Assembly: GCA_036898135.1 (NCBI GenBank)
Contig: CM072522.1
Location: forward strand, 34,670,451-34,734,450
Origin: Oncomelania hupensis
Lineage: Eukaryota > Mollusca > Gastropoda > Littorinimorpha > Pomatiopsidae
Length of the DNA stretch: 64,000 bases
Direction: 5' to 3'
Part shown: positions 1 to 64,000 of the stretch, piece after piece
Layout: each line of letters starts with the position of its first letter
How positions within the stretch are numbered: the first letter of the stretch is position 1
The notes under the pieces: model-generated
What the model saw: the letters and a program-made list of their open reading frames with translations, nothing else
Told to the model about the DNA's origin: nothing
The model's database searches: none
Position numbers and translations under genes: made by a program

Positions 1-813
1 GAAAACATTCGACTGCATTTCCACAAGTTTTCTCTGTGATGCGTTCGTTTTTTCGATTTTTTTTTTCAAATTTGTCTGTGTGTTTGTCTAAAATGGATGG
101 TTTGTATTCTTCGACTGATGAAGAAGAGTTTACAGGCTTCCATTTATCAGACATTAAAGTGAGAGAAATGGACTTGGAGTCGGAGGAAGAGATCGGTACT
201 GACATTAGACAATTAGTGTCAGTAGTGTGCATGCATACGATCTTTCAGACTGGCATGGAAGTGAAGAAGAGGAGGGGGCTTGTTTGGACTTTTTAAAGCT
301 TTTTTATTGTATACACATGGAGTAATCAAAAACAAAACATGACAAGAGAAGTATAAAAAGGTAGATAATCAAAAGAGATTTATTTCTGTTCATTTTGCAC
401 TGACTAATACCTAAGATGTAGTGTTTAACTGTTTTTACTAATGTATCCCCCCTAAATATCTCTAAAATTATACAAATTCTTGCCTGTTTACAGCTAAACA
501 ATAGACAAACGTGTGCCCAGTAAAATTTGAAATGTGGAGTTTGTGTGTAACAGTGGTGGACCTCAAACTTTGTTAGGCCTACAAATCAAGATTCTTAACT
601 TTTTTGAAAGACATGTGCATAAAACATTCTTTTTTTTTTGGTTGTTGTTGTTTCTATTCATGTTTACTTTGTGCTTTTTGCTTTCAGGAGAGGCCCAAAA
701 TTACTTTCAAAATAGCATAAATTCATTTTCTTCCAGGGGGCGAATACCGGGGCTTGGCCCCTGGGCCCCGGCCGGATTTCAGAGATTTCTTGATTCAGTT
801 GTTCTCCACCCTG
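1..813 (+). mobile_element. Right part of a TIR DNA element, copy 1 (cut by window edge)
   Basis: This stretch is near-identical to 52480-53298, where the whole element is visible with a 12-bp terminal inverted repeat CAGGGTGGAGAA. Here only the right terminus is in the window, ending TTCTCCACCCTG at 802-813. It sits directly against the 63-bp minisatellite, so it inserted into that array. It carries one small ORF and a GC-rich stretch near 735-775. No transposase is recognisable, so it is probably non-autonomous. Confidence 0.75.
93..296 (+). CDS. Conserved 67-residue ORF inside the TIR element, function unknown
   Basis: The ORF starts at ATG 93 (my choice, because the second copy at 52562-52765 starts at the same point) and ends with TAA at 294-296. 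It is rich in acidic residues near its start (STDEEEF, LESEEE) and has a short basic patch (KKRR) near the end. The two copies, 52 kb apart, differ at only about two residues, which may reflect recent transposition rather than selection. It could be the first exon of a protein encoded by the parent transposon. I do not recognise the family. Confidence 0.3.
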   Translation: MDGLYSSTDEEEFTGFHLSDIKVREMDLESEEEIGTDIRQLVSVVCMHTIFQTGMEVKKRRGLVWTF

Positions 814-1815
814 GTTCTATCATCTCACAACTAACATATAGCTATCCCTGCCTCTGTCTGTGTTGAAGTACCTAAAGTTCTATCATCTCACAACTAACAT
901 ATAGCTATCCCTGCCTCTGTCTGTGTTGAAGTACCTAAAGTTCTATCATCTCACAACTAACATATAGCTATCCCTGCCTCTGTGTTGAAGTACCTAAAGT
1001 TCTATCATCTCACAACTAATATATATCTATCCCTACCTCTGTGTTGAAGTACCTAAAGTTCTATCATCTCACAACTAACATATAGCTATCCTGCCTCTGT
1101 GTTAAAGTACCTACAGGTCTATCATCTCACAACTAATATATAGCTATCCCTGCCTCTGTCTGTGTTGAAGTACCTAAAGTTCTATCATCTCACAACTAAT
1201 ATATAGCTATCCCTGCCTCTGTGTTGAAGTACCTAAAGTACTATCATCTCACAACTAATATGTAGCTATCCCTACCTCTGTGTTGAAGTACCTAAAGTTT
1301 TATCATCTCACAACTAACATATAGCTATCCCTGCCTCTGTCTGTGTTGAAGTACCTAAAGTTCTATCATCTCACAACTAACATATAGCTATCCCTGCCTC
1401 TGTCTGTGTTGAAGTACCTAAAGTCCTATCATCTCACAACTAATATATAGCTATCCCTGCCTCTGTGTTGAAGTACCTAAAGTTCTATCATCTCACAACT
1501 AATATATAGCTATCCCTGCCTCTGTCTGTGTTGAAGTACCTAAAGTTCTATCATCTCACAACTAATATATAGCTATCCCTGCCTCTGTCTGTGTTGAAGT
1601 ACCTAAAGTTCTATCATCTCACAACTAACATATAGCTATCCCTGCCTCTGTGTTGAAGTACCTAAAGTTCTATCATCTCACAACTAATATATAGCTATCC
1701 CTGCCTCTGTGTTGAAGTACCTAAAGTTCTATCATCTCACAACTAATATATAGCTATCCCTGCCTCTGTGTTGAAGTACCTAAAGTTCTATCATCTCACA
1801 ACTAATATGTAGTTT
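814..1815. repeat. 63-bp minisatellite, about 16 units, in intron before zinc-finger exon (gene 1)
   Basis: Units begin GTTCTATCATCTCACAACTA and end GAAGTACCTAAA. Full units are about 63 bp; a common shorter form lacks a CTGT step (CTGTCTGTGTTG versus CTGTGTTG). The array ends about 140 bp before the zinc-finger exon acceptor. The paralogous array at 31500-31990 has about 8 units, so copy number has changed since the duplication. Confidence 0.95.
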
Positions 1816-1954
1816 TGTATACTTTAAAGTTTTCCCACAGTTTGTCTCTGACAACCATTTTTTACATATTTTAATTTTTAATACCTGTAATGCAGTAATT
1901 TATTTGATGAGAATTCTTCTTCTCTTTTTCTGTGATTGAGTGGTGTTTGTGCAG

Positions 1955-4486
1955 ATTTTTTCTACACATGCTGCACAATCTGGGGGCTCATTGTTTGCTG
2001 TCAGACCCATTAGTCCACAGTCATCAGCTGTCAAGTTCTCTTGTGCCTCAAACACTTCCCAAAGCGACGTCAGTGTGTGTGATCAAGACAGAAGAACAAA
2101 AAGAGAACAGCAACAGAAGACGGCACAATTACACAAAGACGCAGGTGACTTATGTCAGAAGACATTCACGGAAGCTTCAGGTTTGACGAAACACGAGTTG
2201 GATCATACGGGAGAAAAAAGCGATGCGTGCAATAAATCTTTCACATTTGCTAGATATTTGACGGCACATAAGCATACACATACTGTAGAGAAAAACTATG
2301 TGTGCGAGGTTTGTGACAAAGCTTACACTTGGGCCAGCGCTTTGAATCGGCACAAGTTGGTACACACAGGCGAGAACTCTCACACATGTGACGTTTGTGA
2401 TAAATCTTTCTCTTCCTCTTACTATTTGAAGGAACACAAGTTGTTACATGCAGGCGAGAAAAATCATGTGTGCGATGTGTGCAGTAAATCTTTCGCTATG
2501 GCTCACAGCTTGAAGCTGCATAAACTTAAACACTTGTTAGAAAAAAATAACCTTTGTGAGGTTTGTAATAAAGCTTTTCAGCTGTCTTACCAATTGAAGA
2601 AACATAAACTTACACACACAGGAGAGAAAAATCATGTGTGTGAGGTTTGCGCTAAAGCTTTTGCTATGGCTGACTCCTTGAAGGTGCATATGCTTACTCA
2701 TACAGGAGAGAAAAACCATGTGTGTGATGTTTGTGACAAAGCTTACACTTGGGCCAGCGCTTTGAATCGGCACAAGTTGGTACACACAGGCAAGAACTCT
2801 CACATATGTGATGTTTGTAATAAATCTTTTTTTTCCTCTTACTATTTGAAGGCACACAAGTTTATACATGCAGGCGAGAAAAATCATGTGTGCGATGTGT
2901 GCAGTAAATCTTTCACTATGGCTAAAAGGTTGAAGCTGCATAAACTTACACACACAGGAGAGAAAAATCATGTGTGTGAAGTTTGCGCTAAAGCTTTTGC
3001 TATGGCTCACTCCTTGAAGGTGCATATGCTTACTCATACAGGAGAGAAAAATCATGTGTGTGGTGTTTGTAATAAAGCTTTTGCTAGGGCTGACTGTTTG
3101 AGAGGGCATATGCTTACTCATACAGAAGAGAAAAATCATGTGTGTGATGTTTGCACTAAAGCTTTTGCTAGGTCTCGCTCCTTGAAGGGGCATATGCTTA
3201 CTCATACAGGAGAGAAATGTCATGTTTGTGATGTTTGCAATAAAGCTTTCAGTATGGTGGATCATTTGAAGCAGCACAAGTTGATTCACACTGGAGAGAA
3301 AAGTCATGTGTGTGATGTTTGCGCTAAAGCTTTCAGTAAGGTGGCCTATTTGAACAAGCATAAGCTTACTCATACAGGAGAGAAAAACCATAGGTGTGGT
3401 GTTTGTAATAAAGCTTACACTCAGGCCAGGACTTTGCATCGGCACAAGTTGGTACACACAGGCGAGAACTCTCACACACGTGATGTTTGTGATGTTTGTG
3501 ATAAATCTTTCTCTTCCTCTTACTATTTGAAGGTACACAAGTTGTTACATACAGGCGAGAACTCTCACACATGTGATGTTTGTGATAAATCTTTCTCTTC
3601 CTCTTACTATTTGAAGGCACACAAGTTGTTACATGCAGGGGAGAAAAATCATGTGTGTGATGTGTGCAGTAAATCTTTCACTACAGCTAACATTTTGAAG
3701 CTGCATAAACTTACACACACAGGAGAGAAAAATCATGTGTGTGATGTTTGCGCTAAAGCTTTTGCTAGGGCACACTCCTTGAAGGGGCATATGCTTACTC
3801 ATACAGGAGAGAAAAGTCATGTGTGTGATGTTTGCACTAAAGCTTTTGCTTGGGCTGACTCCTTGAAGGTGCATAAGCGTACTCATACAGGAGAGAAAAG
3901 TCATGTGTGTGATGTTTGCACTAAAGCTTTCAAAAGTGTGGACTATTTGAAGTTGCATAAGCTTACTCATACAGGAGAGGAAAACCATGTGTGTGATGTG
4001 TGCAGTAAATCTTTCACTTTCACAAACAGTTTGAAGCTGCATAAACTTAAACACACAGGAGAGAAAAACCACGTTTGTGAGGTTTGTAATAAAGCTTTTA
4101 CGCTGGCTAACAAACTGAAGGCACATAAACTTACACACACAGGAGAGAAAAATCATGTGTGTGAGGTTTGCGCTAAACCTTTTGCTATGGCTCGCTACTT
4201 GAAGGCGCATAAACTTACACACACAAGAGGGAAAAATCATGTGTGTGAGGTTTGCGCTAAAGCTTTTGCTACGGCTCACTACTTGAAGGTGCATAAGTGT
4301 ACTCATACAAAAGAGAAAAACCACGGGTGCGATGTTTATAATAAAGCTTTCACTCTGGCTAGCTACTTGAAGGTACACCAGAGTAGTCATGCGAAAGAGA
4401 AGGGAAATCAAGCCTGTGATGTTTGTAATGAAACTTTCACTTTGGCTGAAGATTTGAAGCAACACATGTTGATACATGGAAGATAG
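1955..4486 (+). CDS. C2H2 zinc-finger protein, terminal exon (gene 1)
   Basis: This is one long open exon encoding a poly-C2H2 protein, most likely a nuclear DNA-binding regulator. I start it at the acceptor TTTGTGCAG (AG at 1953-1954), because the frame reads through it and the gene 2 paralogue uses the same site; the 5' exons lie left of the window. The first 60 or so residues are Ser/Gln-rich with no finger. Then come 28 finger units of C-x2-C-x12-H-x3-H spacing: units 1-2 lack the first Cys, 25 are complete, and unit 27 has Tyr for the second Cys (CDVY). Linkers are mostly TGEKNH or TGEKSH rather than the usual TGEKP. Helix residues are similar between fingers, as expected from recent internal duplication. 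It ends with TAG at 4484-4486. A KRAB or BTB domain is not visible here. Confidence 0.9.
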   Translation: MFSTHAAQSGGSLFAVRPISPQSSAVKFSCASNTSQSDVSVCDQDRRTKREQQQKTAQLHKDAGDLCQKTFTEASGLTKHELDHTGEKSDACNKSFTFARYLTAHKHTHTVEKNYVCEVCDKAYTWASALNRHKLVHTGENSHTCDVCDKSFSSSYYLKEHKLLHAGEKNHVCDVCSKSFAMAHSLKLHKLKHLLEKNNLCEVCNKAFQLSYQLKKHKLTHTGEKNHVCEVCAKAFAMADSLKVHMLTHTGEKNHVCDVCDKAYTWASALNRHKLVHTGKNSHICDVCNKSFFSSYYLKAHKFIHAGEKNHVCDVCSKSFTMAKRLKLHKLTHTGEKNHVCEVCAKAFAMAHSLKVHMLTHTGEKNHVCGVCNKAFARADCLRGHMLTHTEEKNHVCDVCTKAFARSRSLKGHMLTHTGEKCHVCDVCNKAFSMVDHLKQHKLIHTGEKSHVCDVCAKAFSKVAYLNKHKLTHTGEKNHRCGVCNKAYTQARTLHRHKLVHTGENSHTRDVCDVCDKSFSSSYYLKVHKLLHTGENSHTCDVCDKSFSSSYYLKAHKLLHAGEKNHVCDVCSKSFTTANILKLHKLTHTGEKNHVCDVCAKAFARAHSLKGHMLTHTGEKSHVCDVCTKAFAWADSLKVHKRTHTGEKSHVCDVCTKAFKSVDYLKLHKLTHTGEENHVCDVCSKSFTFTNSLKLHKLKHTGEKNHVCEVCNKAFTLANKLKAHKLTHTGEKNHVCEVCAKPFAMARYLKAHKLTHTRGKNHVCEVCAKAFATAHYLKVHKCTHTKEKNHGCDVYNKAFTLASYLKVHQSSHAKEKGNQACDVCNETFTLAEDLKQHMLIHGR

Positions 4487-5312
4487 TGGTAGTTTTGCTG
4501 AAACCTTTATTCATCCGATTAACGTAAAAGTTCTACATTGCGAACATCAGTAGGCAAGCTCAAATATAGGTAATTATAAGCAGTAATAACCAAGAATTGA
4601 AAATGCCTTTTGTTATTGTTGTTGACGTTTGACACTTTATTGGCCATTTTTATGAGAAAATTCTGGGGCAGCTCCCCTGAGGAAGGCATACACAAACCCA
4701 GCCTACCTATTATCAGTTGTGTTTTTGAAATTTAGCTGGGGGTAGCAAACCGGAGCACCCTTAGAAAACCCACGAGACCTTTCCCGATTGGATAGTAAGT
4801 AATATTCAGAGAAACACAACGCCCAGATCCTGGATCAATCCCACCCATGCTGGATCAATCCCCCCATGCTGGATCAGTCCCACACATGCTGGATCAGTCC
4901 CACACATGCTGGATCAGTCTCACACCTGTCAGGTACCATTGGTTAGTAGTTGGTGGACAAGGCAAGTTAGTCCCGCCTTAAACCACTCAACCACAATGCT
5001 GGTATTTAAATTGAAAAAAAAATTTTTTTTTTATGAAATGAAGTGAGAAAAAAAAAAGTGAATTTATTTGGTATGAATAAAGAAATGGTGTGATGTTTGT
5101 AATGATTTTTTAAAAATAATGGCTGTTTGATGAAACACATGTTGGTACATATAGAAAAGTCGAATTGTGGACATGCAATATTATTTGACTTAGAGTAATC
5201 AAAGAATCATAAAATGAAGAGAAAAACATGGACATTTGTTTTAAATTGCTCCATGACTGGCAATGTTTTGCATAGTTCATCTTATATTCCATATTGTGTT
5301 GTTATTGTCTTA
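4487..5312 (+). other. 3' flank of gene 1, with short 20-bp tandem repeats
   Basis: Non-coding and paralogous to 34130-35440. It contains about five imperfect copies of a ~20-bp unit around ATGCTGGATCAGTCCCACAC (4825-4930), reduced to about three in unit B. No ORF of note. The first 590 bp may be the 3' UTR. Confidence 0.6.
5076..5081 (+). terminator. Candidate poly(A) signal AATAAA of gene 1
   Basis: AATAAA lies about 590 bp after the gene 1 stop and is kept in unit B at 35212-35217. It is a plausible cleavage signal, but the region is AT-rich and no transcript evidence is available. Confidence 0.35.
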
Positions 5313-5476
5313 ACCCACATTGGGGTGCCTGGGTTTTCTGTATAAATAGTATCCCCACTTTGTGGATATGTGTGTGCTTTAAATTACCACTGTTTCTGTC
5401 ATTCTCATTTGTTGTTTTTCGTTCCTAATCTGTTCTATCAATCTACTATTTTTTTTTTTTAGACCAGTCACTTACC
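5313..5476 (+). repeat. 5' fragment of the 575-bp retroposon family (R575)
   Basis: It matches the first 165 bp of the family (gggtgc hairpin, TATAAATAG, TATCCCC). It is interrupted by another copy at 5477. The unit B counterpart (35445-35552) is interrupted at a different place by other repeats. Confidence 0.7.
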
Positions 5477-6041
5477 ACCCCCGTTAGTGTGCCGGGGGTT
5501 TCTGTATAAATAGTATCCCCAAATTCTGGAAATTTAGTGCTTTAAATTCCCACTGTTGCTGTCTTTCTCCTTTGTTCTTTCTCATTCCTACTCTGTTCTA
5601 TCAATCTACTATACTATCTTCTTCTTTGCCAGACCAGTAACCTACCTTTTTTTTTTTTAACTCTTCGGGAACAAAACTCCCCATTTGTATGTGAGGTCTC
5701 TTTTGGATCAGCTTGGGATTATTGGACGCTTTCTGCCAGGTGGTCACTGGGGCTTCCTATGATGTTATTATTTAGCAATATAGGCATTTTCTGTGTATGT
5801 GTTTTGTTGATAATTTATAATGATGTTTGTATTCTATTTAGTTTTTGTAAACGGGGGTTCGATAGCCTCAGCGTCCCCTGCGTGGGTTGTCTTTATTGTA
5901 AAGTGACTGGCTGGTGGAGAGCTTTCAGTTTTACCACTAGAGTTATTTTGGCAGATCTTTAATGCGGATTGGGGGTTGTCTGGTCCTGATTTGGCTCAGA
6001 AGAGTCCGCTGGACCTAAAGCAATAATCATGTAATGTAATG
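5477..6041 (+). mobile_element. R575 SINE-like retroposon copy
   Basis: The copy starts with the GC hairpin CCCCCGTTAGTGTGCCGGGGG followed by TATAAATAG, and ends in the family tail CATGTAATGTAATG. There is no meaningful ORF. It corresponds to 37132-37709 of unit B, so it predates the unit duplication. It is followed by the 3' portion of an older copy (6042-6235). Confidence 0.8.
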
Positions 6042-6235
6042 TTCGATAAATTAGAGTATAGCCTCATCGTCCCCTGCGTGGGATGTTTTTATTGTAAAGT
6101 GACTGGCTGTTGAAATGCCTTCAGTGTTACCACTAGGGTTGTTTTGGCATGTCTTTTATGCGGATGAGGGGCGAGTCATCTTCCAGCAAAGTTGTGGTCT
6201 TGATTTTGTGGTCCTGATTTGGGTATACTGGTCCT

Positions 6236-6901
6236 GTGGTGCCGGGGGTTTTAGTATAATTAGTATCCCCACTTTCTGGAAATTTAGTGCTTGAAATTCC
6301 CACTGTCGCTGTTTTTCTCCTTTGTTCTTTCTCATTCCTACTTTGTTCTATCAATCTACTATTTTACCTTCTTCTTCACCAGACCAGTCACCTACCTTTT
6401 TTCTTGAAAACTCTTCTGGAACAAAACTCCTCATTTGCGTGTGAGGTTTGTTGGATCAGCTTGGGAATATTGGTTTGCTTTCTGCCAGGTTGTCACTGGG
6501 GCTTCCTATGTTATTATTTGGCAATGTAGGCATTTTATATGTATGTGTTTTGTTGATATTTTATAATGATGTTTGTATTCTATTTTGTTTTTGTAAACGG
6601 GGGTTCGATAAATTAGAGTATAGCCTCAGCGTCCCCTGCGTGGGATGTCTTTATTGTAAAGTGACCGGCTGGTGGAGTGCATTCAGTGTTACCGCTAGGG
6701 TTGTTTCGGCAGATCTTTTATGCGGATCAGGGGTGAGTCCTCTTTCAGCGAAGTTATAGTGTTGATTTTTTGGTCCTGATTTGGCTCGGAAGAGTCCGCT
6801 GGACCTAAAGCAATAACCATGTAATGTAATATAAAATAAGGTCCTGTTTTGGCTCGGAAGAGTCCGCCGGACCTAAAGCAATAATCATGTAATGTAATGT
6901 C
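6236..6901 (+). mobile_element. R575 retroposon copy plus a short extra tail fragment
   Basis: A full-length-like copy runs 6236-6830 and ends CATGTAATGTAAT. It is followed by a second partial 3' end (6841-6900) that repeats the GGACCTAAAGCAATAATC block. The same arrangement occurs at 37908-38570, so it is ancestral to both units. Confidence 0.75.
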
Positions 6902-7834
6902 ACAAGAGGCCGTCATATTAAACGTACTAAAACTTTTGTTCAATACCCCGCCAATTCAAGCAGTTTTGTTTGTTTGTAAAATAATAGTACCTACGCATCC
7001 TGATTAATGTAAAAGAAAAAATATACAATTTTTTTGAAGACCATTTGATTGTTGTAGCTGTGGGAAAATGTCTATACATCACTGATATCGACTTTATTAT
7101 AATACACCCCAGAAAATGTGTTTGTGAATGCATGTTAGTATTGACATGTACGTTTATTCTGTTTTCTTTAATGAATTAATTAACATTATTTGTTTCAAAT
7201 ATTTTAATATGTATTAATTTCTTTATATGCATGTGTGTGCAGTGATGTCGTTTTTGTCGGCAAATCGGCCATTCACCGATAAAATTCCAAAATGTTCAAA
7301 AGAGTCATGTTCTGATTGGTCCGCTGTCCAAAGGTTTTATGCCTCAGTCGGCCACCCTTTGTCTGTTTTTTGTTTGCTTGTCTCATGTCTGTTTCGTTTT
7401 TATTCTGGCCATATTAATTTCCTATCGGATAAATAAAGGTGATATGAGTTATTGTTGAACATCTCGTGTCGTAAGCGCCATGCAGACGACACATGCGTCA
7501 GCAGAGAGATTTAGAGTAACTCCCCTTGTTGCGAACGGCGTGCTCCCAGCAATAAAACTTTTTGTTTTCGAAATGCCGCCAAAAAAGAAACCGAAACTTG
7601 TCAGTGGCCTCTCGTTTGGTGTTGGAAAGATGTCAAAATGATGGCCGAAAGATGTTCAAAGTTTCCTAAAGGTTTGTGACTGAATCGGTCAAATGGCCTA
7701 TGCTAAAAATTTCTAGTAACATCACTGTATTATATGTGTATAAAGGTATATATATAGTCTTACATTTAATTGTTTTTAGTTTTTACTGATGTTGTTGCAT
7801 GTATGGACAAAGGAAAATATCTCTTTTTTATTAT
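6902..7834. other. Unannotated spacer shared by both units
   Basis: It aligns with 38570-39490 at high identity. Short ORFs such as a 22-codon one starting MPPKKKPK (ATG near 7574) exist in both units but stop at once. I see no exon, RNA gene or repeat structure here. Confidence 0.5.
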
Positions 7835-8415
7835 TGGAGTATAAAGTTGTATTGTATTGAATTGTTCAGTACTGTATTTAATTGTTCTGTATTGTATTTT
7901 ATTGAACTGTACTGTGTTGTATTGAATTGTACTGTATGAATTGTATTGAATTGTACAGTATTGTATTGATTTGTACTATATTGTATTGAAGTGTACCATA
8001 TTGTATTGTATTGAATTATTCTATATTGATTTGTACTGTACTGTATTGCATTCAATTGTACTGTATTATATTTAATTGTACTGTATTGAATTGTACTGTA
8101 ATGTATTAATTGTATTGAATTGTACTGTATGAATTGAATTGTATTGTATTGTACTGCATTAATTGAATTGTATTGAATTGTACTGTATTGAATTGAATTG
8201 TGCTGTATTGAATTGTACTGTATTGAATTGTACTGTATTGAACTGAATTGTCCTGTATTGAACTGAATTGTACTGCATTGAACTGAATTAAATTGTACTG
8301 TAGTGTATTGTATTGAATAGTACTTTATTGAATTGAATTACATTGAATTGAATTGTACCAAACTGAATTGTATTGAATTGTTCTGTATTGTATTGAATTG
8401 AAATGTATTGTAAAT
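7835..8415. repeat. Degenerate 10-bp minisatellite (TTGAATTGTACTGTA type)
   Basis: About 580 bp are built from variants of TGTATTGAAT and TTGTACTGTA. Spacing is irregular at roughly 5 and 10 bp. Any ORF across it is Asn/Tyr/Gln-rich low complexity. The unit B copy is 39495-40300, where another repeat has inserted. Confidence 0.9.
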
Positions 8416-9461
8416 GTAAACAGATAACCAAGAACTACACCCGACTCTTAACTCCCCTATTTTGGCACTCTTTGATTAAGTCCAATGGCTGCAAGAGACT
8501 GAAGGTAAAACCCGTTCCTTGGTGAACACCTCATTCAAGCGCTATAAGATGTTGATTGGCAAATTGCTAGCAGTAAAATTACATTAATTCATAATTAAAG
8601 AATTTAAAATATTAACCAAAACATACAGTTTGAAGCTAGAAAGCAGCATTTGTACTATTTTGTTCCTTTCTCCTTTTTCTTTAGCCTACAGCCCCATGCA
8701 GCAGGGGACACAGTTGGCTCATGCTGTGGTGTACACAACGGCAAAACAGTGGAAGTATTGAATTCCAAGTGATAGCACTGCAGACAGTATAAGGCGGTGG
8801 TTCAAAGCCCTTTGACAGCTTGGAGTGCAGAAACAGAAATGACGAGGACAGTTTGGTTCAGCGGTATACTCAAAAAGGGCAAAAACAAATCAAGTATTGA
8901 ATGTCAAGTGACAACATTGCAGACTTTACAGGCAGTGGTTTAAATCCCATTGACAGCCTGGAGTTAAACATTTTGGGGGGCTAAAAGAGGACTTTTAGAA
9001 CAAAAAAGTACTGTTTTTAGTCCTCAAAATAATCCCCAAATGCACCAGGTTGCACAGATTTTAACCATTATTTTCCCATTTTTCAAGGAGGGGGCATGCC
9101 CCCAGACCCTTCATAGTTCACTCGCAGGCTGGCGCTTGTGAATTCGCCACTTCGCATTCATGGTTTCAGGGAAGAGTGCACACACCCCAATAATGGCAAA
9201 AGCAGCCCCTGTATACATGTTATTATTCAAAGAACTAGTATTATAGCTAAAGATTGTAGTGTTTATTTTTTGTTTTTGCTTGTTGGTGGTAATTATTATT
9301 TTTGTTTTGCATGGCTGGAAACAGCAATGAGATCACTTGAAAGAATAAATTGTTTATGTCTGAACAGGGATGTACATTGACTTCATTATTATTATTGTTA
9401 TTATTATTATTATCTTTATATTTAACTCCTCTCTCTCTCTCTCTCACTCACTCTCTCTCTA
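8416..9461. other. Spacer with palindromic GGGGGCATGCCCCC and simple repeats
   Basis: It aligns with 40301-41362. It holds a perfect GC palindrome GGGGGCATGCCCCC (near 9092), an (ATT)n run (9382-9412) and a (CT)n run (9428-9458). No coding exon was found. The palindromic block looks like old transposon sequence, but I cannot assign it. Confidence 0.5.
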
Positions 9462-10330
9462 CCCCCTTTGGGGTGGCGGGGTTTTCTGTATAAACAGTAT
9501 CCTTACCTTTGAGGAAATTTAGTGCTTTAAATTTCCATGTGCTGTTTCTGTCATTATTTGTTCTTTCTTGTTCCTAATCTGTTCTATCAGTCTACCATCT
9601 TCTTCACTAGACCCGTCAACTACCTTTTTTCTTGAAAAATTTCCCCCAAACTCCTCATTTTTTGTTTGGGGTCTGTTGGGTCAGCTTGGGGATATTGTCC
9701 CTAGTGGGGGCGCTGGGTGTTTCTGTATAAATAGTATCCCCACTTTCTGGAAATGTAGTGCTTTACATTCCCACTGTCGCTTTCTTTGTCCTTTGTTCAT
9801 TAATTCTCATTCCTATTCTGTTCTGTCAATCTACTATCTTCTTCGCTAGACCAGTCACCTAACTTTTTTCTTAAAAAACTCTAAAAACTCATCATTTGTG
9901 TATGGGGTCTGTTGGGTAAGCGTCCAGTCCTAATTTGGCTCAGACGAGTCCTCTGGACCTAAAGCAATAATCATGTAATGTAATGGGTAAGTGTGGGGAT
10001 ATTGGACACTTTCTGCCAAATGGTCACTAGAGCATTTTATGGTATTATTTAGCAATGGAGGTATTTAATTTGTATGTTTTGTTAATATTTTACAATGATG
10101 TTTATATTCTATTTTGTTTTTGTAAATGAGGGTTCGATAAATTAGAATAAAGCCTCAGCGTCCCCTTCCTGGGATGCCTTTATTGTAAAGTGACCGCTGG
10201 TGGAGTGCCTTCTGTGTTGCCATTAGGGTTGTTTCAGTAGATCTTTTATATGAGTTGGGAGTAAGTCTTCTTTCCACTAGGTTGTGGTCCTGATTTGGCT
10301 ATTGTAGTCCGCTAGACCCTATAAACAATG
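9462..10330 (+). mobile_element. Nested, diverged R575 copies
   Basis: A 5' fragment starts at 9462 (CCCCCTTTGGGGTGGCGGGG). A second copy starts near 9700 with GTGCTGGGTGTTT-like sequence. An internal tail (GGACCTAAAGCAATAATCATG) lies near 9955-9985, followed by the 3' half of the first copy. Identity to young copies is lower. Unit B has the same structure at 41363-42240. Confidence 0.7.
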
Positions 10331-10520
10331 ATTAACGAACTCTCTCTCCCTCTCTCATGTCCACACATAGAAATATTGAGCACACACACGCACACTTGGG
10401 CACACACATAAATATTGTAATATTGCACATACACTCTATGAGATTAGTATGGCCTGCCTCATCTGCCTGAAAAGAAAATCTGACCAATATAACGCCATAT
10501 ATATATTTAAAACGCCCTAT

Positions 10521-13094
10521 CCTCCTCCTATCCTGTCCCATAACCCGAAGGTCGTAGGGGCACCACAGATGATCGTTTAACCAGCATACTCCATCTTTCT
10601 CTGTCCTCAGCAGCCCTCATGGCTTCGCTCAGTGTCAAACGAGTCCATTCTCGAATGTTGTCCTCCCACCTCTTTTTCGGTCTCCCCCTTCTTCTACCTC
10701 CTTGCACTGTGCCTTGCAGAATGGTCTTTGCAAGGCCTGATGATCTGGTGACGTGGCCATACCATCGGAGTTTCCGTTTCTTCACCACTGTGAGCAGGTC
10801 ATTGTGTTGTCCAATGGCTTGTGTGATGGTCTGTCGGACTTCGTCGTTGGTGATGTGTTGGGTATAGGAAATGCACAGAAGTCTTCTGTAGCACCTCATC
10901 TCCATGCTTTGTATTCTTCGTTGGAGATCTGCTGTGAGGGTCCATGCTTCGCAAGCATATAGGAAGATGGAGATGACCAGAGAGCGCAGCAGTCTTACTT
11001 TGGAATGTAGACTGATGGTTCTGTCTTTCCAAATGGGCTTCAACCTTGTCAGGGCAGCAGTTGTTTGTGCGATCCTGGAGAGGACTTCCTGTCGAGACCC
11101 ATTGTCTGACACAATGGCTCCTAAATATTTGAAGCTGTGCACTGTGTTGAGGGATTGGCCTTGTACTTTGATGTCCGTGTTGATGCCATTGGTGTTGTTG
11201 GTCATCATTTTGGTCTTCTCTGCACTTATTTCCATTCCATAAGCTCTGGAGGTGGTGTCAAGCCTCTGTACAAGCTGTTCAAGTTCTTGTTCCTCTCCAG
11301 CCAATCCATCAATATCATCCGCAAAACGAAGATTGGAGATTGCTCTGCCCCCTATGCTGACTGTGCCTTCGTGATCTGCAAGAGCATCTGACATGATGCG
11401 CTCTAGGAAGATGTTGAAGAGTGTTGGAGAGAGTAGGCATCCTTGACGCACACCGATTGTTGTTCTGAACCAGTTCCCGATGACGCTGTTATGGAGGACT
11501 GCACTGGTAGCCTTGTCATACAGGCTTTTGATGACTTCTATAATTTTAGGGCTGATGTTGTACACTTTCATGGTTGCCCATAGAGCTGCATGCCAGACTC
11601 GGTCAAATGCCTTCTTGAAGTCTATGAACACATGATATAGATGTTGTTGGTGCTGTAGGTATTTCTCACAGATTATTCTGAGGTTGAAAATCTGTTCAGT
11701 GGTACTTCGCCCTTCATTGGACAACACGATGACCTGCTCACAGTGGTGAAGAAACGGAAACTCCGATGGTATGGCCACGTCACCAGATCATCAGGTCTTG
11801 CAAAGACCATTCTGCAAGGCACAGTGCAAGGAGGTAGAAGAAGGGGGAGACCGAAAAAGAGGTGGGAGGACAACATTCGAGAATGGACTGGTTTGACACT
11901 GAGCGAAGCCATGAGGGCTGCTGAGGACAGAGAAAGATGGAGTATGCTGGTTAAGCGATCATCTGTGGTGCCCCTACGACCTTCGGGTTATGGGACAGGA
12001 TAGGATAGGATAGGATAGGTACTTCGCCCTGCCACGAATCCTGCTTGTTCTTCAGCTATGATTTGTTCAGCTTGTGGTTTCAACCTGTTGAGTATTATTT
12101 TCAGGAGGACCTTGCTGGGATGGCTGATGAGGCTGATGGTGCGGTAATTTTCACACTCCTGAAGGTTACCTTTTTTGGGAAGAGTGATGACAAGCGACTG
12201 TGTCCATGGTGTAGGCCATTCCCCACTCTGCCAGATCTTGTTACAGATAATGGTGAGAGCATCAGTCATCGCTTCTCCTCCTGCTTGTAGCAGTTCCGCT
12301 GGTATGTTGTCCACTCCCGCTGACTTCCCTTTCTTCAGCGATTGCACTGCTGCCTCAACTTCTTCCCGGAGAATGGGGAGGATTTCTTCTTCTTCTCTGC
12401 TCTCGGGACATGCTAGAACTGATGGGTCTCCATTTGGTGTATGGTTGTAAAGGCCAGAGCAGTACTCTGTCCATCTGTCCAAGACTTCTTGTTCTTCTGT
12501 AAGGCATATGCCAGACTTGCTTTGGATAGTGGAGACTTTGGGCTGTTTAACACTTGTCAGCCGCTTCACAGTCTGGTAGGCCTTCTTGCTGTTGTTCTTG
12601 TTCAGATTGTTCTCTATTTCCTGGCATTGATCTTCTATCCAGTTCTCCTTTGCTGTGCGCATGCCTTTTCGGATGTCATTGTTGATTTTTCGGTAGACAT
12701 CAGCTCCCTGTGAGGTGTTCTTTTTCTTTTTTAACTCTCTTCGTTTATCACACAGATCCAAAAGTTCAGGTGTGATCCACGGCTTCTTCTTTGGTCGGTG
12801 CTTGCCAAGGATCTCAGTGGCGGCATCTGTTACAGCTGAGTTGAAGGTATTGGTCATGGTGTTGACATCTACTTCGCCTGCCCCCAAAATAAGCAGTGGT
12901 GCAAATTTCCCTCCAATTGTGGCCTGAAATATTTTTGCCACCTCCGGGTCTTGCAGTTTGTCCAGGTCGAACTTCAGCCTAGTGCACTTTGCTGTATTTA
13001 CTCTCTTCAAATGGAGCCGGAAAGACATCATCACGAGATCGTGGTCACTTCCAATGTCTGCTCCTGGAAAAGTGCGTGTCCTGCCAATGTTGAT
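10521..13094 (-). mobile_element. 5'-truncated LINE (RTE-related, GGATA-tailed), minus strand
   Basis: Read on the minus strand it begins in the last part of an endonuclease (GSDHD motif near 13040-13050). It continues through a linker and RT domain to a C-terminus with RPKKRWEDN, and ends in a short (GGATA)n tail at 10521-10535. RT motifs include DFKKAFDRV, GVRQGCLLSP and FADDI. The open frame is broken by a nested LINE fragment at 11714-12017; flanking ORFs are 13034-11988 and 11778-10528. Flanks carry GCCCTA(T/C), and unit B has the empty site at 42404-42412. Clade assignment is tentative. Confidence 0.9.
11714..12017 (+). mobile_element. Nested 3'-end copy of the same LINE, opposite orientation
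   Basis: A 304-bp fragment has the same C-terminal coding sequence (RWYGHV, RPKKRWEDN) and a (GGATA)n tail. It sits head-on inside the larger copy. A perfect 13-bp target duplication, GGTACTTCGCCCT, flanks it at 11701-11713 and 12018-12030. This is direct evidence for target-primed insertion of a 5'-truncated copy. Confidence 0.93.
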
Positions 13095-13239
13095 GCCCTA
13101 CCAGCCTCGAAACAATTAAATTCCATATTCGTGCAAGGTTTCTGGATCTGGATAGCCCGCCTGTGGATGTTGTTTGGCGGGTGCGCCACAGAAGCCGATG
13201 ACGACTATCATATGTGAAGAGTAATGTAATTCATGTACT

Positions 13240-13667
13240 TCTTTTTCTTTGATGTGGGCAGCCAACTTCAATATATTGGAGAAACTTGCTGCGCTGGATT
13301 GGGGCTGCTGATCCGGAGATACTGTACTACGACTATAATCACAGATAGTGGTATTTAAAGATGTTCGTCGTGCTTATAACTGTATAATAGGTTCTGAGGA
13401 ATAGAAGGGGAGGGAGGGGGTTGGAGGTGCAGTTGGGTTTTACTGGAGGAGCTGCACAACGCTAGCCTGAAATGAGGCCAGGGTCGTTGCGGAGACAGCC
13501 TCTTCAGGCAAGGAATTCCACTCAGGGATAGTGCGGGGGAAGAAAGACTTTTGTCGGTAATCAGTTCTGTTAGAGGGGGTGTCATAGGAGTGTTGGTTGT
13601 ACAGGCGGGCGCTTAATTCTTTTAGGGCGGGCGACATTGTATGCAACATTCGTTCAAAGTATTCCAT
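13240..13667 (-). mobile_element. 3' remnant of a second LINE lineage
   Basis: The minus strand encodes about 75 residues of an RT C-terminus, including RTIPEWNSLP, a signature of CR1/Jockey-type LINEs. Most of it is missing from unit B, where only the outer edge remains next to the TIR element at 50110-50797. It is a short, dead fragment. Confidence 0.75.
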
Positions 13668-13891
13668 TTACTATACGGCTTTTTGGTGTTAGTCAATTTT
13701 ATTTTTTGTGTTTAGGTTTTCGTATCTTTCATGTTTTTTCATATTTTGTTGTTGTCTTTTCTGGTCTCTTTGCTCAAAGAATATCTGCTACTACGCAAAG
13801 AACGGTCATAAAGCCTAGGATAGCGAAACGATGAGCGCGAGCGCCGCCAAGCGGTTGAAATGATAATTACGTCCCTTTGTTGCTGAAAAGC

Positions 13892-14043
13892 ATGGCGGAC
13901 AGTGGGGAGAAAGCGTACGATTGTTGTTGGAAGAAACCCAAAATACGACCTGGTGGTACCCATTGCAGTGCAGTCAACTGTACAAATGGTCGCTACAAGT
14001 GCCCAGGGTTATCTTTCTTTCAATTTCCAAAGGAAGAAACAAG
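13892..14043 (+). CDS. THAP-domain gene, exon 1
   Basis: The exon starts at ATG 13892, in a good context (A at -3, G at +4), and ends at donor AG|GTAAGC (GT 14044-14045) in phase 2. It encodes about 50 residues with the first half of a THAP domain: the pair CSAVNC (C-x4-C) followed by FFQFPKEETR. THAP domains are C2CH zinc modules that bind DNA and occur in transcription factors and P-element-type transposases. An 11-codon uORF (ATG 13831) precedes it. The sequence just upstream is locally CG-containing and could hold the promoter, though no TATA box is seen. Confidence 0.85.
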
Positions 14044-14997
14044 GTAAGCTTTTGAATTTTATTGAAAGTGAATGATGTGTTCAGTTCATGTTTCACGCTC
14101 GTAAATTCAACTTGTTCAAGGGAGACGAGGTAGCATTATGTGTATGTATGCATGATTTAGTATTTTTAAAAATGCTATTTTGAATAAACTGTACGTAATC
14201 TGTGTAATATTTTGTATGTGATTCATTTAATTTAATTAAATATCGACATCAGTCAGAAATTAGAAGATTTAAATTTTATGTACTTTCAGGATTCAGTCAA
14301 CTTGGCAACTTGAGTTACCCATTATAATTATACTGACAGGCAAGCAAAATCCCCTTGCCTTGCTGTTTTAATTTTTCAGAAGAAAACAAAAATCCAAACA
14401 ACAAAACAAACATACTCAATCAATGCAAAATGAATAAGCCATGTAGACAACATACAGGCTACCCCAAGGTTTAAATTGTTAAGAGTCCCAGAGACTCCGT
14501 GCAAAACAACAACAACAACAACAACAACACACAAAAAAGAGGGTCCCAGGCGCCTGCGTAAAAAGTGCACAATTTATTAACTAGTGTATGAATGCATTTG
14601 TGCATGGACACAGACACTTTTTTTTAGGTTGATTTGTTTTGGATTTAACTACTGTGCCTTTCAAGAATGCAAACAATGCTTTGTACTTGATTTATAGTCT
14701 TGAAAAATACGCTTCTCTTTGAAGCAGAGCGTACAATGTTGTGCTTCAAATCTGGAATTTTGTGCATCAGATACGCACTACAGTGCATCTTGTGGAGGTC
14801 TGTTGAGGTGACAGACTTTCTATGCATGTGTTTTCTTCCTCCCCTCTGCTTCCCTTCAATTACAAAACTCGTGACATCAAAAGACCTTTATATTGTGTGT
14901 GTTGGTTCCTGGAGGTTTTTTAAATTTTTTAATCTGTATCAGTTTAAGTGTACAATGCATGCTAACCTTAATTTTGTACTGTGTTGTTGCTTTGTAG
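14044..14997 (+). other. THAP gene intron 1
   Basis: The intron has a GTAAGC donor and a TTTGTAG acceptor. It is AT-rich with a (CAA)n run at 14507-14530. No other feature is recognised. Confidence 0.7.
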
Positions 14998-15263
14998 GTG
15001 CAAAGTATGGGTCCAGAGATGCAGACGGCAAGATCTACTGGCGAAAGACACAACACAACTCAGCAAGAACTACTTTCTTTGCGGCAAGCATTTTGAGGAC
15101 AGCCAGTTCATGAATGCAGCACAGAGAAACAAGCTTGTTTGGAATGCAGTGCCATCACTGTTTGATGTGCCCAATCCTCCACCCCCTGTCACGCTGAAAA
15201 GGAAACTCCCAGCCAGGACCCCAGCAATGTCTACAAAGAAGCTCAAAACTTCCAGCACTGATG
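14998..15263 (+). CDS. THAP-domain gene, exon 2
   Basis: The acceptor AG at 14996-14997 and the split Arg codon (AG|G) join exon 1 in frame. The donor is G|GTAAGT (GT 15264-15265), phase 1. The exon completes the THAP domain: a Trp-containing KVWVQRC segment, then the second zinc pair FLCGKHF (C-x2-H) and the closing NAVPSLF, equivalent to the conserved AVPTIF box. A Pro-rich stretch (NPPPPV) and a basic stretch (KRKLP, TKKLK), a possible nuclear localisation signal, follow. All THAP hallmark residues appear present, so the fold is probably intact. Confidence 0.88.
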
Positions 15264-15439
15264 GTAAGTGACTGTTCTTTATCAAGAGATTTCGTAGCTG
15301 GAAGCTGACATGGTGGATGCGTGGATGGGAGTGCATTGCTCTTACCCCCTTAGCTGATTACAAATGTCGAACAACTGTTTACTAGTTTCGCTGCTGCTAA
15401 TTATGTCGCTAAAGTACCGGGTTTTGGTAGTCTGGACTA

Positions 15440-16640
15440 TTTTAGTGACCCGTTTTTTTTGCAGCAGTGAAAATATGCTTGCTGGCTTCTATACCTGATT
15501 TAAGCCACTTTTTCTCTGCTTTGCGTTGAAGTTTCTTCGCCTCGGAGAGCTCATCCTTAATAGACTCGTACCAGGGTGCTGACTGTGTTGCCTTGACCTT
15601 TTTCTGGGCAACGGGAGCATGCCGATCAAGCACGGCATGAAGTGTACTATTCAGCTGATCCACAGTGAGGCACTTTTCTGGGGTCACTTTAGCGGTAAGC
15701 TCTTGTTTGTAGGCATCCCTATCCACAGTACGCAGACTGCGAGCCTCCCTGAACATGGGGAGAGGAGGGGGGCTGCGACACTTAGTTCGCACACGACACA
15801 GAAATGGTCAGATGTTAATTCTTGGGTGACTGAAGTTGATCTAACAACATTATCCTGAGGCCTATGCATAACCCAATCTATGATGTGACCACGGCTGTGG
15901 GTGGGTTCTGTGACTGACTGAGAAAGACTGAACTGATCTAACAGTTCAATCATTTTTGCGGTGGAAGGTTGCTGGAGTTGGTCAAAGTGAAAGTTAAATG
16001 TCTCCTAAAACTATGTATGATCCTGACAGTGTGTTGCAATAATCGAGCAGGACTGGAAATTCTTGGTGGAAAATTGCATCAGTTAATTTATTTTTCTTGC
16101 TTGGAAAGGTGCGATATATGCATATGAAGTGAATGTTCTGCTGTGGAACAGACAAAGTAAGGTGAACAAATTCAAAGGATGAGTGAGTGAATGCGAAGTC
16201 TGTAATGAAGCCAAGGTGACGGGACAGACTGTCTCTGTAAATAATAGCAAGGCCACCACCGCGATTTGAGCGAGGCAGCGAGCATACAGAATAGCCAGAT
16301 GGGGTTAAATCAGAGCATTTACCCTCGTCACCAGTCTGCCGAAACCAAGTCTCTTGAATGAACATAATGTCAATGTGCTTGTTTGAGATGAATTCATGCA
16401 GAGCGGTACGTTTTTCGTTGGGATTTAGTGACTGAGCGTTGAATGATGCAATGCGTAGAGGACTGTGGCTATCGAGGTGTGAAGATAGAGGTGGAGGGGA
16501 GAGGTTGATGTGAATGAGATTATCTATGTTGCTGCGTTGTGTCTTAGGCCTAGTGATACACACTGGGTGTATTGCAATGTCAAGCGTGTAATCAGAGTTG
16601 GAAAGTGTAGATGATCTGCTGTGTGAAAGCACAACAGGGA
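15440..16640 (-). mobile_element. LINE fragment with endonuclease but no RT (L2-like), in THAP intron 2
   Basis: The minus strand encodes an apurinic-type endonuclease (FNAQSLN, FIQETWF, GGGLAI), then a broken continuation with TSDHF and a linker region ending near 15442. The RT domain is absent. Because LINE copies normally lose their 5' end, loss of the 3' part points to deletion after insertion or to a chimeric insertion. At least two frame breaks are present (near 15950-16000 and 15700-15790). Confidence 0.8.
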
Positions 16641-17064
16641 TAGACGAGATGTTTTGTTTATATATATAATCATAATGCTAATGCAAAATCTTGTGTTAAA
16701 ACGAATGGCGAATTTTGTTATAACATTTTTTGCCCATAAATTATGATAAATGCTTTAGCATTCCATTTTTTTTGTTTTATAGCTATATGTATGCATGTGT
16801 GTATATATAATTATATATGTGTGTTTTATTTGTACGGTATGTGTAATGTGTGTACAAAAAAAATTAAATAGATTTTTATGTCTTATTGCTGAGTATATTT
16901 CTGTAACTACCATCCCCCCCCCTCCCTCCCCAGGTCCAAGCGAGCCTGAAATAAACTTGTCTTGCCTTGTTAAAAAAAAAAGAAGAAGACGGTAATCCTA
17001 TATCAACTTAATTTGCTTTTTTTTTTTTTTTTTTACAATTCATGATTATTATATTTTTTCCCAG

Positions 17065-17165
17065 GACCACAAAAGAAATGCTCCGGTCTTGTGCCTGGCA
17101 GTTTACCCACTCGGTATATGCCAAGCAGGTCGATTGAAGTTGTGAAGACATCAAGACCAGAACCG
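17065..17165 (+). CDS. THAP-domain gene, exon 3
   Basis: The acceptor TTTTTCCCAG (AG 17063-17064) adds GA to the G left by exon 2. The exon then stays open for 33 codons and ends CCG|GTAGGT (GT 17166-17167) in phase 0. It encodes a basic, Ser/Pro-rich linker with no domain. The phase fit at both ends supports it as a real exon. The phase 0 end means the next exon must start with a full codon, which fits the gene 2 exon at 20581. Confidence 0.7.
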
Positions 17166-17691
17166 GTAGGTGTGAATTGTAATGCTACAATTTGTGAAAA
17201 AAAACTGTGGTGGCGCTAGCACTCGTTGACTCGATACCATTATTATAATGTCAGAGGTAGCACCATGGAAGGTTAATATGTGTTGCCATAAAATATTGCT
17301 CTGATGTGTGTTAAATTTTGAAGTGGCTGGAGGTTGGCTGTCTGTCTCTCTCTCTTATATATATATATATATATATATGTACTATATATGAAGGGTTGCA
17401 TGACAAAACGCACTATATCCAAATTTGTCAAGTTTTTAAAGGCAGGCCTTGTAGCAGATATTCCTTATTTGTACTTATACTAAAAAAATGAGAACATTAA
17501 AGCTTTCTTAAAAACACAAATCACCAAATCAATGTTTGATATCATATTTACTGGACCATTTTTTATATTGACTGTTTTGACAAAACGCATTATATCCAGC
17601 GAAAGGCTATTTCACAAAACGCACTATATCCGTTACCTAGCAAAAAAACTATTTAAAGTTGTCTCAATACTATTTAAAATTCACTGGATTC

Positions 17692-18123
17692 ACAGCAGAT
17701 CTCCAACGAAGAATACAAAGCATGGAGATGAGGTGCTACAGAAGACTTCTGGGCATTTCCTATAGGCTATACCCAACACATCACCAACGACGAAGTCCGA
17801 CAGACCATCACACAAGCCATTGGACAACACGATGACCTGCTCACAGTGGTGAAGAAACGGAAACTCCGATGGTATGGCCATGTCACCACATCATCAGACC
17901 TTGCAAAGACTATTCTGCAAGGCACAGTGCAAGGAGGTAGAAGAAGAGTGAGATCGAAAAAGAGGTGGGAGGACAACATTCGAGAATGGACTGGTTTGAC
18001 ACTGAGCGAAGCGATCAGGGCTGCTGAGGACAGAGAAAGATGGAGTATGCTGGTTAAACGATCATCTGTGGTGCCCCTACGACCTTCGGGTTACGGGACA
18101 GGATAGGATAGGATAGGATAGGA
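17692..18123 (+). mobile_element. 3' fragment of the GGATA-tailed LINE, inside the TIR element
   Basis: It encodes the RT C-terminus in two frames (frame break near 17765) with RWYGHV and RWEDN motifs, and ends in (GGATA)n at 18100-18123. It is a dead 5'-truncated copy. Confidence 0.88.
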
Positions 18124-18628
18124 TTGGAATAATTATGTAAAGTAAAGTGCAAAGATTATAAGTTTATAGACAATAATAACACAATGCTAACCATAATAAC
18201 TAAAGGTAATACACCTGACTATTAATCAATTATTTTCACCACTGATATTAATTTACTAAATATAATAATAGGCTATTGATATTAATGATAGGGATGATAA
18301 TATTATTATTAACAAGACTTAAGCAATCAATATGAATAAGAATGCGAGTGGTCCTGATATGACTTTAATAGTTAACCGCACTTTTGTGTTAACAGAAACG
18401 TTATCTGCAGTTAAAATAAACTCGGTCACACTTTATGTAGCGCATGTCCTACTCCCCTCCCCATTTTTGTCACATCGTATTGGTCGCCTCCCCGCCCTCT
18501 TTCCTAGCCTAGGTGTTACGCAATTTGTGAACAACCCGTAATAATGATGTTCAACAATCAAAAAGCTGATCTCGCCTTGTTTAAGGAATCATAAAACTTC
18601 TCTTGATTTAGAGCAAGGTCTGTGGGTG

Positions 18629-18823
18629 TCAGGTTTGCTGCCAAGCAGCATTTGCACTCTGCATTGTCATTGTGTGAGTAGGCAATGGCTGGGATTTTGC
18701 CACCACTGGAATGACGAGCTCCTTCACTATTTCTTTTTTGTGTGTAGTCTTATCCTTCCGTTTTCTCCTCCCTCCAATTGTCAAATTAACTTGTTCCAAA
18801 CTGTCATCAAAGTTATCCATCAT
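18629..18823 (-). CDS. Small ORF inside TIR element, possible transposon exon
   Basis: A 64-codon ORF reads away from the right side of the element. It begins MMDNFDDSL, has a basic RRKRKDK segment, and is not low complexity. It could be the first exon of a lost transposon protein. I do not recognise it and there is no second copy here to test conservation. Confidence 0.2.
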   Translation of the reverse strand: MMDNFDDSLEQVNLTIGGRRKRKDKTTHKKEIVKELVIPVVAKSQPLPTHTMTMQSANAAWQQT

Positions 18824-19184
18824 AAATTTTGACGGATGGCTCCGTTTTATTAAGATTATAAATCAAATGTGCTAAATAAATCGCTTTGTTTACACTTATC
18901 AACAAGACTGGAGGTGTGGCCGGATATAACACTTTCGGGCGATCCGATTGGCTGAACGGATATAGAGCGTTTTGTCAAAAAGAGGCCGTGGCTCATAGCG
19001 CGTTTTGTAAAGAACTGTCATGTTTCGCTGGCCGTTAGTAACGGTTATAGCGCGTTTTGTGAAGAAATATTTTTACAGGCAGTTGCAGCTATAGGAGCTG
19101 AGTGTGTCAAGGGATATAACTCGATTTTGTTACTTTTGGCGTATAGCGCGTTTTGTCATGCAACCCTTCATATATACATACACA

Positions 19185-19262
19185 GTGATCCCTCACCACT
19201 TCACAGATCGACTATCGCGGTCCAAGTGCATTTGCAGTTTTTGTTTTTTTGTCGTAAGTGAT
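19185..19262. mobile_element. Possible pogo/mariner-type mini-element end
   Basis: The sequence CAGTGATCCCTCACCACTTC followed by ATCGACTATCGCGG resembles the termini of pogo-like mini-elements known from many animals. Only one end is visible, so this is a fragment at best. Confidence 0.35.
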
Positions 19263-19312
19263 CTAATTCCGTGATTTGTAATAATTGATTTTTCAAACAA
19301 AATACAATACAG

Positions 19313-20466
19313 TCCCAGCTAACCACAATTTCGGGGCCCGATGGGGCCCGCATCGATCGGGCAAATGGAAATTGGAACCGACTCGGGCCCGATTCGGGCA
19401 AAGATCGGGCGATCGTCGGGCTACCCGAAACTTACCCGATCGTAACCCCACGTTCGCCAAACAGTAGCCCGACTTTCGATAAAGATTGGGCGATCGTCGG
19501 GGTACCCAAAACTTACCCGACCGTAACCCAACCTTTGCCGAACGGTAACCCGATTCCGGCAAAGATCGGGCATATGTCAGGATACCCAACACCAACCCTA
19601 TTTTAACCCAACTTAAACCTGAAACAACCCCGATAATACCCCATCCCTGGCCAATGCTGATTTACCCTAAAATCATATCCCACATATTGTTTATGATATG
19701 TGATTGCATGAAGAATGAATTGAGATGTCTGGTGTTAATAGGGACTGTCGACACAGGCGTTTTTGTTTTCGGAAGTCCTTGCATGGTGTGTCCCCACTTA
19801 AGTATTTACACACCATTTCGATAACGATAGCCTATAGCCTATATTAACGTGATCTTCGTCGCTATCGAAATCGTGTGTAAATACATAAACGAAAGGCAAA
19901 GCACCCAAAAAACAACCACAGTGAAATAGGTTTTCGCAGGCAAACAAAATATCCGAGCACATGCAACTGTAGAACTTAGAAGAAAACTGTAGAAAATTGG
20001 CGCCTAAGTACAACCGGCCAGACCAGCAGTAATGGGCACGGAAATTTACCCTTGACTTATAATGTATAAATAAATACAATAGTTAAAAGAAACACTTTAA
20101 CAATATTTTACATATTGTATGATAAAAATTAAGAATTATAAGCACAATTAAATAATTATATCTTGCTGAATTGATTTTGTATAAATATTTTTCACATACA
20201 TACGCCGCAGCATATGTGAAGCAGACGAAACATTTCAGACAGTTTAGCCAATTAGAAGCGAGAGTAGGCCTATGTTAGCGTGTGCGCAGCGTGTCTTTGT
20301 GGTGGGGCAGAATCGGGCTGCAGACGGGAGGGCGAATCGTTACATTTCTAGACTCCGCTACGCATCGGGTTTTTGTAGGGCTATGTGGGTCCCTACTAAA
20401 ACCCGACAAAAGTCGGGATGCCCTATGCGGCCCCAGTGGGGCCCCGATCGGGCTGGTTTGCTGGGG
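19313..20466. mobile_element. GC-rich TIR DNA element (about 1.15 kb), non-autonomous
   Basis: Unit B has an uninterrupted site at 51150-51156. The ends are imperfect inverted repeats (CCCAGCTAACCA at left; TGGTTTGCTGGGG at right), both followed inward by GGGGCCC-rich blocks. The left arm holds diverged direct repeats rich in CCCGATCG and AAAGATCGGGC (19380-19600). The middle is AT-rich and non-coding. No transposase is seen and the target duplication is unclear. Confidence 0.75.
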
Positions 20467-20580
20467 TGTAGAGAGTTCCTGTATATGGGCATTACTTCCC
20501 TTGTTTGTGTTTAGGTTGGGCATAAAAACATGAAATTCTTGATGAATGTTGATCGTTGTTGATTTTATTGCTTCGTGAAG

Positions 20581-20680
20581 GAGGACGAAGACAATCCAAT
20601 GCCAGAGGTGAAGTTGGAGATTGACATTGCTGAAGAACCAGTGGGAGACATTAAGAGCTTGCAAGAGTGGCACGCACAAG
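20581..20680 (+). CDS. Gene 2 acidic exon with a SUMO-type motif
   Basis: The frame reads EDEDNPMPEVKLEIDIAEEP and ends at donor CAAG|GTGAGT (GT 20681-20682), phase 1. The paralogous exon of gene 3 (51266-51368) begins with ATG. Here that codon is AAG (20578-20580), so this copy has lost the start but shows an AG directly before GAG GAC. It may begin as an internal exon spliced from the THAP exons (phase 0 fits), or translation could start at the in-frame ATG 20599. The segment PEVKLE fits the psi-K-x-E sumoylation consensus. Its end joins in frame to 24389. Confidence 0.7.
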
Positions 20681-22004
20681 GTGAGTTGATCGTAGAAAAG
20701 AGGAATGAAAAGTAGACCAGAGGGCTATGATTTAGTCACAAGTGTTTAGGGCTTGAGAGTAGACTAAGTTATTATATAGGGGCATTACACGTTGGAAGGA
20801 TCATCGATGGCGCAGCAGTAGATAACAGTCTTGGGATTATACAAGGGAACCAATTGATATCTCTCCAAGTCTCGAAGTTGCAATATGCATACTTTTACTA
20901 GAAACAAATGAGACAACAAATTAATGCATAAAAAGAAGTACTCATCGCACAAAATCACACCGTTTGCCCCACTAAAGTGACAAAAGATTACCTTTTCAAC
21001 TGCGAAATCAATAAGCCGTAATAACTTTACTTGGCCATGAATTTGTACCATTCTTACATCTATTGAAAATAGACCAATAATTTTTTGTTCAATGCACTAT
21101 CTATGTGTACACTAATGATTGAACGAGTTAATGTTTGATTAATAAACTAATAAGGTAAAAGTAAAGGTAGTGATAAGCAAAGATATTAACATACACATTG
21201 CAACCTAATACTAGGGTAACTCATGACGATGATATAGTGTTACATCTTGACAGAAAGCGGCAGGGTTATCATTTTATTTTCTTGTTTTGGCACACTGTAT
21301 CTGACTCAAAGTGAAACTTCACAGTATCACAGGTGGGAAAGGATACATTTTTTGAAAGCAGAATGATTGATTTAAAGATATGTATTGTAAAAAAAGAACC
21401 CCTTCCTCTCTCACACATCTCCCCTTTTGTTTTCTTTCTCTTAAATATTGGGTGGAACCTCACAGCAGACCTACAACCAAGAATAAAAAAGCATGGAGGT
21501 GACATGCTACAGAAGACTTCTAGGCATTTCCTATACCCAGGCAGAAGAAGAGGAAGACAGAAAAAGAGGTGGGAGGACAACATTCGAGAATGGACTGGCT
21601 TGACACTGAGCAAAACCATGAGAGCTGTTGAGGAAAGTGAAAGATGGAATACGCTGGTTAAACGATCATCTGTGGTTTCCAAATGACAAGGATAGGAATA
21701 TTGGGTGTGCAATCCTGTAAAACGTTGTTTGTGGCCGCATACTCTAAGGTGGGACTAACTTGCCCTGTCCATAGGCTAGAAACCAATGGCGCTTGTCAGT
21801 TGTGGGATCGATCACACCTTTGGGCGTTATGTTTCTCAGAATATTATTTACCTTTGACTCGGGCCACGTCTCAGGGGTTTTCTCTGAGTATGCAGGTTTG
21901 CTCACCTCAGTGATAGATAAAGGTGTCTGGTCTAATGAGAATGAACTGGGGGTTATTGATAGCACCTTGGATAACAAATAAGAATGAACTGGGGGTTATT
22001 GATA
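20681..22004 (+). other. Gene 2 intron (5' part) with an old LINE fragment
   Basis: It aligns with 51369-51776 and 54827-55714 of unit B. At 21455-21690 it contains a 3' piece of the GGATA LINE (WNTLVKRSS, KKRWEDN) with an internal deletion that is shared by unit B, so both events predate the duplication. Nothing else is recognised. Confidence 0.75.
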
Positions 22005-23885
22005 GCACCTTGGATAACATCCTTATTAGACACTATCCTCCATGGTATGAGGGAAATGATAGGAAAGACCTCTCTTCACCTTGAATATAACATCCTTATT
22101 AGACACTATCCTCCATGGTATGAGGGAAATGATAGGAAAAACCTCTCTTCACCTGCATAACATCCTTATTAGACACTATCCTCCATGGTATGAGGGAAAT
22201 GATAGGAAAGACCTCTCTTCACCTTGGATAACATCCTTATTAGACACTATCCTCCGTGGTATGAGGGAAATGATAGGAAAGACCTCTCTTCACCTTGGAT
22301 AACATCCTTTTTAGACACTATTCTCCATGGTATGAGGGAAATGATAGGAAAGACCTATCTTCACCTTGGATAACATCCTTATTAGACCCTATCCTCCGTG
22401 GTATAAGGGAAATGATAGGAAAGACCTCTCTTTACCTTGGATAACATCCTTAATAGACACTATCCTCCGTGGTTTGAGGGAAATGATAGGAAAGACCTCT
22501 CTTCACCTTGGATAACATCCTTTTTAGACACTATCCTCCATGGTATGAGGGAAATGATAGGAAAGACCTCTCTTCACCTTGGATAACATCCTTATTAGAC
22601 ACTATCCTCCGTGGTATGAGGTAAATGATAGGAAAGACCTCTCTTCACCTTGGATAACATCCTTATTAGACACTATCCTCCGTGGTATGAGGGAAATGAT
22701 AGGAAAGACCTCTCTTCACTTTGGATAACATCCTTATTAGACACTATCCTCCGTGGTTGGAGGGAAATGATAGGAAAGACCCCTCTTCACCTTGGATAAC
22801 ATCCTTATTAGACACTATCCGTGGTATGAGGGAAATGATAGGAAAGACCCCTCTTCACCTTGGATAACATCCTTATTAGACACTATCCATGGTATGAGGG
22901 AAATGATAGGAAAGACCCCTCTTCACCTTGGATATAACATCCTTATTAGACACTATCCTCCATGGTATGAGGGAAATGATAGGAAAGACCTCTCTTCACC
23001 TTGGATAACATGCTTATTAGACACTATCCTCCATGGTATGAGGGAAATGATAGGAAAGACCTCTCTTCACCTTGGATAACATCCTTATTAGACACTATCC
23101 TCCGTGGTATGAGGTAAATGATATGAAAGACCTCTCTTCACCTTGGATAACATCCTTATTAGACACTATCCTCCGTGGTATGAGGGAAATGATAGGAAAC
23201 ACCCCTCTTCACCTTGGATAACATCCTTATTAGACACTATCCTCAGTGGTATGAGGGAAATGATAGGTAAGACCCCTCTTCACCTTAGATAACATCCTTA
23301 TTAGACACTATCCTTCATGGTATGAGGGAAATGATAGGAAAGTCCTCTCTTCACCTTGGATAACATCCTTATTAGACACTATCCTCCGTGGTATGAGGGA
23401 AATGATAGGAAAGACCCCTCTTCACCTTGGATATAACATCCTTATTAGACACTATCCTCCATGGTATGAGGGAAATGATAGGAAAGACCCCTCTTCACCT
23501 TGGATAAAATCCTTTTTAGACACTATCCTCCATGGTATGAGGGAAATGATAGGAAAGACCTCTCTTCACCTTGGATAACATCCTTATTAGACACTATCCT
23601 CCGTGGTATGAGGGAAATGATAGGAAAGACCTCTCTTCACCTTGGATAACATCCTTATTAGACACTATCCTCCGTGGTATGAGGGAAATGATAGGAAAGA
23701 CCCCTCTTCACCTTGGATATAACATCCTTATTAGACACTATCCTCCATGGTATGAGGGAAATGATAGGAAAGACCTCTCTTCACCTTGGATAACATCCTT
23801 ATTAGACACTATCCTCCGTGGTATGAGGGAAATGATAGGAAAGACCTCTCTTCACCTTGGATAACATCCTTATTAGACACTATCC
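22005..23885. repeat. 71-bp minisatellite, about 26 units, in gene 2 intron
   Basis: Units contain TTGGATAACATCCTTATTAG, then CACTATCCTCC(A/G)TGGTATGAG and CTCTCTTCACC. Small indels of a few bases occur in several units. The paralogous array (55715-57062) has about 19 units. ORFs across it are artefacts of low stop density. Confidence 0.95.
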
Positions 23886-24130
23886 GTGACACAGATGGCC
23901 ATGTGTGGATGTGTGCCATAGACACAGATGGCCATGTGGATGTGTGCCATGGACACAGATGGCCATTTGTGGATGTGTGCCATAGATACAGATGGCCATG
24001 TGTGATGTGTGCCATAGACACAGATGGCCATGTGTGATGTGTGCCATAGACATAGGTGGCCATGTGTGGATGTGTGCCATAGACACAGATGGCCATGTGT
24101 AATGTGTGCCATAGACACAGATTGCCATGT
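23886..24130. repeat. 33-bp minisatellite (ACAGATGGCCATGTGTGGAT), about 7 units
   Basis: It follows the 71-bp array directly. Units are about 33 bp, with shorter variants lacking GGAT. The unit B array (57085-57420) has about 10 units. GATGGCCATG makes each unit locally palindromic around TGGCCA. Confidence 0.92.
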
Positions 24131-24388
24131 GGCTGTGTTCTCAGCTCCTCACTGTATAGGCTGGGCTTGCTGAAGATCAAGGGACCGATTTTCTAAAGCA
24201 TGAGAAGCCGTCTGGATGAAGTTCACAGAAAAGAAACATCTTCACTAGTAGTGGTGTGGCATTCTTGGAGTTTATTCAGTTCATCACTCACAGCCCTGGC
24301 TGTCAGTATCAAGAAATACGTTCATTAACATTTATTTATATTTATGTTTGATTTTTTGTCGTCTTTTTTTTTTTTTTTTTTGCTCTAG

Positions 24389-25642
24389 AAGTTGCTGGAG
24401 GAGAAAGTCAGCATGTCTCTCACACCAGCGGAGAACAGATTGTCAGAGACACAGCAGGCCTGAGTGGCAGCATGTTTGAGATAAAGGAAGAATGGGAAAG
24501 TAAGATAGAGTCTGACAGTGACGCAATGGAGCCACATGACCCAGTGTTATCTAAAGTGAAGATAGAGCCTGACAGTGACGCAATGGAGCCACATGACCCA
24601 GTGTTATTTAAAGTGAAGACAGAGCCTGGCGGTGACCAGATGGAGCCACATGACCCAGTGTTATCTAAAGTTAAGATAGAGCCTGACAGTGACACAATGG
24701 AGCCACATGACCCAGTGTTATCTAAAGTTAAGATAGAGCCTGACAGTGACGCAATGGAGCCACATGACCCAGTGTTATCTAAAGTTAAGATAGAGCCTGA
24801 CAGTGACACAATGGAGCCACATGACCCAGTGTTATTTAAATTGAAGACAGAGCCTGACGGTGACACAATGGAGCCACATGACCCAGTGTTATTTAAAGTG
24901 AAGACAGAGCCTGGCGGTGACCAGATGGAGCCACATGACCCAGTGTTATCTAAAGTGAAGATAGAGCCTGACAGTGACGCAATGGAGCCACATGACCCAG
25001 TGTTATTTAAAGTGAAGACAGAGCCTGGCGGTGACCAGATGGAGCCATATGACCCAGTGTTATTTGAAGTGAAGACAGAGTCTGGCGGTGACCAGATGGA
25101 GCCACATGACCCAGTGTTATTTGAAGTGAAGACAGAGCCTGTTGGTGACCAGATGGAGCCACATGACCCAGCATTGTTTAAAGTGAAGACAGAGCCTGAC
25201 AGTGACACAATGGAGCAATATGGCCCAGTGTCATTTAAAGTGATGACAGAGCCTGGCGGTGACCAGATGGAGCCACATGACCCAGTGTTATTTGAAGTGA
25301 AGACAGAGTCTGGCGGTGACCAGATGGAGCCACATGACCCAGTGTTATTTGAAGTGAAGACAGAGCCTGGTGGTGACCAGATGGAGCCACATGACCCAGC
25401 ATTGTTTAAAGTGAAGACAGAGCCTGGTGGTGACCTGATGGAGCCACATGACCCAGCGTTGTTTAAAGTGAAGACAGAGCCTGATGGTGACCAGATGGAG
25501 CCACATGACCCAGTGTTATTTAAAGTGAAGACAGAGCCTGACGGTGACCTGATGGAACCACATGAGCTAATGTTGTCTGAAGTGAAGACAGAGCCAGACA
25601 GTGATGCAGACGAAGAGCTGGCAGTATTCGTTGGCATGACAG
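24389..25642 (+). CDS. Gene 2 SUMO-motif repeat exon (19 x 19 residues)
   Basis: The acceptor is TGCTCTAG after a long T-tract (AG 24387-24388) and the donor is ACAG|GTAACG (GT 25643-25644). The exon opens with 2 nt that complete a Glu codon with the previous exon and ends in phase 1. After a 28-residue lead it has EIKEE and then nineteen tandem 19-residue repeats, consensus MEPHDPVLFKVKTEPGGDQ. Each keeps P-x4-(V/I/L)-K-x-E-P, the 'synergy control' form of the SUMO acceptor motif, except one with K to M and two with S in place of the last P. Acidic residues follow most sites. The exon is 57-bp modular and gene 3 has only five repeats. It probably forms a disordered, heavily sumoylatable platform in a zinc-finger regulator; sumoylation itself is inferred. 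Confidence 0.85.
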
Positions 25643-26059
25643 GTAACGATGGAATTATGTGTGTTTAACAATAAAATGTACATTGACGGTTGAAGTTGAT
25701 CAACTCGTTCAGATGAGAGTATAATCAGAGGTCTAGTCTGTGCAAGCACACATTCCATCAAACACACAAACATTTAATTCACTTCCCACAGCAGCTCAAA
25801 GACAGCTTCTAGGTCGCCAGCTATAAATATCTTCGCTGTGGGAAAAGTTAGCATAGCTGGCCTTCTCCCCTTCCCAAGTACAGCACAGGCGCTGGGCACG
25901 CGCATGTAGCATAACTAAACCGACGGCTTCTCGCAAGCCTAGCAAAGTACTTGGCACTGTATACGGCACTAGTCTGTAGACCTACTGACAAGTAAGGTAA
26001 TTTCCCCGCACATAAAGAGCATTCAAGGAAAGGTCACAGGACAAAACATTAACAAACCA

Positions 26060-26400
26060 TCCAAAGAAAACGACCGGCTAAAAGAGATGAGGCAGAGGAG
26101 ACAGGAAGAAAAAGAAAATACAAATATAAATAAAAGGAAGAAACAGAAATAAAAAAGAATACAGAAATAGAGGCAGTACATATGAGAAAATAGAGAGAAG
26201 AAAGAATAGAAAAATTAAAGAGGGAGAAAAAGATATTAAGGGAAAAAAAGAAGGCGAGGGGAGAGTGAGAACGGGAGAAAAAGAGGGAGAGAAAGGAAGA
26301 AAGAGGGGAAGACAAGAGAATAAAGAGGGAGAGAGAGGAAGGGAGAGAAAGGAAGAAAGAGAGGGAAGGAAAGTTGGCAAACGCTACAAAGATGATAAAG
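26060..26400. repeat. Polypurine tract, purine-rich on the plus strand
   Basis: About 340 bp are nearly all A/G, with GAGAGAAAGGAAGAAAGAG-type blocks. Low-complexity ORFs on both strands cross it. Such mirror-like purine tracts can adopt triplex structures, which is inference here. Confidence 0.8.
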
Positions 26401-27659
26401 AAATTAAAGAAATACTGATTAGGCCTATTGAAAACAAAACACATACAAAGTTTACAATCATTTCACGATCCATGCAGGACAAAGACCAATAATAAGCAAA
26501 ATCGATCATGCATTAGCATTTTATGTGCATGTGAGAAAAATACGAACAAATACACAGACACTGAGACAGACATAAAGTGTTTCTGAGAAGGTGTTTTGCT
26601 CGTGTCTTGTTTGTGTGAATAAATAAATAGTACTCACGATAGTGGTGATGATGGTGGTGATGATGAAGTGCTAGTGCAGGTATCCATTGCGCTTGGGAAG
26701 GAACAAGAGAGTGGCTATCATATTATGTTTAAAAAGTTCGAATGTATACACGCTACTATAATTATGCAGGTAGATCTTTCTCCACACAATCTGCATAATG
26801 AGTTTAACTTATCTCTGTGATACTGCTCTGTATGAGCTATTTGAGATTCAGTATCCATTTTAATGTGATATTTGTTACCTACCACCTCTTCCGTATGTAT
26901 GCAATAAACTAAAAGCTAACTGAAACTTTTCAGTGCAACTTAAACTAGGTCTTCCACATGAATTAAAGACAACACTGCAGTAAAATCTAAGGAATTGGGC
27001 GCCTGTTGCACACAATTTAACAGTAACGCACCAGTTGAAAAACTCACTAAAAACACAGCCCCAGCAAGGGATACATTTCAAAAATCACGTCAACTTGAAG
27101 TACACATATTAAAGTTTCTTCACACAAAAAGCCACACACACACAGTCCCTAATACCTTGACTATCCCAAATCGAAAACATAATAAACCACCTGTTCAAAA
27201 TACATGAACTACAGTGCAATTTGCGATCACTGCAAGTCTAGGAAAGGAAAATAATATTCACCAAAAATAAACTACTTGCACGACACCCATTAAACTTCTC
27301 CACAATGTAGCTGAAACAATAGCTGCAAACTTCACCAAATGTGTCCAAGCATCCCTTGTTAATATAAATTCTGTAGCAAATAACACATAGACTGTGCAAC
27401 AAGATGTACACGCTGCCAGTTCAGAACAGCACTAAGACCGGTCTGTAACAATTCGCGCCAAGCTATTTTCCTTTGTCTGCCTAATCTCTGCACAGCTGGC
27501 GTCTGGCAGCAAAAAGAAGGGGAACTTGGCTTACGTCTGTATACAGGCAGCTAATTTAGGCGGATGTGCTTCTAACCTAGAAGCTGCGTTCATATAGCAA
27601 CCGAGCTACCGTGTTCCCACTGGATGATTTTGTACTATGCTCTTTGCCTTACACTGGCC

Positions 27660-28015
27660 ATAGCTTGGGAATATTGGACGCTTTCTGCCAAATGGTCACT
27701 AGGGCTTCCTATGGTATTATTTAGCAATGTAGGCATTTTATATGCATGTGTTTTGTAGATATTTTAAAATGTTTGTATTCTATTTTGTTTTTGTAAACAG
27801 GGGGTCGATAAATTAGAGTATAACCTTAGCGTAGGATGCCTTTATTGTACTGTGACCGGCTGTGGAGTGCCTTCAGTGTTACCACTGGGGTTGTTTCGGC
27901 AGATCTTTTATGCGGATCAGGTGTGAGTCCGCTTTCAGCCAAGTTGTGGTCTTGATTTTGTGGTCCTGATTCAGCTCTTCGCAGTCCGCTGGACCCTGTA
28001 AGCAATGGATAACTA
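27660..28015 (+). repeat. Partial R575-family repeat (3' two-thirds, divergent)
   Basis: It matches the family from TTGGGAATATTGGACGCTTT onward but ends AGTCCGCTGGACCCTGTAAGC without the TAATG tail. It is paralogous to 60292-60640, so it is old. Confidence 0.75.
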
Positions 28016-28306
28016 AATTAAACCAGCCATTTGTATTATTTAGTAAATAATTTTATTTAAAAAAATAAAATACTACACAAGAGAAACTTTAGGTGACGCT
28101 TACTCTCCCCTGCATTACAATGAGTTGACCAAGAAGAATGGATCCTGAAAGAATTTAGTAGATTTCCAATAGCAAAGGGGTACCAATAGATCCTCTAACT
28201 CTTCCAGAGGATCCTTTTTTCTTGGTTAATGAGCCTGTGGCCTCAGGGTTGTTAGACAAGAAACAATTCCTTTCACATGTGTAATGTTCTGAGTTGTGCA
28301 TTTCAG

Positions 28307-28386
28307 AAAGGAGTGTGCCAATGGAAATGGAGACAGAGAGATGGAAGTCAGGGAGGAACAATGGGACCCCTCAAACGGGGACTGAG
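28307..28386 (+). CDS. Gene 2 80-bp linking exon (predicted)
   Basis: The acceptor TGTGCATTTCAG (AG 28305-28306) and donor GAG|GTAACT (GT 28387-28388) bound 80 bp. The first two bases complete a Glu codon after the phase 1 SUMO-repeat exon, 26 codons stay open, and the exon ends in phase 0. That is exactly what the zinc-finger exon acceptor at 32124 needs. Without such an exon the frames of the two large exons do not join. The peptide is acidic then polar (VPMEMETERWKSG). No homologue was found in unit B within the window. Confidence 0.6.
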
Positions 28387-28772
28387 GTAACTGATAAGCA
28401 TACCTTTGTTACCACAGTTGTTCTACAGCGAGCTTTGAGTTTTGACCCCTGACCCTGCCTATAAGCCAAATAGCTTGGTGCACAGGCATGCCAGACGCCT
28501 GCCGTTGACTGATAGCAGGCAGAGTAATGGAGCTGTGCATAAGCATTCCACTCTCTGTACTGTGTGAGTAAAGACTGGGTTGGTCTTTGGCCCTTTCTGC
28601 ATGCTCTGCCAGGAAAGAATAAAAATCAGCATACTGTGTTAGACTATCATGCTTATGCCAAGTTTACTGTAGTGTATGCAAGTGTGAAAACATGTTGACC
28701 TAAAACTACAAGGGCTGACAGGAAATATATATTATGCTGCATTTAAATATGAGACCCAAAAATGTACTTGTG

Positions 28773-28843
<71 letters not shown>

Positions 28844-29885
28844 GTGCAATTGAAAATTAAAAGAAAACAATACTCAAACAAACTTACAAAGATACAATCA
28901 CAGTGTTAGCTGCATGTGAACGAATGAAATAAATGAGCCTACCCGAACTTGAGTGTCTGTCCTCTGCCAAACTTGTAAAGTATCCCAAGTATCCATTTAA
29001 TGCACAGAACAAAATTATCCAGCAGTGCTAACAATGATCAAGTGTCTTAACTTTTGTAGAAGTTATGTGAACAAATTATATTAATAATACATTAGTGCAT
29101 TACATTTTATGCAGTTTGCACAAGTTATTAAAAGACATTGTTTAGATTAACACGAACATTTATTGTTGTCCACAGCCAGGTTTCAATGAAGCAGAATCAA
29201 CATTTGACACAATTGATGATGTACATTGAGTTACCTTTTGGCACTATGCACAATGCACTCTTTCAAGTTTCAACTAGTAATCTGAATCAAGCAAGACATC
29301 AACATGTTATTTCCTCCAATAGTACATTTGTTCAGAGCTTCACACAGTCAATGGTGCCTGGTACTGAAACCTACACATTTTAAATTACTAATAACATCTT
29401 TCACAATTAATCAGTCATTTTGTTTCTTATATTTTCCAATAGACAAAAGTTATATCTTACAGTGTTAATAACTTTTAAACTTTAAAGCACTTAAAATGCA
29501 AATGATCACAGAAATTGAAGTCAAACTTCACCAAAAATGTGTTTTTACCATTCACATTTACAGAGAAACAGTACCACAAATAACTACACAACACCACATT
29601 CTATAGCACTTTTCTTCTTAAATACCACATCAGTCAACAAAATATAACTTTTAGTCAGTGCTTCAAACACTATAGAAACCAAGTTTTAAAAAACAATTTT
29701 CAGAAATATGCAATTCTTCTGAATAAAATAGAAAAACATAGGAAAATATTCCAAGCACAACCCCTTGGGGTCATGAGCAATCTTGCCACTGTAGATTGTT
29801 CAAACCTATAAAGGGAACAGTGAAAGCCACAGTTGAAAACCTGTCTTTCCTTTATAGGCAAGACAGATTCACTGCGGCAACAGTA
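28387..29885 (+). other. Gene 2 intron, AT-rich, with (GA)n
   Basis: A (GA)n microsatellite of about 33 units lies at 28776-28841. The rest is AT-rich unique sequence with no exon or transposon that I recognise. Confidence 0.6.
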
Positions 29886-30468
29886 CCCCCGTTGGAGTGC
29901 CGGGGGTTTTCAGTATAAATAGTATCCCCACTTTATGGAAATTTAGTGCTTTAAATTCCCACTGTCGCTGTCTTCCTCATTTACTCTTTCCTATTCCTGC
30001 TCTGTCCTTCACTCTGCTATACTATCTTCTTCTTCGCTAGATCAATGACCTACCTTTTTTCTTGAAAACTCTTCCTGGACAAGACTCCTTGTTTGTGTAT
30101 GAGGTCTGTTGGATCAGCTTGGGAGTGTTGGACGCTTTCTGCCGGGTGGTCACTAGGGCTTCCTATGATTGTAATATTTAGCACTATAGGCATTTTATAT
30201 GTATTTGTTTGGTTGATGATTTATAATGATGTTTGTATTCTATTTTGTTTTTGTAACCGGGGTGTTCGCGTAGTTGAGGTCAACCCTCAGCCGTCCCCCG
30301 CGTGGGATGTCTTTATTGTAAAGTGACTGGCCGGTGGAGGGCATTCAATTTTCCCACTGGGGTTGTTTCAGCAGATCTTTTATGCGGATCGGGGGTTGTC
30401 CGGTCCTGATTTGGCTCGGAAGAGTCCGCTGGACCTAAAGCAACAATAAATCAATCAATCAATCAATT
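29886..30468 (+). mobile_element. R575 retroposon copy with an (AATC)n tail
   Basis: It is a full-length copy starting CCCCCGTTGGAGTGCCGGGG with TATAAATAG. Unlike other copies the tail is (AATC)n rather than TAATG repeats, so tail sequence varies within the family. Confidence 0.8.
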
Positions 30469-31499
30469 CCAAGCACAACACCAGCAATGAGCTAGTTTAA
30501 CAAAGACAAAGAGCCAGCCCGCGTAAAAAAAGGGGAAAGGAAAGGCCGGCATCATTGCTAAGAGCAGGTGGCTGGCAGATCAGATTTCATGCTGAAAGCG
30601 ACTCAGAGCTCGTAAACAGAGACCACTGTTTCAGCTGTGTTACATGTTTAGCACAATAAGATAGGCTGCAAGCGGTGGATTTAAAATTTATGGAAGACCA
30701 ACACTGCATGGTGGCAGTGACAGGGGATTCGTATCACTGAGAGTACCCATAGCATGAAACTGAAGCTACGTCCTAGCTCCTCTTGTCCCTGGGTTTCACC
30801 TGCATGAGTGATGAACAAGTGACAGTGATTTACACCCCCACCCCTCTCCCAAACCCCCCCCACCCCACCACACCCTCACATCCTGTCTCACATCTCCTAC
30901 CACCCCACACCCCCCACCCCCATCATCTCTTTCACATCCTGTCTCACATCCCCTACCTTCCCCCACAAATTGTTGATATTCTTTATTTAGATTTTGAAAA
31001 AGTCTTCGATTCCAGAAGATGAGACAGGTCAAAGCCAAAGATTGAAGCACATCAGATTAAAAAAGATTTCAGTATCTGTATTTTGCTAAATCCTTCTTCA
31101 GGAGTTAAAAGCCAACTGTGCTGGTATTCAACCATGAGATAACTTATAGAGGATTATGAGGTTTGTCTTTCTTTTTAATTGAAAAAAGGCAAGAGTGTGC
31201 AGCATCAGAGCAGGCAAGGCCTTTCAGGAAATGTTCTTATATAGTTCTTATATAGCTATGTAGCCCACTTATATAGTTCTTATATAGCTATGTAGCCCAC
31301 TTATATAGTTCTTATATAGCTATGTAGCCCACTTACATAGTTCTTATATAGCTATGTAGCCCACTTACAAGCTCAGGGAACTTCTCAAGGCACTGGCCAC
31401 TAATATCCCGCAATCGCACAATAGTTTGCTGAAGTCAGGATTCAAACCAATGTCGCCCAAGACGCATGTACACTAGGCATGCATCCTGAGCACTGACCT
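30469..31499. other. Spacer: C-rich tract, LINE scrap, 32-bp tandem repeat
   Basis: A pyrimidine-rich CCCCACC tract spans 30826-30965. A tiny plus-strand LINE RT motif A scrap (ILYLDFEKVFDS) lies at 30973-31015. At 31218-31375 a ~32-bp unit (TTATATAGTTCTTATATAGC with GTAGCCCAC) repeats about four times. None is a gene. Confidence 0.65.
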
Positions 31500-31995
31500 A
31501 TCCCTGCCTCTGTCTGTATTGAAGTACCTAAAGTTCTATCATCTCATAACTAACATATAGCTATCCCTGCCTCTGTCTGTGTTGAAGTACCTAAAGTTCT
31601 ATCATCTCACAACTAACATATAGCTATCCCCGCCTCTGTCTGTGTTGAAGTACCTAAAGTTCTATCATCTCACAACTAATATATAGCTATCCCTGCCTCT
31701 GTCTGTGTTGAAGTACCTAAAGTTCTATCATCTCACAACTAACGCATAGCTATCCCTGCCTCTGTCTGTGTTGAAGTACCTAAAGTTCTATCATCTCACA
31801 ACTAACATATAGCTATCCCTGCTTCTGTCTGTGTTTAAGTACCTAAAGTTCTATCATCTCACAACTAACACTGAGCTATCCCTGCCTCTGTCTGTGTTGA
31901 AGTACCTAAAGTTCTATCATCTCACAACTAACATATAGCTATCCCTGCCTCTGTCTGTGTTGAATTACCTAAAGTTCTATCATCTCACAACTAAC
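31500..31995. repeat. 63-bp minisatellite, about 8 units, before zinc-finger exon (gene 2)
   Basis: Same unit as 814-1815, here mostly the long form. It ends about 130 bp before the zinc-finger exon acceptor, the same position as in gene 1. No TIR element interrupts it. Confidence 0.95.
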
Positions 31996-32123
31996 ATATA
32001 GTTTTCCCACAGTTTGTCTCCGACAACCATTTAAAAAATATTTTAATTTTGAATACCTGTAATGCAGTAATTTATTTGGTGAGAATTCTTGTCTTTTTAT
32101 GTGATTGAGTGGTGTTTGTGCAG

Positions 32124-34129
32124 ATTTCTTCTACACACGCTGCACAATCTGGGGGCTCATTGTTTGCTGTCAGACCCATTAGCCCACAGTCATCAGCTGT
32201 CAAGTTCTCTTGTGCCTCAAACACTTCCCAAAGCGACGTCAGCGTGTGTGATCAAGACAGAAGAACAAAGAAAGAACAGCAACAGAAGACGGCACAATTA
32301 CACAAAGACGCAGGTGACTTATGTCAGAAGACATTCACGGAAGCTTCAGGTTTGACGAAACGCGAGTTGGAGCATACGGGAGAAAAAAGCGATGCGTGCA
32401 GTAAATCTTTCACATTTGCTAGATATTTGACGGCACATAAGCATACACATACTGTAGATAAAAACTATGTGTGCGATGTTTGTGACAAAGCTTACAATAG
32501 GGCCAGCAGTTTGAATCGGCACAAGTTGGTACACAAAGGCAAGAACTCTCACATATGTGATGTTTGTAATAAATCTTTCTGTTCCTCTTACTATTTGAAG
32601 GCACACAAGTTGATACATGCAGGCGAGAAAAATCATGTGTGCGATGTGTGCAGTAAATTTTTTATTCAGGCTAACGATTTGAAGTTGCATAAGCTTACTC
32701 ATACAGGAGAGAAAAATCATGTGTGTGAGGTTTGCGCTAAAGCTTTTGCTAGGGCTCACGCCTTGAAGGTGCATATGCTTACTCATACAGGAGAGAAAAG
32801 TCATGTGTGTGATGTTTGCACTAAAGCTTTCAGAAGTGTGGACTATTTGAAGTTGCATAAGCTTATTCATACAGGAGAGAAAAACCATAGGTGTGATGTG
32901 TGCAGTAAATCTTTCACTATGGCTAAGAATTTGAAGCTGCATAAACTTAGACACACAGGAGAGAAAAATCATGTGTGTGAGGTCTGCGCTAAAGCTTTTG
33001 CTAGGGCTCACTCCTTGAAGCTGCATATGCTTACTCATACAGAAGAAAAAAGTCATGTGTGTGAGGTTTGCGCTAAAGCTTTTGCTAGGGCTGACTCCTT
33101 GAAGGTGCATATGCTTACTCATACAGAAGAGACAAGTCATGTGTGTGATGTGTGCAGTAAATCTTTCATTCAGGCTAACGATTTGAAGTTGCATAAGCTT
33201 ACTCATACAGGAGAGAAAAACCATGTGTGTGATGTGTGCAGTAAATCTTTCACTATGGCTACACGTTTGAAGCTGCATAAACTTAGACACACAGGAGAGA
33301 AAAATCATGTGTGTGAGGTTTGCGCTAAAGCTTTTGCTAGGGCTGACTACTTGAAGGGGCATATGCTTACTCATACAGGAGAGAAAAGTCATGTAAAGCT
33401 TTCAGAAGTGTGGACTATTTGAAGTTGCATAAGCTTACTCATACAGGAGAGAAAAACCATGTGTGTGATGTGTGCAGTAAATCTTTCACTATAGCTAACA
33501 GTTTGAAGCTGCATAAACTTAAACACACGGGAGAGAAAAACCACGTTTGTGAGGTTTGTAATAAAGCTTTTACGCAGGCTAACCAACTGAAGGCACATAA
33601 ATTTACACACACAGGAGTGAAAAAACATGTGTGTGAGGTCTGCGCTAAAGCTTTTGGTAGGGCTGACTCCTTGAAGCTGCATAAACTTAAACACAGGGGA
33701 GAGAAAAACCATGTTTGTAAGGTTTGTAGTAAAGCTTTTACGCTGGCTCACCAATTGAGGGCACATAAACTTACACACACAGGGGAGAAAAATCATGTGT
33801 GTGAGGTTTGCACTAAAGCTTTTGCTTGGGCTGACTCCTTGAAGCTGCATAAACTTACACACACAGGGGAGAAAAATCATGTGTGTGAGGTTTGCGCTAA
33901 AGCTTTTGCTAGGGCTCACTACTTGAAGGTGCATAAGCGTACTCATACAACAGAGAAAAACCATATGTGTGATGTTTATAATAAAGCTTTCACTGGGGCT
34001 AGCTACTTGAAGGTACACTAGCGTAGTCATGCGGAAGAGAAGGGAAATCAAGCCTGTGATGTTTGTAATGAAACTTTCACTTTGGCTGAAGATTTGAAGC
34101 AACACATGTTGATGATACATGGAAGATAG
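32124..34129 (+). pseudogene. Gene 2 C2H2 zinc-finger exon, broken by frameshift
   Basis: It is paralogous to 1955-4486 with the same acceptor (AG 32122-32123), the same Ser/Gln-rich lead and the same two Cys-deficient first units. Eleven complete fingers follow. A 16-bp deletion at about 33395 (CATGT|AAAGC, compare 32806-32832) then shifts the frame, and the natural frame ends at a stop at 33420-33422. Downstream, in the old frame, six more complete fingers, one CDVY unit, a stop CAC TAG (34018-34020) where gene 1 has CAG, and a last finger remain. The product may be a shorter 11-finger protein rather than nothing, so 'pseudogene' is cautious. An in-frame GAT is added near the end. Confidence 0.85.
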
Positions 34130-34305
34130 TGGTAGTTTTGCTGAAAGCTTTATTCATCCGATTAATGTAAAAGTTCTACATTGCGAACATCAGTAGGCAA
34201 GCTCAAATATAGGTAATTATAAGCAGTAATAACCAAGAATTGAAAATGCCTTTTGTTATTGTTGTTGACGTTTGACACTTTATTGGCCATTTTTATCAGA
34301 AAATA

Positions 34306-34880
34306 CCCCCGTTGGGGTGCCGGGGGTTTCAGTATAAATAGTATCCCCACTTTCTGGAAATTTAGTGCTTTAAATTCCCACTGTCGCTGTCTTTCTCATT
34401 TGCTCTTTCTCATTCCTGTTCTTTTCTATCAATCTGCTATAATACCATCTTCTTCGCTAGTCCAGTCTCCTACCTTTTTTCTTGAAAACTCTTTCGGGAC
34501 AAGACTCCTTATTTGTGTATGAGGTCTGTTGGATCAGCTTGGGAATATTGGACGCTTTCTGCCAGGTGGTCACAAGGGCTTCCTGTGATGTTATTATTAA
34601 GCAATGTAGGCATTTTATATGTATGTGTTTTGTTGATAATTTATAATGATGTTTGTATTCTATTTTGTTTTTGTAAACGGGGGTTCGATAAGTTGGGGTG
34701 AAGCCTCAGCCGTCCCCTGCGTGGGATGTCTTTATTGTAAAGTGACTGGCTGGTGGAGAGCTTTCAGTTTTACCACTAGGGTTGTTTCAGCAGATCTTTT
34801 ATGCGGATCGGGGGTTGTCCGGTCCTGATTTGGCTCGGAAGAGTCCGCTGGACCTAAAGCAATAATAATGTAATGTTATG
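34306..34880 (+). mobile_element. R575 retroposon, 575 bp, with empty site in unit A
   Basis: The insertion is bounded by AT(C/G)AGAAAAT at both ends, a target duplication of about 10 bp. The empty site is intact at 4650-4662 of unit A. It begins with the CCCCCGTTGGGG hairpin and ends AATAATGTAATGTTATG. It therefore inserted after the units separated. Confidence 0.92.
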
Positions 34881-35444
34881 AGAAAATTCTGAGGCGGCTC
34901 CCCCGAGGAAGGCATACACAAACCCAGCCTACCTATTATCAGTTGTGTTTGTGAAATTTAGCTGGGGATTTGATAGTAAGTAATATTCAGAGAAACATAA
35001 CGCCCAGATCCTGGATCAGTCCCACCCATGCTGGATCAATCCCACACATGCTGGATCAGTCTCACACCTGTCAGGTACCATTGGTTAGTAGTTGGTGGAC
35101 AAGGCAAGTTAGTCCCGCCTTAAACCACTCAACCACATCGCTGGTATTTAAATTGAATTTTTTTTTTAATGAAATGAAGTGAGAAAAAAAAAAGGGAATT
35201 TATTTGGTAAGAATAAAGAAATCGTGTGATGTTTGTAATGATTTTTTTAAAATAATGGCTGTTTGATGAAACACATGTTGGTACATATAGAAAAGTCGAA
35301 TTATGGACATGCAATATTATTATAGAGTAATCAAAGAATCATAAAATGAAGAGAAAAAAATTGACATTTGTTTTAAATTGCTCCGTGACTGGCAGTGATT
35401 TGCATAGTTAATCTTATATTCCATATTGTGTTGTATTGTCATAA
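34881..35444 (+). other. 3' flank of gene 2, paralogous to 4660-5312
   Basis: It contains about three GCTGGATCAGTCCCAC repeats and the conserved AATAAA at 35212-35217. No gene. Confidence 0.6.
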
Positions 35445-35552
35445 CCCACATTGGGGTGCCAGGGTTTTCTGTATAAATAGTATCCCCACTTTGTGGATAT
35501 GTGTGTACTTTAAATTACCACTGTTTCTGTCATTCTCATTTGTTGTTTTTCG

Positions 35553-37012
35553 TAGGCAATTTATACAGCGCTTTCCAAAATCACAAAGTGCTTTACACAA
35601 ACAAATACCCCCTTTGGGGTGCCGGGGGTTTCAGTATAAATAGTATCCCCACTTTCTGGAAATCTAGTGCTTTAAATTCCCACTGTCGCTGTCTTTCTCA
35701 TTTGCTCTTTCTCAGTCCTGCTTTGTTCTATCAATCTGCTATACTATCGACTTCTTTGCTAGACCAGTCTCCTACCTTTTTTCTTGAAAACTCTCCGGGA
35801 CAAGACTCCTTATTCGTGTAAGAGGTCTGTTGGATCAGCTTGGCAATATTGGACGCTTTCTGCCAGGTGGTTACTAGGGCTTCCTATGATGTTATTATTT
35901 AGCAATGTAGGCATTTTATATGTGTTTTGTTCATAATTTATAATGATGTTTGTATTCTATTTTGTTTTTGTAAACGGGGGTTCGATAAGTTGGGGTGAAG
36001 CTTCAGCCGTCCCCTGCGTCGGATGTCTTTATTGTAAAGTGACTGGCTGGTGGAGAGCTTTCGGTTTTACCACTAGGGCTGTTTCGGCAGATCTTTTATG
36101 CGGATCGGGGGTTGTCCGGTCCTGATTTGGCTCGGAAGAGTCCGCTGGACCTAAAGCAACAATTATGTAATGTAATGTAATGTACACAAACAAATATAAA
36201 CACAACATGCGTATATTGGTCAATAACACACAACCACATACACACCCCAACACCAAAAATAACAAACAGCACTCATGGCACCTGGAAAAAGGCCTCTATA
36301 AAAAGATACGTCTTCAAGTTCATTTTAAAAGACGCTAGTGAATGACTGTGATGGACGGACTGAGGTAGCAAGTTCCAGGTCTGAACGGAAAAAACAAAAT
36401 GAAGGCTCGACTACCGTTTCTCACCCTGTGGTATTCTGGTACACGGAACATCCTTTCGTCTGCAGACGAGCGGAGAGACCGAGAAGGAACATAGACAGTC
36501 AAGAAGTTGGGAAAGTCAGCTAGGAGCAGTTCCAGGAGATGTGGTGGTAGCAAAGACATGAGGTTTTTATATTTAACTTCGTTGTTCACCTGAGGAGCCA
36601 GTGTAGTTCTTGAAAGAGAGGCCGTGCCAATGCTGTGATTTCCGTGCTTTGAAGATGAGGTTTAGCTGCAAAGTTTTGGACTTGCTGAAGAGGTCTAAGG
36701 ACTTCTGTGTGCAACCCAAAAGGAGTGAATTACAATAATCCAATCTAGACAGAATGCATGCGCTAACTAGTGTTTTTTGTTGCTGCTTGTGAGATATGTC
36801 AAATGGAGCTCATGCGTCTAAATTCAAGTATGCAATCTGACAAGTTTTTGCAATGTGTTGCTGCATGGAGAGATCCTGTTCGAGAAAAATCCCAAGGTCG
36901 CGAACAGTGTCAGAAAAATAAATAGAAGTAGTTCCAACTGTTTAATCAAATTTTTCAAACTAGTGCGGCAGTTTTATGATCCACTAACTACTGCTCTCTT
37001 GAATTTTTACAG
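35553..37012 (-). mobile_element. L2-like LINE 3' region and other LINE scraps (with R575 inside)
   Basis: Minus-strand sequence at 36340-36620 encodes a degraded L2-type RT C-terminus (ELHWL, VPSRSLRSS, SRAF). It runs on to a 3' region with TTTATACAGCGCTTTCC at 35553-35600, interrupted by an R575 copy at 35608-36182. A plus-strand scrap of another LINE (IKFFKLVRQFYDPLT) lies at 36940-37005. Unit A lacks the whole block. Confidence 0.75.
35608..36182 (+). mobile_element. R575 retroposon with perfect 14-bp target duplication
   Basis: It is exactly 575 bp, flanked by TACACAAACAAATA at 35594-35607 and 36183-36196. It ends in a TAATG-type tail. It gives the cleanest definition of the family ends. 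Confidence 0.95.
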
Positions 37013-37131
37013 TTCGTCACAAGATGCTGTTGTTTGGCAATGTAGGCGTTTTTGTATGTGTGTATTTTGTTGATGTTTTATAATGATGTTTGTGTTCTGT
37101 TTTGTTTTTGTAAACAGGCGTTCAATAAATC

Positions 37132-37709
37132 CCCCCGTTGGGGTGCCGGGGGTTTCAGTATAAATAGTATCCCCACTTTCTGGAAATTTAGTGCTGTAAA
37201 TTCCCACTGTCGCTTTCTTTCTCATTTGCTCTTTCTTATTCCTGCTTTGTTCTATCAATCTGCTATCTTCTTCTTAGCTAGACCAGTCACCTACCTTTTT
37301 TCTTGAAAACTCTTCCGGGACAAGACTCTTCATTTGTGTATGAGGTCTGTTGGATCAGCTTGGGAATATTGGACGCTTTCTGCCAGGTGGTCACTAGGGC
37401 TTCCTATGATGTTATTATTTTGCAATGTAGGCATTTTATATGTATTGTGTTTTGTTGATAATTTATAATGATGTTTGTATTCTATTTTGTTTTTGTAAAC
37501 GGGGGTTTGATAACTTAAAGTACAGCCTCAGCGTCCCCGGCGGGGGGTGTCTTTATTGTAAAGTGACTGGCTGGTGGAGAGCTTTCAGTTTTACCACTAG
37601 AGTTATTTCGGCAGATCTTTTATGCGGTTTGAGGTTGTCTGGTCCTGATTTGGCTCAGAAGAGTCAGCTGGACCTAAAGCAATAATCATGTAATGTAATG
37701 TAATGTAAT
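37132..37709 (+). mobile_element. R575 copy nested in an older R575 copy
   Basis: It inserts into TTC(A/G)ATAAAT of an older copy, whose 5' half lies at 37013-37131 and 3' part at 37710-37905. It ends in four TAATG units. It is orthologous to 5477-6041. Confidence 0.8.
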
Positions 37710-37907
37710 GTTCGATAAATTAGAGTATAGCCTCATCGTCCCCTGCGTGGGATGATTTTATTGTAAAGTGACTGGCTGTTGAAGTGCCTTCAGTGTTACC
37801 ACTAGGGTTGTTTCGGCATGTCTTTTATGCGGATCAGGGGCGAGTCGTCTTCCAGCAAAGTTGTGGTCTTGATTTTGTGGTCCTGATTCGGCTATAAAGG
37901 TCCTGTG

Positions 37908-38570
37908 GTGCCGGGGGTTTCAGTATAAATAGTATCCCCACTTTCTGGAAATTTAGTGCTTTAAATTCCCACTGTCGCTGTTTTTCTCCTTTGTTCTTTC
38001 TCATTCCTACTTTGTTTTATCAATCTACTATTTTATCTTCTTCTTCGCCAGACCAGTTACCTTCCTTTTTTCTTGAAAACTCTTCTGGAACAAAACTCCT
38101 CATTTGCGTGTGAGGTTTGTTGGATCAGCTTGGGAATATTGGTTTGCTTTCTGCCAGGTGGTCACTGGGGCTTCCTATGTTATTATTTGTCAATGTCGGC
38201 ATTTTATATGTATGTGTTTTGTTGATATTTTATAATGATGTTTGTATTCTATTTTGTTTTTGTAAACGGGGGTTTGATAAATTAGAGTATAGCCTCAGCG
38301 TCCCCTGCGTGGGATGTCTTTATTGTAAAGTGACCGGCTGGTGGAGTGCATTCAGTGTTACCGCTAGGGTTGTTTCGGCAGATGTTTTATGCGGATCAGG
38401 GGTGTCCTCTTTCAGCGAAGTTATAGTGTTGATTTTTTGGTCCTGATTTGGCTCGGAAGAATCTGCTGGACCTAAAGCAATAACCGTGTAATGTAATGTA
38501 ATGTAAGGTCCTGTTTTGGCTCGGAAGAGTCCGCTGGACCTAAAGCAATAATCATGTAATGTAATGTCAC
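37908..38570 (+). mobile_element. R575 copy plus extra tail
   Basis: It is the counterpart of 6236-6901, with about the same ends and the same second partial tail (38512-38568). Confidence 0.75.
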
Positions 38571-39494
38571 AAGAGGCCGTCATATTAAACATACTAAAAC
38601 TTTTGTTCAATACCCCGCCAATTCAAGCAGTTTTGTTTGTTTGTAAAATAATAGTACCTACGCGTCCTGATTAATGTAAAAGAAAAAATATACAATTTTT
38701 TTGAAGATCATTTGATTGTTGTAGCTGTGGGAAAATGTCTATACATCACTGATATCGACTTTATTATAATACACCCCAGAAAATGTGTTTGTGAATGCAT
38801 GTTAGTATTGACATGTACGTTTATTCTGTTTTCTTTAATGAATTGATTAACATTGTTATTTGTTTCGATTTTTTTAATATGTATTAATTTCTTTATATGC
38901 ATGTGTGTGCAGTGATGTCGTTTTGTTCAGCAAATCGGCCATTCACCGATAAAATTCCAAAAAGTTCAAAAGACTCATGTTCTGATTGGTCCGCTGTCCT
39001 AAGGTTTTATGCCACCCTTTGTCTGTTTTTTGTTTGCTTGTCTCATGTCTGTTTCGTTTTTATTCTGGCCATATTAATTTCCTATCGGATAAATAAAGGT
39101 GTTATATGAGTTATTGTTGAACATCGCGTTTCGTAAGCTCCATGCAGACGACACATGCATCAACAGAGAGATTTAGAGTAACTCCCCTTGTTGCGAACAA
39201 CGTGCTTCCGGCAATAAAACTTTTCGTTTTCGAAATGCCGCCAAAAAAGAAACCGAAACTTGTCAATGGCCTCTCGTATGGTGTTGGAAAGATGTCAAAA
39301 TGATGGCTGAAAGATTTTCAAAATGTCCTAAAGGTTTGTGACTGATTTGGACAAATGGCCTATGCTGGAAATTTCTAGCAACATTACTGTATGTGTATAA
39401 AGGTATATATATAATCTTACATTTCTTTTTTTTTTTTTAGTTTTTACTGATGTTGTTGCATGTATGGACTAAGGAAAATATATCTTTTTTATTA
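38571..39494. other. Unannotated spacer, unit B
   Basis: It is paralogous to 6902-7834. No gene or RNA seen. Confidence 0.5.
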
Positions 39495-40300
39495 TTCAGA
39501 GTATAAAGTTGTATTGTATTGAATTGTTCTGTATTGTATTTTATTGAACTGTACTGTGTTGTATTGAATTGTACTGTATGAATTGTATTGAATTGTACAG
39601 TATTGTATTGATTTGTACTATATTGAATTGAAGTGTACCATATTGTATTGTATTGAATTATTCTATATTGATTTGTACTGTATTGTATAGAATTGTACTG
39701 TATTCCATTGTACTGTAATATATTGAATTGAACTGTATTAATTGTATTGAATTGTACTGTATTAATTGTATTGAATTGTACTGTATTGAATTGAATTGTA
39801 TTGTATTGTACTGCATTAATTGAATGTATTGAATTGTACTGTATTGAATTGTACTGTATTGGATTGTAACATAAGATAAGATAAGACAACTTTATTATCT
39901 TTTACAAGAAATTACTTTGTGGTGTAAAATTACAATCAACAAGGAATAAACATCACAATAATAATAACAACAATCATAATGACAATGAGGATAAAAATGC
40001 ACAGTCACATATGAATATAATGCATGCTAACATTAAACGACTGCAAACGACGATTGTACTGTATTGAATTGTACTGTAATGTATTGAATTGTACTGTATT
40101 GAACTGAATTGTACTGCATTGAACTGAATTGAATTGTACTGTAGTGTATTGTATTGAATAGTACTGTATTGAATTGAATTACATTGAATTGAATTACATT
40201 GAATTGAATTACATTGAATTGAATTACATTGAATTGAATTGTACCAAACTGTATTGTATTGAATTGTACTGTATTGTATTGAATTGAATTGAAATGTATT
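39495..40300. repeat. Degenerate 10-bp minisatellite, unit B, with an inserted element
   Basis: Same repeat as 7835-8415. A separate ~185-bp insertion at about 39870-40052 starts with (ATAAG)n and CAACTTTATTATC, which looks like the tail of a LINE or SINE in minus orientation. Confidence 0.88.
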
Positions 40301-41362
40301 GTAAATATAAACAGATAACCACGAACTACACCCCGCTCTTAACTCCCCTATTTTGGCACTCTTTGATTAAGTCCAATGGCTGCAAGAGACTGAAGGTAAA
40401 ACCCGTTCCTTGGTGAACACTTTATTCAAACGCTATAAGATCTTGATTGGCAAATTGCTAGCAGTAAAATTACATTAATTCATAATTAAAGAATTTAAAA
40501 TATTAACCAAAACATACAGTTTGAAGTTAGAAAGCAGCATTTGTACTATTTTGTTCCTTTCTCCTTTTTCTTTAGCCTACAGCCCCATGCAGCAGGGGGC
40601 ACAGTTGGCTCATGCTGTGGTGTACACAACGCCAAAACAATGGAAGTATTGAATTCCAAGTGATAGCACTGCAGACAGTATAAGGCGGTGGTTCAAACCC
40701 TTGGACGGCTTGGAGTGCAGAAACAGAAATGACGTGGACAGTTTGGTTCAGCGGTATACTCAAAAAGGGCAAAAACAAATCAAGTATTGAACGTCAAGTG
40801 ACAACATTGCAGCCTTTACAGGCAGTGGTTTAAATCCCATTGACAGCCTGGAGTTAAACATTTTGGGGGCTAAAAGAGGACTTTTAGAACAAAAAAGTAC
40901 TGTTTTTAGTCCTCAAAATAATCCCCAAATGCACCAGGTTGCACAGATTTTAACCATTATTTTCCCATTTTTCAAGGAGGGGGCATGCCCCCAGACCCTT
41001 CATAGTTCACTCGCATGCTCGCAGGCTGGCGCTTGTGAATTCGCCACTTCGCATTCATGGTTTCAGGGAAGAGTGCACACACCCCAATAATGGCAAAAGC
41101 AGCCCCTGTATACATGTTATTATTCAAAGAACTAGTATTCTAAAGATTGTAGTGTTTAATTTTTTTTTTTTTTGCTTGTTGGTGGTAATTATTATTTTTG
41201 TTTTGCATGGCTGGAAACAGCAATGAGATCACTTGAAAGAATAAATTGTTTATGTCTGAACAGGGTTGTACATTGACTTCATTATTATTATTATTATTAT
41301 TATTGTTATTATTATTATTATATTTATATTTAACTCCTCTCTCTCTCACTCTCTCTCTCTAC
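40301..41362. other. Spacer, unit B, paralogous to 8416-9461
   Basis: It holds the same GGGGGCATGCCCCC palindrome, (ATT)n and (CT)n tracts. No exon. Confidence 0.5.
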
Positions 41363-42235
41363 CCCCTTTGGGGTGGCGGGGTTTTCTGTATAAACAGTAT
41401 CCTTACCTTTGAGGAAATTTAGTGCTTTAAATTACCATGTGCTGTTTCTGTCATTATTTGTTCTTTCTTGTTCCTAATCTGTTCCATCAGTCTACCATCT
41501 TCTTCGCTAGACCCGTCACTTACCTTTTTTCTTGAAAATTTTTTCCCAAACTCCTCATTTTTTGTACAGGGTCCGTTGGGTCAGCTTGGGGATATTGTCC
41601 CTAGTGGGGGTGCTGGGTGTTTCTGTATAAATAGTATCCCACTTTCTGGAAATGTAGTGCTTTAAATTCCCACTGTCGCTGTCTTTGTCCTTTGTTCATG
41701 AATTCTCATTCCTATTCTGTTCTGTCAATCTACTATCTTCTTCGCTAGACCAGTCACCCATCTTTTTTCTTAAAAAACTCCCAAAACTTCTCATTTGTGT
41801 ATGGGGTCTGTTGGGTAAGCATCCGGTCCTGATTTGGCTCGGAAGAGTCCGCTGGACCTAAAGCAATAATCATGTAATGTAATGGGTAAGTGTGGGGATA
41901 TTGGACACTTTCTGTCAAATGGTCACTATAGCTTTCTATGGTATTATTTAGCAATGGAGGTATTTAATTTGTATGTTTTGTTAATATTTTACAATGATGT
42001 TTATATTCTATTTTGTATTTGTAAACGAAGATTCAATAAATTAGAATAAAGCTTCAGCGTCCCTTTCATGGGATGCCTTTAGTGTAAGTGACCGCTGGTG
42101 GAGTGCCTTCTGTGTTGCCATTAGGGTTGTTTCAGCAGATCTTTTATATGAGTCGGGAGTAAGTCTTCTTTCCACTAGGTTGTGGTCCTGATTTGGCTAT
42201 TGTAGTCTGCTAGACCATATAAACAATGATTAACT
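41363..42235 (+). mobile_element. Nested, diverged R575 copies, unit B
   Basis: Same nested arrangement as 9462-10330. The inner tail at 41820-41885 contains CTCGGAAGAGTCCGCTGGAC followed by CATGTAATGTAATG. Confidence 0.7.
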
Positions 42236-43335
42236 AACTCTCTCTCTCATGTCCACACATAGAAATATTGCGCACACACACGCACACTTGGGCACACACA
42301 TAAATATTGCAATATTGCACACACACTCTTTGAGACTAGTAGGGCCTGCCTCATCTGCCTGAAAAGAAAATCTGATTAATATAACGCCATATATATTTAA
42401 AAGGCCCTATACCAGCCTCAAAACAATTAAATTCCATATTCGTGCCTGGTTTCATATCGCGGGTCTAGAGGAAAACTATTCTAAGTGACTTTTTTGAAAT
42501 TTTACAGGAGAAGCAAAAAATCTTCCTATTTCAATAAAAAGTAATTTTATGGTCTGAAACCCATATATGTAGGAGATAAATGGATCGTGGTCTGTTTTTG
42601 ACAATACTTTTCTCAAAAATCTTTTCCTATCTTGTTAAAATTAAAAAAATGCCACTTAGAATATTTTCCTTCTGTAAAATAGTATGAGTAAAACTACTCT
42701 ATCTGCCACATAGAATAGTTTTCCATTGAAAATGTTGAAAATTTAATGGAAAACTATTTTATGTGTCAGAAAGAATAGTTTTCTTCCATTGCTGAGAAAA
42801 GTAAAGAAAAGAAAATTATTGTAAGAGTCAAATAGCATACTTTTCCTCTCGAAAAATTATGAAAACTGAGGGGAAAAAACACAGCAAACAACTTACACAT
42901 GATACACTTACAATAGTTTTCTGTAACAAACAAAAGAACGAGAAAAAGCAACACTGTATATTCATCTTCAAAAACGAGTTCCCAATTTTATTCAAACCAA
43001 ATACAAAACCATAACCTTATCTTCATTTTCCAAAGTACCATTAACATAAAATAACTAAAATCATATTAGACATAAGTCGTTATGTACTACTCTTGTACCA
43101 CTACTACTCATGTATTTTATTAGTGCACTAATAAAATAATGACAACGTGTTATGCAGCTACCAAAATGAAACAGCATTGATAAAGTGAACAAGACTGGTC
43201 AAATTACACTGCATTAATACACAAACAGACTTTTATTTCGATCTAGTACAAATGGAGCATTGCCTGTTGCGCTCTCTGAGTATGATGCACTTCGTGAATA
43301 AAACTTTCAACAGTCATCAACGAACTGGCTTTGTG

Positions 43336-43346
43336 GGGGGGGGGGG

Positions 43347-43424
<78 letters not shown>
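43336..43424. repeat. (G)n followed by (GA)n microsatellite
   Basis: A run of about 13 G is followed by about 37 GA units, just before the Ty3-type fragment. Confidence 0.95.
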
Positions 43425-43427
<3 letters not shown>

Positions 43428-43499
43428 TGTGAGAATTCTTCATCACACCCTAGCCTCCATCACTTTATCATCTTCTCTCCAACATCCAACACCACTACA

Positions 43500-45940
43500 A
43501 AAATTTTGGCACTGCGAGCAGGATCAAGAAAGATGACAAACCCAAGGAAGGCATATAAGAAGGCAAGGCAGCTGAGGAACCGACCAGTGGAAAGCGAGAG
43601 CGAAGAGACTGCCCTCATCCAGGAAGGAGGGGCCCACAGAGGCGACACCACACTTCATCGCCCATCCAGTCACGAGAGGACATCAGAGGCGGCGCAAGAT
43701 GACATTTCTTCCACCCATGCACCCTCTTCGACCATGCAGAAGTTGTGGATGATGCCACCCCCCAAACTTCCAACCTTCACGGGGGATGGCGATGAGGTCG
43801 AGGACTTCACACAGGGGCACGGCGAATCCTGGGCCACTGCCAGCTGGATGGGGGTACAGCTATGGAGTGGCTGCTTCAATCGCTCCGCGGCTGTGCCCGA
43901 CAGGAGATCATCCAGCGGGCAGACGTGAAAACGGCAGAGGAGGCCCTGGGTGTCCTGGAGGAGACGTTCGCCGAACAGAGGGGAGTCACCAGCACTTTAA
44001 GCATGTTCCACAGCCGGCAGCAGGGAGCAGGAGAGACCGTGCTGCAGTACGGCCAACAACTTCAGCAGCTGGCCCTGCGGTCCAATACAAGAAAGGTTGG
44101 CAGCATCCCTGACAAAATGCTGCTTGATAAATTCGTTGAGTGGCTCAAATCACAAGACCTTCGACGGGAGCTCCGCCGCATTATTAGGGGAGAGGATGTC
44201 TCCTACCTGCGGGCCAGAGCGGAAGCCCAGTGCTGGCTGAAGAAGGAGGACCGTGACGGCGACAGCGTGACAACCCAACAACAGACAGCAACGCCGGTGC
44301 CCGACCCCCAAGGAATGGCGGCTCTACAGAGTCAACTAGCGGAGCTGAAGGAGCAGCTGCAGCAGCTAAAGCAACGTCCACAGTCGGCTCCTCAACGTGA
44401 CACCAGAACTGCCGTCTGCTGGGTTTGCGGCCAAAGGGGCCACCTCCAGAGGAGCTGTCCTCAAAGACAACCCCAAGTCCAACCACCACGAGGACAACAA
44501 TCACCACGAGGGCAGCAGGGAAACTGCTAGCCCCGTTGTCGAAACACAGGCAACGGGAGGAGGGGGAGGGGGGGCAAGGGCAGTAAAAGGCTGATTGGCG
44601 AATGCCCCACGACAACCGCACGCATCAATGGCCGAGCTGTGCAAGCTCTCCTCGACACGGGCAGCGAGGTAACGACTGTGACGCAGACCTGGATCACCGA
44701 GAATCTTGGTGACGCTTTCCTTCATTCGTCCCACCTCAAGCTGCGGGCAGTAAACGGCGCAGAGGTACTCTACTTCGGTATCCTGGTCGCCGAGCTGCAG
44801 TTAGACGGGACCACGTTTTCTGGTATTCCCATCCTGGTCGTCAGGGAGCCCACGGAACCGGTCATGAGGGAACGCAAGAAGCGCCTGCCGTTGTTGGTCG
44901 GGATGAACGTCCTGGGAGAGTGGATGACAGCCAGTCCGACCAGCTACCTCAAGGCCTGTTTGCGTCCATCCAAGAAGTGCGACATGACAACACCTTGGTC
45001 CAAGGCATCGCCAAGACAGCAGTACAAACAGTGGTCCCACCCTTCGCCATGGCCACTGTGCGAGTGACCTCAACGCAGCGGCCTACGCCACAGCTACTGG
45101 CGTCACCTTTAACACAACCCCTGCCTGGAGGTCTGCTGATCGTTCCGACCCTCGTCAGCGGTGACGCTTCACAGCGATACGTGTGAGTGGCCAATCTCTC
45201 AGAGGTGGACGTCATCCTTCCAGCCCGGACTCCACTGGCGTCACTGCAGGCAGTAGGGGATGTCCAAGGAAAGGACGAGGTGGCATTCACCGCCACTGTA
45301 AATGAACTGGTGGTTACCATCGGAACACCATCAGGACAGACCACCAAGAACACCATTCCCTGCCCCACGTTCGATGGCACAACCAGACAGTGGGAACTTC
45401 TTCAACAAGTCCTGGACAAGAACAGAGAAGCCTTTGTACAAAACGAGTTGGATTTGGGCTACACGGACATCGTCCAACATCAACTGCGGACGAGAGACGA
45501 AGTGCCCGTCGCCCAACCCTACAGGCGCATCCCACCTCACCAGCTGAAGGAAATCCAAGACCACATCAGAGGACTCCTGGAGAAGACCAAAATCGTCGAG
45601 AGCCACAGTCCCTTCGCGGCACCAATCGTCGTTGTGCGAAAGAAAGATGGGACCGTGCGGCTATGTGCCGACTATCGCCGCCTAAACGCCAAGATGGTTG
45701 GTGATGCGTATCCGCTTCCTCGCATTCAGGAGTCCTTTGACGCGCTGGTTGGGGCCCAATACTTCTCCACGTTGGACCTGGCCAGTGAATATCACCAAAT
45801 CGCCATGGACCCCCGAGATCAACACAAAACAGCCTTCGTCACTCCTATGGGCCTCTATGAGTACACCCGGATGCCAATGGGTCTCATCTCGGCCCCCGCC
45901 ACTTTCCAACGGCTGATGCAGACTTGTTTCTTTCTTTATG
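43500..45940 (+). mobile_element. Ty3-type LTR retrotransposon fragment (gag, protease, partial RT)
   Basis: A candidate primer-binding site TTGGCACTGCGAGCAGG (43506-43522) follows CACTACA, a possible LTR end. Gag (from ATG 43533) changes frame near 43860 and ends with a zinc knuckle CWVCGQRGHLQRSC (about 44416-44457). A protease with LLDTGS lies at about 44645. The RT reads RLCADYRRLN, STLDLAS and MPMGLISAPATFQRLM, then stops matching at about 45925, before the YxDD box. At least three frame breaks exist. RNase H, integrase and the 3' LTR are missing, so it is dead. 43225-43500 may include part of the 5' LTR. Confidence 0.9.
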
Positions 45941-46639
45941 ACATCAGACAAAAACAACAAGCAAGCAAGAAAGAAAGAAACAAACAAGCAAGCGAACAAA
46001 CATCTGAAAATAAAGCAGCATAGATCTAGGTTATTTGCAAACAGCAACACGCTGCTAGTACTATTCTTTAGCATTACGGCATAGGCTAGCCTAATGACAT
46101 TTTGGTGGCATACTAAATAGTGTGTCGTCATTTCTTTCTCACCATCCCCATGCATATAAAGATACACATACCCAAACCGACACACGTCTGTGTAAAATGT
46201 AAACTCACCTTATCAACATTGTCTTGGGCTAGAATCGTCACAACATTGTTAGAAACACACACACCAGCTCTGCTACAGAGCAGAAAGTACACCCTGTGAG
46301 TGTTCATACTAAAATTGCTGAAAATATTGAGCACGCTTCTCACGCAGGACTCCTAATGGAAAAATCCACTCAGATGTAAAGTATTCTAACTGCCACTTTC
46401 CTTGTTCTCATAGCAAAGACGTTTGGGAGGAAAATTATTCTAAGCGGTACTTAAAATATATTTTTGGGGTTTTGGAAGAAATGTTTGAGAGGAAAAGTAT
46501 ATTAACTGACTCTTAGAATAGTTTCTTCATTTTTGAAGAAACCATTTTGAGAGGAAAGGTATTCTAAGAGGTAGTTAGAACACCTACAAGTCGCATCACG
46601 CAGAATGCTACCACACTGCCAATGATTCCAGCCACAACC

Positions 46640-49580
46640 CCAACATATCAAAGAAAAAGAACCTTCGCATCATGACCGTAAACTGCCGCAGCATAGAGAA
46701 AAAGAAAGCTGAATTTGCTGCCATTGTCAACTATGTAAAACCAGATATCATTTGTGGCACAGAATCATGGTTGAAACCAGACATCAAGCAGAGAGAGATA
46801 TTCCCAGATGGCTTTGTTTATTATAGGAAAGACCGCTGTAGCCTAGCTGGAGGTGTCTTCATTTTAGTAAACCAAAATCTCATCTCATCTATACAGCCGG
46901 ACTTAGATTCTGCATGCGAAATTCTCTGGGCAAAAATACACCTCCAACAAAACAAAGACCTAACGATAGGCTGTTTTTACATGGCTCACTACGAAAAATA
47001 AATAATAGAGGACAAAAACAGATTATTCTTACCGGCGACTTCAACTGCCCTAATGTAGAGTGGAACAATGGTACAGTTGCCCCTGGAGCGCCAGATCGGG
47101 TGATCCAGGAGTCGCTAGTCGACATCACCTCATCAGCACACCTCACACAAGTCCACGACGAACCAACAAGAGAACACAACATCCTAGACCTAGTTTTTAC
47201 CAGCAATCCCTCTCTCACCAAGAGCTCCAAGTCAATCCCAGGCATTAGTGATCATAGCATTGTGGTTACAGACTTTGACCTCTACCCTAACCGCATCAAA
47301 GAGAAGCCCCGCAAGCGATACAACTATTCTAAAGCAGACTGGAACCACCTGAACTCTGAAATCTTGCAATTATCAGACAACATCATGACAATGAGAAAGG
47401 AAGGAACTCCCGTCCCGTTGAAGACATGTGGACACATTTCAAACTTAACTTGATAGCAGCAGCTGAACGCTTCATACCTACCAGCCTTCGACAAATCAAC
47501 TTTACATTACCCTGGGTCAACTACAAACTTAAGAGACTGTTAAAGCATAAAAAGAGACTATACAACCAAGCCAAGAAGACCGGCAACTGGACCAACTTTA
47601 GATTCCATCAGAAGGAATGCAGGAGGAAAATGAGGCAAGCAGAATGGCGCCACATTAACACCATCATTGAGGACGGGCTAAGAGACAACAACTGCAAACC
47701 CTTTTGGCGCTATGTCAAGACAAGGCGACAAGACAACACAGGAGTTGCCCCGCTCTTCAATGAAGGATCTCTCCATAGTGATAGTTCTTCCAAGGCAAAG
47801 ATATTGCTTCAACAATTCCAGTCGGTCTTTACAAAAAGAGAGGACACACCATTGCCAGAGATGAAGGGCACCCCCTTCCCCGCTGTAGAGAAACTAACGG
47901 TTACTACAGAAGGCGTCGTTAAACTACTCAAAGACTTGAACCCCAACAAAGCTACAGGACCAGACAACATCCCTAATCAAATTCTCAAAAACTGCGCCGA
48001 AACTGTTGCCCCAGGATTAGCAGCCATCTACAACACCTCACTAGAGACTGGACAGCTCCCCGCAGACTGGCTAACAGCAAACGTCTCCTCAATATTCAAG
48101 AAAGGCGATAGAAACAAAGCAGAAAATTACAGACCAGTATCTTTAACATCCGTTGCATGTAAGCTACTGGAACACATCATCTGTCGACATCTACATACCC
48201 ACTTCGAAAAACACACCATCCTCACCAGTAGAAACCACGGATTCAGAACAGGCCACTCTTGCGAAACCCAACTACTCACTACTATGCAAGACATTCTCTC
48301 CTCACATGACAAAGGCCATCAGACCGACATCATCATCCTGGATTTCAGCAAGGCATTTGACACTGTGCCACACAACAAATTACTACACAAGCTGGATCAT
48401 TACGGCATACGAGGCACCATCCACACCTGGCTCACAAACTTCCTGACCAAGCGCCAGATGAGAGTGGTCCTGGATGGAGAGGCATCAGAGGAAGTAGCTG
48501 TCGAATCCGGAGTCCCCCAAGGCACAGTGATGGGTCCTTTACTCTTCCTCTGCCACATCAACGACCTGCCGGACACAGTAAAATCAACAGTGCGACTCTT
48601 CGCAGACGATTGCCTACTCTACAGAGAGATCCGCTCCTTCCAGGATCACATCACACTCCAATCAGACCTCAAAGACCTAGAGAGATGGGCCAAGCAGTGG
48701 GGAATGCGATTTAATGCGCAAAAGTGCTACGTTCTCTCCACCAGACACAAGTCACAACACTTCTATAGCCTTGGAAACACTATACTCCAACAGACTGATA
48801 CTACCCCCTACCTAGGCGTCCAAATTTCTGCGGACCTGAAATGGGCTAACCACATCACAAGCGCCTGCAAGAAAGCTGGATCCACACTGGGCTTCCTACG
48901 CCGAAATCTCCGGAACTGTCCACAAGAGTGCCGACGCCTAGCCTACATCGCACTTGTTAGATCCACTCTCGAGTATGCCGCAGTGGTGTGGGATCCTTAC
49001 CTCCAACAAGACATCGACAAGCTGGAACGCATCCAACGCCAGGCTGCACGGTTCATTATGAGAGACTACAGATCCCGGGACCCAGGATGCATTGGCAGGA
49101 TGCTTCACGAGCTCCACCTCCCACTACTTGCAAAACGTCGCCAACAACTCAGGCTGACCATGCTCTACAAGATAACCAGAGGACTAGTTACTGCTCTCCC
49201 TCCCAACACCTTCCTTACTGCTGCAAAGAACAAACGGAAAATCCGCCCCACCACCTTTAAAGGATATGACACACAGAACATCATAGAGAGGCAGATAAAC
49301 AACAACAACACATGCTTTATCTTACCACCCTCATCATCAGATCTCTACAGAAACTCCTTCTTCGTAAGGACAGTAGTGGAATGGAATAGCCTTCCCGATG
49401 ACATCATCAACCTATCCTCACCTAGCTCATTCTCCTCTGCAATCGGGAGGTACAGGGATGCTGACTGTAAGTTCTTATAGAGTCAACATAATAGAACAGT
49501 GATTTTAAACTTTTAATTGTACACATATCACCAGGCTTCCACAAGAGGAGCCCTTTTAAGAATATAATTAAATAAAATCA
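46640..49580 (+). mobile_element. Long LINE (CR1/Jockey-like) with endonuclease and RT
   Basis: The endonuclease starts near 46660 (MTVNCRSI, GTESWL) and, after a frame break near 46970, continues with LTGDFNCP and ISDHSIV. A second break near 47430 leads into a 684-codon open RT frame ending at 49480. RT motifs are intact: LDFSKAFDTV, SGVPQGTVMG and FADDC. The C-terminus has VEWNSLPDD. A short AT-rich 3' region follows. Only two breaks make it fairly young. It sits inside the 7.6-kb TIR element. Confidence 0.92.
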
Positions 49581-50109
49581 GAACTACAATAGGCAATATG
49601 AAGTTAGTACAAAAAGAACTATGAAGCATAATTTTTTTTCTTTTCTTTTTTTTAAATCAAATTAATTAGCGCGCACACACCACCACCACGTTAATAGCCA
49701 TCTATGGCTCCTGTGGTGTTTTCTGCCAACAACATCATCGGCAGTATCCAGATCCAGATCCAGATCCAGTTTACTTCGTTTTCAAAGACACATTTCGAGA
49801 GGAAATCTATTCTAACTTACACAGTTAGAATAGTCTTCCTCCCTTTCTAATAATATTAGAAAATATTTGAGAGGAAAACTACTATAACTGCCATATATAA
49901 TACTTTTCCACCAAACATTTTCTGACGACAAAGATAGAATATTTTTTTCAAGGGTTATAACACTATCATTTTTTAAGCTACAGTTCTGATATTTTGACAG
50001 AAGTTGCCTCCCTCTATGGCTGTTTAAACCATGGGAAAAACTCAATTTCGGTCAAAATGTCACTTAGAATAGTTTTCCTCTACACCCGCGATATGTTAAG
50101 AGTAATGTA

Positions 50110-50797
50110 AGGCTGCTGGGCCATAGAACCTCACGCCTCACGCCTCACGTCTCACGCCTCACGCCTCACGTGTCATGCTCTGGGCCATAGGACTTCATGC
50201 CACACGCTACACGCTTCACGTTTTATGCGTCAGTTTTGTGTTTCCTCAACTGATCACACACAATATTTGTGGTCTGTGACTTTTTGAGAAGATGAGATTA
50301 GATCTAAAAAAATTGGATACATGTGTACAAGCCCTGAGATAAGTCTGCCACCTTTTCGTTGACTGTGCTATGAATTACAGTAAATAAATAAATAAATCGT
50401 ATAAAAGTTACCTTTGGGTGTATTCACAAGTTTTTTCAACTCCTCCCAAACTTGTGCTCTCTGGTCTTTATCTTTGTAATCCGGAACATGTGGGTCCCAG
50501 AGAAGAGGCCTTGCCCGGACCAACTCGATTAAATTTACTCTAAAGTCATCCATTTAGATCTAATTTCTCGTGTCTGACCACTTTGGTAAGCTAGAACGTG
50601 ACAACACGCATCGAAAAAAGTGGGCATGCTCACTTTTCTCTCCACACGTGAGGTGTGAGGCGTGACGCATGTGGCGTGTGTGACGTTGTATGGCCCACGC
50701 CAAGAGATACCATGTCTGTTCATTTTTATCATCACGCGTGAGGCGTGAGACGTGACACGTGAGGCGTGAGGCGTGAGGTTCTATGGCCCAGCAGCCT
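50110..50797. mobile_element. 688-bp TIR element carrying a MADF exon
   Basis: The left end AGGCTGCTGGGCCATAGAAC and the inverse right end (50778-50797) are followed inward by arrays of CTCACGC / GCGTGAG units, giving arms of 100 bp or more that could fold back. TA flanks both sides (50108-50109 and 50798-50799). The unit A site lacks it. It looks like a non-autonomous derivative of a transposon that encoded a MADF protein, as PIF/Harbinger-type elements do; the 2-bp TA duplication is unusual for that group. Confidence 0.88.
50412..50553 (-). CDS. MADF-domain exon inside the TIR element
   Basis: On the minus strand an ATG (50551-50553) opens LIELVRARPLLWDP, then DYKDKDQRAQVWEEL, the first two helices of a MADF (Myb/SANT-like) DNA-binding domain. 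The match is lost after VNTPK, just where a donor AAAG|GTAACT occurs (GT at 50410-50411 on the plus map), so this is a first exon with its splice site. The remaining exons are absent. In PIF/Harbinger transposons a MADF or Myb-like protein assists the transposase in the nucleus; such a role for this remnant is inference. Confidence 0.75.
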
Positions 50798-51265
50798 TAT
50801 ACATGTATGCAACATTCGTTCAAATTATTCCATTTACTATATGGATTTTTGGTGTTTGTCAATTTTTGTGTTTATAGGCTTTCGTATCTTTCATGTTTTT
50901 TCATATTTTGTTGTTGTCTTTTCTGGTCTCTTTGCTTCTTTATTGGTGTGAAGTAGGCCTATACCGACTCCTAGTTCCAGTTTAGCCCTAATTCCAACGA
51001 CATTTATTTTTAAATATAAATAGTTGCTTGTTGCACTGGCCTTTTCTGTAAGTTGTTTTTGACCAAGCACGATTGTATTTATAATAAATTGTTTGCATTC
51101 TTTGCACCGGAAAAATTTGTAATAATTGATTTTTCAAACAAAATACAATACGGAGTAGAGAGTTCCTGTAATATGGGCATTACTTCCCTTGTTTGTGTTT
51201 CGGTTGGGCATGAAAACATGAAATTCTTGATGAATGTTGATCGTCGTTGATTTTATTGCTTCGTG
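50798..51265 (+). other. Putative 5' region of gene 3
   Basis: It aligns with pieces of unit A at 13637-13783, 19270-19312 and 20468-20577. Where unit A has the THAP exons, unit B has about 180 bp of unrelated sequence (50937-51119). A short uORF ends at 51248-51250. No TATA box is evident. Confidence 0.5.
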
Positions 51266-51368
51266 ATGGAGGACGAAGACAATCCAATGCCAGAGGTGAA
51301 GTTGGAGATTGACATTGCTGAAGAACCAGTGGGAGACAGGAAGAGATGGCAAGCGCGGCACGCACAAG
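51266..51368 (+). CDS. Gene 3 first coding exon
   Basis: ATG 51266 (G at +4) opens 34 codons, MEDEDNPMPEVKLEIDIAEE then basic KRWQARH, ending CAAG|GTGAGT (GT 51369-51370) in phase 1. It joins in frame to 59130. The start is supported by an in-frame stop upstream and no acceptor AG in front. PEVKLE fits the SUMO acceptor consensus. The gene 2 copy carries AAG in place of this ATG. Confidence 0.7.
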
Positions 51369-52219
51369 GTGAGTTGATCGTAGAAAAGAGGATTGAAAAG
51401 TAGACCACACTACCGGCCTACGAGTTTGTCACTAGTGCTTAGGGCTTGAGAGTAGACTAAGATATTACATAACTTCATAAGGCCATTACACGTTGGAAGG
51501 ATCATCGATGGCGCAGCAGTAAATCACAGACAGTCTTGGGATTATACAATGGAACCAATTGATAGCTCTCCTAGTCTCGAAGTTGCAATATGGATACTTT
51601 TAGTTTTACTAGAAACAAATGAGACAACAAATTAATGCATAAAAAGAAGAATTCATCACACAAAATCACACCGTTTGCCCCGCTAAAGTGACAAAAGATT
51701 ACCTTTTCAACTGCGAAATCAATAAGCCGTAATAACTTTACTTGGCCTTGAATTTGTACCATTCTTACATCTATTAGCATAGCATAGCATAGCAAATACG
51801 GCATGCAGGCTAAAAGCCTTTGGCCCTCATAATTGATCTTAATGAGGGTCCCAAGACCCACCCCCTGGCATCAGTGCCTACCAATTTAGATTTTTTTTAG
51901 ACTCCAAATTGGTGGAGTAGATGCTATCTCTAAATAATTTATCCAAACTATTCTTGAACACATTAAGTGATCCAGCATCCACAGCCTCGGCAGTCAGGTT
52001 ATTCCAAGGGGTTACGACTCTATTAGTAAAATACTTGTTAAATTTGCGAGTATTATTAAAAGTTTTAGTAAGTTTAAATTTGTGACCTTGTGTTAAACCA
52101 ATATCATTAAAATTTAAAAGAGAACAAGTGGTTAAAGGATCATACAATTTGTGCACAATTTTAAAAATTTCGATTAAATCACCACGCTCTCTCCTATATT
52201 CTAAACTTGGTAACCTCAG

Positions 52220-53298
52220 CAGGGTGGAGAATTATCCGCGAATCCGCGGATTTCCGCGGAAGGCATTTGCATTTCCGAGAAAAAAATATTGAGTTCCGAG
52301 TGTGAGAAGCTGAGGGCTACCCTTTACTGGGCATAGCGGCCAAAAGCGGCCGAAGGTCTAAACAGGCAAAACGTCCAAATGCGTCCGTATCAACCATGTG
52401 GTTATATTCTCGCGTTGTTTGAAAGATTGCGAGACTTCCGGCAATTGACTTCCGGTTAAATTCTGTTGTGAAAACATTTGACTGCATTTCCACAAGTTTT
52501 CTCTGTGATGCGTTCGTTTTTTTCGATTTTTTTTCCAAATTTTCTTGTGTGTGTGTCTAAAATGGATGGTTTGGATTCTTCGACTGATGAAGAAGAGTTT
52601 ACAGGCTTCCATTTATCAGACATTAAAGTGAGAGAAATGGACTTGGAGTCGGAGGAAGAAATCGGTACTGACATTAGACAATTAGTGTCAGTAGTGTGCA
52701 TGCATACGATCTTTCAGACTGGCATGAAAGTGAAGAAGAGGAGGGGGCTTGTTTGGACTTTTTAAAACTTTTTTATTGTATACACATGGAGTAATCAAAA
52801 ACAAGACATGACAAGAGAAGTATAAAAAGGTAGATAATCAAAAGAGATTTATTTTTGTTCATTTTGCATTTTATTTCATTTAAATCTATACACTAGTCAC
52901 TAATACCTAAGATGTAGTGTTTTTACTAACGTACCCCTAAATATCTCTAAAATTATAAAAATTCTTGCCTGTTTACAGCTAAGAAATAGACAAACGTGTG
53001 CCCAGTAAAATTGGAAATGTGGAGTTTGTGTGTAACAGTGGTGGACCTCAAACTTTGTTAGGCCTACAAATCAAGATTCTTAACTTTTTTGAAAGACATG
53101 TGCATAAAACATTCTTTTTTTTTTGGTTGTTGTTGTTTCTATTCATGTTTACTTTGTGCTTTTTGCTTTCAGGAGAGGCCCTAAATTACTTTCAAAATAG
53201 CATAAATTCATTTTCTTCCAGGGGGCGAATACCGGGGCTTGGCCCCTGGGCCCCGGCCGGATTTCAGAGATTTCTTGATTCAGTTGTTCTCCACCCTG
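52220..53298 (+). mobile_element. TIR DNA element, copy 2 (complete), inside LINE
   Basis: A perfect 12-bp inverted repeat CAGGGTGGAGAA/TTCTCCACCCTG is flanked by the 5-bp duplication CTCAG (52215-52219 and 53299-53303). Removing it restores the LINE reading direction. The interior is near-identical to 1-813. The left end has repeated CCGCGGA words. It does not match a transposase family I can name; 5-bp duplications are unusual. Confidence 0.92.
52562..52765 (+). CDS. 67-residue ORF of the TIR element, copy 2
   Basis: Same ORF as 93-296, with the same start (ATG 52562) and stop. It differs by a Y/D and an E/K change. Role unknown; possibly the first exon of the parent transposon protein. 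Confidence 0.3.
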   Translation: MDGLDSSTDEEEFTGFHLSDIKVREMDLESEEEIGTDIRQLVSVVCMHTIFQTGMKVKKRRGLVWTF

Positions 53299-54826
53299 CT
53301 CAGTGACTTCAGTCTCTCCTCGTAGGAGAGTCCAGACATTCCACAAATCTTCCTGGTGAATCTGCGCTGGACACCCTCGATCAAGTCAACATGCCTCCTT
53401 AAATATGGGCACCAAACGGGGTTAGCTTACTCCAAGATGGGACGTATAAGGGCCTTAAAGAGGGGGACCATTATATCCTTGGATTTGTTACTTATAGTTC
53501 TTACAAGCAGGGCTGATATTTTGTTGGCTTTCTTAACAGTACTCTCAATGTGATTCTCAAAGCTGAGCTCTGTATCCACTATCACTCCAAGATCCCTCTC
53601 GGCACCAGTCGTCTCAATCTTACACCTCTCTTTCCCATCATTCATAAAGTACTCATGCTGAGGATTATTTTTGCCCAAATGCAACACCTTACATTTTTCA
53701 CTGTTAAATTTAAGTAGCCATGTTTCCGTCCATTCAACCAATTTGTCAATGCATTGCTGCAGTCTCTCCTTTTTAGACTCCTCACTTTCATCAACTTCTG
53801 CATATGCCTTTGTGTCATTAGCAAATATCTTTATATCACACTCTACATTCTCTGGCATGTCATTTATAAAATATATAAATAATGTCGGCCCCAACACGCT
53901 CCCCTGAGGGACACCGCTTGTAACACTTATTTTGTCAGAGCTGTTACCGTTAACAGTCACATACTGGGTCCTGTCAGTCAGGAAACTCCTTATCCATGCA
54001 AGTGGGCTGCCACTTATGCCATAACCTTTTAGTATATGTAAAAGTCTGAGATGTGGAACAGTATCGAATGCCTTCCTAAGGTCAAGATATACAGCGTCGA
54101 CTGGGTGGCCTTCATCCAAGGAGGACATCCAGTCATTTATTGTCACCAGCAGCTGAGTGACACATGACCTACCCTTGGAAAAGCCAAACTGGTCATCATG
54201 TAGAAGGTCATTCTTGACAAGGTGAGAGCACAGTGCATCTCTAACGAATCCCTCAAATACCTTACAGACAACCGAGGTGAGGCTGACAGGGCGATAATTA
54301 CCCGGAGAACTTTTGTCACCCTTCTTATATATTGGTTTAACCTCTGCTTCCTTCCACTCATCAGGTATCATGCCATCCCTCATTGTTCTATCAAAAAGTA
54401 ACTTGAGAGGCAAAGCCAATTCATTCGCTAATTCTTTCCACACCCGAGGATTAATTTCATCTGGTCCTGGTGACTTGCTAATTTTCAACTGCAACAGGGC
54501 CTTACTCATCTGGTCTTCACTAACATTAATGGCATCCAGTTTTAGAGTCATGTCACAGTCAATGTTCGGCACATTTTCTTCATCTTCCAGTGTAAACACA
54601 CTAGCAAAAAACTCATTTAGGGTCTCTGCTTTCTCTAGGTCTGTCTTTGTCAGCGTGCCGTCGCACTTTAATAGATTAGAGACAGTCTCTCTAGGCTTGG
54701 TTTTGTCCGAAACATATTGATAAAAACATTTTGGATTGTTTTTAGCTTCTTTTGCCAGATACATTTCCTTTGGCATCACCAACTTACGAGACAACCATTT
54801 CACCTGGTTACGAGACTTTGCATAGA

Positions 54827-55714
54827 CCAATACTTTTTTATTCAATGCACTATCTATGTGTATACTAATGATTGAATGAGTGAATATTTAATTAATTAAC
54901 TAATAAGGTAAAAGTAAAGGTAGTGATAAGCAAAGATATAATTAACATACACATTGCAACCTAATACTAGGGTAACTCATGACAATGATATAGTGTTACA
55001 TCTTGACAGAAAGCGGCAGGGCTATCATTTTATTTTTTCTTTTGGCACACTGTAGACTCAAAGTGAAACTTCACAGTATCACAGGTGGGAAAGGATACAT
55101 TTTTTAAAAGCAGAATGATTGATTTAAAAATATGTATTGTAAAAAAGAACCCCTTCCTCTCTCACACATCTCCCCTTTTGTTTTCTTTCTCTTAAATATT
55201 GGGTGGAACCTCACAGCAGACCTACAACCAAGAATAAAAAAAGCATGGAGATGAGATGCTACAGAAGACTTCTGGGCATTTCCTATACCCAGGCAGAAGA
55301 AGAGGAAGACAGAAAAAGAGGTGGGAGGACAACATTCGAGAATGGACTGGCTTGACACTGAGCAAAGCCATGAGAGCTGTTGAGGAAAGTGAAAGATGGA
55401 ATACACTGGTTAAACAATCATCTGTGGTTTCCCAATGACAAGGATAGGAATATTGGGTGTGCAATCCTGTAGAACGTTGTTTGTGGCCGCGTACTCTAAA
55501 GTGGGACTAACTTGCACCGTCCATAGGCTAGAAACCAATGGCGCTTGACAGGTGTGGGATCGATCACACCTTTGGGCGTTATGTTTCTCAAAATATTATT
55601 TACCTTTGACTCGGGCCACGTCTCAGGGGTTTTCTCTGAGTATGCAGGTTTGCTCACCTCAGTGATAGATAAAGGTGTCTGGTCTAAACACAATGGTCTG
55701 GGGGTTATTGATAG
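54827..55714 (+). other. Gene 3 intron, paralogous to 21078-22004
   Basis: It includes the shared internally deleted GGATA-LINE fragment (55200-55440). No exon. Confidence 0.7.
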
Positions 55715-57062
55715 CACCTTGGATAACATCCTTATTAGACACTCCTCCATGGTATGAGGGAAATGATAGGAAAGACCTCTCTTCACCTTGGATAAAATCC
55801 TTATTAGACACTATCCTCCATGGTATGAGGGAAATGGTAGGAAAGACCTCTCTTCACCTTGGATATAACATCCTTATTAGACACTATCCTCCATGGTATG
55901 AGGAAAATGATAGGAAAGACCTCTCTTCACCTTGGATAACATCCTTATTAGACACTATCCATGGTATAAGGGAAATGATAGGAAAGACCCCTCTTCACCT
56001 TGGATAACATCCTTATTAGACACTATCCTCCGTGGTATGAGGGAAATGATAGGAAAGACCTCTCTTCACCTTGGATAACATCCTTATTAGACACTATCCT
56101 CCATGGTATGAGGGAAATGATAGGAAAGACCCCTCTTCACCTTGGATAACATCCTTATTAGACACTATCCTCCATGGTATGAGGGAAATGATAGGAAAGA
56201 CCTCTCTCTTCACCTTGGATAACATCCTTATTAGACACTATCCTCCGTGGTATGAGGGAAATGATAGGGAAGACCTTTCTTCACCTTGGATAACATCCTT
56301 TTTAGACACTATCCTCTGTGGTATGAGGGAAATGATAGGAAAGACCCCTCTTCACCTTGGATAACATCCTTATTAGACACTATCCTCCGTGGTATGAGGG
56401 AAATGATAGGAAAGACCCCTCTTCACCTTGGATAACATCCTCATTAGACACTATCCTCCGTGGTATGAGGTAAATGATAGGAAAGACCTTTCTTCACCTT
56501 TGATAACATCCTTATTAGACACTATCCTCCGTGGTATGAGGGAAATGATAGGAAAGACATTTCTTCACCTTGGATAACATCCTTATTAGACAGTATCCTC
56601 CGTGGTTTTAAGGGGAAATGATAGGAAAGACCTCTTTTCACCTTGGATAACATCCTTATTAGACACTATCCTCCGTGGTATGAGGGAAATGATAGGAAAG
56701 AACTCTCTTCACCTTGGATAACATCCTTATTACACACTATCCTCCATGGTATGAGGGAAATGATAGGAAAGACCTCTCTTCACCTTGGAGATAACATCCT
56801 TATTAGACACTATCCTCCATGGTATGAGGGAAATGATAGGAAAGACCTCTCTTCACCTATAACATCCTTATTAGACACTATCCTCCATGGTATGAGGGAA
56901 ATGATAGGAAAGACTTCTCTTCACCTTGGATAACATCCTTATTAGACACTATCCTCCGTGGTATGAGGGAAATGATAGGAAAGACCTTTCTTCACCTTGG
57001 ATAACATCCTTATTAGACACTATCCTCCATGGTATGAGGGAAATGATAGGAAAGACCTCTCT
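55715..57062. repeat. 71-bp minisatellite, about 19 units, gene 3 intron
   Basis: Same unit as 22005-23885 with fewer copies. Single-unit variants (CATTCTTC, short units lacking CTCC) differ between the arrays, showing independent change. Confidence 0.95.
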
Positions 57063-57084
57063 TGCCTTCTCTGCTGCCAGTGGT

Positions 57085-57420
57085 TTGCATGTGTGGATGT
57101 GTGCCATAAATACAGATGGCCATGTGTGGATGTGTGCCATAGATACAGATGGCCATGTGTGGATGTGTGCCATAGATACAGATGGCCATGTGTGGATGTG
57201 TGCCATAGATACAGATGGCCATGTGTGGATGTGTGCCATAGATACAGATGGCCATGTGTGATGTGTGCCATAGACACAGATGGCCATGTGTGATGTGTGC
57301 CATTGACACAGAGGGCCATGTGTGATGTGTGCCATAGATACAGATGGCCATGTGTGGATGTGTGCCATAGATACAGATGGCCATGTGTGGATGTGTGCCA
57401 TAGATACAGATGGCCATTTG
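57085..57420. repeat. 33-bp minisatellite, about 10 units, gene 3 intron
   Basis: Same unit as 23886-24130, here longer and more uniform. Antisense ORFs across it (TWPSVSMAHI-type) are artefacts. Confidence 0.93.
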
Positions 57421-57517
57421 GCTGTGTTCTCAGCTCCTCCATGTATAGGCTGGACTTGGTGAAACTCCAGGGACCGATTTTCCAAAGCATGAGAAGCCAT
57501 CGGGATGAAGTTCTCAG

Positions 57518-58973
57518 TCCCTTCCAGTCTGCCTATCGCAAGCACCACAGCACTGAAACAGCCCTTTTACATATTCTGAACGATCTTCTTCTCTCAACTG
57601 ACTCAGGCAACATCTCCCTTCTTACCCTACTCGATCTCTCTGCCGCCTTCGACACTATTGACCATTCTATCCTCCTCCACCGCCTTCAACACTCCTTTGG
57701 CATCACTGACTCCGCTCACTCCTGGTTTCTTTCCTACCTCTCCGACAGACGGCAGTAGGTTATCATCGATGGCATATCCCTGACCCAGTTAGGCTCTCCT
57801 GCGGAGTTCCTCAGGGATCTGTCCTGGGTCCGGTCCTTTTTACACTCTACACCTCCCCTCTGACCAACATCATCCAGTCTCATCACATAAACCACCACTT
57901 CTATGCTGACGACTCACAACTACAAGACAAAGACAAACCTGACAACATTCAGGCACTCCTGACTCGCACGGCCGACTGCTGTGAAGACGTGAAGGACTGG
58001 ATGACAGCAAACAAACTTAAACTGAACGACGACAAAACGGAAGCCATGCTGGTAGGCACACGCCAGAAACTCCCTCAGCTCCCCTCCTCTCTCCATCTTC
58101 AGCTTGACGGTACCTCTATCCCTCTCTCCGACTCTGCCAAGAACCTTGGCGTTATCCTTGACTCTTCTCTCTCAATGACTAGCTTTGTCTCTGCAACCGC
58201 CCGGGCCTGCTACTTCCACCTCCGTCGAATCAGTCAGATCAGAAAATACCTCACCACTGAAGCTGCCACCAAACTTGCTGTCTCCCTCATCCTGTCTCGC
58301 ATCGACTATTGCAACTCCCTTCTTTCCGGCCTTCCCCGCTCCACCACTCTCCCTCTCCAACGCATTCAAAACAATACTGCCCGCCTCGTCCTCAGAAAGA
58401 AGAAATCTGACCACGTCACTCCCTTGCTCAAAGCCCTACACTGGCTTCCCATCTCCCAACGCATTCAATACAAGATCTTGTCTCTCTGCTACAAGTCCCT
58501 CAACAACTCCGCTCCTCTCTATCTCTCTGACTTACTTCACCCATACATTCCCTCTCGCTCTCTTCGCTCTGCCTCCGACCCTCTCCGCCTCCGCATTCCT
58601 CGCTCCAAACTCAGCACGTTCGGGTCCCGCTCCTTCTCTGTCTACGGCCCATCCATCTGGAATACTCTTCCACTCTCTCTCCGTCAGAAACCCTCTCCCA
58701 CCTCCTTCCAGTCCGCCCTCAAAACTTACCTTTTCAAGCAGTTCTAACACTATGACCTCACTACGCACCCCATCGCCAGCTGTCTCTTACATATAGTGTC
58801 TGGTCTGTTTGTGGTATGAGTATATTTGAGTGAATGTATTTTTTTGCGTAATTGTTACATGTGTCATTGTCTAAAGCGTGCACATGCGTGCGTGAGTTGT
58901 GAGTGCGCGCTTAGAGTTATAATTATTATAAGATAAGCGCATTATAAATACAGTAATTATTATTATTATTATT
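57518..58973 (+). mobile_element. 5'-truncated L2-like LINE in gene 3 intron
   Basis: It encodes an RT from SAYRKHHSTETALL through LLDLSAAFDTIDHS; a stop and frame break near 57757-57900 follow. It then continues through FYADDSQL and an intact C-terminus ([29 protein letters not shown]) to 58747. The 3' end is (ATT)n. Motif forms are those of the L2 clade. Unit A has the empty site at 24228-24232. Confidence 0.93.
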
Positions 58974-59129
58974 AAAAGAAACATCTTCACTAGTAGTGAT
59001 GTGGCAGTCTTGGAGTTTATTCAGTTCATCACTCACAGCCCTGGCTGTCAGTATCAAGAAATACATTCATTAACATTTATTTATATTTATATTTGATTTT
59101 TTGTGGTTGTCTTTTTTTTTTTGCTCTAG

Positions 59130-59585
59130 AAATTGCTGGAGGAGAAAGTCAGCATGTCTCTCACACCATCAGAGAACAGTTTGTCAGTGACACCACAGGC
59201 CTGAGTGGCAGCATGTTTGAGATAAAGGAAGAATCGGAAAGTAAGATAGAGTCTGACAGTGACGCAATGGAGCCACATGACCCAGTGTTATCTAAAGTGA
59301 AGACAGAGACTGACAGTGACGCAATGGAGCAATATGGCCCAGTGTCATTTAAAGTGAAGACAGAGCCTGACAGTGACACAATGGAGCAATATGGCCCAGT
59401 GTCATTTAAAGTGAAGACAGAGCCTGGCAGGGACTGGATGGAGCCACATGACCCAGCGTTGTTTAAAGTGAAGACAGAGCCTGACGGTGACCTGATCGAA
59501 CCACATGACCCAGTGTTGTTTAAATTGGAGACAGAGCCAGACAGTGATGCAGATAAAGAGCTGCCAGTATTGGTTGTCATGACAG
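59130..59585 (+). CDS. Gene 3 SUMO-motif repeat exon (5 repeats)
   Basis: The acceptor TTGCTCTAG (AG 59128-59129) and donor ACAG|GTAATG (GT 59586-59587) match gene 2, as do the phases (2 nt in, 1 nt out). After the shared lead (VSHTIREQFVSD, FEIKEE) there are five 19-residue repeats: four keep VKTE and the last reads LETE, losing the lysine. Two carry MEQYGPVSFKVKTEP. The exon is otherwise open, so the gene may be functional with a shorter repeat platform. The next exon is not found before the window ends. Confidence 0.82.
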
Positions 59586-59659
59586 GTAATGATGGAATTA
59601 TGTGTGTTTAACAATCAAATGTATATCGAAGGTTAAACTTGAACAACTCGTTCAGATGA

Positions 59660-59660
59660 G

Positions 59661-59693
<33 letters not shown>

Positions 59694-60178
59694 GAGGATT
59701 TTTATAGCGCACTTATCTCGCTGTACTTGACCAGACTCTAGCAGACCTGCCTATCACCCTCAGAGTAAAAGCGGGAGACAGGGTATCAAAAACAATTATA
59801 AAGGGATAATTGCAATTATTATTGAAAAATTAAAAATATCTTCGTCTGATCATGTTTAATCCCGCATGTCAAAAGCGTGAGTCTCCCGCCAAAAGCGGGA
59901 GAGTAGGCAGGTCTGCTCTAGGCGCTGGCCGATACAGGATCTAACTCAAAGCGCCCGAGATGCCCACCTGCAGCCTTTGGGCGCATGGTCTGACACCCGG
60001 ACAACTGAGCACTATCCTGGCCAGCCAGGGGTGGGGGAGAAGGACCAAGTGCATGCTGGGTGTGTTCTTGTTACCGGCACTCACCCGTCTAGGACATGAG
60101 CATCAGGATCTTTAAAGTCCGTTATGATGGAATGTATGCGACACAGACTAGACCTCGGTATATACTCTCATCCGAAGG
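59660..60178 (-). mobile_element. (ATT)n-ended repeat insertion, unit B
   Basis: It is absent from unit A (site 25712-25716). It starts (ATT)n and TTTTTATAGCGCACTTATCT, typical of an L2-like tail read backwards, and ends with sequence that is the inverse of its own right flank. No coding motif. Confidence 0.65.
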
Positions 60179-60291
60179 AGTATAAACAGAGGTCTAGTCT
60201 GTGCAAGCACGCATTCCATCAAACACACAAGCGTTAACTCGCATCCCACTGGACGATTTTGTACTATGCTCATTTCCTTACAATAACCATA

Positions 60292-60640
60292 GCTTGGGAA
60301 TATTGGACACTTTCTGCCAAATGGTCACTAGGGCTTCCTATGGTATTATTATTTAGCAATGTAGGCATTTTATATGTATGTGTTTTGTTGATATTTTATA
60401 ATTGTATTCTATTTTGTTTTTGTAAACAGGGGGTCAATAAATTAGAGTATAGCCTCAGCGTGGGATGCCTTTATTGTACTGTGACCGGCTTGTGGAGTGC
60501 CTTCAGTGTTACCACTGGGGTTGTTTTGGCAGATCTTTTATGCGGATCAGGGGTGAGTCCGCTTTCAGCCAAGTTGTGGTCTTGATTTTGTGGTCCTGAT
60601 TCAGCTCTTTGCAGTCCGTTGGACCCTGTAAGCAATGAAT
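60292..60640 (+). repeat. Partial R575-family repeat, unit B
   Basis: It is paralogous to 27660-28015 and lacks the hairpin start and the TAATG tail. The recognisable paralogy between units ends shortly after it, near 60705. Confidence 0.7.
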
Positions 60641-60891
60641 AATTAAATTAAACTGGCCATTTGTATTATTTAGTAAATAATTAATTAAAAATAAAATACT
60701 ACACAAGAGAACCTGAAAATTTCAGGAGTTATTATTAACATATATTAGTACACTATAATGCAAAGATTGATTAAAATGTTTCAAGTGGAAAATGCTTGAT
60801 TTAGATGATGGGTCTAAATGACCTTTTTTTTTTTGTCAAAGTATATGATGCCATTTGATTGCCAACAATCACTCAAAGCCCTTGCCTATCT
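60641..60891. other. End of paralogy, AT-rich sequence
   Basis: The alignment with unit A fades at about 60705, after ACTACACAAGAGAA. No feature is seen in the rest. Confidence 0.5.
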
Positions 60892-61105
60892 TCCTATCCT
60901 ATTCCATAACTCGGAGGTCGTTGGGGCACCACAGATGATCGTTTAACCAGTGTACTCCATCTTTCTCTGTCTTCAGCAACCGCGATGGCTTCGTTCAGTG
61001 TCAAGCCAGTCCATTCTCGAATGCTGTCCTCCCACCACTTTTTCGATCTCCATCTTCTTCTACCTCCTTGCACTATGCCTTGCAATATGGTCTTTGCGAA
61101 GCCAG
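60892..61105 (-). mobile_element. 3' fragment of the GGATA-tailed LINE
   Basis: The minus strand encodes REWTGLTLNEA and the family C-terminus with several changes (KKWWEDS for KKRWEDN). The tail TATCCTATTCC is at the left edge. It is old and dead. Confidence 0.85.
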
Positions 61106-61860
61106 TGATTACGAAATTAAATCCTGCTGCGTCATTCTACAGCTGAAGAACACTATGAAACAGTGGGCAACAGAACAAATTCTAAAGCCACAACTTTAGT
61201 TTCATACAAAAATCGACATCGTTGAAGCAGAAAAAATGTCATAGTTGAAAACTGCGATGGTGGTTGGTGGGGAAGCGTAGGGCAGGGTACACCTGTGATC
61301 ACAGTGCTTAGTAGGGAGTGAGTTGAGGATCCTGATGCTCCTGTGCTATATGGATGAGTCACTGAGTGCCAGATACAGACCTGTTTACATTACGATTTGA
61401 GCATAATAAATTCTGTTGTTTGATATCTCATTCCGCTATTCCGCTTTGCCTCTTCAAATTCCGTTTTGCCAGCTGCTAAAATTACGTTTTCAGCAAATGC
61501 TGCTTGAGAAACAAAAATTAGTCTAATTTTCGATTATTAGACAGCCCGAGTTTAGTCGTATAAATGTTTCCGGTTGCGTTTCCGTTCGAGGTTATTCAGG
61601 AATATCGCGGATTAGATCTATTTTGTGGTAGCAATAGATAATCATTTGCCTATTAAAAGAAATGTACCCGCCCGTATCCCCATATATTGATGATACGATG
61701 GGTAGATTACCGTCCCCGGACACATAAGCGTATAGGGGACTTTTCCCATATATTCAATACTCGAAACGTTTTTATAGTCTTGTGGCCTCCGTAGGAAATC
61801 GGAGTTCCATGTAATCGAGGTCGGAGACGGCATGGTAGCGTTTTCGACAGTGCTGTGAAA
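61106..61860. other. Unassigned sequence, right region
   Basis: Unique sequence with no ORF supported by a motif. The 100 bp before 61861 could be the 5' flank of the dead gene that starts there. Confidence 0.4.
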
Positions 61861-62887
61861 ATGGCTTCAAGTAGATCGAAACGTGTGCACGAGATATATG
61901 CAGAGATGCCAACCCTCACGGTTTCGCAGTATTATTTTCCGGTGACAAATAGTTTTTTACGGATTTATGCTGAAGTCATTTTTCTTACGGCGAGAATAAT
62001 TTTTACAAGAATATATATTTCCAGCTGATGATTATGGCAAAAGGACTGTTACACGTTTCAGACTGATTACACTTAGGCACTGTCACAGTATAAAATAATG
62101 CAGCATGTTATATAACGACCTTATAAGGTAATAAATCTATTTGATTAGTTTAACTTATTGCATATCATAGTTTGCAACCTAGTTAGCTGGCCTGAAGCAG
62201 CAGCAGACAAAACAATGCAAAGAAATCAATGAGATATATCTTTAAAAAAAAAGTTTATGCGGATACACAACCTCAAAGCGATTTATTTTAATTAACTCTA
62301 ACATTGTGCTGTACATGATTCTGATTCATAGCAGACTGATGTTAAAAATTTTGCGAACTGACATCGCTTATCCTTCTGACTTCGGTCGGGGTCAAGTTTT
62401 ACCACAGATTATTATAGAATTCTTTTGCAGAGCTCAGTCATCTTTGATTTTTCCTATATGATTTTTAATAAGAAATCTCCATCCTGGACCTTTGCTCCCT
62501 CTTGTCTACTGACAAAATTTTAAATCTACTGACAATTTATAAATTTCTCACTGACAGATTTTTCTGCAGGCTGGCATCTCTGTATATGAATTGGATGATG
62601 TTGTGGACACTACAGACACTGTTGAAACAGTTTAAAAAAAGAGAGTCATGCAGAAATGCAAACATTCCTAATCCTTTACTGAGAAGTATGCTTGCATCAT
62701 AAAGTCGAGAAAAGGTGCTAATTTTGCACACTGCACTTAGTGCAAATGTGATTTCAGTGTAGCTCATGGTGGCATCAATGATTGCACGAAGCACGTTGGG
62801 ACAATTTCTCATAAGCAATTTCAAGATGTCAAACAGAAGTCGCTTGAGGATTATTTTGTTGCATTTTTAAGTGGAAACCTGACTTGA
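61861..62887 (+). pseudogene. Dead BED-like zinc-finger (hAT-associated) gene fragment split by a TIR element
   Basis: ATG 61861 opens MASSRSKRVHEIY. The frame is then cut by the mini-element at 61901-62582 and resumes as ELDDVVDTTDTVETV. Two stops later it reads KYACIIKSRKGANFAHC, a stop, then CKCDFSVAHGGINDCTKH. The C-x2-C ... H-x5-H pattern with AHGG and ND is typical of the N-terminal finger of a family of hAT-related and domesticated transposase proteins. With at least three stops and the insertion it cannot be translated. The true right end is lost; I stop at TGA 62885-62887. Confidence 0.65.
61901..62582. mobile_element. 682-bp TIR mini-element (hAT-like ends)
   Basis: The left end CAGAGATGCCAACC and right end GGCTGGCATCTCTG are inverted with one mismatch, and TATATG is duplicated on both sides (61895-61900 and 62583-62588). 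Six bases is short for hAT (usually eight), so the class is tentative. The interior is AT-rich and non-coding. Confidence 0.8.
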
Positions 62888-63570
62888 TATTGAACCTGCA
62901 AATTTCATTATAAGAAGCTTCTCTGAGATTGTAACTTGTGTGAGACATGTCATATGTCACCCAACTGAGTTTGTGCTTCAGTACTAGCTTGCATAGGAGC
63001 AGTAAAACAGACAAGGTATTTGTTAGTTTATTTATTTTATTTTTGTATGTTTATGATGTGTTACTGATGATTTAAAAGAAGTAAAAACCAACTTAAACTA
63101 AAGTGATTATCTTTTCTTGAGCTATTATTTGATTTGTAATATTAATATTAATGATAGTAATAATAGTGATTTTTTTTTCAATAATGACATTTTAAATACT
63201 CAGCTTGTACACACACACACACCCCCCCCCCCCCCCCCCCTTCTCCCCTTCTTTATCACCCAATCTTGCGAGAGAGTGCGTGCGATTTGTGATCAGATTG
63301 TGTGGACAAAAGTTTTATGTAGTATGCTTGTGTTGTGTGATAATAATAAATGTGTATTTTGTAAATGTTTATTATGTGTCTTAGAACGCGAGTGTGAAAG
63401 ATTAACTTTTATTTTAGTAATATATGTACATATGTATTTTATATTGTATTTTATGATTTTCGTGGTTATTCTATGTTTTTTTGTATTCTTTTTTGTTGTA
63501 TCCACGTGCCCCATTGGGTTTTATGGAATAAAGCGCTTTTGACTTGACTTGATTCCTATTTGGACCAAAA
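62888..63570 (+). repeat. LINE/SINE tail and simple repeats
   Basis: A (CA)n then about 20 C run lies at 63208-63240. Sequence at 63480-63553 (CATTGGGTTTTATGGAATAA, GCGCTTTTGACTTGACTTG) looks like the 3' end of an L2/CR1-type LINE with a (GACTT)n tail. No coding part remains. Confidence 0.6.
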
Positions 63571-63815
63571 TTGAGCGATAAAGAGATTCCTCTTTGGACT
63601 CTCAAATTCCCCTTCTGGATTCTTCTTGGTTCTGCTTGGGTGTAAACAGGTCTGCAGATACATAAATATACCCAGCAAGCACTAGGTTCCTTCTCCCCAC
63701 AACCCTCAGGGACTGTATGCAGGACGCACTGTTAGCCTAACAGGTTGATAGGGGCCATCAGACCAACGGCTCACTGCCCCTTATGACCGATAACTAAGTG
63801 CCCTTTAGCCCTCAT
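63571..63815. other. Unassigned sequence before terminal repeat
   Basis: Single-copy sequence within the window; diverged half-copies of the following repeat may begin near 63780. No gene seen. Confidence 0.4.
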
Positions 63816-64000
63816 ACTGACGACTTCATAAGCAGGGACCATCTGATAAGCCTCCCATCACTATCTCTGTGAGAAGTTAGTTCTAATACTGATGACTTCA
63901 TAAGCAGGGACCATCTGATAAGCATCCCATCACTATCTCTGTGAGACGTTAGTTCTAATACTGACGACTTCATAAGCAGGGACCATCTGATAAGCCTCCC
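63816..64000. repeat. 72-bp tandem repeat, at least 2.5 units, cut by window edge
   Basis: The unit contains GACGACTTCATAAGCAGGGA, CCATCTGATAAGC and GTGAGACGTTAGTTCTAATAC. It continues past the right edge, so the array size is unknown. Confidence 0.9.

Follow-up and report, generated by a model that had tools for sequence, protein, structure and literature searches.

A tandem array of SUMO-acceptor-like motifs in an exon of a clustered C2H2 zinc-finger gene family of Oncomelania hupensis

Introduction

One exon of a C2H2 zinc-finger gene in the gastropod Oncomelania hupensis encodes a short motif of the form psi-K-x-E-P again and again at a spacing of 19 residues. This raises the question of whether the motif is a SUMO acceptor site that selection keeps or a passenger of a multiplying repeat, and of what such an array would do beside zinc fingers. 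The window, by which we mean the whole stretch of 64,000 nucleotides analyzed here (G000:C12:34670451-34734450, plus strand), comes from an assembly of 1.45 Gb in 428 contigs. It carries parts of three tandem paralogous genes, all on the plus strand, and the array of 19 units belongs to the middle gene.

The array exon

The array lies in an internal exon whose frame is open throughout:

24389-25642, plus strand: array exon, internal, 1254 bases, 418 codons, phase 1 at both ends, holding EIKEE and 19 tandem units
24526-25608, plus strand: 19 tandem units of 57 bp each, consensus MEPHDPVLxKVKTEPDSDx (Tandem Repeats Finder [TRF] and profile scan)

The acceptor TTGCTCTAG precedes position 24389 and the donor ACAG/GTAACG follows position 25642. 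Because both ends are in phase 1, the exon could be skipped in frame. TRF reports 24497-25604 with a period of 57, 19.5 copies and 90% matches, and the array of 19 units of 57 bp in one internal exon is real. The region encodes an acidic chain with a V-K-T-E-P acceptor-like motif every 19 residues. The preliminary description of this DNA had claimed a 19-residue tandem array with a kept lysine, and 18 of the 19 units indeed have the lysine and psi-K-x-E. Its statement that each repeat contains the full P-x4-psi-K-x-E-P motif is slightly overstated because of deviating units: K is replaced by M in one and the last P by S in two, and the first P is missing from the final unit. The full motif is found in 15/19 units and fails in the remaining four, and psi-K-x-E-P is found in 16/19. 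Two further sites reported ahead of the array are also present, EIKEE in the array exon (24478-24492) and PEVKLE in an upstream exon (20602-20619).

No Rfam family matched within the 64-kb window at curated thresholds. The tandem genes also share the positions of noncoding minisatellites, one set ahead of the array exon and another ahead of the finger exon:

22006-23885 and 55715-57063: noncoding minisatellites, 71-bp units (TRF)
814-1812 and 31498-32008: noncoding minisatellites, 59-63-bp units (TRF)

Gene structure and tandem paralogues

The exon structure of the middle gene was read from splice sites, phases and conservation, and from these we infer that its array exon would be joined to the first three exons below; the last three belong to its neighbors:

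about 20581-20680, plus strand: probable first coding exon of the middle gene (EDEDNPMPEVKLEIDIAEEPVGDIKSLQEWHAQ), donor CAAG/GTGAGT, phase 1
28307-28386, plus strand: short middle exon, phase 1 to 0 (ERSVPMEMETERWKSGRNNGTPQTGTE), from sequence and matches to tandem units
32124-33422, plus strand: finger exon of the middle gene, phase 0 start, 11 strict-pattern fingers followed by a frameshift that leads to a stop (Pfam C2H2)
1955-4486, plus strand: finger exon of the upstream paralogue, 25 strict-pattern fingers (Pfam), its array exon lying just before the window
51266-51368, plus strand: first coding exon of the downstream paralogue, start ATG present, end set by analogy
59130-59585, plus strand: array exon of the downstream paralogue, 5 units (TRF, open frame, profile scan)

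A direct splice between the array and finger exons was considered and rejected, as the phases clash (1 versus 0); the short middle exon resolves this clash. Matches to the middle exon reach 93-100% in the four tandem units compared, with one further match at 44%. Past the last unit, the first donor-like site, located with a crude pattern, is in phase 1 in 80/103 exons of the family, in phase 2 in 12 and in phase 0 in 7, and 4 exons have none. The five-unit array of the downstream paralogue keeps the lysine in 4/5 units and psi-K-x-E-P in 3/5.

An ATG stands directly before the EDED block in 38 of 40 fetched first exons, one codon earlier in one, and is absent from one. In-frame stops lie ahead of it in many copies, and translation therefore probably starts at this ATG in most of them. 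In the window gene the usual start reads AAG (20578-20580), with ATG in its three tandem neighbors, and the next in-frame ATG is at 20599, six codons into the EDED block. Beyond the frameshift in the finger exon, more fingers follow in another frame up to 34018. Because of these two lesions, the lost start codon and the frameshift in the fingers, the window's own gene copy may be impaired, and the argument for selection therefore rests on the family.

A paralogue family on contig C12

A genome search with the array exon returned at least 125 matching stretches (106 of 718 candidates scored). Merging gave a family of at least 104 exons, 102 of them on C12, one on C5 and one on C6, found by likeness to a motif-rich query that may miss motif-less paralogues. 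Removed before the counts were L045 (a duplicate of the L010 exon), the finger-only loci L001-L008, and the repeat loci of one exon. The exons hold from 1 to 24 units, and 123 of the 125 stretches are free of stops, in agreement with the expectation that the repeat number changes in whole 57-bp units with the frame kept. On a tree built from the 5′ flanks, parsimony counts 10 gains or losses of the state "seven or more units", at least eight of which are forced by supported branches; the tree holds 94 of 103 exons (nine short-flank exons, some with seven or more units, being omitted), has few columns and contains many unresolved forks. By parsimony, then, the array appears to have been amplified repeatedly within the family.

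Linkage to C2H2 fingers, proposed from the window, extends to the family. The start of a family finger exon lies within 12 kb downstream on the same strand for at least 40 of the 102 C12 arrays, a lower bound because it is based on the best 150 of 4311 candidates. Among the matches listed from that search, 10 of the C12 arrays have such an exon on the wrong side and none has one on the opposite strand. A first coding exon lies within 8 kb upstream for at least 40 of the 102 C12 arrays; among the matches listed, the corresponding numbers are 4 for the wrong side and 4 and 0 for the opposite strand. The two first-coding-exon searches yielded 433 and 455 candidates, of which the best 150 of each were scored. 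C12 is 62.8 Mb long and carries 102/104 array exons and, from the first of these searches, 141 of the 150 first coding exons listed.

Five loci in another part of C12 (L114, L117, L119, L123 and L124), which form a subclade, have a different repeat of 42 residues, also with the motif and with several psi-K-x-E-like sites per copy. At L101, L102, L125, L126 and L020, intron-less open frames lead from an array through fingers into a further array, or from fingers into an array, and are perhaps retrocopies of spliced or read-through transcripts. The fused finger-array frames of L020, L101 and L102 were considered as evidence of the exon order, found to be ambiguous, and not used. With the array exon or an alignment of 10 paralogous exons as the query, a search of a protein collection found no hit at E 0.001 in the 7990 candidates scored for each, a negative of little weight given a repetitive query and a collection with perhaps few animals.

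Constraint on the codons of the unit

Units were collected with a profile in which the V-K-T-E-P columns (11-15) were hidden, at a threshold above all scores in one shuffle per exon. This motif-blind collection comprises 566 units from 104 exons, with K in 552, V in 527, E in 516 and P in 519. psi-K-x-E/D is present in 496/560 family units and the full P-x4-psi-K-x-E-P in 389/560. The 426 unique units were connected by a minimum spanning tree with 375 edges of at most six differences, and changes per codon were compared with the silent rate under an assumed transition weight of 2.5, the units being taken as independent lineages in these tree-based counts. The same picture was obtained with the duplicate exon still included.

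The SUMO lysine, K12, shows 6 amino-acid changes against 47 expected from silent changes (ratio 0.13), while K10, a control lysine two residues upstream, shows 49 against 47 (K12 versus K10, p 9e-10). The other motif columns give observed over expected counts of 17/47 for E14 (0.36), 16/42 for V11 (0.39) and 17/43 for P15 (0.40). Across the whole family no other codon among the 19 is as constrained as these four (K, E, psi and the P after it), which together differ from the other 15 columns with a Fisher p of 2e-17 (rounded counts). The comparison of K and E with neutral positions, which had been suggested as a check, is thus borne out family-wide. Constraint extends to T13 (18/43, 0.42), which occupies the position left free by the SUMO consensus, and the non-motif columns range from 0.52 (D18) to 1.48 (M19).

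Exons with fewer than seven units show 5/42 for K12, 0.32 for E, 0.40 for P and 0.53 for V. In exons with seven or more units K12 stands at 1/17 and both V and P at 0.32, and the other 15 columns, taken together, drift near-neutrally (1.02). E reaches only 0.58 in these long arrays, level with D18 and above H4 (0.53). The motif pattern is weak in the window's own cluster (75 edges, small counts), with 2/6 for K12 (0.33), 4/6 for E14 (0.67), 4/5 for P15 (0.75), 1/5 for V11, 1/7 for D18 and 1/6 for E2; D18, E2 and V lie below K there, and K12 against K10 is 2 to 11 (p 0.013).

A tree-free count over the 98 exons with at least three units gives amino-acid variation at K12 in 11 exons, the fewest of all columns, and at K10 in 46; K10 varies with K12 fixed in 40 exons and the reverse holds in 5. 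Silent variation occurs at K12 in 21/98 exons and at K10 in 9. The constraint on K12 is therefore on the protein, not on the DNA, and a splicing signal is an unlikely cause, given that K12 does vary silently. In the last unit of the array, K is kept in 103/104 exons and E likewise in 103/104.

The repeat had also been described as the extended synergy-control form, a kind of motif expected to restrain activation only where a promoter has several sites, and the codon counts bear this out only in part. The downstream P is constrained (0.40), whereas the upstream P6, at 0.75 overall and 1.11 in long arrays, is not specially so, and selection thus seems to preserve less than the complete synergy-control form. 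For a SUMO-acceptor-like motif made up of psi, K, E and the P after it, maintenance by selection is well supported by these counts family-wide.

Other candidate SUMO-related sites

Elsewhere in the predicted protein, 44 first-coding-exon sequences (37 unique), all fitting [VM]K[LV]EI, give 1/6 for V, 0/7 for K, 5/5 for x and 0/7 for E. Much of the rest of this exon is equally conserved, for example I (0/7) and P (0/6) just after the site. The first-exon site is kept and not singled out, and the free position of the SUMO consensus is free there. In a pattern-free alignment, the M/I-K-E-E site early in the array exon is only mildly and not specially constrained (K 9/18, E 10/18); its lysine is present in 82/94 aligned rows. 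The array exon ends in a tail:

25606-25642, plus strand: tail ADEELAVFVGMT, an acidic stretch with a hydrophobic core (fixed-offset tail columns)

Taken at a fixed offset without a pattern in 66/103 exons (37 omitted), the tail gives 0.30 for E, 0.36 for V, 0.34 for F and 0.06 for F. An acidic-E-L-P-V-F-F-like tail is found by pattern in 61/103 exons, and 42/103 misfit. These columns hint weakly at a candidate SUMO-interacting motif. F is unusual in such a core because V, L and I are preferred there, as given in PMC12751080.

The best candidate for a SUMO gene in this assembly is a 92-residue frame matching PF11976 (G000:C5:34476321-34476527, E 2e-8). Stronger matches, on C1 and C8, repeat every 228 bases and resemble polyubiquitin.

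Alternative readings of the repeated motif

Other explanations for the kept lysine have to be weighed against a SUMO acceptor site. The lysine could be part of another short motif that resembles psi-K-x-E, for example a docking or methylation site. E is replaced by A in 29 units of 8 exons, including 13/24 units in L025, and in L025, L073, L063, L079 and L089 many units read V-K-T-A-P with the lysine retained. K is present in 47/50 units without E, compared with 505/516 units with E. A lysine kept for SUMO alone would be expected to relax where E is lost, so these 47 units count against the SUMO reading and speak for another motif, as do the constraint on T13 at a position that the SUMO consensus leaves free and the modest ratio for E in long arrays. 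Many of the E losses fall in one subclade and look recent, and the E ratio is 0.25 once the E-to-A subclade is left out; within this genome, the 19-residue period goes with a K that stays and an E that is lost in one subclade. Against another motif, psi and E are constrained together with K over the whole family, and the free position of the first-exon site is free. We therefore regard a different lysine motif as unlikely, and as the most serious of the alternatives.

A second possibility is that the array is a functionless coding minisatellite in which slippage and unequal exchange multiply units and the motif is a passenger. Other minisatellites do lie nearby in the window, and the near-neutral drift of the non-motif columns in long arrays also speaks for this reading. 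A passenger would not, however, hold K12 at 6/47 beside K10 at 49/47, homogenization works on whole units rather than on single codons, and nearly all matching stretches are stop-free. The per-codon and tree-free counts weigh strongly against a minisatellite, which we consider quite improbable. Least probable of all, and very much so, is an acidic transactivation domain in which recurring acidic and hydrophobic side chains recruit coactivators. In its favor, the unit has many D and E interspersed with hydrophobic residues, and D18 is fairly constrained; against it, most of the non-motif acidic and hydrophobic residues drift in long arrays (D5 1.03, V7 1.34, L8 0.88, D16 0.98).

Zinc fingers and associated domains

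The finger exons encode polydactyl C2H2 proteins, with TGEK-type linkers and matches to Pfam PF00096 and PF13465. The main finger frames of four tandem units hold 27, 25, 11 and 18 fingers, and two of the frames are broken. The finger pattern picks out 83 fingers (76 unique) in the 144 kb surrounding the window. Among these, the contact positions -1, 2, 3 and 6 change at 3.08 times the silent expectation, compared with 1.04 for positions -2, 1 and 5 and 0.83 for the other free positions; zero change at the finger C, F, L and H residues carries no weight because the search pattern demands them. Eight further finger loci of this genome (L001-L008), which may lie outside the array genes, give 3.92, 1.43 and 0.65 for the same three classes. 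Such rapid change of contact residues would be expected if the targets keep changing, as mobile elements do.

Neither the array exon nor the first coding exon has a Pfam match at E 0.001, and hence neither contains a KRAB or ZAD match at that threshold. A THAP domain lies 9 kb upstream of the window array:

13892-15263, plus strand: THAP domain in two exons (13892-14043, 14998-15263), Pfam PF05485, E 1.9e-15

The donor of its second exon is in phase 1, which fits the array exon, and a THAP match lies within 16 kb upstream of at least 10 of the 102 C12 arrays; the matches listed place 2 on the wrong side and none on the other strand. At other loci the THAP donors are non-uniform, and at least one linked THAP copy is of another type; on C6, a THAP match of a different type lies 13 kb before the array. 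The THAP exons were considered as the N-terminus of the family and not adopted, given the non-uniform donors elsewhere and a first coding exon with its own ATG in most copies; in the window they may belong either to the array gene or to a neighbor.

Proposed function of the array

A SUMO-acceptor reading offers what we judge to be the probable explanation of these observations: the array exon would serve as the effector part of polydactyl C2H2 proteins that form a lineage-specific family, and would carry from 1 to 24 SUMO acceptor sites, with SUMO loading leading to the recruitment of silencing factors. The exon would encode an acidic and probably flexible chain, here with 19 V-K-T-E-P acceptor sites, and UBC9 would load SUMO onto several of the array lysines. 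The fingers would place the SUMO-bearing protein, to which SUMO-binding silencing factors could then be recruited, and unequal exchange among the 57-bp units would alter the site count without shifting the frame. The flexibility of the chain, the exchange between units, conjugation of SUMO, recruitment of silencing factors, repression and the targets of the fingers are all steps that we infer from the sequences. A repressor role for the array is plausible, and the combined pattern suggests that the family could be a set of rapidly evolving silencers whose SUMO handle can be adjusted.

Selection seems to keep the SUMO site as a repeated module, and in long arrays most else drifts. This makes it possible to ask experimentally if multiple SUMO moieties attached to the same DNA-bound protein act jointly, and if SUMO by itself can be the effector of a fast-evolving zinc-finger family. 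The paralogue series of 1 to 24 units is a natural, ready-made dose experiment for such work.

Comparison with known systems

To our knowledge, known transcription factors with a synergy-control/SUMO motif carry one to a few sites. They differ in this from the family described here, in which there are up to 24 tandem units and only the downstream proline is specially constrained. Nurr1 is one such factor, and the progesterone, androgen and glucocorticoid receptors are also named in PMC3554661, where synergy control is defined by a proline or glycine on both sides of psi-K-x-E. By titles and abstract openings, with few subscription journals among them, the literature on SUMO-site arrays gave no tandem SUMO-site array beside zinc fingers.

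Two systems described elsewhere share part of the pattern. The C2H2 expansions of cephalopods, as reported in PMC12513265, likewise involve lineage-specific growth of genes strongly co-localized on few chromosomes; the terms SUMO, THAP and repressor domain are absent from the main text of that paper. Bonus, the TIF1 protein of Drosophila, resembles the proposed function in being a chromatin silencer whose repression needs SUMOylation and involves SetDB1 (PMC10672805), but it has a single SUMO site in a TIF1 protein and no array beside zinc fingers.

The array family has in common with KRAB zinc-finger proteins its large and clustered membership, many C2H2 fingers, fast-changing DNA contacts and a conserved non-finger part. 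KRAB zinc-finger proteins act with TRIM28. Unlike them, the array genes have as their candidate effector an array of short motifs, not a folded box. It is possible, although we put this forward tentatively, that we are looking at a KRAB-like counterpart in an animal lineage: some hundreds of genes, nearly all on one chromosome, that would combine fast-changing contacts with an amplifiable comb of SUMO sites in place of a folded repressor domain, and in which the number of units, changed by in-frame unequal exchange, could serve as an evolvable dial for the strength of silencing.
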